Of a stretch of DNA of 64,000 nucleotides, positions 1-64,000 are shown in pieces. The notes under the pieces are model-generated. The model saw only the letters and a program-made list of their open reading frames with translations. It made no database searches and was not told the origin of the DNA. Within the stretch, counting starts at the first letter, position 1. Every line of letters begins with the position of its first letter. The position numbers and the translations under genes are program-made. The stretch is from Modestobacter excelsi (lineage in GTDB: Bacteria; Actinomycetota; Actinomycetes; Mycobacteriales; Geodermatophilaceae), in contig NZ_SJEX01000001.1 of assembly GCF_005930495.1 (NCBI RefSeq), forward strand, positions 1-64,000, read 5' to 3'.

Positions 1-1
1 C

Positions 2-1390
<1,389 letters not shown>

Positions 1391-1404
1391 GCAGGTCGCT
1401 CCAG

Positions 1405-1450
1405 CGACGCTTGTGCTCTGCTCACCCTGGTGAGCAGAGCACAAGCGTCG
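1405..1450. terminator. Perfect 22-bp inverted repeat between convergent genes
   Basis: Arms 1405-1426 and 1429-1450 are exact reverse complements with only CT between them. It lies between the glyS stop (1390) and the stop of the minus-strand kinase gene (1461), so a bidirectional terminator is the natural reading. No T-run follows on either strand, as is common in actinobacteria. Confidence 0.7.
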
Positions 1451-1460
1451 TCGAGGTCCC

Positions 1461-3522
1461 TCACAGCGCGGCGGTGTCGAGCACCCGGACCGTGCCGTCG
1501 CCGAGGTTGGTGACGTAGGCCCGCCGGCCGTCGGGGGTGACCGAGACGCTCGACGGGCTGTCGCCGGTCGGGATCCGGGCCGTCACCCGGCCGGTGGCGG
1601 TCTCGACGACCTCCACCAGGCCGGCCTCGACGTCGGCGGTGTACAGGTGCACGCCGTCGGGGGCGTAGGTGACGTCCTGCGGGTTGAGGCCGAGGTCGAC
1701 CGTCCGGACGACGGTGTGCGTGGCGGTGTCGATCATCGACAGCGTGTTGCTGTCGTAGTTGACGACGGAGAGCTGGCTGCCGTCCGGTGACAGCGCCAGG
1801 CTGTGCGGGGAGACCCCGACCGGGATGGTCGCCAGCAGGTCGTGGCTGGCGGTGTCGAACGCCGTCACCACCCCCGACTCGTGGTCGGCGGTGTAGAACG
1901 TGCCGCCGTCCCGGCTGAAGACCACCCAGTGCGGGTTCGGCGGGGTGGTCAGCCGGTCGACGACCTCGCCGGTGGCGGTGTCGATGACGTCCACCCGGCC
2001 CTCGTCGTGGATCGGCACGTAGAGCAGCCGGCCGTCCAGCGTGGTGGCGGGGGCGAACGGCCGCTTCCCGACCGGCACGGTCGTGCGCACCCGGTTGGTC
2101 GCGGTGTCGAGGACGACGACCTCGTTGACGGTCCTGTCGTCGGTGTAGACGGTCACGTACGCGGTGCGCCCGTCGGGGGAGAAGGTGACGAACCGCGGCG
2201 GACCGGCCTCGATCGGGATCTTCCCGGTCACCTCGTCCAACGTGGTGTCCAGGACCGTCACGACCTGCTCGCCCCGGTCGGCGATGTAGGCGTACCGCCC
2301 GTTGGGCGCCACCTGCACGTAGCCGGGTGCCGATCCCACGTCGATCGCCGCGCCGGCCGCCGGGATCGGCACGCTCGGCGACACGACCGGGGCCGTCGGC
2401 GTCGGGCTGGGAGCCGCGGACGACGACGGCGGGGTGCTGGCCGCGGCCGTCGCGCCGTCCCGGGGGTCGTCGCCCCGCGAGGTCAGCACCCAGGTGACCG
2501 CGAGGAAGACGGCCAGCACCGCCGCGACCGCGCCGGCGACCGCGAGTGCCCGCCCGCGCCCGGGCCGCCCGCCCGCCGCCCCGGCGGGACCTGCGGTGGG
2601 CGCCGCAGTCGTCCGTTCCGCGGCCCGGTCCCCGGGACGCGGGTCGGCCGGGATGACCCGGGGGGGTGGGCGGTACGGGCGGCGCCTGCGGCAGCGGCTC
2701 GGTGGGCCGCAGCGCCTCGCGGGCCGCGGCGGCCAGCTCGAGCGGCCCGGGGTACCGGTCCTCCCGGTCCTTGGCCAGCCCGCGGGCGACCACGGCGTCC
2801 AGCGCCGGCGGGATGCCCGGCACCAGCGTGCTCACCCGGGCCGGTGTCCCGTAGAGGTGGGCGTGCATCAGGGCGGGCAGGTCGTCGCCGCGGAACGGCC
2901 GGGTGTCGGTGAGGCACTCGTGCAGCAGGCAGGCCAGCGAGTAGACGTCGGCCCGCGCGTCGACCGGCAGGTTGGTGAACCGCTCCGGGGCCATGTAGTC
3001 CAGCGTCCCGACGGTCGCCCCGCTCACCGTCAGAGCCGTGCTGGTCGTGCCGATCTTGCGCGCGATGCCGAAGTCGACGACGTAGACGAAGTCGCTCGGG
3101 GTGACCAGCACGTTGGTCGGCTTGACGTCGCGGTGCACCAGACCGTCGGCGTGCGCAGCGGCGAGCGCCTCGGCGACCTGGCCGACCAGGTGGACCGCCC
3201 GCGCCGGGGGCAGCGGACCGGTCCGCTCCAGCAGCCTGCCGACGTGCTCGCCGTCGACCAGCCGCATGTCGATGAACAGCCGGCCGTCGATCTCCCCGAA
3301 GTCGTGGATCGGGATGACGTGCGGCTCGCGCAGGCGGGCGGCGACCAGCTGCTCGCGGCGGAACCGGGACAGGTACTCCGCGTCGTCGGTGTACAGGTCG
3401 GGCAGCAGCTTGAGCGCCACCAGCCGTCCGCGCCGGGTGTCACGCGCGCGGTGGACGTCGCCCATGCCGCCGCGGCCCAGCAGGTCCAGCAGCTCGTACG
3501 GCCCGAACATCCGCGGCGCCAT
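1461..3522 (-). pseudogene. Ser/Thr protein kinase with YVTN beta-propeller, frameshifted
   Basis: Receptor-type eukaryotic-like kinase. The N-terminal part (ATG 3522, GGGGAG box upstream) has the glycine loop LGRGGMGDV, Lys38, HRDVKPTN at 130-137 and DFG at 150-152. A Pro-rich linker follows, then a membrane helix (LAVAGAVAAVLAVFLAVTW) and a roughly 300-residue ectodomain of repeated VxxDTAT...VPVG units typical of YVTN/NHL propellers, as in PknD-like kinases. Kinase and propeller are in different frames: one extra base in the G7 run at 2660-2666 explains it, and removing it gives a continuous 686-residue protein. It is either a real disruption, a phase-variable tract or a sequencing error. 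It converges with glyS. Confidence 0.85.
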
Positions 3523-3743
3523 GCCGTCTCCCCGTCGTCGGCACATCCGCCGTCGCGCTGCTCCCGGCGCGGGGTCCCCGCAGCGGCCGGGCGAGCGTAG
3601 GTCGGGAGCTCCTACGGCGACCACCCCCGCGCCCGCTGACCGGGGAGCGCCACCGCTGACTGCAGTCACCCGGCTCTCCGGCGTCACCGGACCGGGACGG
3701 GGCGGGCCGGCCGACGTGAGCCCGGTCGCACAGCCGGGCCACC

Positions 3744-3749
3744 TACCCT
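3744..3749 (+). promoter_or_regulatory. -10 box of leaderless dusB
   Basis: TACCCT lies 6 nt before GTG 3756 and there is no Shine-Dalgarno sequence. This TAnnnT-N6/7-start layout is typical of actinobacterial leaderless transcripts and supports the GTG start. Confidence 0.55.
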
Positions 3750-3755
3750 GGATGC

Positions 3756-4913
3756 GTGACCAGCACCCTCGAGCGCGCGACGGCGCTGCCGCCGCTGCAG
3801 CTCGGCGGGCTGACCGTCGACCCGGCCGTCGTCCTCGCGCCGATGGCCGGCATCACCAACCCGGCGTTCCGCACGCTGTGCCGGGAGTTCGGTGCCGGTC
3901 TCTACGTCTGCGAGATGATCACGACGCGGGCACTGGTCGAGCGCAACGCCAAGACCCTGCAGATGGTCCAGGCCGCCCCCGGTGAGGCCGACGCGTTCAG
4001 CGTGCAGCTCTACGGCGTCGACCCGGCCACGGTCGGGCGCGCGGTGCAGATGCTGGTCGACGAGAACGTGGCGGGCACCCGGCCGGCGCACATCGACCTG
4101 AACTTCGGCTGCCCGGTGCCCAAGGTGACCCGCAAGGGCGGCGGGTCGGCGCTGCCGTGGCGCCGGGTGCTGTTCGGCAACATCGTGCGGGCCGCGGTCC
4201 GGGCGGCCGGCGACGTCCCGGTGACGGTGAAGACCCGCATCGGCATCGACCCCGAGCACGTCACCTACCTCGACGCCGGCCGGATCGCCCAGGACGAGGG
4301 CGCCGCCGCGATCACCCTGCACGGCCGCACCGCCGACCAGCTCTACAGCGGCACCGCCGACTGGGCGCCCATCGCGCGGCTGGTGGACACCGTCGACATC
4401 CCGGTCCTCGGCAACGGCGACCTGTGGGAGGCCGACGACGCGCTGCGGATGGTGGCGGAGACCGGCTGCGCGGGCGTCGTCGTCGGCCGGGGCTGCCTGG
4501 GCCGCCCGTGGCTGTTCGGCGACCTCGCCGCCGCCTTCGCCGGGTCCCCGCGCCGCACGCTGCCCAGCTTCCGCGAGGTGGCCGCGGTGATGCACCGGCA
4601 CGCCACCCTGCTGGCCGCCGACCAGGGCGAGCTGCACGGCTGCACCGACTTCCGCAAGCACGTCGCCTGGTACCTCAAGGGCTTCTCGGTCGGCTCGGAC
4701 GTGCGGCGGGCGCTGGCGATGGTGTCCGGGCTCGACGAGCTCGCCGAGCTGCTGGACCGGATCCCCGACCAGCCCTATCCCGAGGCCGTGCTCGGCGCCC
4801 CGCGCGGGCGCACCAGCCCGCCGCGGCCGGTCGCGCTGCCCGAGGGCTGGCTTGCCGACCGCGACGACCCACGCCCGCCGGCGGGTGCCGAGATGCTGGT
4901 GGGTGGCGGATGA
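3756..4913 (+). CDS. dusB: tRNA-dihydrouridine synthase B
   Basis: FMN- and NADPH-dependent reduction of uridine in the tRNA D-loop. The TIM barrel opens with VVLAPMAGITNPAFR. The catalytic cysteine lies in NFGCPVPKVTRKGGGSAL, and FMN phosphate-binding segments are seen in ITLHGRT and VLGNGDLW/VVGRGCLGRPW. At 385 residues it has the usual length for the actinobacterial DusB/Nifr3 family. The GTG start is chosen because of the leaderless promoter just upstream. The next gene starts 16 nt after the stop. Confidence 0.95.
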   Translation: MTSTLERATALPPLQLGGLTVDPAVVLAPMAGITNPAFRTLCREFGAGLYVCEMITTRALVERNAKTLQMVQAAPGEADAFSVQLYGVDPATVGRAVQMLVDENVAGTRPAHIDLNFGCPVPKVTRKGGGSALPWRRVLFGNIVRAAVRAAGDVPVTVKTRIGIDPEHVTYLDAGRIAQDEGAAAITLHGRTADQLYSGTADWAPIARLVDTVDIPVLGNGDLWEADDALRMVAETGCAGVVVGRGCLGRPWLFGDLAAAFAGSPRRTLPSFREVAAVMHRHATLLAADQGELHGCTDFRKHVAWYLKGFSVGSDVRRALAMVSGLDELAELLDRIPDQPYPEAVLGAPRGRTSPPRPVALPEGWLADRDDPRPPAGAEMLVGGG

Positions 4914-4929
4914 CAGCCGGAGTCGAGCC

Positions 4930-5388
4930 ATGACGCAGGGCCCGTTCCTCTACGACGACGACCCGATGCCGCTGCACACCGGCACCCCGCGGAACCGCAA
5001 CGGCACGCTGATCGCGCTGCTCAGCGCCACGGTGCTCATCGCGGTGCTGATGGTCGGCGGCATGGTGCTGTTCAAGGGCACCGCCAGCGACCAGGCCGAG
5101 GAGGTGGCCGGGGTGTTCACCAAGGCGCTTGCCGCGGACGACATCGAGACCGCCTACGGGCTGATCTGCGACTCCGAGCGCGGCCGGATCACCCCCGACC
5201 AGCTCGCGGGTGACTACCTGCACCCCGGCACGCCGACCGTCACCGGCTCCCGCGGGGAGCGCATCGACGACGAGCCGGTGCGCTACGTCCAGGTCCGCTG
5301 GGACGACGGCGGGAGCACCACGACGACCGAGCTCACCGTCGTCCCCGAGGGCGGCACCAAGGTCTGTGGCACCACCGCCGGGGGCTGA
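4930..5388 (+). CDS. Single-pass membrane protein, DUF4878-like ectodomain
   Basis: Short cytoplasmic tail, one membrane helix at about residues 26-48 (TLIALLSATVLIAVLMVGGMVL), then about 100 outside residues starting with DQAEEVAGVFTKALAADDIETAYGLIC. That pattern resembles the small NTF2-like/DUF4878 lipid- or envelope-associated proteins of actinobacteria. Two cysteines (in GLICDSE and VCGTTAGG) could form a disulfide. It probably shares the dusB transcript. No function can be assigned; membership in the family is from overall look only. Confidence 0.75.
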   Translation: MTQGPFLYDDDPMPLHTGTPRNRNGTLIALLSATVLIAVLMVGGMVLFKGTASDQAEEVAGVFTKALAADDIETAYGLICDSERGRITPDQLAGDYLHPGTPTVTGSRGERIDDEPVRYVQVRWDDGGSTTTTELTVVPEGGTKVCGTTAGG

Positions 5389-5445
5389 CGGCTCGCCGTC
5401 CCCAGGGGCCACACCGGCGTCGGTGCCGCGTGGTACCCATGACGC

Positions 5446-6075
5446 GTGGCAGTGGGGGCGGGGCGGTTGGTCGTCCGGGTGATCGGGGCAGCGGTGGCCG
5501 CGGTGCTGCTGATGACCGTCGCCACGGCACTGGCCATCTGGTGGACGGCGCGGCAGGACTCCCGGCCCTCCTCCGACGCGATCGTGGTGCTCGGGTCGGC
5601 GCAGTACAACGGCGTCCCGTCGTCGATCTTCGAAGCCCGGCTCGAGCACGCGTTGGACCTCTACGAGGACGGCGTCGCGCCGGTGATCGTCACCGTCGGC
5701 GGCAAGGCGACCGGTGACCAGTTCTCCGAGGCCGAGGCGGGCCGTGAGTACCTGGCCGACGCCGACGTGCCCGAGGACGCACTGCTGGCGGTGCAGGAGG
5801 GCGCGGACACCCTGGAGAGCATGCGGGCGGTCGCGACGCAGTTCGACGACCGGGGCTGGGACACCGCCGTCCTGGTCACCGACCCCTGGCACGCGATGCG
5901 CGCGGAGCGGATGGCCGAGGACGCCGGCATGGACGCCAGCAGCTCGCCGACCCGGCAGGGCCCCGCGGTGCAGACGCGCACCACACAGTTCAGGTACATC
6001 CTGCGGGAGACGGCTGCCTACCTGCTCTACCGCGGAACCGGCGAGAGCGTCGCCGGCGCCCCGGGCATCGGCTGA
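5446..6075 (+). CDS. YdcF/SanA-like DUF218 membrane protein
   Basis: Membrane helix near the N terminus (VIGAAVAAVLLMTVATALAIWW), then a Rossmann-like DUF218 domain: DAIVVLGSAQYNGVPS, VTVGGKA, ADTLESMRAVA and VTDPWHAMRAERMAEDAG are its usual blocks. SanA/YdcF proteins are linked to envelope polysaccharide metabolism or vancomycin tolerance, with no firmly known reaction. The GTG at 5446 has no Shine-Dalgarno sequence; TACCCAT ends 5 nt before it, so the message may be leaderless. Confidence 0.85.
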   Translation: MAVGAGRLVVRVIGAAVAAVLLMTVATALAIWWTARQDSRPSSDAIVVLGSAQYNGVPSSIFEARLEHALDLYEDGVAPVIVTVGGKATGDQFSEAEAGREYLADADVPEDALLAVQEGADTLESMRAVATQFDDRGWDTAVLVTDPWHAMRAERMAEDAGMDASSSPTRQGPAVQTRTTQFRYILRETAAYLLYRGTGESVAGAPGIG

Positions 6076-6092
6076 GGCTGAGGAAGGACATC

Positions 6093-6572
6093 GTGCTGGA
6101 GCTGGGCAAGAGCGGGTCGCAGGGCACCGGGAAGGGCACCATCCCGGTGCTCTCCGACGGTGCCGTCGTGGCCACGTTGCACGCCTCGAACTGGAAGGAG
6201 GCGGCCACGGCCGAGGTGGGGGAGCGGTCGTGGGTGTTCCGTCGCCGGGGTGGGCGCGAGCTGACCGGCCGGTGGGCGGCCGACCCTGAGGACGCCGTCC
6301 GGCTGCGGGCGCGGCAGACGTCCTCCTGGCGGGGCACCTGGACGATGGAGCTGGACGGCGTCGCCGTCACCGTCACGTGGGCCTCCCGCTGGAAGGGCAC
6401 CCACAGCTACGTCGTCGACGGCCGGCAGGTGGCCGAGAGCGGCAGACGGTCCACGCGGCCGACGCTGACCACCGATCCGGGGCTCCCGCTCGACCACGCC
6501 GTCTTCATGCTGTGGGTCGAGCTCGTCCTCGGTCGGCGCTCGGCCACGGCTGCGGCTGCGGCGGCGGTCTGA
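6093..6572 (+). CDS. Conserved hypothetical protein upstream of dnaG
   Basis: A 159-residue soluble protein with many beta-strand-like stretches rich in Trp and Thr (SSWRGTWTMELDGVAVTVTWASRWKG, broken here only by eye). No catalytic motif recognised. The GTG start has a strong GAGGAAGGA box 5 nt upstream. Its TGA shares one base with the dnaG ATG, so the two are translationally coupled. The Ala-rich tail is low complexity. Confidence 0.7.
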   Translation: MLELGKSGSQGTGKGTIPVLSDGAVVATLHASNWKEAATAEVGERSWVFRRRGGRELTGRWAADPEDAVRLRARQTSSWRGTWTMELDGVAVTVTWASRWKGTHSYVVDGRQVAESGRRSTRPTLTTDPGLPLDHAVFMLWVELVLGRRSATAAAAAAV

Positions 6573-8947
6573 TGGCCGGGCGGGGACGCATCAGGGCCGC
6601 GGACATCGCGCTGGTCCGCGAGCGGTCCAAGATCGACGAGATCATCGGCGAGCACCTGCAGCTCAAGCGCGCCGGCGGCGGCAGCCTCAAGGGGCTGTGC
6701 CCGTTCCACGACGAGAAGTCGCCGTCGTTCAACGTCACCCCCTCGCGGAACCTGTTCCACTGCCTCGCGGGCGAGACGGGGGTGCTCACGGAGGACGGGA
6801 CCGTCCCGATCCGTGAGCTCGCCGGCAAGACGGTGCGGGTGCTCAACGGGGACGGCGGCTGGGTCGAGGCGCCCTTCCGCAGCTACGGCGTCCAGCGCCT
6901 GATGCGCATGACGCTGACCCGCAACGGACGGACCAAGGTCGTCCACGCGACGGACGAGCACCGCTGGTTCGTCCCGTCCGGGGCCCTCCGCCAGCACCGC
7001 CGGGAGAAGCTGACCAAGGACCTCCAGCCCGGCGACCGGCTATGCCACTCGCTCGTGCCGACCCGAGAGCTCGTCTCGGCTGGTGTGAGCCCGGCCGCCG
7101 ACACCGCCGGCGCTCACGTCCCGGCGCCCGTCGCTGGCGACCTCGACTGGGTCGTCCAGTCGGTGGAGTGGAGCGACCGGGTCGAGGAGGTCTTTTGCGC
7201 GGAGGTCCCGGGGACCCACGCCTTCACGCTCGAGGACAACCTGCTGACCGGCAATTGCTTCGGTTGCGGGGAAGGCGGCGACGTCATCGCCTTCATCCAG
7301 AAGATCGACCACCTGTCCTTCACCGAGGCGGTCGAGCTGCTCGCCGGCCGCACCGGGGTGCAGCTCCAGTACGAGGACGACGGCGGCCGCGGCACCGCCG
7401 GGCCGAACCGTGCGCAGGCCGGGCAGCGGGCCCGGCTGGTCGCGGCCAACACCGCCGCCGCGGAGTTCTACGCCGCCCAGCTGATGACCCCGGACGCCGC
7501 GCCGGCGCGCACGTTCCTCGCCGAGCGTGGCTTCGACCGCCAGGTGGCGCTGGACTTCGGCTGCGGCTACGCCCCCGGCGGTTGGGACACCCTGACCCGG
7601 CACCTGCGCGGGCTCGGCTACACCCAGGAGGAACTGGTCACCGGCGGGTTGGCGAAGGAGTCCTCCCGGGGCACCCTCATCGACCGGTTCCACCGCCGGC
7701 TGATGTGGCCGATCCGCGACCTGACCGGCGACGTCATCGGGTTCGGCGCCCGCAAGCTGATGGACGACGACCAGGGCCCGAAGTACCTGAACACCCCCGA
7801 GACGCCGCTGTACAAGAAGAGCACCGTCCTCTACGGCGTGGAGCGGGCCAAGCGGGACATCGCCCGCAGCCACCAGGCCGTCGTCGTCGAGGGCTACACC
7901 GACGTGATGGCCTGCCACGTCGCCGGCGTGACCACCGCGGTCGCCTCCTGCGGGACCGCGTTCGGCGCCGAGCACATCAACGTGCTGCGCCGGCTGCTGA
8001 TGGACCAGGACGAGTTCCGCGGTGAGGTGATCTACACCTTCGACGGTGACGCGGCCGGTCAGGCGGCGGCGATGAAGTCCTTCAAGGAGGATCAGCGCTT
8101 CGTCGCGCAGACCTTCGTGGCGGTCGAGCAGGACGGGCGCGACCCCTGCGAGCTGCGCCAGGCGCACGGCGACGCCGCCGTGCGCGACCTGATCGCCCGG
8201 CGGACCCCGCTGATCGAGTTCGTGCTGCGGACGACGCTCGACGGCTACGACCTGGACACCGTCGAGGGCCGGGTCGCCGCCCTGGACAAGACCGCCCCGC
8301 TGCTGGCGCAGATCAAGGACCACGCGCTCCGCCCCGCCTACGCCCGCCGGTTGGCCGGCCTGCTCGGCCTGCCCGACGAGGCCGACGTCGTCGCCAAGGT
8401 GCGCCAGCTCTCCGGCGAGGGCGGGCAGGAACGGCCGCGCTCCCGCCCGCGGACGCCGCAGCGCTCGCCGGAGGACGCCGCGCTCGAGGTCGAGCGCGAG
8501 GCCGTCAAGGCAGCGCTGCAGTGCCCGGAGATCGCCGGACCGGACTTCGACGCCGTCGCGCCGAGCTCGTACACCGACCCGGACTACGCCGCGGTGGCGG
8601 CCGCGGTCGCCGGAGCCGGGGGAGCGGCTGGCGCGACGACGTCCGGGCCGGCGTGGCTGGAGGAGGTCTCCGCGCACGTCGACCGGGACTCGGCGAAGGC
8701 GATGCTGACCGCGCTGGCGGTGGAGCCGATGCACAGCGTCGGGGAGAACGACCCCGGCTACGTCAACGCGCTGATGGCCCGGCTGCAGCTGATGGCGACC
8801 GACCGTGAGGTGGTGGCGGTGAAGGGCAAGCTGCAGCGCACCAACCCGGTCGAGGCCCAGGACGAGTACATGAAGGCCTTCAAGAAGCTCATCGACCTGG
8901 AGCAGCTGGCCCGGTCGTTGCGCGCCCGGGCGGCGGGTGGGCTGTGA
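6572..8947 (+). CDS. dnaG: DNA primase containing a mini-intein
   Basis: Synthesises RNA primers at the replication fork. The precursor is 791 residues; removing the 165-residue intein (64-228) leaves 626, normal for DnaG. The zinc-binding domain ligands are Cys43, His46, then Cys229 and Cys232 after the intein (CFGCGEGGD). The RNA polymerase/Toprim core shows EGYTDVM, FDGDAAGQAA and CGTAFGAEH. The C-terminal helical region ends near LEQLARSLRARAAGGL. The ATG overlaps the upstream stop by one base, and the next gene starts within the dnaG stop (GTGA). Splicing must occur to restore the zinc site, since the intein separates its two halves. Confidence 0.95.
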   Translation: MAGRGRIRAADIALVRERSKIDEIIGEHLQLKRAGGGSLKGLCPFHDEKSPSFNVTPSRNLFHCLAGETGVLTEDGTVPIRELAGKTVRVLNGDGGWVEAPFRSYGVQRLMRMTLTRNGRTKVVHATDEHRWFVPSGALRQHRREKLTKDLQPGDRLCHSLVPTRELVSAGVSPAADTAGAHVPAPVAGDLDWVVQSVEWSDRVEEVFCAEVPGTHAFTLEDNLLTGNCFGCGEGGDVIAFIQKIDHLSFTEAVELLAGRTGVQLQYEDDGGRGTAGPNRAQAGQRARLVAANTAAAEFYAAQLMTPDAAPARTFLAERGFDRQVALDFGCGYAPGGWDTLTRHLRGLGYTQEELVTGGLAKESSRGTLIDRFHRRLMWPIRDLTGDVIGFGARKLMDDDQGPKYLNTPETPLYKKSTVLYGVERAKRDIARSHQAVVVEGYTDVMACHVAGVTTAVASCGTAFGAEHINVLRRLLMDQDEFRGEVIYTFDGDAAGQAAAMKSFKEDQRFVAQTFVAVEQDGRDPCELRQAHGDAAVRDLIARRTPLIEFVLRTTLDGYDLDTVEGRVAALDKTAPLLAQIKDHALRPAYARRLAGLLGLPDEADVVAKVRQLSGEGGQERPRSRPRTPQRSPEDAALEVEREAVKAALQCPEIAGPDFDAVAPSSYTDPDYAAVAAAVAGAGGAAGATTSGPAWLEEVSAHVDRDSAKAMLTALAVEPMHSVGENDPGYVNALMARLQLMATDREVVAVKGKLQRTNPVEAQDEYMKAFKKLIDLEQLARSLRARAAGGL
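6761..7255 (+). other. Mini-intein inside DnaG zinc-binding domain
   Basis: In-frame 165-residue insertion between NLFH and CFGCGEGGD. Block A begins with Cys1 (CLAGETGVLT), block B is ATDEHRWF (TxxH), block F is VEEVFCAEVPGTHAFTL and block G ends NLLTGN before Cys+1. The penultimate residue is Gly rather than the usual His. There is no room for a LAGLIDADG or HNH homing endonuclease, so this is a splicing-only element. The family call follows from the ordered blocks and from the perfect restoration of DnaG on removal. Confidence 0.92.
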
Positions 8948-9516
8948 GCCTGGTCGAGCGGGTCCGTTCCCGGTTCGCCCGGCCGCCGGAGGCGGTCCGG
9001 GCGGTCGTCGCGACCAACGTCGACGAGCGGGTGCTCGCCTGGGGGGAGCGGGTCGACGGCGGCTGGACCGTGGCGACGTCGCGAGGGCTGCGCGTCGTCC
9101 CGGCCGAGCTGGACCTTAGCGCTGCTGCCGAGGTGCCGGTGCTGCCGTGGCACCAGATCGGCACCGCCCGCTGGAGCGCCGCCGGCAGCGGCGGCACGTT
9201 CACCGTGACGCCGTTGACCGAGGTCGAGCCGGGAGTCCAGGCGCGGCTGGCGCCGCAGCGGCACGTGCTGCGCGGGGCCGGAGAGCTCCCGGCGGTGCTG
9301 AAGAAGCGGGTGGACCTGACGGTGGTCACCAGCCAGCGGCACCCGCTGCCCACCGGGGGAGCGGTGCTGCTGGTGGCGCGGCGGGTGCCCGGCCAGGCGG
9401 CCCGGGAGTGGACCGTCGTGTTCGACGACGACGTGGATCGCGACGACCCGGTCGCCCGCGCGGTCGCGCGGGAGCGGCTGGCCGCGGCGGTCGCCGCCGA
9501 CGACCCCACCCGCTGA
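8944..9516 (+). CDS. Conserved hypothetical protein coupled to dnaG
   Basis: A 190-residue soluble protein. It starts at GTG in the GTGA overlap with the dnaG stop, so it is co-translated with primase. Features seen are an N-terminal basic stretch (VERVRSRFARPPEAVR) and a beta-rich centre (VLAWGERVDGGWTVATSRG), then a basic KKRVDLTVV segment. Similar proteins sit beside dnaG in other actinobacteria, as far as I recall; no reaction is known to me. Confidence 0.8.
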   Translation: MSLVERVRSRFARPPEAVRAVVATNVDERVLAWGERVDGGWTVATSRGLRVVPAELDLSAAAEVPVLPWHQIGTARWSAAGSGGTFTVTPLTEVEPGVQARLAPQRHVLRGAGELPAVLKKRVDLTVVTSQRHPLPTGGAVLLVARRVPGQAAREWTVVFDDDVDRDDPVARAVARERLAAAVAADDPTR

Positions 9517-9533
9517 GCGGGCGGGGTCGGTCC

Positions 9534-9746
9534 TCAGCGGCTGCCGGTCTCGTTCCCGATGCGGTTCTTCACCGAGCTGACGGCGGCGTCGGCCCGGGCC
9601 TGGGCCATGCCGGCGGCGCTCTGCAGGCGCGGGTCGTCCTTGGCGTGCTGGTAGGCGCGGCGGATTTGCTCGTAGCGCTCGCGGCCGGCCCGGGCGCCGA
9701 GGACGTAACCGGCGCCGAAGCCGGCGATGAAGGACAGCTTGGCCAC
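9534..9746 (-). CDS. Small YtxH-like protein
   Basis: A 70-residue protein beginning MAKLSFIAGFGAGYVLGARAG, a short glycine-rich hydrophobic helix followed by a charged amphipathic region (RERYEQIRRAYQHAKDDPR). This layout is typical of YtxH-like membrane-associated general stress proteins. GTG start with AGGAGGT five nt upstream. It converges with the gene ending at 9516. Confidence 0.8.
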   Translation of the reverse strand: MAKLSFIAGFGAGYVLGARAGRERYEQIRRAYQHAKDDPRLQSAAGMAQARADAAVSSVKNRIGNETGSR

Positions 9747-9878
9747 GAGGGACCTCCTGGGTTCGGGGAGATGATCACGCTACCGGCCGGAGCCGGATCC
9801 GACGCGCTGAGAGCCCCCCACCGGGCGCTCTCCGGTGGTGGGGTAACCTCTACGAGCGCGTGGGCCACGGCCCGCCGA

Positions 9879-9951
9879 TCCCCCGTAGCTCAATTGGCAG
9901 AGCATGCGACTGTTAATCGCAGGGTTATAGGTTCAAGTCCTATCGGGGGAG
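9879..9951 (+). tRNA. tRNA-Asn (GUU)
   Basis: 73-nt cloverleaf: acceptor TCCCCCG/CGGGGGA with discriminator G9951, D stem GCTC/GAGC, anticodon stem TGCGA/TCGCA with loop CTGTTAA (anticodon GTT), T stem ATAGG/CCTAT with loop TTCAAGT. CCA is not encoded. Its 3' half is the attachment site of the island to the right. Confidence 0.97.
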
Positions 9952-9952
9952 C
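9915..9952 (+). repeat. Left attachment-site copy (tRNA-Asn 3' half)
   Basis: 38 nt running from the 3' side of the anticodon loop to one base past the discriminator. It recurs at 26834-26871 with three mismatches in the same orientation. A tyrosine recombinase gene starts 79 nt downstream, the classic arrangement of tRNA-integrating elements. Confidence 0.8.
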
Positions 9953-9999
9953 TCTGACCAGGGCTTATAGCTTCGGAGCTTCGAACCAGGCATCATCAA

Positions 10000-10018
10000 C
10001 TCATCGGAAACCGATGAG
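10000..10018 (+). promoter_or_regulatory. Hairpin overlapping recombinase ribosome site
   Basis: CTCATCGG (10000-10007) and CCGATGAG (10011-10018) form a perfect 8-bp stem with an AAA loop. The 3' arm enters the GAGGGG Shine-Dalgarno of the recombinase (ATG 10031), so folding would partly hide the ribosome site. Confidence 0.4.
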
Positions 10019-10030
10019 GGGCGGTGCCGC

Positions 10031-11266
10031 ATGGGACGACCGCCGCTGCCGGTGGGCACCTTCGGCAAGATCGGCCTCCTGCTCCTGTCCAGCGGTGAGG
10101 TCCAGGCCCGCGCCCGGTTCCGGGACTTCGACGGCCGCACCCGGCTGGTCTCCAAGACCGGCGCTTCCCGCGCTGCCGCTGAGCGGGCGCTGAAGACCGA
10201 GCTGGCCGCCCGCCGTGGGCCCGGGGGAGCCGGTGCGATCACTGCGGGTTCCCGGGTGTCGGCGCTCGTCGACGTGTGGCTGGACACCGACCACGGCTGG
10301 TCGACCGGCACCGAACGCACCTACCGCTCGGTGATCCGCACCTCGGTGCTGCCCGCCTTCGGCCAGCTGACCCTGCAGGAGGTCACCCCCGGCCTGGTCG
10401 GCCGCGCGCTCACCGCGATCGCCAAGACCAGCGGGCCCGGTGCCGCCAAGACCGCCCGCGCCTGCCTGTCGAGCATGTTCTCCCTCGCCATCGACGACGG
10501 CGCCCTCACCGCCAACCCCGTGCGCGACGCCACCGTCCGGATCGACACCACCGCCAAGAAGGCACCGCGGGCGCTGACCGTCGAGCAGACCACCCAACTG
10601 GTGGAGCTGTTCCGCAACAGCCCGCGGGCGGCCGAACTGGATCTGGCCGACATCGTCGACTGGATGCTGGCCACCGGCGCCCGGATCGGGGAGGCGGTGG
10701 CACTGCGGACCGGGGAGACCGCCGGACGGCCACTGCTGGACCTGGACGCCGGCACCTGGGAGGTCAACGCCACCGCGGTGCGGGTGCCCAAGCGGGGGAT
10801 GGTCGTCCAGCCGCGGACCAAGACCGCCGCCGGCTGGCGGATCATCGCGGTGCCCGAGTTCGCGGTGGAGATGGTGCGCCGTCGATTGGATGCGCCGCTG
10901 CGGCCCGACACTGAGCTGGTCTTCCCAGCGCCGTTCGCCGGGACGCTGCGAGACCCGAACAGCGTGTCCGGTGAACTACGCCAGCTGCTGGACTCCTTTG
11001 ACTGCGACGCCTGCCACGGGACCGGTTTCCAGCCGGCGACGAGCACGTCGGCGGCCGGTCGCCCGGTTCGCTGCACTGAGGGGCCGTGGTCCTGGGTCAC
11101 CTCGCACACCTTCCGCAAGACCGTCGCCACCCGCCTGGACGAAGCCGGGTTCACCCCGCGGCAGGTGGCCGACCAGCTCGGCCACGCGAACCCGTCGATG
11201 ACCCTGGACGTCTACTTTGGCCGCCAGGTCGTCAGCGCCGAGGCTGCCCGGGTGCTGGGCAGGTGA
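10031..11266 (+). CDS. Tyrosine recombinase (island integrase)
   Basis: Site-specific recombinase expected to integrate and excise the island at tRNA-Asn. 411 residues: N-terminal AP2-like arm-binding part, SAM-like core-binding domain (about 75-175), then the catalytic domain. Catalytic residues: Arg in ATGARIGEAVALR, HTFRKT (HxxR), LGHAN and the nucleophile Tyr in LDVYFGR. Between the first Arg and HTFR lies an insertion with CDACHGTG and a later Cys in VRCTEG, resembling a CxxCxGxG zinc knuckle. It appears intact, and a relic of a close homologue lies at 17203-17535. RBS GAGGGG; start ATG. Confidence 0.93.
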   Translation: MGRPPLPVGTFGKIGLLLLSSGEVQARARFRDFDGRTRLVSKTGASRAAAERALKTELAARRGPGGAGAITAGSRVSALVDVWLDTDHGWSTGTERTYRSVIRTSVLPAFGQLTLQEVTPGLVGRALTAIAKTSGPGAAKTARACLSSMFSLAIDDGALTANPVRDATVRIDTTAKKAPRALTVEQTTQLVELFRNSPRAAELDLADIVDWMLATGARIGEAVALRTGETAGRPLLDLDAGTWEVNATAVRVPKRGMVVQPRTKTAAGWRIIAVPEFAVEMVRRRLDAPLRPDTELVFPAPFAGTLRDPNSVSGELRQLLDSFDCDACHGTGFQPATSTSAAGRPVRCTEGPWSWVTSHTFRKTVATRLDEAGFTPRQVADQLGHANPSMTLDVYFGRQVVSAEAARVLGR

Positions 11267-11423
11267 CCGGTTCGCTCGCTTCGACAACCAGTCGAGAGAG
11301 TCGACGCCGACCAGCACCGCGATCGCTGCATTCGCCTCGCCGATCCAGAACGCTCGCGTCCACAAGCTGGACGTCGCCGCGGTCTTCTTTCATCTGCTTA
11401 AACCGTGTACACCTGGCGACACG

Positions 11424-11465
11424 CCAACGACCCCACCGCCCAGGGCGGGACGGTGGGGTCGTTGG
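11424..11465. terminator. Bidirectional hairpin terminator
   Basis: Arms 11424-11438 and 11451-11465 are a perfect 15-bp stem with a 12-nt loop, sitting between the recombinase stop and the stop of the minus-strand L7/L12-like gene, the usual place for a shared terminator. From 11267 to 11423 nothing else is seen. Confidence 0.75.
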
Positions 11466-11493
11466 GCCGTCCGGACCAAACGGTGGCAACCAG

Positions 11494-12069
11494 CTAGAGA
11501 GTCTTGAGGATTCTGGCCTTCGCTTCGTCGAACTCCTCCTGCGACACGGCGCCCGCGGCTCGGAGCTCGGCGAGCTTGCCCAACTCGTCCATGGCGCTCG
11601 GGTAGACCGTGACAGGGTCGACCGAGAGAACGGGCTCGGCGATGAGGGTGACAGCGGCGCCTGCGCCCTCAAGTCTGGCCTTGGCCTTCTCTGCGGCGTC
11701 CTTGGCGACGTTCTCCAGGACCACCACGGGCGCGTTGTCGACCAGATCCTTGGCTTCCTTCAGGCCGAGCGAGGTCAATTCGCGCAGCTCCTTAATGACC
11801 TGGATCTTCTTGTCGCCGGCTGCCTCGAGGATGACGTCGAACTCGCCCTGCTCGGCGACGGTCCCACGCGGGACGGCCAAGCCAACCGAGGCCGGCTGCG
11901 TCAGGCGTTGGTTCGAGGCCTGTTGAGCAGCCTGCTGGCGCAGCAGCTCAGTTTGCTTCTTCGCCTCCTTCATCGCAGCCTTTGTGTAGGCGGCGGTCCG
12001 CTCCTTGTCTGACCGAAAGTCGACGACACCCCCACTGGACACCGACATCATCTTGCGAATCAGGCCCAT
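11494..12069 (-). CDS. Ribosomal L7/L12 C-terminal-domain protein fused to SHOCT
   Basis: 191 residues in three parts. A charged N-terminal helix ([21 protein letters not shown]), then a region matching the L7/L12 C-terminal fold: [20 protein letters not shown], then [13 protein letters not shown] and the closing GAGAAVTLI, then a SHOCT-type tail ([21 protein letters not shown]). The L7/L12 domain binds translational GTPases in the ribosomal stalk; SHOCT is a short oligomerisation module. The ribosomal dimerisation domain is absent, so this is not the ribosomal protein. Function unknown; factor binding is inference. Confidence 0.82.
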
Positions 12070-12235
12070 GCCTTCGTTCCCCCATCTGTCGCTGAGACTC
12101 GGCGCAGTGGGAGTTCGCCACGGCTGCCGTACGGCTGTAATAGCGGCACCGTATTGCCTCTGGCCTCAAAGGCGCCTCCCCCAGTGGGGTCAATACGGCG
12201 CCGACGCAGCTGCCCGACCGCCGGCTACTTCTGCT

Positions 12236-12428
12236 CAGCGGATGCCGCGCTGCGCCGCCGCGACTTTGCACTCCCACCATCGGTCGCACTCGGCCTCGTC
12301 GTAGAGCACCCGACGCCCACCTTGATGCCCGACGGCCCGATGCCGATGTGGCGCCAGTAGCGGACGGTGGCCGGGCTGGTGCGGAACCGCGCCGCGACCT
12401 CCTCGGTGGTCAGCAGACGATCAGTCAT
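12236..12428 (-). pseudogene. Xis-like MerR-type HTH protein, frameshifted copy 1
   Basis: Reads MTDRLLTTEEVAARFRTS then ATVRYWRHIGIGPSGIKVG, a winged-helix DNA-binding domain of the excisionase type, nearly identical to the intact copy at 18610. One base is missing in the GRRV region (12313-12318); in the restored frame it would end LYDEAECDRWW...RGIR at 12236. As read, the tail is nonsense. Excisionases bind near att sites and direct excision; this copy is probably dead. Confidence 0.8.
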
Positions 12429-12994
12429 GACATCTCCTCAGACGACGACGGGGTGGAGTCGGTCGACCGGAGAAGGCGCTGATGCCGTGCGATTGCTGCC
12501 AGGTGCGTGGGGATGACGTTGCTTCGGGTGCTTCCGGCAGCGGCCTAGCGAGGTGTCACCCCTTTGTCACCCCGGCTGGTGCGGCTACTCCCGCCGCCCG
12601 ATGCGTGGGTGGAATCAGCACCCAGGCTGCGCCGCCTTGTAGCCCGGAGGACGTCTTGCGCGGCAGCGGCGATGGCCAGCAGGTGCGCCGCCCGACGATG
12701 GCCCGTCTACGCATGGGGATCGCCGACGATCCGGAGGGGGCCGACGCGGTACAGCCAGCCCCACCTGGAGTGAGCCAGCGGTTACGTGCTGCCGCGGTCG
12801 GTGCCGAAAACTGTGAGCCATACCCTTGTGCGACTGGGGCCCGGAGAGAACCAGCCTGGCGCCATCGGACTCATGTGCCGTACTCACCCGGATCAAGGAA
12901 GCATCGCCAGCCGGCGGGTGTGGTTGATCTTGATGGCCTGGGCCAGGTGCGGCGTTGTCAGGTTCAGGACCGGACGCCGGGCATGGGCAGCGGC
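12429..12994. other. Gene-poor stretch with repeat and relic
   Basis: Contains GTCACCCC direct repeats at 12554-12573 and, at about 12575-12700 on the minus strand, a decayed fragment matching the C-terminal end of the Cys-motif protein at 18963 (AIAAAAQDVLRAT). Nothing recognisable from 12700 to 12994. Confidence 0.55.
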
Positions 12995-13630
12995 TTAAAT
13001 CCCGGCGGCCCTAGCGGTCGTGATCGCTTCCGCCCGAGTGGACACCTGGAGTTTGGTGAAGATGTTGGAGACGTGGTTGCGCACGGTCTTCTCGCTCAGG
13101 CCCAGCTTCGCAGCGATCTCCCCATTGGTTAGCTGCTGGGTGAGGAGGATGAGGATCTCCCGTTCGCGACTGGAAAGCTGGGGAAAGGTCTGCGCCGGCC
13201 TGGGCCTGGCGCCCAGCAGGGTGGTGAGCTTCGCGGCGACAGGTGCGCCGATGATGGTTTGGCCGTCGACAACGCCCTGTACGGCCCGCAGGATCTCAGC
13301 CTTACGGGCGCCTTTGAGCAGGTAGCCGCGTGCGCCGGCCTGCAGGGCGGCGAAAAGCGCCTCGTCGTCCTCGACCATGGTGAGCACGAGGACGGCAATG
13401 TGCGGACAGCGGGCCAGGACCCGTTCCGTCGCCTCCACGCCGCTCATTCCGGGCATGGTGAGGTCCATCAGGACGACATCGGGCTGTAGGGCGAGCGCCG
13501 CCGCGATCGCGGCTCGCCCGTCGGGGGCTTCGCCGACGACCTCCACCTCAGTTGTGGTGCTGAGCAGCGCGCGCAGGCCCTCACGGAAGGGGGCGTGGTC
13601 ATCGCAGATGAGCACTCGGGTTGGAGTCAC
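12995..13630 (-). CDS. LuxR/NarL-family response regulator
   Basis: 211 residues. Receiver domain with acidic pair DD at 10-11, phospho-acceptor Asp in VVLMDLTMPG and the conserved Lys in GYLLKGA; C-terminal LuxR-type HTH LSSREREILILLTQQLTNGE and KTVRNHVSNIFTKL. Starts at GTG 13630, which would overlap the stop of the kinase gene as GTGA if the kinase frame were intact. Expected partner: the histidine kinase just upstream. Target genes unknown. Confidence 0.93.
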   Translation of the reverse strand: MTPTRVLICDDHAPFREGLRALLSTTTEVEVVGEAPDGRAAIAAALALQPDVVLMDLTMPGMSGVEATERVLARCPHIAVLVLTMVEDDEALFAALQAGARGYLLKGARKAEILRAVQGVVDGQTIIGAPVAAKLTTLLGARPRPAQTFPQLSSREREILILLTQQLTNGEIAAKLGLSEKTVRNHVSNIFTKLQVSTRAEAITTARAAGI

Positions 13631-15686
13631 CGGGCACCCCGGGGCGGCGAAGCGCAGGGCAGGCTGGCGTGCAGCACTGTGCCGCCATCGGCAGCCGATT
13701 CAATGTTGCACGCGCTCCGCCGAGTTCGGCGGCTCGGTCTCGCATGGACTGCAGCCCCAGTCCGAGCGGTGGCAGGTCGGGGAACCCGCGGCCGTCGTCG
13801 ATCACGGTCACGGCCAGATCTTCGCCGTTGATCCGCAACTGCACTGCGCACTGGGTGGCATGTGCGTGCGCGGCGGCGTTGTGGAGTGCCTCCAAGGCGA
13901 TGCGGTAGGCGGCAACCTCCACCGCCGCGGGAAGCGCGCCCAGCGGTGGGCCGTCCACGGTGATGGCGAGCCCGGCCATCGTGGCGGCGTGGCTGCGCAG
14001 TGCGCCGACTAGCCCGAGTGCATCAAGGGCGGGTGGGCGCAATTCGTGGGCGATGCGGCGGACCTCGTGCACAGCGGCGTCGGTCTGCTCGAGCAGGCCG
14101 TTGAGCAGGTGCTGGGCGCGATCGTCGTCCACGCCGATGAGGTCGCGCGCTGCCTCGGCGGTCATCGTCAGGCCGGCGAGTTGTGGCCCGAGTCCGTCGT
14201 GCAGGTCACGGCCGATGCGACGGCGTTCCTCCTCACGGGCCATGACCAGCCGCTCCCGGGATTGCTGCAGGTCCTCGGACAGCCGTCGGGCCTGCTCGCC
14301 CGCCTGGACGGCGTGCAGCGCGATGCCGACCTGACGGGCCAGATCCTGCAGCACCCTGAGATCGCCGGGCGCGAGTTCCAGCCGCCCAGATCGGCCGGCC
14401 AGCGTCAGTCGGCCGACCGTCTCCCCGGCGTGCACGAGGGGAACGTAGGTGAGCGAGGCCAGACTGGACGGCGGTCGTCCGTGCGCGGCCGACGTCTCAA
14501 AGCCCGTGCTCGTCACCGATTCGACCGCCACGAAAGGAACGTGGAGGGCGTCTGCGACCGCGGCGACGACGGTGGTCAGGGCTGTCGCCGGGGTCAGCGC
14601 CGCCTCCAGGCGGCGGCCCAACAGACTGAGGGCCCGATAGGGATCGGCTCGATCCCCGTAGACGAGGCGGTCGACGCCCCGCTGCAGCCATCCCCGGAGG
14701 GCCGGCACCACGGCGACGACCAGGACGACGGCGACGACGGTCGACGCCTGGCGGTCGAAGGAGAGCAGCCCGGCGGTGGCGACCACTGCAACGCAAACCA
14801 GCAGTACACAGCCGGTTAGAAGCGCATAGAGCAGCGCTCGATCCAGCACGGGTCTCTCATCAAGCAACCGGTGGTGGAGCACTCCGATCGCCACCGCCAG
14901 GACAACCGCCGCCAGCGCGAGCTGGACGAAGACGAACACACCGTCGTACGAGTCCGGCGACCCCAGCGCCACAACCACGTCGAGGACGAACGCGAGGGCG
15001 GCGACGGCGAACGCGGCCATCAGCAGTGCGATACGCGCTCGGGAATCGGGCGGTGAAGAGCGGAAACGGACTACGAGGCTGCTGGCGGCGAGCAGCACCA
15101 GCGCCAGCGTTGCCAGTCCGAGGATGGGGTCAAGCCATTCGGCTCCGGTCAGGAACTCGGCCGCGTACGGGTTCGGCAGGCGCCGGTTACCCACAGGGAT
15201 GAAGCCCTGGCGGAATGCCTGAGTCAATCCCAACAGCGGGAGAACGAGGAGTGCTGCGCGCACGACCGGACGCCATCGCCTCGAGGGCAGGCGGCCGTCG
15301 GGAAAGTACAGCGGTGCCAGCACGAACAACGGGATGAGGGCGACCTGGTAGGTCCACGTCTGCAGCCACACGGCAACCGGTGCACCAGGCAGCCCCAGGA
15401 GCACCCACTGCTCACCGGCCAGGCCGGTCAGGAACAGTTCGCCTGAAACGAAGAAAGACCAACCGACCGGGTCTCGCGGCCGGGCGGCGAGCACCACGCT
15501 GCCCACCAGGGCTGTCGGCACCATTGGGATCAGCAACAACAGGGACCGACTGGCCCCGGTACGGAAACTCCAGAGCAGGATCAGTACACCGAGGACGCAC
15601 GTCGCCGCGATCCCGGCCGCCCCCATGAGGCGGCCGGGACCGGAACCGGTACGAAGCCACCGGTTGCTGAGCAGGACCGCAGGCAC
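13599..15686 (-). CDS. Membrane histidine kinase, C-terminal frameshift
   Basis: NarL-type sensor. About ten hydrophobic segments in the first 330 residues, a GAF-like region, HisKA_3 with the phospho-accepting His in GRDLHDGLGPQLAG (about residue 492) and a HATPase domain ending GLGLQSMRDRAAELGG. The GTG start at 15686 has AGGAGGT upstream. After GG the frame departs from the family; a missing base near 13712-13722 is likely, since the next frame continues as NIESAADGGTVLHASLP and stops at 13627, coupled to the regulator start. As read, the protein runs on to 13599. The ATP lid is kept, so activity may persist. Operon with the genes on both sides. Confidence 0.88.
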   Translation of the reverse strand: MPAVLLSNRWLRTGSGPGRLMGAAGIAATCVLGVLILLWSFRTGASRSLLLLIPMVPTALVGSVVLAARPRDPVGWSFFVSGELFLTGLAGEQWVLLGLPGAPVAVWLQTWTYQVALIPLFVLAPLYFPDGRLPSRRWRPVVRAALLVLPLLGLTQAFRQGFIPVGNRRLPNPYAAEFLTGAEWLDPILGLATLALVLLAASSLVVRFRSSPPDSRARIALLMAAFAVAALAFVLDVVVALGSPDSYDGVFVFVQLALAAVVLAVAIGVLHHRLLDERPVLDRALLYALLTGCVLLVCVAVVATAGLLSFDRQASTVVAVVLVVAVVPALRGWLQRGVDRLVYGDRADPYRALSLLGRRLEAALTPATALTTVVAAVADALHVPFVAVESVTSTGFETSAAHGRPPSSLASLTYVPLVHAGETVGRLTLAGRSGRLELAPGDLRVLQDLARQVGIALHAVQAGEQARRLSEDLQQSRERLVMAREEERRRIGRDLHDGLGPQLAGLTMTAEAARDLIGVDDDRAQHLLNGLLEQTDAAVHEVRRIAHELRPPALDALGLVGALRSHAATMAGLAITVDGPPLGALPAAVEVAAYRIALEALHNAAAHAHATQCAVQLRINGEDLAVTVIDDGRGFPDLPPLGLGLQSMRDRAAELGGARATLNRLPMAAQCCTPACPALRRPGVPGDSNPSAHLR

Positions 15687-15721
15687 CGAGAGACCTCCTG
15701 CCCGGATACCGAGGCTTGCGA

Positions 15722-16321
15722 TTATGGCCGAGCCAGTGCGGGCTCCGGAGCATCCGCTAACGCCGCGCTCGTTCGCGCGGCGGTTGCCACGCCGAGCCAG
15801 ATGAGGCCGGCCGCGTAGAACACCAGGACGCCCGGCACGACGTCCTTCAAGCCGAGAGCCGCCAGTAGCCCGAGAACCAGCAGCGCCGCCGCTGGCCGCG
15901 GCAGGACCCCCGCGCGCCAGCTCGCCACACCGAACAGCAGCAGCCCTGCGACCCACAGGGTGAAGGAGGTAAGGAAGACGCCGACGGTCGTCGTACCCGG
16001 GTCATCCGCGAGTGGGGAGCCGGCAGCCGAGAGCTCGGGCAGCAGGGTCACCTCGGTGAGCGCAGAACCGAACATCAGCGTGCTCCCCACCACGGCGACC
16101 AGCGTCGCGATCTGACCGAATGTCCGCATGGCCTGTCGTTGGGCCAGATAGAGCCCCACGACCCCGGGAACCAACAACAGCATCTGCGCCGTATGCAGGC
16201 TGGACTCGGCCCGCCCCTCCGGCAGCCCGCCGACGGCAATGTCCCAGGCTGATTGCGCGATCACCAGCACTCCGGAAACGGCAGTCGCCGCACCACCAAA
16301 CCGGATCATGATGTTGAACAT
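15722..16321 (-). CDS. Multi-pass membrane protein of sensor operon
   Basis: 199 residues with about six membrane helices (GVLVIAQSAWDIAVGG, MLLLVPGVVGLYLA, IATLVAVVGSTLMFG and others), no recognisable motif. AAGGAGGA box before ATG 16321. First gene of a three-gene operon; the kinase GTG follows 35 nt after its stop. It may be a ligand-binding partner or an accessory protein of the sensor, which is inference from position only. Confidence 0.8.
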   Translation of the reverse strand: MFNIMIRFGGAATAVSGVLVIAQSAWDIAVGGLPEGRAESSLHTAQMLLLVPGVVGLYLAQRQAMRTFGQIATLVAVVGSTLMFGSALTEVTLLPELSAAGSPLADDPGTTTVGVFLTSFTLWVAGLLLFGVASWRAGVLPRPAAALLVLGLLAALGLKDVVPGVLVFYAAGLIWLGVATAARTSAALADAPEPALARP

Positions 16322-16859
16322 CGCTCCTCCTTGGTCTTGACGGGCCCGATGCCCGCACCGAGGAGCGTCGTCGGCACACTTGTCCCCCGTCATGGGGCAT
16401 GTCCCGGGCAAACCGGGAGAAATCTCCCGACGCAACCCGTCTGAGTGGGTCGTTCCGGATGCGCAGCCCGCCTCCTGCGCTGCATCGGCGGGGCAACGTC
16501 TTGGCCGCGGTTGAGCGCCTCCGCGGGTGGTGTCCCGGGCTGGACGGGTCAGACGCGACTTCAGTGAAGCAGCAGACCAAGTCGGTCACGCTGCTCGGCC
16601 GTCAAAGGGGGCGCTCCGTTGACGACTCGGCGAACGTGTTCTTCCAGCTGTTCCCATTTTCCAACTTCGCCCCAGGGGACGCAGGGTTCGGAGTCCACGA
16701 ACGTCGCCAATGGTCACCGGGTCTCCTGCGGGGCGGCGACGAGGGACGGATGTCCGTCACCGTGACAAGGCGCCCGACTGGGGTGACAACGGGGTAGCGG
16801 CGCCGAAAGCGTGGTGGCGCGCTACGTCACCCCGATGTCACCTCCCCCGGCCGCGGGGA
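16322..16859. other. Leader of sensor operon and inverted GTCACC repeats
   Basis: No gene recognised. The part next to 16321 must carry the promoter of the minus-strand sensor operon, but I cannot place its boxes confidently. At 16780-16799 and 16820-16842 GGGGTGACA-type blocks face each other (16780: GGGGTGACAACGGGGTAGCG; 16820 strand: CGCTACGTCACCCC), an imperfect inverted repeat around a 20-nt centre. Confidence 0.5.
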
Positions 16860-17202
16860 TCATGAACGTAGGGACGGGCTGCCGCGTCGGTGCACGGCAC
16901 GGAAAACGTCGTCGAGGGCTGCGGTGAGGGCGAGCAGGTGCCGGTCGTACAGCGCACCTTGCTCGATCTCGGTGACGAGCTCCCGCAGGAGGTCCACCCA
17001 GACCACCTGCCGGGGCTTCGGCGCTGACGTCGGCGACCGGGCCGGGACGGTGATCACCCGTTCGACGATTGTGACGGCGCTGCGTCCGGATGCTGCGACG
17101 CGGGACTGCTCCCAGGCCCGGTGCCGGCAGGTCGCCGAGCACCACTTCGGGATGGGCCCGTGCGACCGCGGGGTGATTGCGCCGCGGCACCACCCGCACG
17201 TC
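16860..17202 (-). pseudogene. Cys-motif island protein, N-terminally truncated copy
   Basis: Reads CGWCRGAITPRSHGP, IPKWCSATCRHRAWEQ, then SGRSAVTIVERVITVP and QVVWVDLLRELVTEIEQGAL...FRAVHRR. It aligns along its length with the copy at 18963 (CGWCSGP...IPKWCSNTCRKRAWEQ). The CxxC...CxxxC pattern suggests a small zinc-binding domain followed by a helical region. The 5' end is lost where it abuts a recombinase fragment of opposite orientation. Function unknown. Confidence 0.65.
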
Positions 17203-17535
17203 GTGGCCGGCGAGCTGCGCGACCCGAACAGCGTCTCCGGGGATCTGCGCCAGCTGTTGGACTCCTTCGAGTGCGAGGCCTGCGACGGGACCGGCTGCTA
17301 GACGCCGACGAGCACGTCGGCGGCCGGCCGCCCGGAACGCTGCGCCGAGGGCCCGAGGTCGTGGGTCACCTCGCACACGTTCCGCAAGACCGTCGCCACC
17401 CGCCTGGACGAAGCCGGGTTCACCCCGCGGCAGGTGGCCGACCAGCTCGGCCACGCCAACGCGTCGATGACGCTAGACGTCTACTTCGGCCGCCAGGTGG
17501 TCAGCGCCGAAGCCGCGCGTGTACTTGGTCGCTGA
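17203..17535 (+). pseudogene. C-terminal relic of a second recombinase
   Basis: Closely matches residues about 305-411 of the recombinase at 10031 (RDPNSVSGDLRQLLDSF, CEACDGTG, SHTFRKTVATRLDEAGF, LDVYFGRQVV) and ends at an equivalent stop. An in-frame TAG at 17299-17301 and the missing N-terminal three quarters make it inactive. It shows that a second related element once lay here in tandem. Confidence 0.9.
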
Positions 17536-17730
17536 CCGGGTCACCTGCTTTGACAAGTAGGCAACTTGTCAACGCTCCCTGGGTGCTTCTGAAGTGCCCC
17601 AGTTGTGGTCGAACGGACCGAGCGCATGCGCTCAGCGGCGACTGGGCAGGGCTGACTGCCCGCACCTGTCCGCCTCGTTAGCGTGAAGGAGGAGGGCCGG
17701 TCTGGTGGATGGAAGCCGAATGCTTCGCAA

Positions 17731-18267
17731 TTAATCAGTGTTCTGGTCGATCAGCTGCGAGGATAGGTTGTATGCGTCCTGTAGCCGCAGGTCGTCCTGA
17801 TTGCATGTGATTATCGGCAACCGGTTGGCAAAAACATCATCGCACACGAGCGAGAACTCGATCGGCCGAACCGACTGCACATTCCCGCCTTGGTCCACGT
17901 AAGCCACATCAATGATGAACCAGTTTTGCGAGTCAGGCTTAACGCGAACGCGCTCGCGCTCGACTCCGCTCCACTGTGACCAGTTCGACTCAAAGTCCGC
18001 AAAACCGCGGTCATGCCTCGCGCGCAGGTGATCGGTGAGCATGGTGTCCCATACGGACTTGGGATCATCGAGGACAGTATTGTAGAAGTCGTTGATGAAA
18101 TCTTCAGCGGCGTCCCTTTGAATGCGCTCACCGCTCTTAGTCTCCTGGACAACCATGAGTAAAACCCCTCCCAACACTGCCGCCATTGCTGCAATAGATA
18201 GGTCCCTGATTCCCGGCGTATGAGCCACCCCGACGTCCCCCCGTGCCGCAGCGGTAACACGTGTCAT
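17731..18267 (-). CDS. Hypothetical membrane-anchored protein, low G+C
   Basis: 178 residues: short N-terminal tail, one helix (LSIAAMAAVLGGVLLMVV), then an outer domain with DFINDFYNTVLDDPKSVWDT and a beta-rich half, resembling NTF2-like/DUF4878 ectodomains. G+C and codon use are clearly lower than in neighbours (many A/T third positions), a sign of recent transfer. Start ATG 18267 has only a weak ribosome site. No function assigned. Upstream 17536-17730 is empty. Confidence 0.7.
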   Translation of the reverse strand: MTRVTAAARGDVGVAHTPGIRDLSIAAMAAVLGGVLLMVVQETKSGERIQRDAAEDFINDFYNTVLDDPKSVWDTMLTDHLRARHDRGFADFESNWSQWSGVERERVRVKPDSQNWFIIDVAYVDQGGNVQSVRPIEFSLVCDDVFANRLPIITCNQDDLRLQDAYNLSSQLIDQNTD

Positions 18268-18609
18268 GATGCCAGAGAAGCTTGATCAACAGTGCCTTTG
18301 CGAGGTTGATGCGTTGATTGTCAGCGCCGGGAGGGTCACTTTCTCGACGGCGCGGCCGTAACCTCCTGCCTCAGAGCGGGTCGACTAGGTGTGCTGCCCG
18401 GAGACGTTGATGCGCCGGAGGTACAAGTAGATGTGATGCTCGGGCGACTGCGGGCAAACAGGCCGGACGTGGTGGAGCGGTCAGACGACCTAGAAGGCGT
18501 CGGTCGATTCGGCTGGCCACCGATCCGGAGGGCAACCGGGTTGAGCTATGGCAGCCCAGCTGACAGTGCATTTCGCAGGTGGGGATATGCCGGTGGCGGA
18601 TCGATCGGC
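18268..18609. other. Stretch without recognised gene
   Basis: 342 nt between the divergent ends of the low-G+C gene and xis copy 2. I see no credible coding frame, tRNA or strong hairpin; it should hold the promoter of the gene starting at 18267. Confidence 0.4.
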
Positions 18610-18804
18610 TCAGCGGGCGTCGTGCAGCGACGCCGCGACCTTCGTTTCCCACCATCGGTCGCACTCCGCCTCGTCGTAGAGCACCCGACGGCCGACCTTG
18701 ATCCCGGAGGGGCCGATGCCCACGTGACGCCAGTAGCGGACGGTGGCCGGGCTGGTGCGGAAACGGGCGGCGACTTCCTCGGTGGTCAGCAGGCGAACAG
18801 TCAT
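18610..18804 (-). CDS. Xis-like MerR-type HTH protein, intact copy
   Basis: 64 residues: LLTTEEVAARFRTSPATVRY forms the helix-turn-helix and RRVLYDEAECDRWWE the wing and tail of excisionase/AlpA-type proteins. It probably bends DNA at the attachment site and steers the tyrosine recombinase to excision. Preceded by GTCACCCC repeats (18932-18951) about 130 nt upstream of its ATG, which may be its binding sites. It lies downstream of the Cys-motif gene on the same strand. Confidence 0.85.
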   Translation of the reverse strand: MTVRLLTTEEVAARFRTSPATVRYWRHVGIGPSGIKVGRRVLYDEAECDRWWETKVAASLHDAR

Positions 18805-18931
18805 GGCATCTCCTGAGATGACGACGGCGGGTGAAGCCGGTCATCCCTCAAAAGGCGCTGGTTCCGTTCGATTGCTGCCAGCGGCGTTGGGGTGACACCG
18901 CTCCAGGCGCTCCCGGGGCGGCCTGCTGACA

Positions 18932-18951
18932 CGTCACCCCGTTGTCACCCC
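18932..18951. repeat. Paired GTCACCCC direct repeats
   Basis: Two GTCACCCC units 10 nt apart, between the Cys-motif gene and xis copy 2. The same pair occurs at 12554-12573 beside xis copy 1 and in an inverted form at 16780-16842. The helical-turn spacing fits a protein-binding site. Confidence 0.5.
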
Positions 18952-18962
18952 GACCGGTGCGG

Positions 18963-19474
18963 TTACTCCCATCGGTTGACGGGCGGGTGAGTGCCCATGC
19001 TGCGTCGCTGGGCGGCCCGGAGGACGTCCTGCGCTGCAGCGGCGATGGCCAGCAAGTGCCGGTCGTGAACCGCGCCGCCGTCCAGCTGCCGGGCGAGCAC
19101 GCGGAGCAGGTTCACCCAGGCGAGCTGGCGGGGGAGCGGGGGAGGCTGCTGGGTCGGCACCGTGACTACTCGCTCGACAATTTCAACTGCGGACCGGCCA
19201 GAGGCTGCAGCGCGCTTCTGCTCCCAGGCACGCTTCCGGCAAGTGTTCGAGCACCACTTCGGGATCGGTCCACTCGCCCGCGCTGCGGTGGGACCGCTGC
19301 ACCAGCCGCAGGCCGCGGCAGCGGACCGCCGCACGCTGCGCTCGCGGGAGTCGTTACCGGCTCCTGGACCGGTGCGCGGTCCTGGCGGGTCACGGCCCGC
19401 TCGTGCTGATGACGTCGCTGACGCTCCTGCTCTCGTCGGCGAGCGCGGTAGTCGTCGGTTCGTCGGGTACCCAT
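18963..19474 (-). pseudogene. Cys-motif island protein, fullest copy, probably frameshifted
   Basis: The C-terminal part reads CGWCSGPTAARASGP, IPKWCSNTCRKRAWEQ, SGRSAVEIVERVVTVP and LAWVNLLRVLARQL, ending at 18963. A natural N terminus (ATG 19474, MGTRRTDDYRARRREQERQR...) is in another frame, with the switch near 19325-19360, so it is either damaged or starts elsewhere, for example ATG 19502 in the C-terminal frame. The putative zinc cluster and basic N terminus suggest nucleic-acid binding. It sits upstream of xis on the same strand in both module copies. Confidence 0.55.
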
Positions 19475-19786
19475 ACAGGCGAGGGTCCGCATCAGGGTGC
19501 ATGAACTCGTCACAACGAATCGGGCAGACCCTTGGTGCATGAGGTGTGTCGGCTAACGATCTGAAGCCTGTGGGCAAGCGTGCCCTGGAACACTTCGGCG
19601 CGGTGGGCCGTCTGCTCGAGGTCACGCAGCCCTTGTATGCGGCGACGGCAGGCGCTGCGATTCGGGTAACGCAGACCAGTGGCGCCGGTGACCCCAACCG
19701 CACTGCAGCGGGGGCACGCTGCCGCCAATGGCGGGAGGAACTGAGGTGACATCGGACGGCCGCAGGGTTCGAACTTTGCCTGCCTC
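19475..19786. other. Stretch without recognised gene
   Basis: 312 nt between the Cys-motif gene and the IS3 relic. Short frames exist on both strands but none has a credible start or family resemblance. Confidence 0.35.
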
Positions 19787-20359
19787 CTAGTTGCCGCGGT
19801 CCGAATGGACCAGGGTTCCGACCGGATCCCGTGGGACGATGGCGTTGCGGAGTGCTGCCACCGCCTGGGACGCCGTCATGCGCGAGTCGATGCAGTAGCC
19901 GACGATTCGGCCTGAGTGGACATCCTTGATCGCACAGACGTGACCTTGTCGTCGGCGGTGTTGTGTTCGGCGATGTGGATGAGTGCACCTTGTCGGGCGC
20001 GGTGGTGGTGAACGTCCGGTCGACCAGGTCGTCGGGCACGGGCGGGCCGGACTTCCGGTTCAGGCCTCGCCTCGTGTCGAAGATCAACCAGATGCGCTAC
20101 TGGAAGCACAGGCGGCCGACTCGGTTCTCACCTGCGGTGTTGCCCTGCTGTCGCAGCCCGTCGGCGATGAACCTTTAGCCGAATGCTGGGTCGTCGCCGT
20201 GAATGTCGCGGGCGGCGTTGATTGAGTGCGCGTCGTCCGAGTCGCGTTGGCGGGTTGAATGCTTGCGCCACGCGTAGTAGGCCTGCTTGGAGAAACTAAG
20301 CACCCGAGAGGGCACTGCGATGGGGATCAATCGGCGGCGAGCTCGGTCAAGTCCGCTGG
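19787..20359 (-). pseudogene. IS3-family OrfB transposase relic
   Basis: Across broken frames one reads, from the 5' side, VLSFSKQAYYAWRK, DAHSINAARDIHGDDPAFG, RFIADGLRQQGNTAGENRV, FDTRRGLNRKSGPPVPDDLV, CAIKDVHSGRIVGYCIDSRM and GTLVHSDRGN, which are successive blocks of an IS3 OrfB integrase core. Several frameshifts and stops interrupt it, and the C-terminal third including the last catalytic Glu is missing. Its 5' part is separated from OrfA by the IS256-type element. Confidence 0.88.
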
Positions 20360-21767
20360 GGTGGTGTGTGACGGCTTCCGCGTGATCTTCCTGTCTGGTC
20401 AGGCGCTGAGCGCCGGAATGGTCGTCTGTGCGGTCACCTCCTCGGTGGTGCCGGAGGCGGTGTTGTCGCCGGTGACTGGGCGGATGCGGCAGCGGGCGAG
20501 GACGTCGAGGCCGAGGTAGCGGCGGCCTTCGGTCCATTCGTCGTGCTGCTCGGCGAGCACGGCGCCGACCAGGCGGATGAGTGAGTCGCGGTCGGGGAAG
20601 ATGCCGACCACGTCGGTGCGCCGGCGGATCTCCCGGTTGAGCCGCTCGGAGGGGTTGTTGGACCAGATCTGCCGCCACACCTCCTGCGGGAACGCGGTGA
20701 AGGCCAGCACGTCAGCGCGGGCGCCCTCGAGGTGCTCGGCGACCTTGGGCAGCTTGTCGGCCAGAGCGTCCAGCACGCGGTCGAACTGGGCGTGCACCGA
20801 GCCGGCGTCGGGCTGGTCGTAGACCGAGTGCAGCAGCGCCCGCACCCACGGCCAGCTGCTCTTGGGGCAGACCGCCATCAAGTTCGCGGCGTAGTGCGTG
20901 CGGCAGCGCTGCCAGGCGGCACCGGGCAGCGTCGCCCCGATCGCGTCAACCAGCCCGCGGTGCGCATCGGAGGTGACCAGCTGAACTCCGCTGAGGCCGC
21001 GGGCGGTCAGATCCCGGAAGAAGCCCAGCCAGCCGGCACCGTCCTCCGCTGAGGCGACCTGCAGGCCGAGGATTTCCCGGTGCCCGTCGGCGTTGACCCC
21101 GGTCGCCACCAGGGCATGGACGTTGACCACCCGGCCGCCCTCGCGGACCTTGAGCACGAGGGCGTCGGCGGCCACGAACGTGTAGGGCCCGGCATCCAGC
21201 GGGCGGTGCCGGAAGTCTGCGACCTGAGCGTCGAGGTCCTTAGCCATCTCACTGACCTGAGACTTCGACAGCCGGGTGATGCCCAGGGACTCCACCAGCT
21301 TCTCCATCCGCCGGGTGCTCACCCCCAGCAGGTAGCAGGTGGCGACCACGGTGGTCAGGGCCCGCTCCGCCCGCCGGCGGCGTTCCAGCAGCCAGTCGGG
21401 GAAGTACGAACCGGAACGGAGTTTGGGGATGGCGACGTCCAGGGTGCCGGCGCGGGTGTCGAAGCCCCGGGACCGGTAGCCGTTGCGCACGTTGGTCCGG
21501 GCGTCGCTGCGCTGGCCGTAGTCGGCGCCGCAGACCGCGTCGGCCTCAGCCGACATGAGGGTGTTGATGAAGGTGGTCAGCATCTGGCGCAGCAGGTCAG
21601 GTGAGGCCTGGGCCAGCTGCTCGTGCAGAAAGTGGGCAGGGTCGATACTGCTCGGAGCGGTCATCGCGTCGTACTCCTGAAGGACTGTGAGAGGTCATCC
21701 AGAAGATCACGCGGTGGCCGCCTTCATGTCCTCGGCCCGCTGGTCACCTGGGCCGTCGCACACCACC
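20360..21767 (-). mobile_element. IS256-type insertion sequence
   Basis: 1408 bp bounded by 16-bp inverted repeats, GGTGGTGTGTGACGGC at 20360-20375 and its complement at 21752-21767 with one mismatch. It contains one complete mutator-type transposase and lies inside an IS3 element between OrfA and OrfB. I could not see an 8-bp target duplication directly outside the repeats. Confidence 0.82.
20399..21664 (-). CDS. IS256-family (mutator) transposase
   Basis: 421 residues, uninterrupted. DDE-type nuclease: Asp in FVAADALVLKVREGG, Asp in QLVTSDAHRGLVDAIG and Glu in SNNPSERLNREIRRRTDVVG, with CRTHYAANLM in the usual position. The N terminus holds the family block ADAVCGADYGQRS and RNGYRSRGFDTRAGT. 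The length is normal, so the element may still be active. Confidence 0.95.
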   Translation of the reverse strand: MTAPSSIDPAHFLHEQLAQASPDLLRQMLTTFINTLMSAEADAVCGADYGQRSDARTNVRNGYRSRGFDTRAGTLDVAIPKLRSGSYFPDWLLERRRRAERALTTVVATCYLLGVSTRRMEKLVESLGITRLSKSQVSEMAKDLDAQVADFRHRPLDAGPYTFVAADALVLKVREGGRVVNVHALVATGVNADGHREILGLQVASAEDGAGWLGFFRDLTARGLSGVQLVTSDAHRGLVDAIGATLPGAAWQRCRTHYAANLMAVCPKSSWPWVRALLHSVYDQPDAGSVHAQFDRVLDALADKLPKVAEHLEGARADVLAFTAFPQEVWRQIWSNNPSERLNREIRRRTDVVGIFPDRDSLIRLVGAVLAEQHDEWTEGRRYLGLDVLARCRIRPVTGDNTASGTTEEVTAQTTIPALSA

Positions 21768-22120
21768 TTGGTGGACGCCACCGCGAGCTCACGGCCCAGC
21801 GGGTACGTCGTTTGGTGAAAACACCCCGGGCTAAGTAGGCCGTCGGCCGCCGCAGAACCTCGTTCTCCTGGTCCAGCAGCTTGTTGCGCTGACGCAGCTC
21901 CCGCAACTCCGCGGACTCGTCCTTGATGCCGCCACCGCGCTCACCGCTGGCCGGCGGAGTCAGGCCATCGTCACGGTCAGCGATCCTCAGCCAGCGCAGC
22001 AGGCAGGACTCCGGGATACGAAATCTCGGGCGGCCTGGGAAATTGACGCTTCGCCCTTCCGGGGCACGGCGATGACGTCACGATGGAACTCCGGCGGGAA
22101 CGGCTTGAGCACGATGCTGA
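21768..22120 (-). pseudogene. IS3-family OrfA relic
   Basis: Fragments in broken frames: KPFPPEFHRDVIAVPRKGE, ASISQAARDF, SCLLRWLRIADRDDGLTPP and ELRELRQRNKLLDQENEVL, the HTH and leucine-zipper parts of an IS3 OrfA. The start of OrfB (YPLGRELA) follows before the IS256 end. With 19787-20359 it makes one IS3 copy opened by the IS256 insertion. Confidence 0.85.
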
Positions 22121-22442
22121 TTGCTTCCAGCGAGGCCGAAGCCTCACAGCGCAGGAGTCAACCGAACCGGGGCAGTCCCCTACCGTCGAGCGGGGCCCCA
22201 CGGCGAGCGGTGACGGCTGCGACAGCTATGGCGCACGACGGCGCAATCCAGCTTGCCGCCCACTCGCCCTGGGGCCCCGACGGGGCACACGAAAGCCCGC
22301 CGCTCGACGGCGCCTGATCAGTCTGCCGACTCAAGCCCCACCGCCGAACTCGACCACCGCGCTGCCCCCCATGGCCGGACGCCACCGGGCACCGGGCCCG
22401 ATGATTGCTGCCGACTGCCAGCCTTGGCTCCGGAGGCGAGAG
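22121..22442. other. Stretch without recognised gene
   Basis: 322 nt between the IS3 relic and the end of the membrane-protein gene at 22443. No credible frame, hairpin or repeat was found. Confidence 0.35.
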
Positions 22443-23030
22443 CTAGGACGGCTGCAGAACACCCGAATCGAGGGCGAAGCCTCGCCAGACCGCTTGCTCG
22501 ATTCCTTGGGACTCTGCGCTCAGCGGCGTCAAAGGGTGCTCCTCCAGTCGGTGCAGGGCACGCGACATGAGCAGCCACACCGGCCAGAACACAAACCAGC
22601 AGCGGCTGGCCATGAAGGTCGCGCGGTAGAACTCGCGAAAGGCGCGCGCTGCCAGCAGGCGGAATGCCACCTGCTGGCTGGGGCTGAGGTTGTTCAACGA
22701 GCCGCCTGCGTCGAAGCCGTCTTTCGCCATGCTCTTGCCGTGTGCGTGGTCGTGCCGGGCCTGCAGTACGGCGCCTACGAGGTAGGTGACACCGAGGCTC
22801 CGACCGTGGGCGATGACACGACCCAACAGATCGTCGAATAGCTGCACTTCGGTGTTGACCATGAGGCCGGGTTCGCGCTCCTCGAGATCCCGGAGGATGG
22901 TGCGCACCTCGCTCAACTCAATGATCATGCGGTTGACGGCGAACGACGGGACGACCCAGAAGACGAGATACGCGAGAAGCGCGGCGAGGCCGAGGGTTAC
23001 GAGGAAGGTCGCTAGCTCCGCTGTCGTCAT
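22443..23030 (-). CDS. Hypothetical membrane protein
   Basis: 195 residues. N-terminal helix ELATFLVTLGLAALLAYLVF, a charged soluble middle (VRTILRDLEEREPGLMVNTE) and a second hydrophobic segment (CWFVFWPVWLLMSRAL). Ribosome site AGAGGAG before ATG 23030. It follows the gene ending at 23047 by 16 nt on the same strand, so they form a two-gene operon. Not recognised. Confidence 0.7.
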   Translation of the reverse strand: MTTAELATFLVTLGLAALLAYLVFWVVPSFAVNRMIIELSEVRTILRDLEEREPGLMVNTEVQLFDDLLGRVIAHGRSLGVTYLVGAVLQARHDHAHGKSMAKDGFDAGGSLNNLSPSQQVAFRLLAARAFREFYRATFMASRCWFVFWPVWLLMSRALHRLEEHPLTPLSAESQGIEQAVWRGFALDSGVLQPS

Positions 23031-23046
23031 CGATCCACTCCTCTCA

Positions 23047-23433
23047 TCATCGAGACGCTCTCATGGACCCATCTTCGCCGGTATCACCCGGCAGGGGGAG
23101 TGCTTTCGCTCCGGGCGCAGCTGGGGGCCGATCACGTTCCAGTTGTCGAACCTGGCGTCGGAGGGCCCGGTTCTGGCGGACAAGGTGGATCACTGCGCCT
23201 CCCACGACGACGTTGATCCCGATGCTGACGTTTAGGCCTGCTGTGAAGTCAAAGGTCGTGCTCTCCCCGGCGATCTCGTGGACCAGCGGCTGGAGAGCCA
23301 AGATGCTCCCGACCGTGGTACCCCCGGCGATCAACCACTTGAAGGCCCGCAGGCAGGTCACGACCACGACGACGAACCGGTCTGGCTGCTCCTCGGCCAC
23401 GCCCTGTCCCCCCGACGACTTGTGTATCGGCAC
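23047..23433 (-). CDS. Hypothetical two-helix membrane protein
   Basis: Starting at GTG 23433 it has 128 residues with helices around VVVVVTCLRAFKWLIAGG and INVVVGGAVIHLV and a basic coiled C terminus (RQNRALRRQVRQLERDRPP). The frame stays open upstream to 23577 but that part has poor composition. First gene of a pair with 22443. Not recognised. Confidence 0.6.
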   Translation of the reverse strand: MPIHKSSGGQGVAEEQPDRFVVVVVTCLRAFKWLIAGGTTVGSILALQPLVHEIAGESTTFDFTAGLNVSIGINVVVGGAVIHLVRQNRALRRQVRQLERDRPPAAPGAKALPLPGDTGEDGSMRASR

Positions 23434-23789
23434 AGTAGAAGGTCGGTGGCACCGCGGCTGGGCGAGGTGCCTTGACGGAGCGCCGCGGTCCATAACCCCG
23501 GTATGGGGGCAGGGGGTGCGACGGCCCAGTTCTGCTCGGCAGCAGTCAAGGGAACATCCGGGCGGGGCCTGAACCATGCGCCAGCCACGGTCGGCGCGTC
23601 GTTGCGCGGCCAGACGGCGATCCGCTCGGTGTCGTAGACGGTGACGTCCCCGTCTTCTCGCGCCCGCCGCCCATCGCCGTCTCGGCGGACCACGAACGGG
23701 AGAAACAGTCGGGCCGGAGCACCGTGAGCTCCCGTTGCCTCAGGTGCATGGCCAGCTCCTCTGGGCGGCCGGCGTGCTTCTCCATCCGG

Positions 23790-23965
23790 TAGTTGGGGAA
23801 CAGGTTCCGCGCCAGTTGCAGGTCGCAGGCCGGGGCGTCGACATGGAGCCCACCGAAGTCGATGACGCCGGAGAGCCCGCCGTCGACCACGTGCAGGTTG
23901 CCCGGCAGCAGGGGCGCTCGTTGAACGTCCGGAGGCTGTCCGCCTACGGCCGCTGGCAGTCCCAA
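23790..23965 (-). pseudogene. Aminoglycoside phosphotransferase-like relic
   Basis: The segment LLPGNLHVVDGGLSGVIDFG then GLHVDAPACDLQLARNLFP carries the Brenner-like and metal-binding (IDFG) parts of an APH-fold kinase, but the HGD catalytic start is lost and no kinase sequence remains on either side. A decayed fragment. Confidence 0.6.
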
Positions 23966-24268
23966 AAGTCGGCAAGACGTTCGACCGCAGCCGTTCCGGC
24001 CCGTCGGTACCCGACGACATAGTCGCTAGTCAGAGCCCTTTTCGAGCATCAGTCACTAAAGATCGAAGACCGCGTCAACGTTCCCCTTCACCGTCTGACG
24101 GGCTCTAGACGCCCTGGCCAACCAGTTGATGCAGACAGCGGCACGCTGGGCTGGCCGTCGGATGCGCTCGCGGCCGGTACTCGCACCTCCCCGAGTGACC
24201 TGGTTGGCAAGCCGGCGCGATCAGCGTGCTGTCGCCGAGCACGACCCTCGAGAGTTCCAGTCGGTAGG
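23966..24268. other. Stretch without recognised gene
   Basis: 303 nt between the phosphotransferase relic and the TIGR02391-like gene. Nothing recognised. Confidence 0.35.
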
Positions 24269-25102
24269 TCAGGGACTTGTCGGCGCTTCCTCAACCTGAC
24301 ACTGCTCAACCCACCTCGCCAGCAAGCTCATGACGGCCAACCGCTCGAGGGCCTCCTGCTCGGGCATCTCGTTGATGGAGTGGGTCGCCGGATTGCGAAT
24401 AAGCATCTGCACGCCTGGTGCGAAGAAGCGCAGGCCGTCGTTCATGTTCTTGACGTCCTGCTTTGCCATGGGGTCTCCGGGCCAACGAAGGCGAGGCTTC
24501 CCGGCCTCGGGCGCCTTGTCCGAGAACGCCTGCTGCCACAGGGCCGTCTCGGCCAAGTCGTAGCGCCCAGTCCGCGCCTTCATCTGAGCGATGAGCGTCT
24601 CGGCGGCCGCGGAGATGGCCTGGCGGAAGTGTCTGTCGACCCACAGCGGTCGGGCGGCTCCCCACACCAACGGGTGCATTGATGCCGCACCAATGGTCGG
24701 CGGTGCTTCGGCCTCAGCGCGGCGGATCTTGGTGTCTAACCGGCCAAGAATCGAGTCGCATGCACTCAGCACGTTGTCCGGCTCCAGCAGCGGCTTTGGC
24801 TCGGTGATCGTCGACCATGCGGCGATCGGATCGATCGGACCGGCGCCAGACACCATGATGTAGGTGTTGGTCAGCCCAACTGCTTCAGTGGCGCGGCCTG
24901 CGGCGCGCGCCACTCGGGAGCGTCGCTTGGCAAGCTCTTCATCGCCGGCACCGTCACGAGGGACCACCGGCGGCGCAATCCCGCGGGCAACGTGGACGCC
25001 GAAGGGGACGTACAGCTTCAGCAAGTCCTCGAGGGCATCACGAAACGCCTGCACCGCCTCAGCAAGGGCCCTCAGGTAGTCGGGGTTCCGCGAGGCGTCC
25101 AT
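24269..25102 (-). CDS. TIGR02391 (Ymh)-like protein
   Basis: 277 residues. The C-terminal part (ALWQQAFSDKAPEAGKPRLR, then NDGLRFFAPGVQMLIRNPAT and EALERLAVMSLLARWVEQC) has the layout of the Ymh/TIGR02391 domain found in phage, plasmid and defence-island genes. The N-terminal half (about 1-120) shows no known motif. Start ATG 25102 has no Shine-Dalgarno but TAGCCT lies 7 nt upstream, so it may be leaderless. It follows the PIN-like gene by 28 nt; the pairing suggests a joint function. Family call is by pattern; function unknown. Confidence 0.62.
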   Translation of the reverse strand: MDASRNPDYLRALAEAVQAFRDALEDLLKLYVPFGVHVARGIAPPVVPRDGAGDEELAKRRSRVARAAGRATEAVGLTNTYIMVSGAGPIDPIAAWSTITEPKPLLEPDNVLSACDSILGRLDTKIRRAEAEAPPTIGAASMHPLVWGAARPLWVDRHFRQAISAAAETLIAQMKARTGRYDLAETALWQQAFSDKAPEAGKPRLRWPGDPMAKQDVKNMNDGLRFFAPGVQMLIRNPATHSINEMPEQEALERLAVMSLLARWVEQCQVEEAPTSP

Positions 25103-25130
25103 GTGGCTGAGGCTAGGTGGCGCTACGACA

Positions 25131-26309
25131 TCAACGGGGATCCGCGACGTTGAGTGACGGCCATGTGCCGTCGGGAAGGGTGGCCATGAACCCTTCGCCG
25201 GGGCCAGCGGCGTCCCAGCCGGTTGGGTCCCCGCTGATGGTGCGAGCCTGGCAGACGAGGTCCGGCAACACCTCGACCAGTTGATCGAGCTTGCTCAGTA
25301 CGGCGGTTCCATGTCGCTGGTCGCCGCCTGTCCGCTTGACGCGGTCCGCAGCATCCTTGTCGGTCACGACCGCATGGCAGTACGGGATGGCCTGACTAAG
25401 GGCGTCGATGTCATGCAGATCGTTGGGCTTCCAGACCCTTGCTCCGTTGCGGAGGAGAGCCGTCTTCATGTCCACGGCCAAGCGCATCGAGGGGATACGG
25501 TCCGAGAAGGCCATCAGCTTGGGCCTTCCTGACCCTGGCTGGTCGGGGTCGGACTCCAAGGCGCGTTCGAGGTTGAGTCGGTACTCTGCCATCAACTCGT
25601 TGAACAGGTCCAGGTACTCGTGGCACAGCTCGCGAGCAGTCACGCGGACACGTAGCTCGTCAGCGTTGACCGGGTCGTCTTGAAGCATGCCGACCAAGAG
25701 CTCCTCCCAGGCGAGTCGGCTCGTATGGCCCTCCTGGGTGGCCTCAGGCCGGTATCCGTTCGCCCGCAGAGCCTCGACCTCGTCGTCGGCGGGCCCGGCG
25801 ACGAGCATCGTCTCAGCCAACTGGGACATCTCGCGGCGCAGCTTGCCAACGCCAGGCAGCGCAGCCTCAGTGGTTTCCAGGCCGGCTGCCTCGTCCAGGA
25901 CCCGCATGAAGCCCTGCCGGCCGGTGAAGGCCCAGCTCACTCCGAGGCCCAGGGCCTCCGGCGCTGTAGGCCGGAAGGCGGGCCGACCGAAGGTCTCATG
26001 CATGGCGTTCAGCATCTGATGGCGGATGAGGACCTGGCCGCCGCGCAGGGTGCGAAAGAACGAGATGGACGCCATGACCCGGGCCAGGTCTTGGCGTTGC
26101 TTGGGCCTTTTGATGCTCGACGTCTCGATGTAGTGCGTCCTGGAAAGCGGGAAGGCAACGCCGGCAGCGGCTGCCTCCTGTAAAGTCTGCAGAGCTTTCA
26201 AGTCACCCGGCTCACGAGGTCTGCCCTCGACCACGAGGGCGAGGCGTACCCACACCCACTGATCGAGATAGACCGACGGTCGGCTGGTGTGGAGGTCGCC
26301 GGAGGTCAC
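25131..26309 (-). CDS. PIN-like domain protein (putative RNase)
   Basis: 392 residues. Candidate PIN acidic residues: Asp in SVYLDQWVWVRLA at the start, Glu in THYIETSSIKRP, and two in NDLHDIDALSQAIPYCHAVV followed by TDKDAADRVKR, the arrangement of a Mg-dependent PIN nuclease with an unusually long insertion. The middle region is helical and unfamiliar. GTG 26309 follows a TAGCCT -10 box by 6 nt, suggesting a leaderless start. Upstream gene of the pair with the TIGR02391-like protein and the last gene before the island's right end. PIN proteins are often toxins or defence effectors; activity here is inference. Confidence 0.68.
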   Translation of the reverse strand: MTSGDLHTSRPSVYLDQWVWVRLALVVEGRPREPGDLKALQTLQEAAAAGVAFPLSRTHYIETSSIKRPKQRQDLARVMASISFFRTLRGGQVLIRHQMLNAMHETFGRPAFRPTAPEALGLGVSWAFTGRQGFMRVLDEAAGLETTEAALPGVGKLRREMSQLAETMLVAGPADDEVEALRANGYRPEATQEGHTSRLAWEELLVGMLQDDPVNADELRVRVTARELCHEYLDLFNELMAEYRLNLERALESDPDQPGSGRPKLMAFSDRIPSMRLAVDMKTALLRNGARVWKPNDLHDIDALSQAIPYCHAVVTDKDAADRVKRTGGDQRHGTAVLSKLDQLVEVLPDLVCQARTISGDPTGWDAAGPGEGFMATLPDGTWPSLNVADPR

Positions 26310-26315
26310 GACACG

Positions 26316-26321
26316 AGGCTA
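26316..26321 (-). promoter_or_regulatory. -10 box of PIN-like gene
   Basis: On the minus strand TAGCCT ends 6 nt before GTG 26309. The same TAGCCT stands 7 nt before the ATG of the partner gene (complement of 25110-25115), so both genes may have leaderless promoters of one kind. Confidence 0.45.
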
Positions 26322-26364
26322 GGACGGACGGCGGACACTTTCGTCCGACTATTGATGCGGCCAC

Positions 26365-26376
26365 GGGGGGGGGGGG
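26365..26376. repeat. G12 homopolymer run
   Basis: Twelve consecutive G, 56-67 nt upstream of the PIN-like gene start. Long mononucleotide runs slip during replication and could change promoter geometry; error in base calling is equally possible. Confidence 0.6.
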
Positions 26377-26833
26377 TGGCGCGGAGCTCGAAGCGCTGAG
26401 TGGCCGACTCAGTGACAGCGATTCTGTCCCGGTAGCCGGAGCGGCCGAGACGCAATGGAGCTTGGCCCCCTGCGGTGTCCGCGGACAGGCTCGTCGCATG
26501 TCCCGGTCTGCCCCGGACCCTCAGGTCAGGTTCGCCGGCAAGCGGCGGCCGCCACGGCTCCTCCGTGAGCGAGACAGACGAGCTCGGGTCGAGGGCTAAC
26601 CCGACTCGGCGTGGAGCCCGAGACCCTCCTGCTTGACGGGCGGCGTGGAAACGAACGACGCTCCCGGGGTAGACGGACACCCGATCAGGCGATTAATTGG
26701 CCCGGTCAGGCATCGTTTACTCATCGAAAACCTACTAAGCCGGGCTCATACACCCAACGTTGTCCAACGTCATAATTGCTGGTCAGCGCCAGTTTTCGTA
26801 AGCTGCCAATATCGACCAACTAGGTCAAGATCA

Positions 26834-26871
26834 AATCGCAGGGTTGTAGGTCCAAGTCCCATCGGGGGAGC
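26834..26871 (+). repeat. Right attachment-site copy
   Basis: 38 nt matching 9915-9952 with three mismatches, all in the T arm of the former tRNA sequence, where they would spoil the T stem. Only the 3' tRNA half is present, so it is not a tRNA gene. Marks the right end of the island. Confidence 0.8.
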
Positions 26872-27029
26872 GAGCCAAGCCAGACCAACATGTCGCTGGC
26901 AGGGCTTTCTCTTGCCTTCCTCACAGGCAGTCCGAGCTACTCGGCACCCGTGGCCGGAGCTGTTCTGAGGGCCGTCCGCCGCTGCCGCTGGGCAGCAGCG
27001 CACGACGGGCTCGCCGTCCCGCGGGCGCT

Positions 27030-27035
27030 TACGCT
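27030..27035 (+). promoter_or_regulatory. -10 box of AAA ATPase gene
   Basis: TACGCT followed by 6 nt and ATG 27042, without a Shine-Dalgarno sequence: a leaderless start. Confidence 0.5.
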
Positions 27036-27041
27036 CCCGGC

Positions 27042-28019
27042 ATGGCGTCCAACCGCAAGCCACTGGACGACCTCCGTGAGACCGTCGGCCGGCTGAGCGA
27101 TCAACTCCCGCGATCCGGTCTGCGTGGCGTGGACGACCTGGTGAGCGACCTCTTCGGCGGCCGCCCCGGCCCGGCCCGGCCGCTCGCGGTGATCCAGGCC
27201 GAACTCGACGGGCTCATCGGGCTGGAGGCGGTCAAGGAGCAGGTGCAGGCGCTCGTCGCCTTCCTCCAGGTGCAGGCGCGACGCAAGGCGCACGGTCTGC
27301 CTGAGGCGGCGACGTCCCAGCACCTCGTGTTCCTCGGCAACCCAGGCACGGGCAAGACCACGGTGGCGCGGCTCCTGGCGGAGATGTACCGGGCGGTCGG
27401 CCTGCTGTCGAAGGGTCACCTGGTGGAGGTAGACCGCGCCGCCCTGGTTGGGCAGTACGTCGGTGCGACCGCGATCAAGACCGACCGCGTGATCCGCCGG
27501 GCACTCGACGGCGTCTTGTTCATCGACGAGGCGTACTCGCTGTCCCCGGAGGGCGACGGGCGGCCGGACTTCGGGCCCGAGGCGGTCGAGGTCCTGCTCA
27601 AGCGCATGGAGGACCACCGCCACCGCCTCGTGGTGATCGTGGCCGGCTATCCCCGGCTGATGGAGCAGTTCCTGCTCTCCAACCCCGGCCTCCGCTCGCG
27701 CTTCGCCCGCGAGATCAAGTTCCCCGACTACTCGACGGATGAACTCGAAGCGATCTTCGCCGGCATCGTGGCCCAGCACGAGTACGTGCTGGCGCCCGGC
27801 GCCGAGGTGACGCTCCGCCGCACCCTCGGCGGCCTCACCTCGGACCAGGAGTCCGGCAACGCGCGCTTCGTTCGCACGCTGTTCGAGCAGGCGCTCAACC
27901 GCCAGGCGTTGCGGCTGACCCGCGACAAGGGCCGGAGCGTTGATGCGCTCGACCGTGCCGAGGTCACGACGCTCACCGCGAGCGACATCGCCGAGGCCGC
28001 TCACGCGCTGGGTGAGTAG
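27042..28019 (+). CDS. CbxX/CfqX-type AAA ATPase
   Basis: 325 residues. An N-terminal helical segment leads to an AAA core: Walker [16 protein letters not shown], Walker [12 protein letters not shown], sensor VIVAGYP and arginine finger region NPGLRSRF. The family (CbxX, SpoVK, EccA-like) remodels protein complexes; in actinobacteria such proteins also occur in type VII secretion, but no secretion genes are near. It lies just outside the island on the chromosomal side and has its own promoter. Confidence 0.9.
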
Positions 28020-28024
28020 CGTGC

Positions 28025-28477
28025 TCAGGCCGGCGCGGCCGCGGACTCCTCGGACGCCGGGCTCGTCATGGCCGGGTCCACCCACATGACCTGCCAGCCG
28101 TGGCCGTCGAGGTCGAAGAAGCTGCGCGTGACCATGAAGCCGAGGTCCTCCAGGCCGTCGGCCTCGACGGCGCCGGCAGCCAGCGCGGCGTCGGCGACCC
28201 GGTCGACGTCCTCCCGGGTGGGCACGCTGAAGCAGTAGAGCGCCAGCGCGTGCGTCCGGGGGTCACCCGTCGGCAGCTTCGACAGCTCGGCGAACTGCTC
28301 GCGGCTGCCCAGCATGACGGTGGCCTGCTCGCCGACCAGCATGCAGGCGGCTCCCTCGCCGGAGAAGCCTTCGTCGAATCCGAACCCGAGCGCGGCGAAG
28401 AACGCCCGGCTGCGCTGGACGTCGGCCACGGGCATGGTCACGAAGAACGCGCGGCCGGGGTGTGCGGGGGTGGTCAC
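28025..28477 (-). CDS. VOC (glyoxalase-fold) family protein
   Basis: 150 residues with the paired beta-alpha-beta modules of vicinal-oxygen-chelate proteins: FFVTMPVADVQRSRAFFAAL, GEQATVMLGSREQF and a closing FFDLDGHGWQVMWVDP. Classified with uncharacterised YP_/PhnB-like VOC proteins; ligand not predictable. GTG start with GGGAG upstream. Divergent from the UvrA-like gene and convergent with the ATPase. Confidence 0.9.
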   Translation of the reverse strand: MTTPAHPGRAFFVTMPVADVQRSRAFFAALGFGFDEGFSGEGAACMLVGEQATVMLGSREQFAELSKLPTGDPRTHALALYCFSVPTREDVDRVADAALAAGAVEADGLEDLGFMVTRSFFDLDGHGWQVMWVDPAMTSPASEESAAAPA

Positions 28478-28610
28478 GGTCGGTCTCCCGTCGGTGGTGT
28501 GAGTGGGTACGCCGGCAAGGACCAGCCCTGCCGGCGGAACTCATCGGTGCCGACCCGGCGCAGGGCTACCCGCCGACGCCGTTGCGCGGAGCGCCGGTCA
28601 GGCTGAGGGC

Positions 28611-31088
28611 ATGATCGACGAGGCGGACCCCTACGTCCGAGTCCGGGGCGCGCGCGAGCACAACCTGCGCAACGTCGACGTCGGGGTGCCGCGGGACGCC
28701 CTGGTGGTCTTCACCGGCGTCTCCGGTTCCGGGAAGTCCTCGCTGGCCTTCGGCACCATCTACGCCGAGGCGCAACGCCGGTACCTCGAGTCGGTGGCCC
28801 CCTACGCCCGGCGGCTCATCCAGCAGGTCGGTGCACCGGTCGTCGACGAAATCAGCGGTCTGCCGCCGGCGGTCGCGCTCCAGCAGAGCCGGGGCGCCCC
28901 CAGCAGCCGGTCCACCGTCGGCACCGTGACCACGCTGTCCAACTCGCTGCGGATGCTGTTCTCCCGCGCCGGCAGCTACCCGGACGGTGCCGAGCGGCTC
29001 GACTCCGACGCCTTCTCGCCCAACACGGCCGCCGGCGCCTGCCCGGAGTGCTCGGGCCTCGGCCGGGTCCACCTGGTCACCGAGGACACCCTGGTCCCCG
29101 ACCCGTCGCTGAGCATCCGGGACGGCGCGATCGCCGCCTGGCCGGGCGCCTGGTACGGCAAGAACCTGCGCGACATCCTGGTCGAGCTGGGTCACGACAT
29201 CGACCGTCCCTGGCGCGACCTCCCGCAGGAGCAGCGCGACTGGATCCTGTTCACCGACGAGCAGCCCGAGGTCACCGTCCACCCCGTACGCGGGCCCGGC
29301 CAGGTGCAGCGGGACTACCAGGGCAGGTACACCGGCGCCCGGGCCTACGTGCTGCACACCCTGGCCAACTCCAAGAGCCCGACCATGCGCCAGCGGGTGC
29401 TCCGGTTCGTGCAGACCTCCACCTGCCCGGTGTGCTCCGGCAGCCGGCTGCGGCCCGAGTCGCTGGCCGTCACCTTCGCCGGCAAGGACATCGCCGAGCT
29501 GGCGGGCCTGCCGCTCACCTCGCTGGTCGAGACGCTCCGGGAGGCAGCGCAGACGGCGGCGTCGGCGGGCTCGAGGGAGTCGACCGACGTCGCGGTGCGC
29601 ATCGCCGCTGACCTCGTGGCCCGCATCGAGGTGCTGACCGGCCTGGGCCTGGGCTACCTCAGCCTGGACCGGACGACGCCGACCCTCTCCCCGGGCGAGC
29701 TGCAGCGGCTGCGGATCGCCACCCAGCTGCGGTCCGGGCTCTTCGGCGTCGTGTACGTCCTGGACGAGCCGTCGGCGGGGCTGCACCCGGCGGACGCCGA
29801 ACCGCTGCTCGACGTCCTCGACCGGCTCCGGGCCGCGGGCAACTCGCTGTTCGTGATCGAGCACGACATGGCCCTGGCCCGCCGGGCCGACTGGCTCGTC
29901 GACGTCGGGCCGCACGCGGGGGAGCGGGGCGGCCGGGTGCTCTACAGCGGGCCGGTCGCCGGCCTGGCCGAGGTCGAGGAGTCGGTGACCCGGCGCTTCC
30001 TCTTCGACCGCGAGCGCCCGGTCGACCGCACGCGCCGTCAGCCCACCGGGCACCTGCGGCTGCACGGCATCGACCGGCACAACCTCCGGGACGTCGACGT
30101 GCACCTGCCGCTCGGCGTCTTCACCGCCGTCACCGGCGTCTCGGGATCCGGGAAGTCGACGCTGGTCAGCCAGGTGCTCACCGATGTCGTCACCGAGTGG
30201 CTCGGCACCCCGAAGACCGACGAGCCCGCGGACGACGAGGCCGACGACGACGCCACCGACGTCCCCGCCACCGACGTGCGCGCCGAGGGACTGGAGGCCG
30301 TCGACCGCCTGGTCCGCGTCGACCAGAAGGCGATCGGCCGCACCCCGCGCTCCAACCTGGCCACCTACACCGGTCTCTTCGACGCGGTCCGCAAGGTCTT
30401 CGCCGAGACCGAGGAGGCCCGTGCCCGCGGCTACACCGCCGGCCGGTTCTCCTTCAACGTGGCCGAGGGCCGCTGCCCCACCTGCCAGGGCGAGGGCTTC
30501 GTCACCGTGGAGCTGCTCTTCCTGCCCGGCACCTACTCGCCCTGCCCGACCTGCTCCGGTGCGCGCTACGACCCGGAGACGCTGGAGGTCACCTACCGCG
30601 GCAAGAACATCGCCGAGGTGCTCGACCTGACCGTCGAGGGAGCCGCGGAGTTCCTGGCCGAGCTGCCGGCGGTGGCGAACAGCCTGCGCGTGCTGCAGGA
30701 GGTTGGCCTGGGCTACCTGCGGCTGGGGCAGCCGGCGACGGAGCTGTCCGGCGGCGAGGCGCAGCGGGTCAAGCTGGCCAGCGAGCTGCAACGGGCGCGA
30801 CGCGGGCACACGCTCTACGTCCTCGACGAGCCGACCACCGGACTGCACCCCGCCGACGTGGAGCTGCTGATGCGCCAGCTCCACCAGCTCGTCGACGCCG
30901 GCAACACCGTCGTGGTGGTCGAGCACGACATGGACGTCGTCGCCGGCGCCGACTGGGTCATCGACCTGGGCCCGGGAGCCGGGGACCACGGTGGGCGGAT
31001 CGTGGCGGTTGGCACCCCCGAGCAGGTCGCGACGGTGGCCGAGAGCCAGACGGCCCGATTCCTGGTCTCCCGGCTGCCGGCGTCCTGA
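28611..31088 (+). CDS. Class II UvrA-like ABC protein
   Basis: 825 residues, shorter than repair UvrA. Two ABC modules: Walker [19 protein letters not shown] and [14 protein letters not shown], signatures [12 protein letters not shown] (Pro in place of Gly) and [15 protein letters not shown], zinc pairs CPECSG, CPVCSG and CPTC. The UvrB-binding insertion of repair UvrA is missing, as in UvrA2/DrrC-type paralogues linked to tolerance of DNA-binding drugs. An acidic linker ([18 protein letters not shown]) separates parts of the second module. ATG 28611 is chosen over upstream starts since the family begins at [15 protein letters not shown]. Confidence 0.92.
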
Positions 31089-31110
31089 GCCGGCCACGCT
31101 CGGACGTGGC

Positions 31111-31707
31111 TCAACGGCGGGGCAGGGTCCGGCCGTCGGGCAGGGCGCGGCCGCCCAGGAGCGCCGCGAGCCGGCCGCTGTCGGCGCGCACGGTGTTCCC
31201 CTCGCCCCAGCTCCAGTCGGTGTCGGCGGCCTCCAGGCGGACGCCGGTCAGGTCGATGCCGAACCAGGCGCCCTCGGCCGCGGTGAGCTGGTCGAGGACG
31301 GCGACCACGGCGTTCCCCGGCACGACCGCCGGCCGGTGGAGCGCGACGGTGATGTCCAGGGAGTGGATGAGGGCGTGGGTGAGCGCCCCGACGGCGCCGC
31401 CACCCGGCGGCTGCCAGGCGTGCAGCGCGGGGGAGCGCAGCGCCTCGAGCTGGTCGGCCAGCGGCAGGGAGGCGTCGCGTGCGGCCACGGTGTTCGACAG
31501 CACGCCGAAGTCCCCGCCCGCCGCGGCCATCTCCGCGCCGAACGTCTCAGGCGTCAACCGGACCGGCATCGCCACGTGCGCGACCACGTGCCGGACCTGC
31601 CACCCCTGGCACAGCGACGGGGCGTCCCAGGTCTCCGCGGGCGCGGATTCGAGCAGGTCGGCGAGGCCGTCGAAGGTCGGTGCCACCCAGGACTGCAGGT
31701 CGGTCAT
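31111..31707 (-). CDS. Mycothiol-dependent maleylpyruvate isomerase-type protein
   Basis: 198 residues of the DinB/MDMPI fold: N-terminal four-helix part with WDAPSLCQGWQVRHVVAHVA, where the conserved His coordinates a metal, and a C-terminal part with GRLAALLGGRALPDG. The group uses mycothiol or is uncharacterised in actinobacteria. GAGGGG lies upstream of ATG 31707. Convergent with the UvrA-like gene. Confidence 0.88.
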   Translation of the reverse strand: MTDLQSWVAPTFDGLADLLESAPAETWDAPSLCQGWQVRHVVAHVAMPVRLTPETFGAEMAAAGGDFGVLSNTVAARDASLPLADQLEALRSPALHAWQPPGGGAVGALTHALIHSLDITVALHRPAVVPGNAVVAVLDQLTAAEGAWFGIDLTGVRLEAADTDWSWGEGNTVRADSGRLAALLGGRALPDGRTLPRR

Positions 31708-31790
31708 GGTCGGGTACCCCTCGTCGTCGGCCGGCGCGGTCGGCGCGGCCTGTGGAAGCTACCGGTCAGGACCGCGGTCATCGGCGTGGT

Positions 31791-32705
31791 TCATCGGGAC
31801 TCCCAGAAGGCCAGGTAGGACCGGTGCAGCCAGGCGTCGACCCAGCCGCGGTCCGGCTCGGCGGGCACAGCCGGGCTCTCGCGCAGCCGGATGAGCCGTT
31901 GCTCGGCGTCGTCGATCGCGGTGACGACCTCGGCCAGCGGGACCTCACCGCGGCGGATCGAGCGCAGGTACGTCCGGTCGGGCTCGGGCACCGGCAGCGT
32001 GATCCGACCCGTGCTGAGCAGCTCGGTGCCCTGCACCCCCAGGCGGAGGGCGTGCATCGCGAACTTCGTGTCGTAGCCGTGCTCGGCCACCAGCTCCGGC
32101 CGGTTGGTGTGCGCGCCGGAGCGCCCGGTCATCGCGTCGCGCTGCGCGGACAGGTAGCCGATGAACCGGTCGGCCGCCAGCCGCGAGACGAACCGGGAGG
32201 CGTTCCCGACGAGCTCCGCACCGGCCTCGTCCCGGTGGACGACGTCGGCGTCGGGCACGAACAGCAGCAGCAGGACGGTCGGGTTGCCCGCCAGCGCCAG
32301 TCGCGCCCACGTGCGCGCGGAGTAGACGACGACGTCCAGGTCGCCGGCGCCCGACCGGTTGGCCAGCCCGCCGGGGGAGTCCCACACGGTGTGCCGCTGG
32401 TACTGCTCGAACTCGACCGTGGCCTCGGCACCGACGCCTGCCGGCACCCGCGCGACACCGGTGACGTACTCGGGCGGCTCGAGGCAGATGCCCATCTCGT
32501 CCCGGTCGTCCTGCCCGGCGATCGACGTGCCGTGCACCCCGGAGCCGACCTGGGCACGCAGTATGGTGCCCTGCTCGGCGATGCGTCGGGCCTGCTCGGA
32601 GGCGTGCGGATGGGCGAAGCCGGCCGGCAGTGCCCGGGAGCCGAGCACGAGGGGCACCGGGCTGGCAGCGGGTCGGGCGGTCACGGGGTCAGGTTGCCAT
32701 CGCAC
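31791..32705 (-). CDS. Predicted nucleotidyltransferase (pol-beta superfamily)
   Basis: 304 residues. The core shows GSGVHGTSIAGQDDRDEMG, the GS...D.D motif of pol-beta nucleotidyltransferases, with a further acidic residue in GDLDVVVYS, as in the YcgL/COG3541 group. The substrate is unknown. It is divergent from a CCA-type nucleotidyltransferase with only 38 nt between start codons, so a shared control region and an RNA-end role are plausible. ATG 32705 chosen; GTG 32684 is an alternative. Confidence 0.82.
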   Translation of the reverse strand: MRWQPDPVTARPAASPVPLVLGSRALPAGFAHPHASEQARRIAEQGTILRAQVGSGVHGTSIAGQDDRDEMGICLEPPEYVTGVARVPAGVGAEATVEFEQYQRHTVWDSPGGLANRSGAGDLDVVVYSARTWARLALAGNPTVLLLLFVPDADVVHRDEAGAELVGNASRFVSRLAADRFIGYLSAQRDAMTGRSGAHTNRPELVAEHGYDTKFAMHALRLGVQGTELLSTGRITLPVPEPDRTYLRSIRRGEVPLAEVVTAIDDAEQRLIRLRESPAVPAEPDRGWVDAWLHRSYLAFWESR

Positions 32706-32743
32706 CGGGTCCTTGGCAGCGAGTTGATCGAGGGTGAGGGGAC

Positions 32744-34129
32744 GTGCCGGAGGACGGAGTCGGCCTGGTGCAGCTCAGTGGTGCCGCCACGACCGTCCTC
32801 GAGGCGATCCGCTCGGCGGGTGGGCGGCCGTACCTGGTCGGCGGCTGTGTCCGGGATGCCCTGCTCGCCCCCGGGCGTCGGCCGAAGGACGTCGACATCG
32901 AGGTGTTCGGTCTCGAGCTCGACCGGGTGGCCGCCGCGTTGCGGCGGGTCGGTCCGGTCGACGAGGTCGGCCGCTCGTTCGCGGTGCTCAAGGTCCGTCG
33001 CGACGGCGAGGACTTCGACGTCTCCGTGCCGCGCACCGGCGGCGGGGACGACCCGAGCGTAGCTGCGAGCCGCCGCGACTACACGGTCAACGCGCTCATG
33101 TTCGACCCGACGACCGAGGTCGTCCTCGACGCCGTCGGCGGTCTGGCCGACCTGCGCGCCGGCGTGCTGCGGCACAGCGGTCCGTCCTTCGGCGAGGACC
33201 CGCTGCGGGTGCTGCGGGGCGCCCAGTTGGCTGCGCGCTTCGGCTTCCGGCTGGCGCCCGAGACGGCGCTGCTGTGCCGCAGCCTCGCGCCCGCCTTCGT
33301 CGACCTCCCGGGAGAACGCATCTGGGAGGAGTGGCGCAAGATCGGCGAGAAGGGGCGGCACGTCAGCGCCGCGGTGGCGGTGCTGGGTGAGTCGGGCTGG
33401 TTGGCCCACCTCCCGCAACTGGCCCGCCTGGCCGGGGTGCCGCAGGACCCCCGCTGGCACCCCGAGGGCGACGTGCTGACCCACTCCGGCCTCGCTGCCG
33501 ACGCCGCGGCGGTGCTGGCCGACGAGGCCGGGCTGACCGGCGACGACCGCACGGTCGTCGTCCTCGGCGCGCTGCTGCACGACGTGGGCAAGGCGGCGTA
33601 CACCCAGGTCCGTGCCGACGGGCGGATCACGTCCCACGGTCACGCCGACGGCGGGGTGGCTCCTGCCCGGGAGCTGCTCACCTCGATCGGTGCGCCGTCC
33701 GCCGTCATCGGCCGGATCACGCCGATCATCCGGGAGCACATGACCGCGGTGACCGTGGAGGGCCGGCCCAGTGCCGCGGCGGTCCGCCGGCTCGCTCGCC
33801 GCCTCGCGCCGGCCGCGATGGCCGAGTGGTCGCTGGTCTGCGGCGCCGACCACGCCGGCCGCGGCTCGGGCTCCGGCCCCAACCCGACCACCGGGTGGCT
33901 CGCCGTCGCGGAGGAGTCGGGCGTGGACCGCGGGCCGTCCCGGCTGCTCTTGCGCGGCGACGACCTCATCGCGCTCGGGCACGCTCCCGGACCGCAGTAC
34001 CGCGCGGTCATGAGCGCCGCCCTCGCCGCCCAGGACGACGGCGAGTTCACCGACCACGCCGGTGCGGTCGCCTGGCTGTCCCGGATCGCCGCCGAGGGGC
34101 GGCTGGCGCGCTACCTCGCGGAGGGGTAG
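32744..34129 (+). CDS. CCA-type tRNA nucleotidyltransferase with HD domain
   Basis: 461 residues. Head domain PYLVGGCVRDALL then KDVDIEVFG (catalytic Asp pair), RRDYTVNALMFD and DPLRVLRGAQLAARF; the C-terminal HD domain shows GALLHDVGKA and HADGG. Adds or repairs the CCA end of tRNA or acts as a related poly(A)/RNA nucleotidyltransferase; the HD part resembles bacterial multifunctional CCA enzymes. GTG 32744 has GAGGGG upstream. Actinobacteria usually carry another CCA gene near the origin, so this may be a paralogue. Confidence 0.9.
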   Translation: MPEDGVGLVQLSGAATTVLEAIRSAGGRPYLVGGCVRDALLAPGRRPKDVDIEVFGLELDRVAAALRRVGPVDEVGRSFAVLKVRRDGEDFDVSVPRTGGGDDPSVAASRRDYTVNALMFDPTTEVVLDAVGGLADLRAGVLRHSGPSFGEDPLRVLRGAQLAARFGFRLAPETALLCRSLAPAFVDLPGERIWEEWRKIGEKGRHVSAAVAVLGESGWLAHLPQLARLAGVPQDPRWHPEGDVLTHSGLAADAAAVLADEAGLTGDDRTVVVLGALLHDVGKAAYTQVRADGRITSHGHADGGVAPARELLTSIGAPSAVIGRITPIIREHMTAVTVEGRPSAAAVRRLARRLAPAAMAEWSLVCGADHAGRGSGSGPNPTTGWLAVAEESGVDRGPSRLLLRGDDLIALGHAPGPQYRAVMSAALAAQDDGEFTDHAGAVAWLSRIAAEGRLARYLAEG

Positions 34130-34140
34130 GGAGTGCCCGG

Positions 34141-34344
34141 CTACCGGGTGCGCTGCTGCCTGCGGGCGATCACCACGAGGGCGCCGATGACGACGACCAG
34201 GGGCACCCACGACGGCAGCCCGAACGGCCCGAGCAGCAGTGCCGCCACGAACAGCACGAGCCGGAAGCCCAGCCAGAGGGCGACCGCGAACACGGCCCAG
34301 AACAGCCAGGGCCGCTCGTACTGCAGCCGGCGCAAGTAGTCCAT
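34141..34344 (-). CDS. Small two-helix membrane protein
   Basis: 67 residues: MDYLRRLQYERPWLFWAVFA begins a first helix, and WVPLVVVIGALVVIARRQQR forms the second with a basic end. GGGGAGGA upstream of ATG 34344. Converges with the nucleotidyltransferase. Not recognised. Confidence 0.7.
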   Translation of the reverse strand: MDYLRRLQYERPWLFWAVFAVALWLGFRLVLFVAALLLGPFGLPSWVPLVVVIGALVVIARRQQRTR

Positions 34345-34429
34345 GACCCCATCCTCCCCGATGTGCGTGCCGCGACCGACACGGTCACCGGACACATCGG
34401 CAGCGGGGCCGGACAACGGGAGGTGGACG

Positions 34430-34600
34430 GTCAGGCACGCAGGGGCCTGCGCCGGCCGAGCCGCCCCAGACGTCCACCACCGGCTCGCCGTCCACGAACA
34501 CCGCGACCGAGGCGCCCGCGTCCCCCTCGTCCAGCAGGCCGGCCAGCACGGTCGGCACGGCGGTGAACAGCTCGTCGTAGGAGCCCTGGAGATCGGCCAT
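34430..34600 (-). pseudogene. N-terminal fragment of a beta-lactamase-type serine hydrolase
   Basis: ATG 34600 opens YDELFTAVPTVLAGLLDEGD, then ASVAVFVDGEPVVDVWGG, the usual N terminus of EstB/beta-lactamase-like hydrolases. Sequence resemblance ends there; the SxxK nucleophile and the rest are absent. A deletion relic. Confidence 0.7.
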
Positions 34601-34705
34601 GCCCCGGACCAACGCCCCTGACCAGTGGAGGGCAGACGAATCCGACCGACGACTTCCGGCGACCGGACCGGTCCCAGGGAAGAGGTGCGACCGAGGAAGG
34701 ACCCG

Positions 34706-35305
34706 ATGGGCACGGTCATCGCGTCGGCGTCGATGTCGCTGGACGGCTACATCGCCAAGGACGACAACACGATCGGCCGGTTGTTCGACTGGCTGCAGAA
34801 CGGGGAGGTGGAGATCCCGACCGCATCGCCCGGGATCACCTTCCACCTGAGCCCGCAGAGCGCCGAGTACTGGCGTCGGTGGACGTCCGAGCTCGGTGCG
34901 ATCGTCTGCGGCCGGACGTTGTTCGACGTCACCGACGGGTGGGGCGGGCGGCACACCATGGACGCGCCGGTCGTGGTCGTCACCCACCACGTCCCCACCG
35001 AGTGGGTCGACGCCCATCCGGACGCGCCCTTCTCGTTCGTCACCGCCGGCGTCGAGGCGGCCGTCGCGCGGGCACAGGAGCTCGCCGGCGACCGGCTCGT
35101 CGCGGTCACCGCCGGGACGATCGCCCGGCAGTGCCTGGAACGGGGGTTGCTCGACGAGGTGGCCGTCGACCTGGTCCCGGTCGTCATGGGGAGGGGGCGC
35201 CCGTTCTTCGGTGAGCTCACCCAGGAGGACGTGCCGCTCGGTGATCCGACGGTCTGCGTCCAGGGCGACCGGGTCACGCACCTGGTGTTCCCCGTGGTCC
35301 GCTGA
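34706..35305 (+). CDS. Dihydrofolate reductase-like (RibD C-terminal) protein
   Basis: 199 residues. Opening VIASASMSLDGYIAKDDN, middle VCGRTLFDVTDGWGG and closing GLLDEVAVDLVPVVMGRGRP FFGEL are the blocks of the RibD_C/YyaP-YwjB family of NADPH reductases with unknown substrates. GAGGAAGGA precedes ATG 34706. Single gene flanked by a convergent kinase gene. Confidence 0.92.
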   Translation: MGTVIASASMSLDGYIAKDDNTIGRLFDWLQNGEVEIPTASPGITFHLSPQSAEYWRRWTSELGAIVCGRTLFDVTDGWGGRHTMDAPVVVVTHHVPTEWVDAHPDAPFSFVTAGVEAAVARAQELAGDRLVAVTAGTIARQCLERGLLDEVAVDLVPVVMGRGRPFFGELTQEDVPLGDPTVCVQGDRVTHLVFPVVR

Positions 35306-35319
35306 GCCGCGCCGGGCGG

Positions 35320-36162
35320 TCAGCGCAGCGCCGCGGCGAGGACGTCGGCGGCCTCGTCGTACCAGGCACGGACCTGCTCGGCCCGGGTTCCGGCGCCGGC
35401 GGCGAGGTACTCGGAGAACCCGGCGTGGCCGTCGGCGGCCGCCGTCCCGATGACGTCGTAGCACCACTCGTGGTTCTCCCGGACGGCGGCGACCAGCCGG
35501 CGCCGGTCGGCGTCGCCCAGCCCGTAGCTGTCCACGAACAGCCGCAGGCGCCTGAGCACCTGGCCCCGGCGAGCGTCGTCGATGTGGCGGTCGGGGCGCA
35601 GCGGGGTCCACAGCCGAGCGGCGCAGGCGACGTCCCAGACCCGGGAGCCGGGGCTCGCCAGGTCGAAGTCGATCAGCGCGACCGCGCGCTGGCCGCGGAA
35701 GACGACGTTGTCCAGGTTGACGTCGTTGTGGCTGACCAGCCCACCCGCGAAGGGTGGAGGGGGTGAGGCCGGCCAGGCGTGCGGCCCGGGGTCGAAGCTG
35801 CTGACCGCCCGGTGGTAGTCGCGGAGCAGGTGGGCCACGCTGGTCAGTGCGTCGTCGGTCAGCGCCCAGGCCGGGTACGGCGGCGTGACCGCGGTGCCCC
35901 GCACGTAGGAGAGGACCTCGCGCCCCTCGTCGTCCACCCCGAGGTACCGCGGCGCCCCGTCGAACCCCACCGCCGCCAGGTGGTCGAGCAGGGCGGAGGT
36001 GGCCGGGCTGGTGGGGCGCAGCGGCCGGCGCACGGTGTCCCCGATCCGGACGACCCGACCGCGGTTCGCGGTCCCGCCGACGAGCAGGACCGGGGATTTC
36101 CTCCGCTCGAGCACCGTCGCCTCCAGGCTCTCGTCCGGCCGCGTCCCCGCGAGGACCGTCAC
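35320..36162 (-). CDS. APH-fold phosphotransferase
   Basis: 280 residues with LVSHNDVNLDNVVF (catalytic Asp; HND instead of the usual HGD) and VALIDFDLASPGSRVWD (metal-binding Asp). The N-lobe is short but carries GGTANRGRVVRIGDTVRRP. Its GTG start overlaps the stop of the SorC-family regulator by 4 nt, so it is translated with it. Substrate unknown; the link with the polyol regulon allows a sugar or polyol kinase role, which is only inference. Also matches drug-kinase annotation by fold. Confidence 0.88.
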   Translation of the reverse strand: MTVLAGTRPDESLEATVLERRKSPVLLVGGTANRGRVVRIGDTVRRPLRPTSPATSALLDHLAAVGFDGAPRYLGVDDEGREVLSYVRGTAVTPPYPAWALTDDALTSVAHLLRDYHRAVSSFDPGPHAWPASPPPPFAGGLVSHNDVNLDNVVFRGQRAVALIDFDLASPGSRVWDVACAARLWTPLRPDRHIDDARRGQVLRRLRLFVDSYGLGDADRRRLVAAVRENHEWCYDVIGTAAADGHAGFSEYLAAGAGTRAEQVRAWYDEAADVLAAALR

Positions 36163-37109
36163 GGCTCGTCGAGGACGGCCCTCGCCAGGGTGCTGTGGGT
36201 CACGATGCCCGACACCAGGCCGCTGCGGAGGGCGGCGCGCACGGCGGGCGCCTTCCGGGTGCCGTACGGGACGACCACGAGTTCCGGGATGGCCTGCATC
36301 TGCTCAGCGCTGAGCGCGATCATCCGCTCGGCCAGCTCGGTCGGCACCGGGGTGCCGTCGCCGGCGACGAACACCCCGGAGATGTCGGCGCACACCCCGA
36401 GCTCCCGCAGCTGGCGGCGGTCGTCGTCCGAGGCGGTGTCGTACAGCGTCGACTGGCCGGCCTCCCAGAGCCCCACCCCGGCGACGGCCTTGGTGACCGA
36501 CGGCAGCTGGTCGAAGGCCCGCGCGATCTCCGGTTGCTGCCGCAGCGCCCGCGCGGTCGCGGCGTCCGGCAGTGTGAGCGGCGCGTAGAACAGGTGCGCG
36601 GCCCCGCCCGATCGCCGGGCGACCTCCCGGACGACGTCGACCGACGTGTCGGGGCCCTCGGGCATCGAGAGGGCGCCGGAGAGCTGGACGACGGGTGTCC
36701 CCGGCAGCGCGGGGAGAGCCCGGGCCATCGCGCTCACCGCCCGCGCCCAGGCCAGTCCCAGCACGTCCTGCGGGGTGATGATCTCGGCGAGCAGGCGCGC
36801 CGCGGCCCGGCCGACGTGCCCGCGCAGGGAGGCGGCGTCGTCGTCCGGCACGTCGATGACGACCGCGTGCTGCAGCCCGAACCGGTCCCGCAGCCGTGCC
36901 GACAGGTCGACGTCGATCTCGCCCGGGTGCCGGATCTCGATGCGCACCAGCCCGCTCTCCCGGGCGTCGTCGAGCAGCCGCGCCACCTTGAACCGGCTCA
37001 TGCCGAACTCCTGGGCGATCTCGACCTTCGACCGACCGTCGAGGTAGTAGCGGCGCGCCACCGAGGCGGTCAGCACGACCTGGGCAGGGCCGCGGAACTG
37101 GTCGGCCAT
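36159..37109 (-). CDS. SorC-family transcriptional regulator
   Basis: About 316 residues: N-terminal HTH (YYLDGRSKVEIAQEFGMSRF) and a C-terminal sugar-binding domain (GLAWARAVSAMARALP, VVQLSGALSMPEGP, GVFVAGDGTPVP, ELVVVPYGTRKAPAVRAAL). Such proteins bind a sugar phosphate or polyol and control adjacent uptake genes. ATG 37109 is preferred by ribosome-site spacing; GTG 37118 is an upstream alternative. Divergent from the transporter operon with operator-like palindromes between them. Confidence 0.92.
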   Translation of the reverse strand: MADQFRGPAQVVLTASVARRYYLDGRSKVEIAQEFGMSRFKVARLLDDARESGLVRIEIRHPGEIDVDLSARLRDRFGLQHAVVIDVPDDDAASLRGHVGRAAARLLAEIITPQDVLGLAWARAVSAMARALPALPGTPVVQLSGALSMPEGPDTSVDVVREVARRSGGAAHLFYAPLTLPDAATARALRQQPEIARAFDQLPSVTKAVAGVGLWEAGQSTLYDTASDDDRRQLRELGVCADISGVFVAGDGTPVPTELAERMIALSAEQMQAIPELVVVPYGTRKAPAVRAALRSGLVSGIVTHSTLARAVLDEP

Positions 37110-37162
37110 CACTCTCACACTCCGCTCATCCGAGCACGACGGGCCTCATCCTCTCAGGTGTC

Positions 37163-37229
37163 TTGACGCATGAAGCCGGACGAAAGAGACTCACGTCACA
37201 CAGATGAGGGACAGGCTGCTCATGTGAGC
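37163..37229 (+). promoter_or_regulatory. Promoter and candidate operators of polyol operon
   Basis: TTGACG at 37163-37168, 17 nt, then a weak GAGACT at 37186-37191. CTCACGTCACACAGATGAG (37190-37208) is an imperfect palindrome over the expected start, and GCTCATGTGAGC (37218-37229) is a palindrome with a 2-nt centre. Both fit a SorC-family repressor or activator site. Confidence 0.45.
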
Positions 37230-37261
37230 GGCGTCCCTGTGGCCTGTCCGGGGAGAGGTCC

Positions 37262-38656
37262 ATGCCTGCAGCCGAACTCCGTCGTACCCGCCCGCGCACC
37301 GGGGGGAGGAGGACGGTCCCGGTCCTCGCGCTCACCGCGGCCCTGACGATGAGCGGGTGCGCCGGCTGGGGCGGCGGACCCGGCGGTGGGGGACCGGACA
37401 CGATCAACGTGCTCATGGTCAACAACCCGCAGATGATCGACCTGCAGAAGCTGACCGCCGCGAACTTCACCGCCGAGACCGGCATCAACGTCAACTTCAC
37501 CGTCCTGCCGGAGAACGACGTGCGGGACAAGATCAGCCAGGAGTTCTCCAGCCAGGCCGGCCAGTACGACATCGCCACGGTGAGCAACTTCGAGATCCCG
37601 ATCTACGCCCGCAGCAAGTGGATCGCCCCGCTGGACGACTACGTCGCCGCCGACCAGGAGTTCGACCAGGCCGACATCCTCGGGCCGCTCACGGCGTCCC
37701 TGTCCGGCGACGACGGGAAGCTCTACGGCGAGCCGTTCTACGGCGAGTCCTCCTTCCTCATGTACCGCAAGGACGTGCTGGACGGCGCCGGCATCCAGAT
37801 GCCGGCCAAGCCGACGTGGCAGGAGGTCGCGGACATCGCGGCGAAGGTCGACGGGATCCAGCCGGGGATGGCCGGGATCTGCCTGCGCGGCCAGCCCGGC
37901 TGGGGGCAGGTGTTCGCGCCGCTGACCACGGTGGTCAACACCTTCGGTGGCACCTGGTTCACCGAGGACTGGCAGGCGCAGGTCGATGCACCGGAGTTCC
38001 GCAAGGCCACCCAGTTCTACGTCGACCTCGTCCGTGACCACGGCGAGGTCGGCGCCCCCCAGGCCGGCTTCACCGAGTGCTTGAACAACCTCATCCAGGG
38101 CAACGCCGCCATGTGGTATGACGCCACGTCGGCCGCCGGGTCGCTCGAGTCCGCGGACTCCCCGGTGAAGGGGAAGATGGGCTACGTCGCCGCGCCGGTG
38201 GTCGAGACCGCGAGCTCGGGCTGGCTGTACGCCTGGTCGTGGGGCATCCAGCAGGCGAGCGCCAAGAAGGACGACGCCTGGAAGTTCATCTCCTGGGCCT
38301 CCAGCCAGCGGTACGAGGAACTGGTCGGGCAGGAGCTGGGCTGGTCGCGGGTCCCGGCCGGCAAGCGCGCGTCCACGTACACGAACCCCGACTACCTGGC
38401 CGAGGCCTCGGCGTTCGCCGAGCCCACGCTGGCCGCCATCCAGGCCGCGGACCCGAACAACCCGGGTGTCCAGCCCCGGCCGGCGCCCGGGATCCAGTTC
38501 GTCGACGTCCCCGAGTTCCCCGACCTGGGCACGCAGGTGTCCCAGGACGTCAGCTCGGCGATCGCGGGCCGGATGACCGTGGACGAAGCGCTGGAACGGG
38601 GACAGCAGCTGGCCGACGACGTGGCGCAGCGGTACCGCGACCGGGAGGCCAAGTGA
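37262..38656 (+). CDS. Polyol ABC transporter substrate-binding lipoprotein
   Basis: 464 residues. Signal peptide with lipobox near TMSGCAGW, then an extracellular solute-binding protein family 1 fold (NVLMVNNPQMIDLQKLTAAN, GEPFYGESSFLMYRKDVLDG, GWLYAWSWGIQQAS). The gene set behind it (two permeases, MsmK-type ATPase, mannitol and sorbitol-type dehydrogenases) resembles the smoEFGK/mtlEFGK system, so mannitol/sorbitol is the likely ligand. GGAGAGG precedes ATG 37262. Confidence 0.92.
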   Translation: MPAAELRRTRPRTGGRRTVPVLALTAALTMSGCAGWGGGPGGGGPDTINVLMVNNPQMIDLQKLTAANFTAETGINVNFTVLPENDVRDKISQEFSSQAGQYDIATVSNFEIPIYARSKWIAPLDDYVAADQEFDQADILGPLTASLSGDDGKLYGEPFYGESSFLMYRKDVLDGAGIQMPAKPTWQEVADIAAKVDGIQPGMAGICLRGQPGWGQVFAPLTTVVNTFGGTWFTEDWQAQVDAPEFRKATQFYVDLVRDHGEVGAPQAGFTECLNNLIQGNAAMWYDATSAAGSLESADSPVKGKMGYVAAPVVETASSGWLYAWSWGIQQASAKKDDAWKFISWASSQRYEELVGQELGWSRVPAGKRASTYTNPDYLAEASAFAEPTLAAIQAADPNNPGVQPRPAPGIQFVDVPEFPDLGTQVSQDVSSAIAGRMTVDEALERGQQLADDVAQRYRDREAK

Positions 38657-38693
38657 CCGGGCGGGCAGCACCAGAGCAGAGGAAGGCGGCGCG

Positions 38694-39680
38694 ATGAGCA
38701 CCACCCTGGAGACCAGCCGCGGACGCGGTGAGCCGCCGGCACCCCCGCCGCCCCCGCCGCCCTCGCAACCGCCGAGCGGAGCACTCCGCCGGTCCGCCGA
38801 CTGGGCCCGCCGGGCACCGCTGCTCCCGGCGCTGGTCTTCACGATCATCGTGACCCAGCTGCCGTTCGTGGTGACGCTGATCGTCTCGTTCATGGACTGG
38901 AACGCCTACTACCCCGACGAGCGCGGCTTCGCCGGGCTGAGCAACTACGCGAGCGTGCTGACCGATGTCAACATGCGCCGCGCGATCTGGGTGACGGTCG
39001 TCCTCACGGTGGTCGTCGTCCTGGTCAGCCTGCTGCTGGGGATGGGCATCGCGCTGCTGCTGGACCGGAAGTTCGCCGGCCGCGGCGTGGTGCGGACCAT
39101 GATGATCACGCCGTTCCTCATCGTCCCGGTGGCCGCGGCGCTGCTCTGGAAGCACGCCCTGTTCAACCCCGAGTACGGCCTGCTCAACGGCACGCTGACC
39201 TGGATCTGGTCGCTGTTCGGCTCGGACAACCCGCCGCAGCCGGACTGGATCACCCAGGCGCCGCTGATCTCGGTGGAGATCGCGCTCATCTGGCAGTGGA
39301 CGCCGTTCATGATGCTGATCCTGCTGGCGGGCCTGCAGAGCCGGCCGCTGGACGTCATCGAGGCCGCGCGCATCGACGGCGCCAGCACCTGGCAGATCTT
39401 CCGGTACATGACCTTCCCGCACCTGCGCCGCTACCTGGAGCTGGGTGGCCTGCTCGGTTCGATCTACATCGTGCAGAACTTCGACGCGGTCTTCACGATC
39501 ACCTCGGGCGGGCTGGGCACGGCGAACCTCCCGTACGTGATCTACCAGACCTTCTACCAGGCGCACGACTACGGCCGGGCGTCCGCGGCGGGCGTCGTCG
39601 TCGTGATCGCCACCATCGCCATCGCCACCCTGGCGCTGCGCACGGTGTCCACGCTGTTCCAGGAGGAGAACGCGCGATGA
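38694..39680 (+). CDS. Polyol ABC transporter permease 1
   Basis: 328 residues. Pro-rich cytoplasmic N terminus (PAPPPPPPPSQPPSG), six membrane helices and the ATPase-contact EAA loop EAARIDGASTWQIFRYMTFP. MalF/SmoF-like. It follows the binding protein by 37 nt, and its TGA overlaps the ATG of the second permease (ATGA). Confidence 0.94.
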   Translation: MSTTLETSRGRGEPPAPPPPPPPSQPPSGALRRSADWARRAPLLPALVFTIIVTQLPFVVTLIVSFMDWNAYYPDERGFAGLSNYASVLTDVNMRRAIWVTVVLTVVVVLVSLLLGMGIALLLDRKFAGRGVVRTMMITPFLIVPVAAALLWKHALFNPEYGLLNGTLTWIWSLFGSDNPPQPDWITQAPLISVEIALIWQWTPFMMLILLAGLQSRPLDVIEAARIDGASTWQIFRYMTFPHLRRYLELGGLLGSIYIVQNFDAVFTITSGGLGTANLPYVIYQTFYQAHDYGRASAAGVVVVIATIAIATLALRTVSTLFQEENAR

Positions 39681-40570
39681 GCTCTCTCACCGACGTGGGC
39701 CCGGTGGCCGCCACCCGCACCGACCAGGGCGAGGAGCGGGCCCCCCGCAAGCCGCGCAGCGGTGCGCTGCTCGGGGTGGCCGCGTGGCTGATCGGCTTCC
39801 TCTTCGTGGTGCCGGTGCTGTGGATGATCCTCACGTCGTTCCACAGCGAGGAGGACGCCGCCACCAACCCACCCTCGCTCGCCGCGCCGCTGACCCTGAG
39901 CGGCTACAAGGAGTTCTTCGGCGTGGGCACCGGGGCCAACCCGTGGCCCTCGCTGCTGAACTCGCTGACGGCCAGCGTCGTCTCGACGATCATCGTGCTG
40001 CTGCTGGCCATCCCGGCCGCCTACGCGCTGTCGATCAAGCCGGTGCGCAAGTGGACCGACGTCATGTTCTTCTTCCTGTCCACCCGGATGCTGCCGATCG
40101 TGGCCGGGCTGCTGCCCATCTACCTGTTCGCCCAGTGGAGCGGCCTGCTGGACAACATCTGGCTGCTCATCGTCCTGTACACGGCGATGAACCTGCCGAT
40201 CGCGGTCTGGATGATGCGGTCCTTCCTGGCCGAGGTCCCGGTCGAGATCCTCGAGGCCGCGTCGATGGACGGCGCCGGTCTGATCCTCACGCTGCGCCGG
40301 GTGGTGGCGCCCATCGTGCTGCCGGGCATGGCCGCGACCTCGCTGATCTGCTTCATCTTCAGCTGGAACGAGCTGCTGCTCGCCCGGACCCTGACCGGGA
40401 CCCGGGCAGGGACCGCCCCGGTGTACCTCACCGGCTTCGTCACCAGCCAGGGCCTGTTCCTGGCCCAGGTCTGCGCCGCGGCGTTCGCGGTGTCGCTGCC
40501 GGTGCTCATCGCCGGCTTCGCCGCCCAGGACAAGCTGGTGCAGGGCCTCTCCCTCGGCGCGGTCAAGTGA
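39677..40570 (+). CDS. Polyol ABC transporter permease 2
   Basis: 297 residues, six helices, MalG/SmoG-like, with the EAA loop LEAASMDGAGLILTLRRVVAP. Starts in the ATGA overlap with permease 1 and ends in a GTGA overlap with the dehydrogenase, so the three are tightly coupled. Confidence 0.94.
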   Translation: MSSLTDVGPVAATRTDQGEERAPRKPRSGALLGVAAWLIGFLFVVPVLWMILTSFHSEEDAATNPPSLAAPLTLSGYKEFFGVGTGANPWPSLLNSLTASVVSTIIVLLLAIPAAYALSIKPVRKWTDVMFFFLSTRMLPIVAGLLPIYLFAQWSGLLDNIWLLIVLYTAMNLPIAVWMMRSFLAEVPVEILEAASMDGAGLILTLRRVVAPIVLPGMAATSLICFIFSWNELLLARTLTGTRAGTAPVYLTGFVTSQGLFLAQVCAAAFAVSLPVLIAGFAAQDKLVQGLSLGAVK

Positions 40571-41580
40571 GGGTCTCGGTCCTGCGGGGCGTCGGGGACG
40601 TCGCGCTCGTCGAGCGGCCGGAGCCCGAGCCGGGCCCCGGGGAGGTCGTCGTCCGGGTGGCCTCGGTCGGGGTGTGCGGCTCGGACGTGCACTACTACGA
40701 GCACGGGCGGATCGGGCAGCACGTGGTGGAGTCCCCGCTGGTGCTCGGCCACGAGGCGGCGGGTGAGGTGACCGCGGTCGGCGCCGGGGTGACGTCGCCG
40801 GCCGTCGGCCAGCGGGTGTCGATCGAGCCCGGTGTGCCGGACCTGACCTGCGAGCAGTGCCTGGCCGGCCGGTACAACCTCTGCCCGGCCATGCGCTTCT
40901 ACGCCACCCCACCGATCGACGGCGCCTTCGCCGAGTACGTGGTGGTGCACGCAGCCTTCGCCCACCCGGTGCCCGACACCGTCAGCGACGACGCAGCCGC
41001 GCTGCTGGAACCGCTGTCGGTGGGCATCTGGGCCTGCCGCAAGGGCCGGGTGAGCGCCGGCTCCCGGGTGCTGGTCACCGGGGCCGGGCCGATCGGGCTG
41101 GTCAGCGTCCAGGCCGCCCGGGCCTTCGGCGCCACCGACATCGTGGTGTCCGACGTCAACCCCGCCCGGCTGGAGCTCGCCCGGGAGCTCGGCGCCACCG
41201 AGGTCGTCGACGCGCGGACGACGGGCCTGGAGGACCTGCCCCGGGCGCCCGGGGTGCTGCTGGAGTGCTCCGGTCACCCGGCGGCCACCGTGGCCGGCAT
41301 CCGCGCGCTGGCCCCGGCCGGCCGCGCCGTCCTGGTCGGGATGGGCGGCGACGAGCTGCAGCTGCCGCTGTCGGTGGTCCAGGACCGCGAGCTGGAGGTC
41401 ACCGGCGTCTTCCGCTACGCCGGCACCTGGCCGACGGCGATCGACCTCGTCGCCGCCGGGCGGATCGACCTGGACCGGCTGGTCACCGGGAGCTACGCAC
41501 TGGCCGAGGCGGAGGACGCGCTGACCGCGGGCCGGCGGGACCCGCAGTCGGTGAAGGTCGTCGTCCACCCGCAGACCTGA
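40567..41580 (+). CDS. Zinc-dependent polyol dehydrogenase (sorbitol/xylitol type)
   Basis: 337 residues, medium-chain dehydrogenase. Catalytic zinc ligands in GVCGSDVHYYEHG, GHEAAGEV and the Glu pair near LLEPLSVG; the NAD-binding GAGPIGLVSVQAAR follows. The structural zinc lobe is reduced (CEQCLAGRYNLC, three cysteines). HYYEHGRIG is typical of sorbitol/xylitol (L-iditol) dehydrogenases. Oxidises the imported polyol to a ketose. GTG start within the permease stop. Confidence 0.9.
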   Translation: MRVSVLRGVGDVALVERPEPEPGPGEVVVRVASVGVCGSDVHYYEHGRIGQHVVESPLVLGHEAAGEVTAVGAGVTSPAVGQRVSIEPGVPDLTCEQCLAGRYNLCPAMRFYATPPIDGAFAEYVVVHAAFAHPVPDTVSDDAAALLEPLSVGIWACRKGRVSAGSRVLVTGAGPIGLVSVQAARAFGATDIVVSDVNPARLELARELGATEVVDARTTGLEDLPRAPGVLLECSGHPAATVAGIRALAPAGRAVLVGMGGDELQLPLSVVQDRELEVTGVFRYAGTWPTAIDLVAAGRIDLDRLVTGSYALAEAEDALTAGRRDPQSVKVVVHPQT

Positions 41581-41622
41581 GAAGCCCCGCCCCACCCACG
41601 CACGAAGCGAGGAGAGCACCCG

Positions 41623-42735
41623 ATGGCCTCTGTCACCTACGACCGGGCGAGCCGCATCTACCCCGGGTCCGAGAAGCCGGCGGTCGACTCGCTCGACCTC
41701 CAGATCGCCGACGGCGAGTTCCTCGTCCTGGTCGGCCCCTCCGGCTGCGGCAAGTCCACCAGCCTGCGGATGCTCGCCGGCCTGGAGGACGTCGACCGGG
41801 GCGACATCCTCATCGGCGACCGCAAGGTCACCAACCTCAAGTCCAAGGACCGGGACATCGCCATGGTGTTCCAGAGCTATGCCCTCTACCCGCACATGAC
41901 GGTGGGGGAGAACATGGGCTTCGCGCTGAAGATCGCCGGCAAGGGCAAGGACGAGATCGCCACCCGGGTGGCCGAGGCGGCCAAGATCCTCGACCTCGAG
42001 GAGTTCCTCGACCGCAAGCCGAAGGCGCTCTCCGGTGGCCAGCGGCAGCGCGTGGCGATGGGCCGGGCCATCGTCCGCTCGCCGCAGGTCTTCCTGATGG
42101 ACGAGCCGCTGTCCAACCTGGACGCCAAGCTCCGCGTGCAGACCCGCACCCAGATCGCCGACCTGCAGCGCCGGCTCGGGACGACGACGGTCTACGTCAC
42201 CCACGACCAGGTCGAGGCGATGACCATGGGCGACCGGGTCGCCGTGCTGCGCAGCGGCCTGCTCGAGCAGTGCGACACCCCGCTGCGGCTCTACCAGCAG
42301 CCGGCCAACGTCTTCGTCGCCGGTTTCATCGGCTCGCCCGGGATGAACCTCGCCGAGTTCTCGATCGCCGACGGGCACGCCGTGCTCGGCAGCGCCCGGC
42401 TGCCGCTGCGCACCGAGTCGCTCAGCGCGCTGTCCGCCGAGGGGGCGGACCGGGTGGTGGTCGGCTTCCGGCCCGAGGCGCTGGACGTCGTCTCCGAGAA
42501 CGACCCGGGTTCCTTCCCGGTCGACGTGGTCGTGGTGGAGGAGCTTGGGTCGGACGCCTTCCTGCACGGGACGCTGCCGGAGCTCCCCGAGGGCGCCGAC
42601 GCCGACGCCCGGCGGGTCATCGCGCGGGTCGACCCGGCCCACCCCCCGGTCAAGGGCGAGCGGCTGCACCTGCGCATCCAGACCGGCAAGGAGCACCTCT
42701 TCTCCCCGTCGACCGGTCGGCGCCTGCCGGCCTGA
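41623..42735 (+). CDS. Polyol ABC transporter ATPase (MsmK/UgpC type)
   Basis: 370 residues: Walker [21 protein letters not shown]-loop FQSYALYPHMTVGEN, signature LSGGQRQRVAMGRA, Walker B VFLMDEPLSNLD, switch THDQ, and a C-terminal TOBE domain (GFRPEALDVV). ATG 41623 has GAGGAGAG upstream. MsmK-type ATPases may serve several sugar importers. Confidence 0.95.
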   Translation: MASVTYDRASRIYPGSEKPAVDSLDLQIADGEFLVLVGPSGCGKSTSLRMLAGLEDVDRGDILIGDRKVTNLKSKDRDIAMVFQSYALYPHMTVGENMGFALKIAGKGKDEIATRVAEAAKILDLEEFLDRKPKALSGGQRQRVAMGRAIVRSPQVFLMDEPLSNLDAKLRVQTRTQIADLQRRLGTTTVYVTHDQVEAMTMGDRVAVLRSGLLEQCDTPLRLYQQPANVFVAGFIGSPGMNLAEFSIADGHAVLGSARLPLRTESLSALSAEGADRVVVGFRPEALDVVSENDPGSFPVDVVVVEELGSDAFLHGTLPELPEGADADARRVIARVDPAHPPVKGERLHLRIQTGKEHLFSPSTGRRLPA

Positions 42736-42766
42736 CCCCGCACGCCGCCGTCCTGAGGAGGACCCC

Positions 42767-44296
42767 GTGGCACCGCTCAGCGCGCAGTCGTTGTCGTCCC
42801 TCCCCCCGGAGGTGGCCCGGCCGACGTACGACCGGTCGCAGGTCCGGACCGGGATCGTCCACCTGGGGGTGGGCGGCTTCCACCGGGCGCACCAGGCCAT
42901 GTACCTCGACGGCCTGCTCGAGCGGGGCGCGGCGGGGGACTGGGGCATCTGCGGCGTCGGGGTGCTCCCGTCCGACCGCCGGATGGCCGAGGTCATGGCC
43001 GCCCAGGACTGCCTCTACACGCTGGTGGTGAAGCACGCCGACGGGACCTGGGACGCCCGGGTCATCGGGTCGATCGTCGAGTACCTGTTCGCACCGGACG
43101 ACCCCGAGGCGGTGGTCGAGAAGATGGCGGCGGAGTCGACCCGGATCGTCACGCTGACCGTCACCGAGGGCGGCTACGCCATCGACCCGGTGACCGGGCG
43201 GTTCGACGCCGGGGACGCCGGCGTCGTCCACGACCTCCAGGCGGGCGCGGCGCCGACCACGTCGTTCGGGTTCGTCACCGAGGCGCTGGTCCGCCGCCGG
43301 GAGCGCGGGCTGCCCCCGTTCACCGTGGTGTCCTGCGACAACATCCAGCACAACGGCGACGTCGCCCGGCGGAGCTTCGCCTCCTTCGCCACGCTGCGCG
43401 ACCCCGAGCTCGGGGCCTGGGTCGAGCGGGAGGTGTTCTTCCCCAACTGCATGGTCGACCGGATCACCCCGGCGACCACGGACGACGACCGGGCCGAGGT
43501 GGCCTCCCGCTTCGGCATCGAGGACGGCTGGCCGGTGGTGTGCGAACCGTTCACCCAGTGGGTCCTCGAGGACCGGTTCCCGCTCGGCCGCCCGCCGCTG
43601 GAGGACGTCGGCGTGCAGGTCGTCGACGACGTCGAGCCCTACGAGATGATGAAGCTGCGGCTGCTCAACTCCGGCCACCAGGCGCTGGCCTACCTGGGCC
43701 GCCTCGTGGGGTACCGGCTGGTGCACGACGCGGCGCAGGACCCGCTCTTCCAGCAGCTGCTGCTCGGCTACATGGAGGAGGAGGCGACGCCGACCCTGCG
43801 GCCGCTGCCCGGGATCGACCTCGACCACTACCGGCGGGACCTGATCGCCCGCTTCTCCAACCCCGCCGTCCGCGACACCCTGGCGCGGCTGGCCTTCGAC
43901 GGCTCGGAGCGGCTGCCCAAGTGGCTGCTCCCCGTCGTCCGGGACAACCTGGCCGCCGGCGGTGAGGTCCGCCGGTCGGCCGCGGTCGTCGCCGGCTGGG
44001 CGCGGTACTCCGAGGGCGTGGACGAGCAGGGGCAGCCCATCGAGATCGCCGACCGCCGGCGGGACGCGCTGCAGGCGCTGGCCGAGCGGCAGCGGGAGGA
44101 CCCGCTGGCGTTCATCGCCGACCGCGAGCTGTTCGGGGACCTGGTCGACGACGAGCGGTTCACCGTTCCCTACGCCACGACGCTGCGCTCGCTGTACGAC
44201 CGTGGCGCCCGGGCGACGCTCGAGGCGCTGGTCGCCGAGCTCCGGCCCGGCGGCGTCCCGTCCACGACCGGTGCCGGGACGGCGCCGCCCGACTGA
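42767..44296 (+). CDS. Mannitol 2-dehydrogenase family
   Basis: 509 residues of the long-chain polyol dehydrogenase family: NAD loop IVHLGVGGFHRAHQAMYLD, core TEGGYAIDPVTG, NCMVDRITPATT, and the catalytic Lys region YEMMKLRLLNSGHQALAYLG. Oxidises mannitol to fructose (EC 1.1.1.67) or a related hexitol. GTG 42767 with TGAGGAGGA upstream. Last gene of the operon; it converges with GH13 six nt later. Confidence 0.94.
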   Translation: MAPLSAQSLSSLPPEVARPTYDRSQVRTGIVHLGVGGFHRAHQAMYLDGLLERGAAGDWGICGVGVLPSDRRMAEVMAAQDCLYTLVVKHADGTWDARVIGSIVEYLFAPDDPEAVVEKMAAESTRIVTLTVTEGGYAIDPVTGRFDAGDAGVVHDLQAGAAPTTSFGFVTEALVRRRERGLPPFTVVSCDNIQHNGDVARRSFASFATLRDPELGAWVEREVFFPNCMVDRITPATTDDDRAEVASRFGIEDGWPVVCEPFTQWVLEDRFPLGRPPLEDVGVQVVDDVEPYEMMKLRLLNSGHQALAYLGRLVGYRLVHDAAQDPLFQQLLLGYMEEEATPTLRPLPGIDLDHYRRDLIARFSNPAVRDTLARLAFDGSERLPKWLLPVVRDNLAAGGEVRRSAAVVAGWARYSEGVDEQGQPIEIADRRRDALQALAERQREDPLAFIADRELFGDLVDDERFTVPYATTLRSLYDRGARATLEALVAELRPGGVPSTTGAGTAPPD

Positions 44297-44302
44297 GCCC
44301 GA

Positions 44303-45934
44303 TCAGCCCTCGACGAGCCAGACGGCGGTGTCCGGCGGCAGCGCCACGCTGGCCGCCGAGGCCTTCACGTGCGTGGAGGACGCCAGCAGCACCGAGCCCG
44401 GGTTGGGCACCAGGACCGTCCCGGTGCCCATGTTGACCACGCACCGCACCGTCTCGTCGTCGCCGACGCTGCGCACGGTGAGCACGTCCCCCTGGGTCTG
44501 GACGGTCGCGTCCCCGGAGCCGAGCGCGGAGTGCGCCGCGCGCAGGGCGAGCGCCCGGCGGTAGAGGGTCAGCATCGAGCCGCCATCGCGGGTCTGCCGA
44601 GAGACCGCGAACCCCTCCCAGTCCGCCGGGATCGGCAGCCACGGCTCGGCTGCGCCGTCGGGGGAGAAGCCGACGCCGGCCGTCTCGTTCCAGGGCATCG
44701 GCACCCGGCAGCCGTCCCGGCCGGCCCGCGCACCGCCGCTGCGCCAGAAGATCGGGTCGAGCTTCGCCTCGTCGGGGACGACGGCCTGCGGCAGCCCGAG
44801 CTCGTCACCGGCGTACAGGTACGGCGAGCCGGGCAGCGCCAGCATCATCAGCGCGGCGGCGCGGGCCCGGGACGTGCCGAGCGCGCCGCCGCCGAACCGG
44901 GTCACCTGCCGGTCCTTGTCGTGGTTGCCCAGCACCCAGGAGACCGGCGCGCCGACCCGGCGGAACGCGTCGAGCGCGGACTGCACCCCGTCGGCGAAGG
45001 CCGCGGTGTCCCACTGCGACTTGAGCAGCCGGAAGGAGAAGGACTGGTGCATCTCGTCGGGCCGCGAGTACAGCGCCACCTGCTCCAGGTCGGCCAGGCA
45101 GACCTCGCCGACCAGCATGGTGCCCGGGTACTCGTCGCAGACCGACCGCCAACGGCGCCACACGTCGTGCACCTCGGGCTGGTTCCAGGTCATCGCCTGC
45201 TCCGGCCCGTGCCCGAACAGCGTGGGGGAGTAGCTGCCGGGGTTGTCCCGCAGCTCGGCGTCCTTGAACAGCCCGTAGGCGACGTCGACCCGGAAGCCGC
45301 TCACGCCGCGGTCCAGCCAGAACCGCAGGGTGCGGTCGAAGTCGGCGGCCACGGCCGGGTCCCGCCAGTTCAGGTCGGGCTGCTCGGGCGCGAACAGGTG
45401 CAGGTACCAGCGGCCGTCCGGCGTGCGCGACCAGGCCGGCCCGCCGAAGAGCGACTGCCAGTTGTTCGGCGGCTCGTCCGAGGGCGGCGCGAAGTGGTAG
45501 CGGGCGGCCTCGGCGGAGTCCGGGTCGGCGAGGGCGGCCTGGAACCAGGGGTGCCGGTCGGAGGTGTGGTTCGGGACGACGTCGAGGATGACCCGCAGGC
45601 CGAGCTGCCGGGCGTCCGCCACGACGGCCTCGAGGTCGGCCACGTCGCCGTAGTCCGGGTCCACCGCCCGGTAGTCGACGATGTCGTAGCCGCCGTCCGC
45701 ACCGCCCGAGGGGTAGTGCGGGTTGATCCACAGCGCGTCGACCCCGAGCCAGGACAGGTAGGGCAACCGGGAGCGGAGACCGGCCAGGTCGCCGATCCCG
45801 TCGCCGTTGCTGTCGGCGAAGGAGCGCAGGTAGACCTGGTAGACCACGGCGGTCCGCCACCAGTCGGCCGGGGCCTGCCCGGACGCGACGGAGTGCTCGG
45901 TCGAGGTCCGCACCGTTGCGAGCCGGGATGCCAT
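44303..45934 (-). CDS. GH13 alpha-glucosidase
   Basis: 543 residues of the oligo-1,6-glucosidase/trehalose-type GH13 subfamily. Conserved regions: LRVILDVVPNHTSDRH, GFRVDVAYGLF (nucleophile Asp), TMLVGEVCLAD (acid/base Glu) and VLGNHDKDRQ (third Asp). Cytoplasmic, no signal peptide. Splits maltose-type oligosaccharides; fine specificity is not predictable. Its own promoter must lie upstream of 45934. Confidence 0.93.
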   Translation of the reverse strand: MASRLATVRTSTEHSVASGQAPADWWRTAVVYQVYLRSFADSNGDGIGDLAGLRSRLPYLSWLGVDALWINPHYPSGGADGGYDIVDYRAVDPDYGDVADLEAVVADARQLGLRVILDVVPNHTSDRHPWFQAALADPDSAEAARYHFAPPSDEPPNNWQSLFGGPAWSRTPDGRWYLHLFAPEQPDLNWRDPAVAADFDRTLRFWLDRGVSGFRVDVAYGLFKDAELRDNPGSYSPTLFGHGPEQAMTWNQPEVHDVWRRWRSVCDEYPGTMLVGEVCLADLEQVALYSRPDEMHQSFSFRLLKSQWDTAAFADGVQSALDAFRRVGAPVSWVLGNHDKDRQVTRFGGGALGTSRARAAALMMLALPGSPYLYAGDELGLPQAVVPDEAKLDPIFWRSGGARAGRDGCRVPMPWNETAGVGFSPDGAAEPWLPIPADWEGFAVSRQTRDGGSMLTLYRRALALRAAHSALGSGDATVQTQGDVLTVRSVGDDETVRCVVNMGTGTVLVPNPGSVLLASSTHVKASAASVALPPDTAVWLVEG

Positions 45935-46057
45935 GGACAGAGCATCGGCAGTCGGTCGGTGCGTCGGCTGTGTCCCAGGTCACCAGAAGATCGCCGGATC
46001 GCTGGCGCATCTCGCCAGGCACAGGCTTCGTCCGTCCCGGAACAGTGCAGCTGCCAC

Positions 46058-46086
46058 TTGCGGAACACACCCCCGGGGGGTATTAC
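46058..46086 (+). promoter_or_regulatory. Promoter with palindrome in spacer
   Basis: TTGCGG (46058-46063), exactly 17 nt, TATTAC (46081-46086), then 7 nt to ATG 46094: leaderless. The spacer carries ACCCCCGGGGGGTA (46069-46082), like copper or metal CsoR/RicR operators in appearance. A repressor site here would block polymerase. Confidence 0.55.
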
Positions 46087-46093
46087 GGCTGGC

Positions 46094-46561
46094 ATGGAGC
46101 ACGCGCAGCACACAGAGCACCGGACGTCGGTCAGCTGGGCCATGGCCCGGCAGGCGACGCTGCACTGCCTCACCGGCTGCGCCATCGGTGAGGTCCTCGG
46201 GATGGTCGTCGGGACGGCGCTGGGCCTGCCCGACGCCGGCACGGTGGTCCTGTCCATCGCGCTGGCCTTCGTCTTCGGCTACGCGCTGACCATGCGCGGG
46301 GTGCTGCGCGCGGGGCTGCCGTTCCGGCAGGCGCTCGGCGTGGCCCTCGCCGCCGACACCGTCTCGATCACCGTCATGGAGGTCATCGACAACACCGTGA
46401 TGCTCTCCGTGCCCGGTGCGATGGAGGCGGGGATCAGCAGCGCGCTGTTCTGGCTGTCGCTGGCCGGGTCGTTGGCGCTGGCCTTCGTGCTCACCGTCCC
46501 GGTCAACCGCTCGCTGATGGGGCGTGGCAAGGGGCACGCCGTCGTCCACCGGCACCACTGA
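46094..46561 (+). CDS. DUF4396 membrane protein
   Basis: 155 residues, four helices; opens with a His-rich MEHAQHTEHRTS and has HCLTGCAIGEVLGMVVG, the block of DUF4396, and a His-rich end (HAVVHRHH). Family members occur near copper and other metal resistance genes; with the metal-type operator upstream a metal role is likely, but it is inference. Converges with the ABC permease gene. Confidence 0.85.
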   Translation: MEHAQHTEHRTSVSWAMARQATLHCLTGCAIGEVLGMVVGTALGLPDAGTVVLSIALAFVFGYALTMRGVLRAGLPFRQALGVALAADTVSITVMEVIDNTVMLSVPGAMEAGISSALFWLSLAGSLALAFVLTVPVNRSLMGRGKGHAVVHRHH

Positions 46562-46562
46562 C

Positions 46563-47423
46563 TCAACTGCCCTGCCGCGGGGTCATCCCCATCCGGCTGA
46601 GCACGATGCTCTCGACCACCTGCACGAGGTCGTAGAGCACCAGCGACACCGCGGTGACCAGCACCACCGCCAACCAGACCAGCGAGAACTGCACCTGGGA
46701 GTAGGCGGTCTGGATGGTCGAGCCGATCCCGTCGCCGGTGGCCAGCCACTCGACCAGCAGCGCACCGGTCAGCGCACCGGGCACCGAGATGCGCACGGCG
46801 GCGAAGAAGGACGGGGCCGACGCGGGCAGCGCCACCGTGCGCAGCGCGGTGAGCGAGTTGCCGCCGTGGACGGTGATCACGTCGACCATCTGCGGCGATG
46901 CCGAGTGCAGGCCGAAGGCGATGTTCACCAGTGCCGGGAAGAGCACCACGATGCCGGCGACGACCGCGACCGTGGCGACGTCCCGGCCGAACACCAGGAT
47001 GATCAGCGGTGCCAGGGCGATGAGCGGCACCGAGCGCAGCAGCATCGCGACCGGCATCAGCGCGTGCTCGACGCCCTGGGACAGCCGGAACGCCGTGGCA
47101 CCCAGCAGCGCGACCACCAGCCCCGCGACGAACCCGATGAACGCGTGGACGAGGCTGACGCCGAGATCATCGCGCAGCAGCGCCAGGTGCTCGCCGGCGT
47201 CCTCGTCGGTGACCAGGTACGCCCACACGTCGGCCGGGCCCTTGGCGACGTAGGAGGAGATGCCGAACAGCTCGATGGCGCCGGTCCACAGCACCAGCAC
47301 GACCACCAGGGTCAGCGCGAAGGTCAGCAGCGAGCGGCCGAGCGCGCGCAGCACCTGCCGGCTGGCCTCCCGGCGGACCTCCCTGCGGCGCGCGGCCGTT
47401 CCGCTGGTCACGGCGTCCGGCAT
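46563..47423 (-). CDS. ABC importer permease (SsuC/TauC type), last gene
   Basis: 286 residues; six helices and the EAA-like loop HGGNSLTALRTVALPASAPSF. Begins MPDAVTSGTAARRR at ATG 47423, which shares one base with the upstream permease stop. Belongs to the NMT1/THI5 importer described at 49055. Confidence 0.9.
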   Translation of the reverse strand: MPDAVTSGTAARRREVRREASRQVLRALGRSLLTFALTLVVVLVLWTGAIELFGISSYVAKGPADVWAYLVTDEDAGEHLALLRDDLGVSLVHAFIGFVAGLVVALLGATAFRLSQGVEHALMPVAMLLRSVPLIALAPLIILVFGRDVATVAVVAGIVVLFPALVNIAFGLHSASPQMVDVITVHGGNSLTALRTVALPASAPSFFAAVRISVPGALTGALLVEWLATGDGIGSTIQTAYSQVQFSLVWLAVVLVTAVSLVLYDLVQVVESIVLSRMGMTPRQGS

Positions 47424-48223
47424 CAGCGCCCACCTCCTCTCGACCACGGCGTGATCAGCTGGGCGAGCAGCCCGAAGAACGCGAACCCGAGGATCGCCAC
47501 CGCGCCGCTGGCCAGCGCGATGCCCCACACGCGGGGGGCGTTGAGGCCCTGCTGGGCCGCGGTCATCGCCGGGCCGATGCCCAGGTCGACCTTGCCGAAG
47601 TACTCGCCCAGGACGGCGCCCAGGAAGGCGGCCGGGACGGCGATCTGCAGCGCGTTGAGGATGCCGGGGAGCGCCGCGACCAGGCGCACCTTGCGCAGCT
47701 GGGTGAGCCTGGTGCCGCCGTAGACCGACACGACGTCCAGCGCGGCCTGGTCGGCGGCCTTGAGCCCGAGCAGCGCACCGACGACGGTGGTGAAGAAGCA
47801 GCTGAGCGCGGCCAGGAAGACCGCCGTCCCGGACGGGTCACCGGGGTCCGGCGCCCCGGCGATGATGAGCACGAGCGGCCCGATCGCCACGATCGGGATG
47901 CAGTAGGTGATGGTGGCGACCTGCATGACCAGGCCCTCGCTGCGCGGGACGAGCAGCACGACGGCGGCCAGCAGCAGGGCCAGCGCGTTGCCCCACAGGA
48001 AGCCGCGGGCGGCCTCGTCGAGGGTGATGCCGACGTTCCGCCGGTAGAACGACCAGCCGTCGGTGGCCCACTGGCGGACCACCTCCGGCGGGGTGGGGAT
48101 CGCGTCGGCGTTCCCCGCGCCCACCCCGGAGAACAGGGTGACGGCCAGCAGCCACCACAGCGCGACCAGCACTCCGGTGCCCAGGACGCCGATCGCCCAG
48201 GCGGGCAGTCGCAGCCGGGACAT
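47423..48223 (-). CDS. ABC importer permease (SsuC/TauC type), first gene
   Basis: 266 residues, membrane part with VYGGTRLTQLRKVRLVAALP as the ATPase-contact loop. Two different permeases in one operon imply a heterodimeric channel. It starts 5 nt after the ATPase stop. Confidence 0.9.
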   Translation of the reverse strand: MSRLRLPAWAIGVLGTGVLVALWWLLAVTLFSGVGAGNADAIPTPPEVVRQWATDGWSFYRRNVGITLDEAARGFLWGNALALLLAAVVLLVPRSEGLVMQVATITYCIPIVAIGPLVLIIAGAPDPGDPSGTAVFLAALSCFFTTVVGALLGLKAADQAALDVVSVYGGTRLTQLRKVRLVAALPGILNALQIAVPAAFLGAVLGEYFGKVDLGIGPAMTAAQQGLNAPRVWGIALASGAVAILGFAFFGLLAQLITPWSRGGGR

Positions 48224-48228
48224 CGCGG

Positions 48229-49050
48229 TCAGCCGTCGGCCGCTGCGCCGCCGGCGCCGAAGAGCAGCTCGGAGGCCTGGTCCACATAGGCGTGGAACTC
48301 CGGCGTCCGCTGCATCTGCGGCGTGCGGGGGCGGGGCAGGTCGATGTCGATGACCGCGGAGACCCGGCCGGGCCGCGGGCTCATCACCGCGACCTGGTCG
48401 GACAGGAACACGGCCTCGGTGATGCCGTGGGTGACCATCAGCGTGGTCGCCGGCTTCTCCGTCCAGATCCGGAGCAGCTCCAGGTTCAGCCTCTGCCGGG
48501 TCATGTCGTCCAGGGCGCCGAAGGGCTCGTCGAGCAGCAGCACCGTGGGCCTGAGGATGAGCGAGCGGGCGATCGAGACCCGCTGCCGCATGCCACCGGA
48601 CAGCTGGGCGGGCTTGGCGTCCTCGAAGCCCTCGAGACCGACCAGCGCGACCATCTCCCGCAGGTACGCCTCGTCGACCCGCTGACCGGACACCTCGAAG
48701 GGCAGCCGGATGTTGGACAGCACGCTGCGCCACGGCAGCAGGGCCGCGTCCTGGAACGCGATGCCCAGCTGGTGGCCGCGGCGCAGTTCCTGCGGGGTCT
48801 TGCCGTCGACCCGGATCGAGCCGCTGGTCGGCTCCTCGAGTCCGGCGAGGATGCGCAGGACGGTCGACTTGCCGCAGCCCGACGGCCCGAGCAGCGACAG
48901 GAAGGTCCCCTGGGCGGTGTGCAGGTCAGCGTCCTGCAGCGCGGTCACCGACCGGCTGCGCATGCTGAAGACCTTGGTCAGCCCGGAGACCTGCACCCCG
49001 GTGCCCCGGGCGGCACCCGGGGCGCCGGCGGTGCTGGCGAGCTCCGTCAC
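48229..49050 (-). CDS. ABC importer ATPase (SsuB/TauB type)
   Basis: 273 residues: Walker [21 protein letters not shown]-loop [15 protein letters not shown], signature [15 protein letters not shown], Walker [14 protein letters not shown] and the switch THGITEA. GTG 49050 chosen because it lies 4 nt after the binding-protein stop; upstream residues in that frame are a Ser/Thr/Pro-rich shadow. Confidence 0.92.
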
Positions 49051-49054
49051 GGCC

Positions 49055-50131
49055 TCAGCCGGCGTAGTCGACGAGGTCGGGGTGCTCCTCGTAGACCTCG
49101 TCGAGCAGGGACAGGTCGAACAGGTCGTCGGCGGAGACGTCGATGCCGGCACCGGCCAGGCTCTTCAGGGTCTCCTGCTGCAGCTCGTCGGAGATGGTGA
49201 ACAGGCCGTCGGCATCGGTGTCGCTGGAGGTGATGAGCTGGTCGTTGGCGACCTGCGCCGACTGGACCTCGTTCTCCTCGACCAGGCCGAGGTCCGAGCC
49301 GTAGTCGGCGAGGGCCAGGTCGATGGCGGCGGCCGGGTCCGCGATGGCGTCGGTCCACCCCTTGATCTCGGCGACCAGGAAGTCCTTGAGCATCTCCCGG
49401 TCCTCGGCGATCGTCTGGTCGGTGGCGGTGAAGGTCTCGGCCACGAACGGGAGGCCGTTGTCGGCGAAGGGCAGGTTGGTGACCGGCTTGCCCTGCGCCG
49501 CGACGGTGATCGACTCGTTGGTCAGATAGGCGACGAAGCCGTCGACCTCGCCGTTGACCAGGACCGAGGGGTCGTACTGCACCGGGACGATGGTCAGCTC
49601 GCCCTCGTCGATCCCGTTGGCGGCCAGCAGTGCCTTGAACAGGCTGGTGTTGGAGTCCTGCACGCCGATCTTCTTGCCCACCATGTCCTGCGGCGTGGCG
49701 ATGTTGCCGCCGTCGGCCAGCGACAGGATGGTGAACGGGTTCTTCTGGTACGTCGTGCCGATGATCTTCACCGGTGCGTCCTCGTTGGCGACCGCGGTGC
49801 CGATGGAGACCGCGTCGCTCAGCGCCACCTGCACCGAGCCCTGCACCAGCTCCGCGACGCCGGTCGAGGGGCCGGCGACCAGGTTGACGGCGGAGAACCC
49901 GGCGTCGGTGTAGTAGCCGTTGGAGTCGGCCAGGTACTCGCCGGCGAACTCGGCGTTCTTGATCCAGGACAGCTGCAGGCTCAGCTCACCGTGGCCGTCC
50001 TCGGCGCCGCCGGAGGAGCTGGCGTCGGCGTCGTCGCTCCCGCAGGCCGCCAGGGCGAGGACGAGGCCGGCGGCGGTGACCGCGGCGGCGGTGCGCCTGG
50101 TGTTCCGGCCAGGGGAGGTGGGCAGGCTCAT
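49055..50131 (-). CDS. NMT1/THI5-type substrate-binding lipoprotein
   Basis: 358 residues; signal peptide with lipobox LALAACGS, then the SsuA/THI5-like fold: [58 protein letters not shown]. Homologues bind thiamine pyrimidine precursors, riboflavin, sulfonates or nitrate; [13 protein letters not shown] is common to pyrimidine-type members. First gene of a four-gene importer operon; substrate unknown. The gene downstream of a terminator from the amide operon suggests separate control. Confidence 0.9.
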
Positions 50132-50290
50132 GGAGGTCCTCGCTCGACGTCGTGTTCGGGTGGCACCAGACCCGCCGCCGATCACCGGCGGGGTGCGGGT
50201 CGAACTCCAACCGACGCAGATGTCGGTCGAGCGGGCATTGTGTTTCGGCGCCGTGAAGCACGTCGGAGGAAGGTCACAGTTCCGACAAGG

Positions 50291-50331
50291 CCGGGGTCCC
50301 GGGCCAGCCGGAGCGGGCCCGGGGACCCCGG
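50291..50331 (-). terminator. Hairpin terminator of amide operon
   Basis: GC-rich arms 50291-50305 and 50315-50331 pair along about 15 bp with one bulge, beginning at the formamidase stop (50332). No T-run follows. The remaining sequence to 50131 should hold the importer promoter. Confidence 0.65.
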
Positions 50332-51354
50332 TCAGCGCTGCGCGAGGTAGGCGGCAGCCGTGTCGCGGAGCCGGGCGTGGACGCCGTCGAACGCGGCCGC
50401 GCCGGGCAGGTACCGCTTCGCCAGCTTGGCCACCATCGTGTAGTTGGTGTCCACGACGTTGCCAGCCGGCGCCAGCCCGGCCTGGCTGACCAGCTGGTAG
50501 GCGTCGAGGGTGTCCCAGCCGGTCAGCTCCGCCGCCCAGCCGACCAGGTCGCGCTGGCTGACCCGGTAGGCGTCCTCCAGCGGGCGCACCGAGCCGGTCG
50601 ACATCAGGAACTCGTCGCTCTCCAGCCGGGGCCACGCCGGTGCGCCGCCCTTGACAAGGTCGACGACGACGACCGTGCGCATGGCCGCCTCGACCGCGGT
50701 GCCGCAGGCCTCGCCCTCGCCCTGCCGGCAGTGCCCGTCGCCGAGCGAGAGCTGCGCGCCGGGCACGTTGACCCCCAGGTAGACCGTGGTGCCGGCCCGC
50801 AGCTCAGGGGTGTCCATGTTGCCGCCGTGCGCCGCCGGGGTGATCGACATGAACACCTGGCCGGCGGCCGGGGCCACGCCGAGGGTCCCGTGCATCGGGT
50901 CCAGCGGCAGCTCCACCTCCGGGCCGCCGCGGCGCGGCCGGAACAGGCAGGTGCCCCGCTCCCGGTCGACCTCGTAGACCCAGACGACCTCCTCGAGCGG
51001 GTCGTGCAGCATCGCCGTCTCGTGGGTGGCGGTCAGCGCCCCGAAGTGCGGGAACGTCGTGGAGACCGCCCAGTCCCGGGCCGGTGCGATGTCCACGACG
51101 TGCACCGCCAGGGTGTCGCCTGGCTCGGCGCCCTCCACGTGCACCGGCCCGGTCACCGGGTTGAGGTAGGGGAACTCGCAGACCTGGCTGGGCAGGTCCT
51201 CGACCGAGCGCACCCGGCCGCCGAAGCAGTCCTCGGTGGTCAGCTCGACCACCGTGCCGGGGCGGACCCGCAGCAGCGGCTCCGCGCCGCCGAAGACGTA
51301 GCGGAGCTGGTCCGGTGCCGGGTCGAGCGGGACGACCTCCAGCTGGGCCGTCAC
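50332..51354 (-). CDS. Formamidase/acetamidase
   Basis: 340 residues, FmdA_AmdA family (EC 3.5.1.49 or 3.5.1.4): TEDCFGGRVRSVEDLP, NPVTGPVHVEGAEPGDTLAV, HGGNMDTPELRAGTTVYLGV and SLGDGHCRQGEGEACGTAVE. Releases ammonia from short amides. GAGGAGGAGAG before GTG 51354, which overlaps the permease stop as GTGA. End of the amide operon. Confidence 0.95.
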   Translation of the reverse strand: MTAQLEVVPLDPAPDQLRYVFGGAEPLLRVRPGTVVELTTEDCFGGRVRSVEDLPSQVCEFPYLNPVTGPVHVEGAEPGDTLAVHVVDIAPARDWAVSTTFPHFGALTATHETAMLHDPLEEVVWVYEVDRERGTCLFRPRRGGPEVELPLDPMHGTLGVAPAAGQVFMSITPAAHGGNMDTPELRAGTTVYLGVNVPGAQLSLGDGHCRQGEGEACGTAVEAAMRTVVVVDLVKGGAPAWPRLESDEFLMSTGSVRPLEDAYRVSQRDLVGWAAELTGWDTLDAYQLVSQAGLAPAGNVVDTNYTMVAKLAKRYLPGAAAFDGVHARLRDTAAAYLAQR

Positions 51355-52772
51355 CTCTCCTCCTCGGCCAGCACGGGCTTGCGGCCGGTGACCAGCAGGA
51401 AGACCAGCAGCCCGAGGCCGATGGCCAGCCACACGAAGCCGAGCTCCTGGGCGGCCACCTTCGCGTTGTAGATGACGTAGGCCAGGATCGCGAAGCCGAT
51501 GACGGGCACGACCAGGTGCCGCCACCAGTCCCGGCTCTTCTGCCGGACCACGTAGTGCACGACGACCGAGACGTGCAGCAGCAGGAACGCCGACAGGGCG
51601 CCGAAGTTGACCAGCGTGGACAGCAGCGAGATGCCGTCGTCCCGGCTGTTCATGTAGAGGCCCAGCACCAGGCTGACCGCGGCCACCAGCAGCGTGGCGT
51701 TGACCGGCACCCGGCGGGTCGGGTGCACCTTCGCCAGGAACGACGGCAGCTGCCGGTCGCGGGCCATCGCGAACAGCAGCCGTGAGGTCGCCGCCTGCGC
51801 GACCAGCGAGTTCGCGAAGCCCCAGGCGATCGCGGTGGCGACCGCGGTGACCACGTACAGCCAGTGACCGCTGGCCGCCTCGGCGGCGTCGTAGAACGCT
51901 GTGCCGCCGGCGTCACCCTCGGAGATCAGGGTGTCGGGGGCGGGCACCAGCAGGGCGGCGATCCAGGTCTGCACGATGAACAACGTCCCGGCCAGGGCGA
52001 GCGCGGCGATCATCGACTTGCCGATCGAGCGGGCCGAGTCGCGGTTCTCCTCGGCCAGCGTCGAGATGCCGTCGAAGCCGAGGAAGCTCAGCACCGCGAT
52101 CGAGACGGCGCCGAAGACCAGGCTGAAGGAGAACGTGTCGCTGTTGTAGATCGGGGTCAGCGCGTCCAGGCCGTTGCCCTTCCCGGCGGCCAGCGCGATC
52201 ACGCCGATCACCAGGAACACCGCGAGCACGATGAGCTCGCCGATCAGCATCAGCTTGTTGATCCGCGCGGTGAACTCGATGCCGAGGTAGTTGACGACGG
52301 TGTTGAGGACGACGAAGCCGACCAGCCACACCCAGACCGGGATGCCGCTGACGATCGCGTTCATGGCCACGGCGGCGATCAGGTAGAGCAGGCCGGGGAC
52401 GAGCACGTAGTCCAGCAGGATCATCCAACCGGCCAGGAACCCGACCGGCTGGGCGATGCCGCGGCCGGCGTAGGTGTACACCGAGCCGGCCATCGGGAAG
52501 GCCCGGGACATCTGCGAGTACGAGGCCGCGGTGAAGGCCATGGCGAGCCCGCCGACGGCGTAGGCGAGCGCGATCATCCCGCCCGAGGCCTGGAAGACGC
52601 TGCCGAAGATGCCGAACGGCGCGATCGGGACCATGAAGACCAGGCCGTAGACCAGCAGGTCGGTGAAGCTCAGCGAGCGCTTCAGCTCCTGGTGGTACCC
52701 GAACGCCTCGACGCCCGGGGTGTCCTCGCCGGTGCTGACGGCCGGTGGCCGGGTGGTGCGGGGGTCGGTCAC
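51351..52772 (-). CDS. APC-superfamily permease
   Basis: 473 residues, about twelve membrane helices. FTDLLVYGLVFMVPIAPFGI begins helix 1, and SFLGFDGISTLAEENRD is the conserved segment after helix 6. Likely carries an amide, amine or amino acid that feeds the linked amidase. GTG 52772. Middle gene between the AmiC-like sensor and the amidase. Confidence 0.93.
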   Translation of the reverse strand: MTDPRTTRPPAVSTGEDTPGVEAFGYHQELKRSLSFTDLLVYGLVFMVPIAPFGIFGSVFQASGGMIALAYAVGGLAMAFTAASYSQMSRAFPMAGSVYTYAGRGIAQPVGFLAGWMILLDYVLVPGLLYLIAAVAMNAIVSGIPVWVWLVGFVVLNTVVNYLGIEFTARINKLMLIGELIVLAVFLVIGVIALAAGKGNGLDALTPIYNSDTFSFSLVFGAVSIAVLSFLGFDGISTLAEENRDSARSIGKSMIAALALAGTLFIVQTWIAALLVPAPDTLISEGDAGGTAFYDAAEAASGHWLYVVTAVATAIAWGFANSLVAQAATSRLLFAMARDRQLPSFLAKVHPTRRVPVNATLLVAAVSLVLGLYMNSRDDGISLLSTLVNFGALSAFLLLHVSVVVHYVVRQKSRDWWRHLVVPVIGFAILAYVIYNAKVAAQELGFVWLAIGLGLLVFLLVTGRKPVLAEEER

Positions 52773-52859
52773 GAGGACTCCTCTCGACTGCCGGCCCTCG
52801 GCCGGACGGGTGGAGAGTAGGACGAAGTTGTTTCCAGGTGGAAACTCGTCCTCCGGTGG

Positions 52860-53906
52860 TCAGCCGGCGGCCACCTCGGTGAAGGACAACCCGTCTGCGC
52901 GCGCCAGCCTCGGCGGCGGGGGAGGAGGCGGCGGCTGCGTCCCGCCGCCGGTCGACAGCAGGGCGCAGGCCAGCCGGACGCCGTCGTAGAGCCCGCGGGC
53001 GTACGCGCAGACGACCGGGGCGTCGGCCCCGGCACGGCGGGCGTGCCGTTCCTGCAGCGCGAGCTGCCCCTCGTCGCCGGAGGCCGGGGTGGCGGCGAAG
53101 GACGGCATCGTGGCGTACAGCTCCCCGGTGGCGTCCCCGCCGAGTGCGTAGAGGCCGTTCTCCTCCAGCGCGCCGGACAGCCGCACCACCCGGCGGTCCA
53201 GGCCGGCGCGGGCGAACTCCCGGTGGAACAGCGCGAGGTCCCGACCCACCAGGCTGAGCAGGACGGCGTCCGCGCGGCTGCGCACGACGAGGTCCAGCAG
53301 CGGGTTGGGGTCCCCGGGACCGAAGGGCACCAGCGCCTCGCCGACGACCTGGGCGCCGAGCCCGGCCAGCGTCGTGCGGGCGGCACGGTGCACCGCACGC
53401 GGCCAGACGTAGTCGGTGCCCAGCAGCACCCAGCGGGTGGCCCGGCGGCGGGTCACCAGCCAGGCCAGCGCGGCGGCGTGCTGGGCGTGCGGGCCGAGAC
53501 CGGTCCGCCGGACGCCGGGCAGGCTGCGCCCGCCCTCGTGCGGCGGGGTGAAGACGTAGGTGCCGCGGCCGGCCCACGCCCGGGCGACCGAGCGGTGCAC
53601 GTCGCTGGTGTGGAAGCCGACGAGGCTGTCGAACACGCCGGCCTCCCGCAGCGCGAGCGCCTCGGCGGCGACGACGTCCGGCGCGCGACCGGAGTCCACG
53701 GGCACCAGCTCGACCCGCCGCCCGGACGCCCCGCCGGTCTCGGTGCACTCCTCGGCGGCCAGCGCCGCGAGGTCCAGCGCCGAGGGCGCGGTCAGGGCGA
53801 GCGGCCCGGACAGCGGCACGGCCAGGCCGATCCGGACGGCGTCGGGTGCGGGACCGGAGACGAGGACGTCCCAGGGGTCCCGCAGCGGAGCCGGGTCGCC
53901 ACGCAC
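52860..53906 (-). CDS. AmiC-like amide-sensing periplasmic-binding-fold protein
   Basis: 348 residues from GTG 53906, no signal peptide, type I binding-protein fold (VRIGLAVPLSGPLALT, VDSGRAPDVVAAEALALREA, VLLGTDYVWPRAVHRAA, LSLVGRDLALFHREFARAG). AmiC in Pseudomonas is a cytoplasmic amide sensor; gene order supports that role. GTG 53906 is favoured because GATACT lies 7 nt upstream (leaderless); ATG 53930 in frame is the alternative. A Pro-run (PPPPPPPP) lies near the C terminus. Confidence 0.85.
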   Translation of the reverse strand: MRGDPAPLRDPWDVLVSGPAPDAVRIGLAVPLSGPLALTAPSALDLAALAAEECTETGGASGRRVELVPVDSGRAPDVVAAEALALREAGVFDSLVGFHTSDVHRSVARAWAGRGTYVFTPPHEGGRSLPGVRRTGLGPHAQHAAALAWLVTRRRATRWVLLGTDYVWPRAVHRAARTTLAGLGAQVVGEALVPFGPGDPNPLLDLVVRSRADAVLLSLVGRDLALFHREFARAGLDRRVVRLSGALEENGLYALGGDATGELYATMPSFAATPASGDEGQLALQERHARRAGADAPVVCAYARGLYDGVRLACALLSTGGGTQPPPPPPPPRLARADGLSFTEVAAG

Positions 53907-53913
53907 GCAGTTG

Positions 53914-53921
53914 AGTATCGT
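53914..53921. promoter_or_regulatory. Overlapping divergent -10 boxes
   Basis: On the plus strand TATCGT (53916-53921) is 7 nt before ATG 53929 of the MarR gene; on the minus strand GATACT (complement of 53914-53919) is 7 nt before GTG 53906 of the AmiC-like gene. The two boxes share four bases, so polymerase should serve one direction at a time. Confidence 0.55.
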
Positions 53922-53928
53922 CAGCCGC

Positions 53929-54372
53929 ATGCCGGGGCGAGAGGTGGACACCTCCGCCGCTCCGCGCGCGGACCTCGTCGAGCTGCTCACCGCCACGTCG
54001 CGGCGGGTCTCCCGGGCGGTCGCCGGGGCGCTCGCGGAGGACGGCGGCACGCTGGACGGCTACCGCGTGCTCCGCCTGCTGGCCGCCTCGCCCGGCCGCA
54101 CGATGGGCCAGCTGGTCGCCACGCTGCACCTGCCCGGACCCACCGCCACCAGGGTGGTCGACGGTCTCGTGGACTCCGCCCTCGCCTACCGGCTCCCCGA
54201 CCCCGCCGACCGGCGCCGGGTGGTCGTGCACGCCTCGGCGCTCGGCCGCACCCGGCTGGCGCGGTGGGAGGGGCTGGTCGCCGCGCAGGAGGCCGCGCTG
54301 GCCCGGTCGCTGGGCGAGGACCGGGTGGGTGCGCTGGTCGCGGCCCTGGCCGAGTTCGTGGACCGAGGGTGA
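53929..54372 (+). CDS. MarR-family regulator
   Basis: 147 residues, winged helix: GYRVLRLLAASPGRTMGQLV ATLHLPGPTATRVVDGLVDS and the wing RLPDPADRRRVVVHAS. Divergent from the amide operon with a shared promoter, so it probably controls it. ATG 53929 follows TATCGT; leaderless. Confidence 0.92.
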   Translation: MPGREVDTSAAPRADLVELLTATSRRVSRAVAGALAEDGGTLDGYRVLRLLAASPGRTMGQLVATLHLPGPTATRVVDGLVDSALAYRLPDPADRRRVVVHASALGRTRLARWEGLVAAQEAALARSLGEDRVGALVAALAEFVDRG

Positions 54373-54409
54373 GCCGGCGGTCCGCTGGCCGGCTCCGGCC
54401 AGCATGATT

Positions 54410-54439
54410 GGGACGATGTGGTGCCGGGCACATCGTCCC
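54410..54439 (+). terminator. 11-bp perfect hairpin before small gene
   Basis: GGGACGATGTG (54410-54420) and CACATCGTCCC (54429-54439), 8-nt loop, ends 1 nt before GTG 54441. It is either a terminator of marR or a structure that hides the next start. Confidence 0.5.
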
Positions 54440-54440
54440 C

Positions 54441-54695
54441 GTGAGCACGTACGCCGTCGGTTTCTCCCGTCCCGATCGTCGGTCGTGGGCTCAGCCGGCG
54501 GACCAGGCCATGTCGTGGCACGCGGTGGAGGCCCACCGCCCGGCTGACGAGCTCGACGGCGAGGTCGAGCTGGCCGTGTGCGGCGCGATCGTGCAGATCT
54601 GGGGCACGCAGGACTGGGACCGGGTGAGCGCGGGCCGCTCCGCCTGCGCGGAGTGCCGGCAGCGCACCGCCCCGGCCCTCCGCTCCGTGGGCTGA
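54441..54695 (+). CDS. Small Cys-containing hypothetical protein
   Basis: 84 residues: MSTYAVGFSRPDRRSWAQPA, then SWHAVEAHRPADELDGEVEL, AVCGAIVQIWGTQDW and SACAECRQRT; Cys, CxxC and His may bind a metal. GTG 54441 lies directly behind a stable hairpin, so ATG 54510 is a possible start. Not recognised. Confidence 0.6.
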   Translation: MSTYAVGFSRPDRRSWAQPADQAMSWHAVEAHRPADELDGEVELAVCGAIVQIWGTQDWDRVSAGRSACAECRQRTAPALRSVG

Positions 54696-54715
54696 CGCGC
54701 GGGGTCACTCCCGGG

Positions 54716-55144
54716 TCACGGCGCGGGCACGACCACCAGTGCGTGTGCATCGCCGCCGCACTCGGTCTGCCGGGGCCCCAGCGGCTCGTAGGTGACGGGG
54801 ACCCGCCGGTGCGCCACGACGTCGCCGGTGGCAGTCGAGCTGACCACGACGTCCACCTCCGCTGGTCGCAGCACGGTGTAGACGAGCACGCTGCTGGTCG
54901 CGGGCGCGCCCACCGGGCCGTCGAGGAAGCCGCACCCGGTGTCGGTGTCCGGCGGACAGCCGACGGTCACCACCAGGTCCTCCAGCGACGTCCACGCCGG
55001 ATCGAGCCCGACCGAGATGCTCGCGGCGAAGGTGGTGGACGGGCACAGCGGGTGGCCGCAGCCGGCACACGCGGTGACCACTGTCCCCAGGCAGCCCAGG
55101 GCCCAGCCCCAGCCGTGGTCCGGCATGCGGGTGGTGGTCGGCAC
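54716..55144 (-). CDS. Hypothetical Cys-rich exported protein
   Basis: 142 residues. GWGWALGCLGTVVTACAGCG looks like a short signal region with cysteines, followed by a beta-rich domain with further cysteines (GCPPDTDTGCGFLDG, TECGG). A lipoprotein or disulfide-bonded envelope protein is possible. Start GTG 55144; ATG 55126 is an alternative. Function unknown. Confidence 0.6.
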   Translation of the reverse strand: MPTTTRMPDHGWGWALGCLGTVVTACAGCGHPLCPSTTFAASISVGLDPAWTSLEDLVVTVGCPPDTDTGCGFLDGPVGAPATSSVLVYTVLRPAEVDVVVSSTATGDVVAHRRVPVTYEPLGPRQTECGGDAHALVVVPAP

Positions 55145-55253
55145 GGCCGTCCTCCCGAGGGGTGGTCGGGCCCCAGGATGACGCCGGGACCGGTGCAGCG
55201 GAAGGCGCTGTCCTCCGCGTCGTGGGGACGGGCGCGGAGGGCGGACCCCGGCA

Positions 55254-55463
55254 TCAGCAGGCGGCGCCGACCGTCGCGTTCGCGCAGGTGCCGTCGTAGG
55301 CGGGCAGGTCGGGGAAGCCCGGCACGGCTGCCGTGGTGTCGCGGGTCAGCAGCACGACGGCCAGCGTGACGGCGACCGCCACCAGGACCATCGCCATGAC
55401 GACGGTGAGGGCGCGGTGGGCGCCGGCCCAGCCGGCGCCCGGGACGTGGGTGATCGCGGACAT
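55254..55463 (-). CDS. Small single-helix membrane protein
   Basis: 69 residues from ATG 55463 with GGAAGGAA upstream: one helix (LTVVMAMVLVAVAVTLAVVL) and an outer tail with two cysteines (DGTCANATVGAAC). Not recognised. Confidence 0.65.
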   Translation of the reverse strand: MSAITHVPGAGWAGAHRALTVVMAMVLVAVAVTLAVVLLTRDTTAAVPGFPDLPAYDGTCANATVGAAC

Positions 55464-55637
55464 CGGGGTTCCTTCCGGCCGCGGGTGCGGCTCGCTGGAC
55501 GGGGTGCGGATCCCGGCCTGGCTGACCGGCGCAGCACCAGGCTCCGCATCCGGCCCTCCGCGGGGTATACGCACTCAGGCGTATTCCGCCGGCCGTCGTC
55601 CCGGCCTACCGTCGGTCCGTCGGCTGGAGGGGAGCCC

Positions 55638-56432
55638 ATGACGACCAGCGAGCTGCACGCTGCTGACGTCGAGCGGCTGGTGGCGGTGCTCGAGGACGCC
55701 CGGTCGGACGACCCCGGACCGGCGATGCCGTGGGCCCTGCTCGAAGGGCTCCTGCACTTGGTGCCGTGCGACCTCGAGGTCAGCTACCAGCACCACGAGT
55801 ACGCGGCGTACCGCATGCCGCTCCACCAGGTGGTGGAGCCCGGCGGCGTCCGGTCCGGGCCCTTCAGCACGCCGGAGGACCCGGACGACCCCTTCTGGGT
55901 CTACTGGTGGCATGGCCCGTGCTCCTGGCCGCAGCGCACCGGTGACCTGCGGCGGGTCACCATGATCCGGGACTTCTTCCCCACCGAACGGGATCGCCTC
56001 GCCGACCCGATCAGCGACGTGCTCGGCGCCGAGCTGCACGACTGCATGCTCGTGTCGCTGCCGGCGCCGCCGGGGGAGGCGCGGCGGATCTGCTTCATGC
56101 GGGGGAGCGGACCGCCGTTCACCGAACGCGACCGGCAGATCGCCATGCTGCTGCGGCCACACCTGCAGGAGATCTGGCTGGACGCCGAGCGGCGCCGGTC
56201 CGGCGTCCCGAAGCTGACGCCCCGGGAGTGGGAGGTGCTGGCCCTGGCCGCGGAGGGCGTGCCCTTCGCGGCCATCGCCGACCAGCTGTTCATCTCGGTG
56301 GGCACGGTGCGCAAGCACATGGAGCACGTGCGCGAGCGGCTCGGCGTACACAGCATCCCGGCCGCGGCGGTGAAGGCGATGCCGCACGCCCCGGCGCACC
56401 TGCGGCTGCCCCGGCGGCGGCCGCCGGGCTAG
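55638..56432 (+). CDS. LuxR-family transcription factor
   Basis: 264 residues. The N-terminal GAF-like domain (VPCDLEVSYQHHEYAAYRMP, DDPFWVYWWHG) and C-terminal LuxR HTH (KLTPREWEVLALAAEG, FISVGTVRKHMEHVRERLG). Targets unknown. GGAGCCC before ATG 55638. Its TAG stop shares CTAG with the stop of the convergent acyl-CoA dehydrogenase. Confidence 0.93.
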   Translation: MTTSELHAADVERLVAVLEDARSDDPGPAMPWALLEGLLHLVPCDLEVSYQHHEYAAYRMPLHQVVEPGGVRSGPFSTPEDPDDPFWVYWWHGPCSWPQRTGDLRRVTMIRDFFPTERDRLADPISDVLGAELHDCMLVSLPAPPGEARRICFMRGSGPPFTERDRQIAMLLRPHLQEIWLDAERRRSGVPKLTPREWEVLALAAEGVPFAAIADQLFISVGTVRKHMEHVRERLGVHSIPAAAVKAMPHAPAHLRLPRRRPPG

Positions 56433-57652
56433 ATCGACTGCGGGGGCTCCGCCTGCTCCTCCCGCGGCCGGGACGACCGGCGGCCGGTGATCGCCGAGAT
56501 GCCGGTGATCTCCCGGCCGACGATCAGCGCCTGCACGTGGTCGGTGCCCTCGAAGGTGTAGATCGCCTCGATGTCGGCGTGGTGCCGGGCGATGTGGTGC
56601 TCGAGCAGGATGCCGTCGCCACCGAACAGGTCGCGGGCGTCGGCGACGATCGCCCGGGCCTTCTTGCAGTTGTTCATCTTCGCCATCGACGCCATGGCCG
56701 CGGTCATCCGGCCCTCGTCGGCCAGCTTCGACAGCCGCCAGGACAGCAGCCGCATGCTGGTGATCTCGGCGAGCATCCGGGCCAGCTTCTCCTGCACCAG
56801 CTGGTAACCGGCGATCGGCTGACCGAACTGCTCCCGCCGCAGGGTGTGGGCCAGCGCGAGGTCGTAGGCGGCCTCGGCGATGCCCAGCGCGCGCCAGGCG
56901 ACGGTGTACCGGGTGCGGTCCAGCACGACCGAGACGTCCTTGAAGGAGGAGCAGTGGGCCAGCTTGTTCTCCGCCGGCACCCGGACGTCCTCGAGGGTGA
57001 TCTCGGCCTGCCACACCGCCCGCAGCGCCGTCTTGCCGGTCATCCGGGTCGCGGTCCAGCCGATCGACCCCTTTGGGACGACGTAGCCACCGACGTTGCC
57101 GTCCTCGCCGCGGGCCCAGATGAGGACCAGGTCGGCGATGGTGCCGTTGCCGATCCACTTCTTGGCGCCGTTGAGGACGTACTCGTCGCCGTCCCGCCGG
57201 GCGGAGGTGGACAGCGCCACGGCGTCCGACCCGTGCTCGGGCTCGGTGAGGCCGAAGGCACCGATCTTCTCCATCCGCGCCATCTCCGGCAGCCAGCGCT
57301 GGCGCTGCTCCTCGTCCCCCAGCAGCGCGATGGACTGCATGGCCAGGAAGCTGTGCACCCCGTAGAAGGTGCCCAGGCTGCCGTCGGCCCGCGCCCACTC
57401 GGCGGCGACCAGGCCGGCGGCCACGGCGCTCATGCCCGGGGAGCCGTAGCCCTCCACGGTGCCGCCGGCGATGCCGAGCTCGGCCATCTTCGGGATGAGC
57501 CCTGCTGGGAACTCGGCCCGCTCCCAGAAGTCGTTGATGATCGGCGTCACCTCGCGCTCGCAGAAGTCGCGGACGCGGTCGCGCACCTCGATCTCCGCGG
57601 GCTCCAGCAGGTCCTCGAGGGCGTAGAAGTCCGCGGTAGCAGCGTTGCTCAC
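56429..57652 (-). CDS. Acyl-CoA dehydrogenase (glutaryl-CoA dehydrogenase-like)
   Basis: 407 residues. FAD-binding blocks GAFGLTEPEHGSDA and KKWIGNGTIADLVLIWARG; the Glu in YTFEGTDHVQAL is the catalytic base; RREQFGQPIAGYQLVQEKLA is typical of the family. GTG 57652 with TAGCTT (complement of 57660-57665) 7 nt upstream, so leaderless. Ends at the CTAG shared with luxR. Substrate inferred only from the family. Confidence 0.93.
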   Translation of the reverse strand: MSNAATADFYALEDLLEPAEIEVRDRVRDFCEREVTPIINDFWERAEFPAGLIPKMAELGIAGGTVEGYGSPGMSAVAAGLVAAEWARADGSLGTFYGVHSFLAMQSIALLGDEEQRQRWLPEMARMEKIGAFGLTEPEHGSDAVALSTSARRDGDEYVLNGAKKWIGNGTIADLVLIWARGEDGNVGGYVVPKGSIGWTATRMTGKTALRAVWQAEITLEDVRVPAENKLAHCSSFKDVSVVLDRTRYTVAWRALGIAEAAYDLALAHTLRREQFGQPIAGYQLVQEKLARMLAEITSMRLLSWRLSKLADEGRMTAAMASMAKMNNCKKARAIVADARDLFGGDGILLEHHIARHHADIEAIYTFEGTDHVQALIVGREITGISAITGRRSSRPREEQAEPPQSI

Positions 57653-57693
57653 GGTGCCGAAGCTACCTGCGGGTCACCGCCGGTGCCGTGTGC

Positions 57694-58203
57694 TCAGCGC
57701 CGCTCGAGGGAGCCCCGCAGGAGGGCTGCCTGCCCAGCGTGCTGCAGGTCGTCGCCGATGACGCTGAGCAGCCGGACGCCGAGGGTCACCGGAGGGTCCC
57801 AGCGCCGGTCGACGACCCGGTCGAGGTCCTCGGCCCCCAGGGTGCCGATGAACGCAGCGGTCCGGCGGTGCACGTCGGCGTGGTAGTCCAGGAGCAGCTG
57901 CGGATCGGTGATCTCGGTCCGGCCGACGTCCTCGCTGGAGAAGCCGTAGCCGTGCGCGCTGGGCGGGAAGGGCAGCGCGAAGCGGTCGGCCCAGCCCGCC
58001 TCGGTGTAGGCCTGCTCGACCCCGGCCACCTCGGCGACGTGGTCGTCCTGCACCCGGGTCAGGTGCCAGACGAGCCAGGCGATGGTGTTGGCCCCGGGGT
58101 CCGGTCGTACGGTGAGCAGTGCGGGGTCGATCCCGTCGAGGGCTCCACGGACGGACTCCTCGACGTTGTCGAAGGCGGTCAGCAACAGGTCCCGGCTCTC
58201 CAT
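57694..58203 (-). CDS. DinB-family protein
   Basis: 169 residues, four-helix DinB/DUF664 fold: NTIAWLVWHLTRVQDDHVAE (metal His), DYHADVHRRTAAFIG and LSVIGDDLQHAGQAALLRG (second metal His). A thiol-dependent transferase or a metal-binding protein; substrate unknown. ATG 58203. Confidence 0.9.
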   Translation of the reverse strand: MESRDLLLTAFDNVEESVRGALDGIDPALLTVRPDPGANTIAWLVWHLTRVQDDHVAEVAGVEQAYTEAGWADRFALPFPPSAHGYGFSSEDVGRTEITDPQLLLDYHADVHRRTAAFIGTLGAEDLDRVVDRRWDPPVTLGVRLLSVIGDDLQHAGQAALLRGSLERR

Positions 58204-58370
58204 GCCGGGCCGCTACCCGTCCGCCGCCCTGCGTCAACCCAGGCTGTCGGTCGGACGCCCGGTGACGCCGGGTGGCGCGCAGCGAGTAAGTTGTCGCGGT
58301 CAACATGTTCGTACCCGATCGTGCTGCGGACGATGCGTGCAGGTCGGGAACCCGGGGCAGGGGAGGTGGC

Positions 58371-60353
58371 GTGGCGTACCGAGCAACTGCCAGCGGCCTG
58401 GCCCCGCTCGCGGAGGGTGATGCCGACGGGCGGCTGATCGACCGGCTGGTCGACGTGGCCCTGGCCCAGCCCGAGGTCGTGGCGCTCGCCGACGACGGGC
58501 GCACGCTGCGCTTCGGCGACCTCGTCGGCGCCGCCGACGTCGTCCGGGCAGCGGTGGCCGGGGCGGCCGGCCCGGGAGCGCCGGTCGCCGTCCTGCGCCG
58601 GCCCGGGGTCGGCGCCGTCGTCGCGGTCGTCGGTGTCATCGCGGCCGGCCGGCCGGTCCTCGTGCTGGACCCGACGACGCCGGTCGCCCGGCTGCGCCAC
58701 TACGTCGAGGCCGCCGGGGCGGCCGTCTGCGTCGCCGACGCCGAGGACGCCGAGGTCGCCGCCGAGGTCTGCGCCACCGTGCTGGTGCCCGAGGACGCCG
58801 CCCCGCTGCCGCACACCTGCCCGGAGCAGGCTGCCGACTCGCTGCGCTCGGCCCCCACCGGGCCGGCCGACCCGGTGGCGATCGTCTTCACGTCCGGGTC
58901 CACCGGCCGCCCGAAGGGCGTGTTCTCCGACTCCCGGTCGCAGCTGCACGACGCGTGGACCAACTCGGTCGCCACCGGCTGCTACGCGGCCGGGGACGTG
59001 GTGGCCAACCTGCTGCCGCTCGGCTTCGACGCGGGCCTCCGGGGCGCGCTCGCCGGGCTGGTCGTCGGGGCCACGCAGCGGCTGTTCGACCCGCGGACCC
59101 GGTCGATCACCGAGCTGCCCGGCTGGCTGGACGAGGTGGGCGCCACCGTGTTCCTGGCCAGCCCGGCCATCCTGCGCGGCCTGGTCTCCACGCTGCCGGC
59201 CGGCCGGACCCTGGACACCCTGGCGATGGTCACCATGGCCGGGGAGACGGTCCACGGCAGCGAGCTGGCCGCGATCCGCTCGGTCGTCGGCCCGGCGTGC
59301 GAGATCCGCAACCGCTACGGCTCCACCGAGACCGGCCTGATCGCCGAGTTCGTCGTGCGCCCGGACGACCCGGCGCCCAGCGGGGCGACACCGGTCGGCT
59401 GGCCCGTCGCCGGGCTCCGGTTGCAGGTGCAGGACCAGGACGGCGCCCTGCACGACCACGGCACCGGCCGGCTCGTCGTCTCCTCGCGGTGGCTGTCCGG
59501 CGGCTACTGGGGCGAGCAGCAGCTCACCGACGCGGTCTACACCGACGGGGCCGACGGCGTCCGCTCGTACCTGACCAGCGACACCGCGAGCATCGCCGAG
59601 GACGGGTGCATGCGCCTGCTCGGCCGGACCGACCACAGCGTCAAGGTCCGCGGGCACCTCGTCGAGCCCGGGGAGATCGACGCGGTGCTGTTCGCGCACC
59701 CCGACATCACCGAGGCCGTCGTCGTGGGGGTCACCGCGCCCGCCACCGGCCGGGTGCACCTCGCCGCCTACGTGGTCCCGGCGGCCCCGGGGCTCGACGC
59801 CGCCGCCGTCCGGCGGGTGGTGGCCGACGCGCTGCCCACGTTCATGGTCCCGCAGGACGTCGTCCTGCTGCCCGCGTTGCCCCGCACCGAGCGGGGCAAG
59901 CTGGACCGCGCCGCGCTCCCGCCGGCACCGGGGCTGACCGTCTCCGCCGCCACACCGCGGTCGGACTGGGAGCGCGTGGTGTCCGGCCTGGTCGCCCGGG
60001 TGCTGGAGCTCGACGCCGTCGGGATGGACGACGACTTCTTCGAGCTCGGCGGCGACTCGCTGGCCGCGGAGGCGCTGCTGGCCGCCGTCGCCGAGGAGCT
60101 GGGCGTGCCGGGGCGGGAGCTGTCGGCGGACCTGCTGATGGAGTTCCCCACGGTGTCCGCCTTCGCCGCCGCGGTGGACCGACGGCGCTCCGAGCTCCCG
60201 CCGCCGCAGCAGACCGCGGCCCGGCCGGACGCGCCCACCGCGCTGGCCTTCCTCGCCGGGGCCGGCGTGGTGGCGCTGGGGCAGTTCCTCCTCCGGCGGC
60301 TGCGCCCGACCCGGCGGGTCTCCCGCCCACGCCGCCGGGCGTCGACGCGCTGA
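58371..60353 (+). CDS. Stand-alone adenylation-carrier protein with hydrophobic tail
   Basis: About 660 residues. Adenylation domain: VFTSGSTGRPKGVFSDS (A3), NRYGSTETG (A5), YLTSDTASIAEDG (A7), GRTDHSVKVRGHLVEPGEID (A8) and RTERGKLDRAALPP (A10). Carrier domain DDDFFELGGDSLAAEAL with the phosphopantetheine Ser. Then a hydrophobic helix (LAFLAGAGVVALGQFLLRRL) and a basic end that may anchor it to the membrane. No condensation, reductase or thioesterase domain. GTG 58371 is favoured by GGGGAGG; ATG 58305 is an in-frame alternative without ribosome site. Confidence 0.88.
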   Translation: MAYRATASGLAPLAEGDADGRLIDRLVDVALAQPEVVALADDGRTLRFGDLVGAADVVRAAVAGAAGPGAPVAVLRRPGVGAVVAVVGVIAAGRPVLVLDPTTPVARLRHYVEAAGAAVCVADAEDAEVAAEVCATVLVPEDAAPLPHTCPEQAADSLRSAPTGPADPVAIVFTSGSTGRPKGVFSDSRSQLHDAWTNSVATGCYAAGDVVANLLPLGFDAGLRGALAGLVVGATQRLFDPRTRSITELPGWLDEVGATVFLASPAILRGLVSTLPAGRTLDTLAMVTMAGETVHGSELAAIRSVVGPACEIRNRYGSTETGLIAEFVVRPDDPAPSGATPVGWPVAGLRLQVQDQDGALHDHGTGRLVVSSRWLSGGYWGEQQLTDAVYTDGADGVRSYLTSDTASIAEDGCMRLLGRTDHSVKVRGHLVEPGEIDAVLFAHPDITEAVVVGVTAPATGRVHLAAYVVPAAPGLDAAAVRRVVADALPTFMVPQDVVLLPALPRTERGKLDRAALPPAPGLTVSAATPRSDWERVVSGLVARVLELDAVGMDDDFFELGGDSLAAEALLAAVAEELGVPGRELSADLLMEFPTVSAFAAAVDRRRSELPPPQQTAARPDAPTALAFLAGAGVVALGQFLLRRLRPTRRVSRPRRRASTR

Positions 60354-60384
60354 CCCCGGTCCGGGCGGCCCCCGGGTCCTGAGG

Positions 60385-60498
60385 TCAGTCCGTGCCCTCG
60401 TCGTCGCTGGCCGCCTCGAGCTGCTCGACCTGCTCGGGGGTGGCCTGCTCGAGTGCGATGTCGCGGGGCTGCGGCTCGTCGTGCTCCGGCGTCGTCAT
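60385..60498 (-). CDS. Small acidic protein (37 aa)
   Basis: ATG 60498 after an AGGGTGAGG box; product MTTPEHDEPQPRDIALEQAT then PEQVEQLEAASDDEGTD, strongly acidic and without hydrophobic part. It lies between two larger genes and is likely expressed. Not recognised. Confidence 0.55.
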   Translation of the reverse strand: MTTPEHDEPQPRDIALEQATPEQVEQLEAASDDEGTD

Positions 60499-60524
60499 GA
60501 CCTCACCCTGCCCCACCCGCCGGG

Positions 60525-61697
60525 TCAGGACAGGGTGATCACGCCGGTCACCAGCAGGGCCAGGGTCGCCAGCACCAGGACGACGACCAGCACCAGCAGG
60601 ACGATCGGGACGACCACCCAGCGGCGCTTGAACCGGAACCGGCGCTGCTTGGCCGCCGCCCGCCGCTCCCGCCGGGGCAGCGGGGGCTCGTGCCGGCGCT
60701 CGTTCGCCTCCTTGACCTGCTCGCGGGCGTCCCGGACGGCGGTGCCCAGCACGGCCTTGGACGACGACGCCAGGGAGAGCAGGTCGGCGAGGTCGAAGCG
60801 CACGACGTCCCCACCGGCGGGGCTGCGGATGCCCAGCCGCGGGCGGGCGCGACCGGTCCTCCTGGGCTGCGGCCCGGCGGCGACCGCGGCGAGCTGCTCG
60901 CGGGCCCGGGCCGCCGAGGTCCGGGCGGCCGGGTCCTTGGTCAGCAGCCCGCGCAGCACCGGCTCGAGCGGGCCGGCAGCGACCATCGGCGCGGGTTGCT
61001 CACCGACCACCGCCAGCAGGGTGGCCATCGGGGTGTCCCGGTCGAAGGGGCTGTGCCCCTCGACGGCCGCGTACAGCGTCGCGCCCAGCGACCACAGGTC
61101 GACGGCGGGACCGGGGGGCCGACCGTTGGCGCGCTCCGGCGCCATGTAGGCGGGGGAGCCGAGCACCGCGCCGTCGGTGGTGAGCGAGGAGTCCTCGGTG
61201 GTGGTGGCGATGCCGAAGTCGGTGAGGCAGGCGTGGCCGTGGTCGTCCACCAGCACGTTGCCCGGCTTGACGTCGCGGTGCAGGACGCCGGCGGCATGGG
61301 CCACCTCGATCGCCGACAGGACGTCGAGTCCGATCCGCGCGACCTCGGCGGGGGAGAGCGGCCCGTCCTCCTCGAGGATCCGCTGCAGGCTGCGCGACCG
61401 GACGTGCTCCATCACCAGCCAGGGGCGGCCGTCCTCCTCCACGACGTCGTGGATCGCGACGACGTGCGGGTCCTCCAGCCGGGCCGCGGCGCGGGCCTCG
61501 CGGAACGTCCGCTCCCGGAGGACGGCGCGCTCGGCGTCGTCGAGGTAGATGGGGTAGCTGATCTCCTTCAGCGCGACCTCGCGCTGCAGCACGCGGTCGT
61601 TGGCCAGCCAGACGACGCCCATGCCGCCGCGGCCGAGCTCGCCGGCGATCTCGTACCGCCCGCCGACCACTCGGGCGCCTGCCTCTGGATCGATCAC
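60525..61697 (-). CDS. Ser/Thr protein kinase, membrane-anchored
   Basis: 390 residues. Kinase domain with LGRGGMGVVWLA, Lys in VALKEISYP, LHRDVKPGNVLV, DFGIATTTED and GSPAYMAPERANG; then a basic stretch and a C-terminal helix (VVVPIVLLVLVVVLVLATLAL). No extracellular sensor: only a few residues follow the helix. GTG 61697 with GAAGGA upstream. Second eukaryotic-like kinase of the window. Confidence 0.94.
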   Translation of the reverse strand: MIDPEAGARVVGGRYEIAGELGRGGMGVVWLANDRVLQREVALKEISYPIYLDDAERAVLRERTFREARAAARLEDPHVVAIHDVVEEDGRPWLVMEHVRSRSLQRILEEDGPLSPAEVARIGLDVLSAIEVAHAAGVLHRDVKPGNVLVDDHGHACLTDFGIATTTEDSSLTTDGAVLGSPAYMAPERANGRPPGPAVDLWSLGATLYAAVEGHSPFDRDTPMATLLAVVGEQPAPMVAAGPLEPVLRGLLTKDPAARTSAARAREQLAAVAAGPQPRRTGRARPRLGIRSPAGGDVVRFDLADLLSLASSSKAVLGTAVRDAREQVKEANERRHEPPLPRRERRAAAKQRRFRFKRRWVVVPIVLLVLVVVLVLATLALLVTGVITLS

Positions 61698-61816
61698 GGG
61701 AGTGGTCCTTCCCTGGCCCGGACGCGCGCAAGCACGAGGCCCGCGGCAGCCTCAGCATGCCCGGTCCCCGGCGGTGGGCGGTAGGTTCCCCGGGCGTCCG
61801 TCCCGGCAGGAGGCCC

Positions 61817-62848
61817 GTGTTCTTCTTCCTCTCCCGGCTCACCCGCCTGGTGGGCAGCCGGCTGCACGGCTGGCGGCTGCCGCTGCTGGTCATCGTGCTC
61901 GTCTTCCTGACGAGCTGGCTGGCGATGGCGCTGGTGGAGCCGGCCGGCAGCCCGATCGCCGAGCCGGCCACCTACTGGTGGTACTTCGTGGTCACCGCCG
62001 CGACGGTGGGCTACGGCGACTTCTTCCCGGTGTCGACGGCAGGCCACCTCGTCGGCACCTACGTCATCGTCGGCGGGATCGTCACGCTGACACTGCTGTT
62101 CACCCGGCTCGCCGACTACCTGCAGTCGGCTCGCGGGCGGCGCCGGAGGGGGATGAGTGCACTGCAGTTGACCGACCACGTCGTCGTCCTGGGCTACGTG
62201 CCGGGGCGGACCGAGCGGATGCTCACCGAACTGCACGCGGAGAACGCGACGCCGATCGCACTGTGCGCCTGGGACGACGTCCCGGAGAACCCGGTGCCCG
62301 AGGACCCGGTCGTCTCCTTCGTGCGCGGCGACCTCGCCCACGCCGACGTCATGGACCGGGCCTGCGTCGGCCGGGCCCGGACGGTCGTCGTCGACGGGCG
62401 GGACGACAACGAGACCCTGGCGATCGCCGTCGCGGTGGAGCACGCCAACCCGGGGGTGCACACGGTGGCGGCGCTGCGTGACCTGGGCCGGCGGGACAAC
62501 CTGCGCTACGTCAACCCGGGGATCGCCTGCGTGCAGTGGCACATGCCCTCCCTGATCACCGAGGAGGCGCTGGACCCGGGCATCACCGAGGTCTACAGCG
62601 ACCTGATGAGCAGCGGGGGCGGCGGCAACACCTACTCGGTGCGGCTGCCCGCCGGGCACGGGTTCGGCGCGTTCGGGGACTGCCAGCAGCACCTCGGGCG
62701 CACGTACGGGGCGACCGTGCTCGCCGTCCGCACGGCCGAGGGCCTCCAGCTCAGCCCGGCCTGGGACACCCCCCTCCCGGAGGGGACGACGCTGTACTAC
62801 GTCGCCCGCTCGCGGATCGCCGACGACGGGCTGCTCGCGGCCCGGTGA
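61817..62848 (+). CDS. Potassium channel with TrkA-N domain
   Basis: 343 residues: two membrane helices around the filter TVGYGDFFPV, then a cytoplasmic RCK/TrkA-N Rossmann domain (HVVVLGYVPGRTERMLTEL, VRGDLAHADVMDRACVGRA). Typical of ligand-gated bacterial potassium channels. GTG 61817 has AGGAGG close upstream. Overlaps the end of the convergent GAF gene by 52 nt. Confidence 0.9.
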   Translation: MFFFLSRLTRLVGSRLHGWRLPLLVIVLVFLTSWLAMALVEPAGSPIAEPATYWWYFVVTAATVGYGDFFPVSTAGHLVGTYVIVGGIVTLTLLFTRLADYLQSARGRRRRGMSALQLTDHVVVLGYVPGRTERMLTELHAENATPIALCAWDDVPENPVPEDPVVSFVRGDLAHADVMDRACVGRARTVVVDGRDDNETLAIAVAVEHANPGVHTVAALRDLGRRDNLRYVNPGIACVQWHMPSLITEEALDPGITEVYSDLMSSGGGGNTYSVRLPAGHGFGAFGDCQQHLGRTYGATVLAVRTAEGLQLSPAWDTPLPEGTTLYYVARSRIADDGLLAAR

Positions 62849-63315
62849 GCCGACGCGTCCGCGGGGAGCATGGTGCTCAGCATCCGGGCGGTCATCTCCA
62901 CCACCGGCAGGAAGCGGACCAGGGTGCGCGGCTGGGCGCGGACCGAGAGCCCGCAGAGGGTGCCGAACAGGGTGCCCTGGCGGGTGACCAGCGGGACGCC
63001 GATGTAGGCGGCGACCCGGTGCGGCAGGCCGGTCTCCAGGTCGCGGTAGGCCGGGGTCGCGGCGGTGACGGTGGCGACCCGCGGACCGTTCCCGCTGACC
63101 ATGGAGTGGCAGAAGCTGCGGTTCCAGGAGATCGAGGTGCCCGGCGGCAGGACCTCCGCGGGATGGGAGTGCAGCACCACCTGCAACGGCTCCTGGACCT
63201 CGGTCACCAGCCAGACGTCGAGCCCGACGGTGCGGTGCAGGAAGGCGAGCGAGGCACGAGCGGCCGACGTCCAGTCCTCGAAGGGGACGACGTCGTCCAC
63301 GAGGATCGTGCTCAT
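62797..63315 (-). CDS. GAF-domain protein
   Basis: 172 residues from ATG 63315: STILVDDVVPFEDWTSAARA, SISWNRSFCHSMVSGNGP, YIGVPLVTRQGTLFGTLCGL, the order of a stand-alone GAF domain, with no output domain attached. May sense a small ligand; partner unknown. Its 3' end overlaps the channel gene on the other strand. Confidence 0.85.
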   Translation of the reverse strand: MSTILVDDVVPFEDWTSAARASLAFLHRTVGLDVWLVTEVQEPLQVVLHSHPAEVLPPGTSISWNRSFCHSMVSGNGPRVATVTAATPAYRDLETGLPHRVAAYIGVPLVTRQGTLFGTLCGLSVRAQPRTLVRFLPVVEMTARMLSTMLPADASAHRAASSPSSAIRERAT

Positions 63316-63459
63316 GCACCTGGTTACGTCGGTGTCGTTCCCCCCGTCAATCACTTCGCACGCTGCAGATCCGGTACTGCCGCGATCCACCCTCCCCGTG
63401 GTCGGCTCGCCACGGTGCGTGGTCGGCGCGTGGGGCGGGCACCCGGGCCGGCCGAGGGG

Positions 63460-63840
63460 TCATCGCCGGTCGAACCGGGTCACCCGGTCCGGCTCGGCGG
63501 TGAACGGGTTGGCCCACTCCGACGCCGCCCCGGTGATCGGCTGGGCGTCGGTGACCACGGTGAACGGGCTGCCCGGGTAGACGGCCAGCACCCGGGAGCT
63601 CGAGGTCAGCTCCACGGTGTGCTCGAGCAGCTCGCCGCGGCGGAGCTGCTGGGTCGTCCGGCGCCCGCGGAGCTCCTCGCCGACCTCCGCCCGCCACTGC
63701 GCGCCGTCGTGGGTGAAGTCGATGGCCTGCACCCGGTCGGCGGGTGCGGCCGGATCGCAGCCGGCGAACTCGGCGAGGGCGTCGTAGAGCCGTTCCGCCT
63801 GCTCGTCGTCGCTGACCCGGGGGACGAAGAAGGCGACCAT
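63460..63840 (-). CDS. Hypothetical protein
   Basis: 126 residues, soluble: MVAFFVPRVSDDEQAERLYD, a middle HDGAQWRAEVGEELRGRR and VYPGSPFTVVTDAQPITGA. Reminds of small actinobacterial proteins of unknown function; no motif. ATG 63840. Upstream 63316-63459 is empty. Confidence 0.7.
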   Translation of the reverse strand: MVAFFVPRVSDDEQAERLYDALAEFAGCDPAAPADRVQAIDFTHDGAQWRAEVGEELRGRRTTQQLRRGELLEHTVELTSSSRVLAVYPGSPFTVVTDAQPITGAASEWANPFTAEPDRVTRFDRR

Positions 63841-63869
63841 GCCGCGATCGTCGCAGCCGGCACCGACAG

Positions 63870-64000
63870 TCAGCCCAGCCGGCGCCGGAGCAGCTCGTCC
63901 TCCCGCCGCAGGACCACCGCGACCAGCTCGGTGACCGCGCCCTCGGCCTGCCGCCCGATGAGCGGTGCGTCGACCTTCGCCTTCCCCGTGACGGTCGACC
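63870..64000 (-). CDS. DUF2505-like protein, C-terminal end only
   Basis: The frame is open to the right edge and reads STVTGKAKVDAPLIGRQAEG, AVTELVAVVLRREDELLRR, RLG then TGA at 63872-63870, matching the C-terminal end of DUF2505 (START-like fold) proteins. Start is outside the window. Confidence 0.7.
   Translation of the reverse strand, partial: STVTGKAKVDAPLIGRQAEGAVTELVAVVLRREDELLRRRLG

Follow-up and report, generated by a model that had tools for sequence, protein, structure and literature searches.

An endonuclease-less mini-intein at a zinc-ribbon cysteine of the DNA primase DnaG of Modestobacter excelsi

Introduction

In Modestobacter excelsi, the gene for the DNA primase precursor (dnaG, 791 aa) lies at 6572–8947 on the forward strand of the window, i.e., of the whole 64,000-nucleotide stretch analysed here. 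Codons 64–228 of this gene (165 codons; window 6761–7255) form an in-frame, stop-free insert that is preceded by LFH and followed by CFGCGEGG, within the zinc ribbon. The original prediction took this insert to be a mini-intein set directly before a zinc-ligand cysteine, through which zinc or thiol oxidation could act on replication priming. The questions raised by the locus are therefore what the insert is, which residue would start its removal, and whether its position implies control of primase by metal or redox state.

The features referred to below (window coordinates, all on the forward strand) are:

6572–8947, forward: dnaG, encoding the 791-aa DNA primase precursor; no other CHC2 gene was found (Pfam and NCBIfam models; CHC2 search of the same genome)
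6698–6709, forward: N-extein CPFH, in which C43 and H46 are the positions of zinc-ribbon ligands 1 and 2 (alignment to 1d0q and 2au3)
6761–7255, forward: mini-intein, 165 aa, no endonuclease domain (family models, structure model, empty sites in 12 of 22 congeners)
6761–6763, forward: intein Cys1, which in the precursor takes the sequence position of zinc ligand 3 (Cys1 in 55 of 55 inteins at the site)
6947–6967, forward: block B, ATDEHRW, with Thr64, His67 and Trp69, the last being B:12 of the WCT motif (alignment; motif as defined in PMC3196547)
7046–7147, forward: linker that replaces the LAGLIDADG domain of full-length relatives, modelled as disordered (alignment, pLDDT, dN/dS)
7196–7198, forward: Cys146 at block F:4, a candidate for the attack that opens a class 3 reaction (55 of 55; definition from the same paper)
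7247–7255, forward: block G, Thr163-Gly164-Asn165, i.e., the G:5 Thr of WCT, the penultimate Gly and the terminal Asn (TGN in 55 of 55)
7256–7267, forward: C-extein CFGC with C+1, zinc ligand 3 once spliced, and C+4, ligand 4 (alignment to 1d0q and 2au3)

Results and Discussion

Identification of the insert as a mini-intein

The Pfam CHC2 zinc ribbon matched the protein in two pieces, one on each side of the insert. When the genome was searched for CHC2, only these two halves of dnaG were returned; a single CHC2-type primase gene was thus found. The insert itself was matched weakly by Pfam Intein_splicing (E 8e-5) and by NCBIfam intein_Nterm (E 4e-4), both below the curated cut-offs. A sequence search of the PDB gave nothing significant. 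The AlphaFold model of the intein, built with 32 aligned rows, had a mean pLDDT of 85.8 and was compared with the PDB by Foldseek. It matched 57 chains at E ≤ 0.001, the best being NpuDnaB (E 3.3e-7), and the class 3 structures 6rix, 6riy and 6bs8 were among the matches. A model of precursor residues 1–268 (mean pLDDT 78.1) matched 61 chains at the same threshold. The Hint fold of inteins is thus present in the predicted, as distinct from a solved, structure of the insert, and the window copy carries the splicing-block residues C1, H67, N165 and C+1.

Intein_splicing was the sole Pfam match of the window copy, in agreement with the predicted loss of the endonuclease. Among 32 members of the family scanned, LAGLIDADG_3 was matched in 20; 20 of the 32 were full-length, the two counts not being paired member by member. 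The linker was modelled with a pLDDT under 50 over residues 102–125. The calculated masses are 85.5 kDa for the precursor, 67.5 kDa for spliced DnaG and 18.0 kDa for the intein; the bands predicted earlier were 84 and 67 kDa.

Occupancy of the site in related genomes

The zinc domain of a natural empty site (L012) was used as query against 112 Geodermatophilaceae genomes. Since this query is uninterrupted, occupied sites appear as split matches. It was observed that 105 genomes matched, 74 contiguously and 30 as split matches, with one match cut off (G002); the other seven were unmatched. In the 30 occupied sites the insert had 313–315 residues in 21 cases and 153–209 residues in nine, the window copy being one of the nine. 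Among 22 congeners the site was empty in 12, full in five, short in one (G008) and cut off in one, and three were unmatched. In the uninterrupted orthologues the flanks are precisely restored. The empty sites expected in sister species were therefore found, and a normal DnaG insertion of this family, named in the original prediction as the finding that would overturn it, was ruled out by their number in the genus and the family. Taken together, the comparisons confirmed at the sequence level that window 6761–7255 is a mini-intein within DnaG, without an endonuclease domain.

In a search of 397 genomes of the order, relatives of the intein were detected in 34 at E ≤ 0.001, and in 28 of the 397 the intein was at the same DnaG site. 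The other six matches comprised two genomes with an RtcB intein only (G306, G204) and four weak matches (G045, G357, G366, G386). A scan of genome contigs gave 53 loci, of which 52 were at the CHC2 site of DnaG and one (L114) was in another gene, while a phylum-wide profile search gave 4 of 396 genomes at E ≤ 1e-6, the M. excelsi genome included. The hosts of the DnaG-site intein were Modestobacter, Blastococcus, Geodermatophilus, Trujillonella, Goekera, Nocardioides, Actinoallomurus, Actinomadura, Jiangella, Actinocatenispora, Mangrovactinospora and several MAGs, one of Acidimicrobiia and one of Rhodospirillales among them; one record, titled Bacillus, is marked unverified. The intein is a member of a family carried in DnaG by Geodermatophilaceae and other actinobacteria, its outliers being the Acidimicrobiia MAG, the Rhodospirillales MAG and the plasmid relaxase gene described next. 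For the residue counts given below, 55 inteins were read at the DnaG site; L114, which is not at this site, and L031, whose FFC junction is an empty site, are outside this set.

The same CHC2 site is also occupied in a plasmid relaxase of Skermanella rosea with TrwC, AAA and CHC2 domains. On plasmid pSR-4 (L146:449-5911), this relaxase-helicase with a CHC2 finger carries a full-length relative at the same zinc-finger position, a possible conjugative route between phyla.

Related inteins were also seen in RtcB (NCBIfam NF052663) of three genomes of the order (L059, L060, L061), and one genome (G023) has a full intein in RtcB in addition to a short one in DnaG. The RtcB inteins share Cys1, HRW, the F:4 Cys and C+1 with the DnaG inteins, and L059 is 42% identical to the window intein over the aligned row. 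They differ in the host gene and in being full-length, and two of the three end in TRN instead of TGN.

DnaG was already known as an intein host, and the element belongs to a known kind. A review table names DnaG among bacterial intein hosts, in a passage that gives neither site, class nor organism (PMC5874633). A literature search, with most subscription papers outside its coverage, found no paper describing the DnaG intein site.

Which cysteine would start splicing

The features above point, with high probability, to a mobile intein that has lost its endonuclease and must splice itself out to give a working primase, and for which no host role has to be assumed. Splicing would begin with attack on the His63-Cys1 bond, either by Cys146 (the class 3 route, marginally favoured) or by Cys1 (the class 1 route). 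The N-extein would then be transferred to C+1, Asn165 would cyclise, and the exteins would be joined, with C+1 becoming zinc ligand 3.

In the definition of PMC3196547, a class 3 intein has Trp at B:12, Cys at F:4 and Thr at G:5 (WCT). The window intein has all three, as W69, C146 and T163, a motif overlooked in the original prediction, which had assumed a class 1 reaction started by Cys1; the Cys1 and TxxH residues of that chemistry are indeed present (C1, T64). Cys1, AT..HRW, the F:4 Cys and TGN were found in 55 of 55 inteins at the site (the F:4 Cys of Blastococcus endophyticus was missed by the pattern, and was read separately and counted), so that C1, C146 and C+1 are invariant in the set. 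The Trp is partly preselected in this census because HRW is part of one of the two patterns used in the scan; in the pattern-free order-wide set, HRW was present in 28 of 28. The penultimate Gly, earlier called unusual, is the rule here: Gly precedes the last Asn, and the penultimate His is absent, in all 55, and phage inteins with Gly at this position have been described (PMC5050341).

Among 27 viral relatives, several of which are near-copies of one another, Cys1 was present in 26 and the F:4 Cys in all. The +1 residue was Cys in all 25 that were readable, the end block of L134 and L135 being unread. Thr at G:5 is replaced by Ser in two loci (L143, L144), and two others (L118, L129) retain the penultimate His.

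A class 1 intein that merely carries an F:4 Cys, with Cys1 starting the reaction and Cys146 replacing the usual Asp, would account for much of this. Cys1 is nearly universal in both sets and the TxxH Thr occurs in 55 of 55; an invariant Cys1 and a Thr in block B are as compatible with class 1 as with class 3. PMC3196547 also mentions class 1 inteins whose F:4 residue is Cys. Moreover, two papers (PMC7891396, PMC7664689) define class 3 more strictly, by the absence of Cys, Ser or Thr at the N-end, the former being a survey. Because Cys1 is present, in the window as in the rest of the 55, we have not filed the intein as strict class 3. Against the class 1 reading stand the presence of every WCT position together with the loss of the penultimate His in all 55 inteins, and the viral copy L137, which has Pro at position 1 yet HRW, the F:4 Cys and TGN. 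We give the class 1 reading somewhat less than an even chance and lean slightly to Cys146 as the probable first nucleophile.

The viral contig L137, with its Pro at position 1 and the other motifs retained, offers a natural test of whether Cys1 is required.

We compared the window intein with DnaBi1, the class 3 intein of mycobacterial DnaB (PDB 6bs8, 6own). Both are mini-inteins in replication proteins and have WCT, and the window model matched 6bs8 chains in the Hint fold with a TMt of 0.74–0.79. According to PMC6195587 and PMC7360933, DnaBi1 has Ala1, Ser+1, a block B Asp and a penultimate His, where the window intein has Cys1, C+1, Thr and Gly.

A further parallel may exist in the literature on mixed motifs. 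Tori and Perler (J Bacteriol, 2011) reportedly described inteins in which class 1 and class 3 motifs occur together, among them the TOPRIM intein of Nocardioides sp. JS614, which is said to pair an N-terminal nucleophile with WCT. On that description it would resemble the window intein in this combination; since nocardioids carry the DnaG-site intein, it may also share the site.

The zinc site and the possibility of zinc or redox control

With the empty-site protein L012 as query, C+1 of the window protein aligned with zinc-ribbon cysteine number three in the primase chains 1d0q and 2au3, as had been predicted; the aligned primase residues are those which we take to bind zinc. The zinc-ribbon positions are C43, H46, C64 and C67 in the empty-site protein, and C43, H46, C229 (C+1) and C232 in the precursor. 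Residue 64 of the precursor is the intein Cys1, and the C43-H46-C64 spacing is the same before splicing. With Cys1 at the position of ligand 3, the precursor holds C, H and C in register, and a hybrid zinc site that ties up the splicing cysteines is possible. The earlier claim that unspliced primase lacks a complete zinc site was accordingly not established.

The original prediction raised the idea of a switch on replication priming. With Cys1 and Cys146 added as targets, precursor-bound zinc or oxidised catalytic cysteines would keep DnaG unspliced until conditions improve. Besides the register of Cys1 with C+1, itself a zinc-ribbon position, the idea draws on the class 3 DnaB intein, where zinc binds the F:4 Cys118 and blocks splicing (PMC7360933) and H2O2 links Cys118 to Cys48 (PMC6195587). 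In this genome a second intein, too, stands ahead of a metal-cluster cysteine. However, 74 of the 112 family genomes lack the intein, so any such control is dispensable, and zinc and oxidants act on cysteine inteins through general chemistry. The redox partner Cys48 has no conserved counterpart in the DnaG-site inteins: of 12 short inteins, nine contain no Cys beyond Cys1 and that at F:4, and the extra cysteines of the others (C95 in the window copy, C92 in L067, C118 in L068) are in the linker or in unconserved places. A pair of the Cys48-Cys118 kind was therefore rejected. The insertion point, too, needs no regulatory reason. Invariant sites close to active centres are the preferred targets of inteins, and the DnaG-site family always has Cys at +1 where this could be read, so that insertion ahead of an invariant Cys is expected without regulation. 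We consider the switch unlikely.

Its most specific form, a hybrid site of C43, H46, Cys1 and C+1 or C+4 that acts as a zinc-gated maturation lock on replication priming, appears less likely still. One zinc ion would in that case immobilise both Cys1 and C+1, and splicing, and with it working primase, would wait until the zinc left or was chaperoned away.

The second intein (G000:C135:31687-32166, minus strand; L147:604-2301) looks unrelated to that of DnaG. Its host is an Rv2578c-type radical SAM protein (NCBIfam NF038136, E 3e-244), and it ends in VVSHN directly before the third Cys of CxxxCxxC, C+1 again being at a metal-ligand position. These two proteins gave the only Intein_splicing matches in the genome.

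Selection, decay and mobility

Between the window copy and G008, dN/dS was 0.06 for intein residues 1–95, 0.03 for the last 37 residues and 0.09 for the extein, compared with 0.39 for the linker (33 codons). For the splicing blocks, values of 0.03–0.10 were obtained against G006, G007 and G008. The splicing blocks are thus under purifying selection and the linker is not. A dead insert, or a normal lineage-specific one that is no intein, would agree with the weak family-model scores, but is highly improbable given the precise empty sites of 12 congeners, the intein fold, the retention of all splicing residues at low dN/dS and a genome without a second CHC2 gene to stand in for a broken one.

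A quick maximum-likelihood tree of the DnaG exteins was made from 68 rows, leaving out L096, L110 and L117 (short C-exteins) and L146 (the relaxase). On this tree the distinction between empty and not empty required 10 changes, nine of them forced by starred (well-supported) branches, and the short state required seven, six of them forced. The window copy grouped with G008 (short) and with G006 and G007 (full). Modestobacter muralis (full) and G010 (empty) adjoin and have nearly the same exteins; Modestobacter caceresii (full) groups with G018, G013 and G001 (empty), its exteins being nearly the same as those of G018. In 60-base windows, full/empty pairs were mostly 86–100% identical, and no clear conversion tract was seen in these windows. 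The tree of the inteins by themselves was poorly resolved, with stars on just 3 of its 53 inner branches; on it the short state required eight changes, of which only three were forced.

The repeated switches of state on the DnaG tree are best read as the usual course of a mobile intein that is gained, decays and is lost. Together with the conserved splicing blocks and the unconserved linker, they fit a cycle of homing, endonuclease decay and loss. dnaG is essential, and here it is single-copy; since the insert can be lost only by precise deletion, this would account for its retention, and the intein needs no role for the host.

Two possible origins were considered for the window copy. DNA identity to G006, G007 and G008 was 88–90% in the intein and about 95% in the extein, which indicates faster change and no clear swap, and a recent wholesale replacement of the intein was rejected. 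A phage database was likewise set aside as a direct source: 99 phage records matched, all under 60% identity, the best being the ribonucleotide reductase of Thermobifida phage P318 (49.5% over 60% of the query).

Close relatives offer a natural series in which a single zinc-finger site is empty, holds the full intein or holds a shortened one. This series is suited to testing which of the three invariant cysteines starts splicing in inteins of mixed class 1/class 3 type, and whether an essential enzyme becomes responsive to a metal when an intein sits on a ligand of that metal.

Just downstream of dnaG, a tRNA-Asn gene (9879–9952) is closely followed by a tyrosine integrase gene (10031–11266), an arrangement that suggests an integration site.
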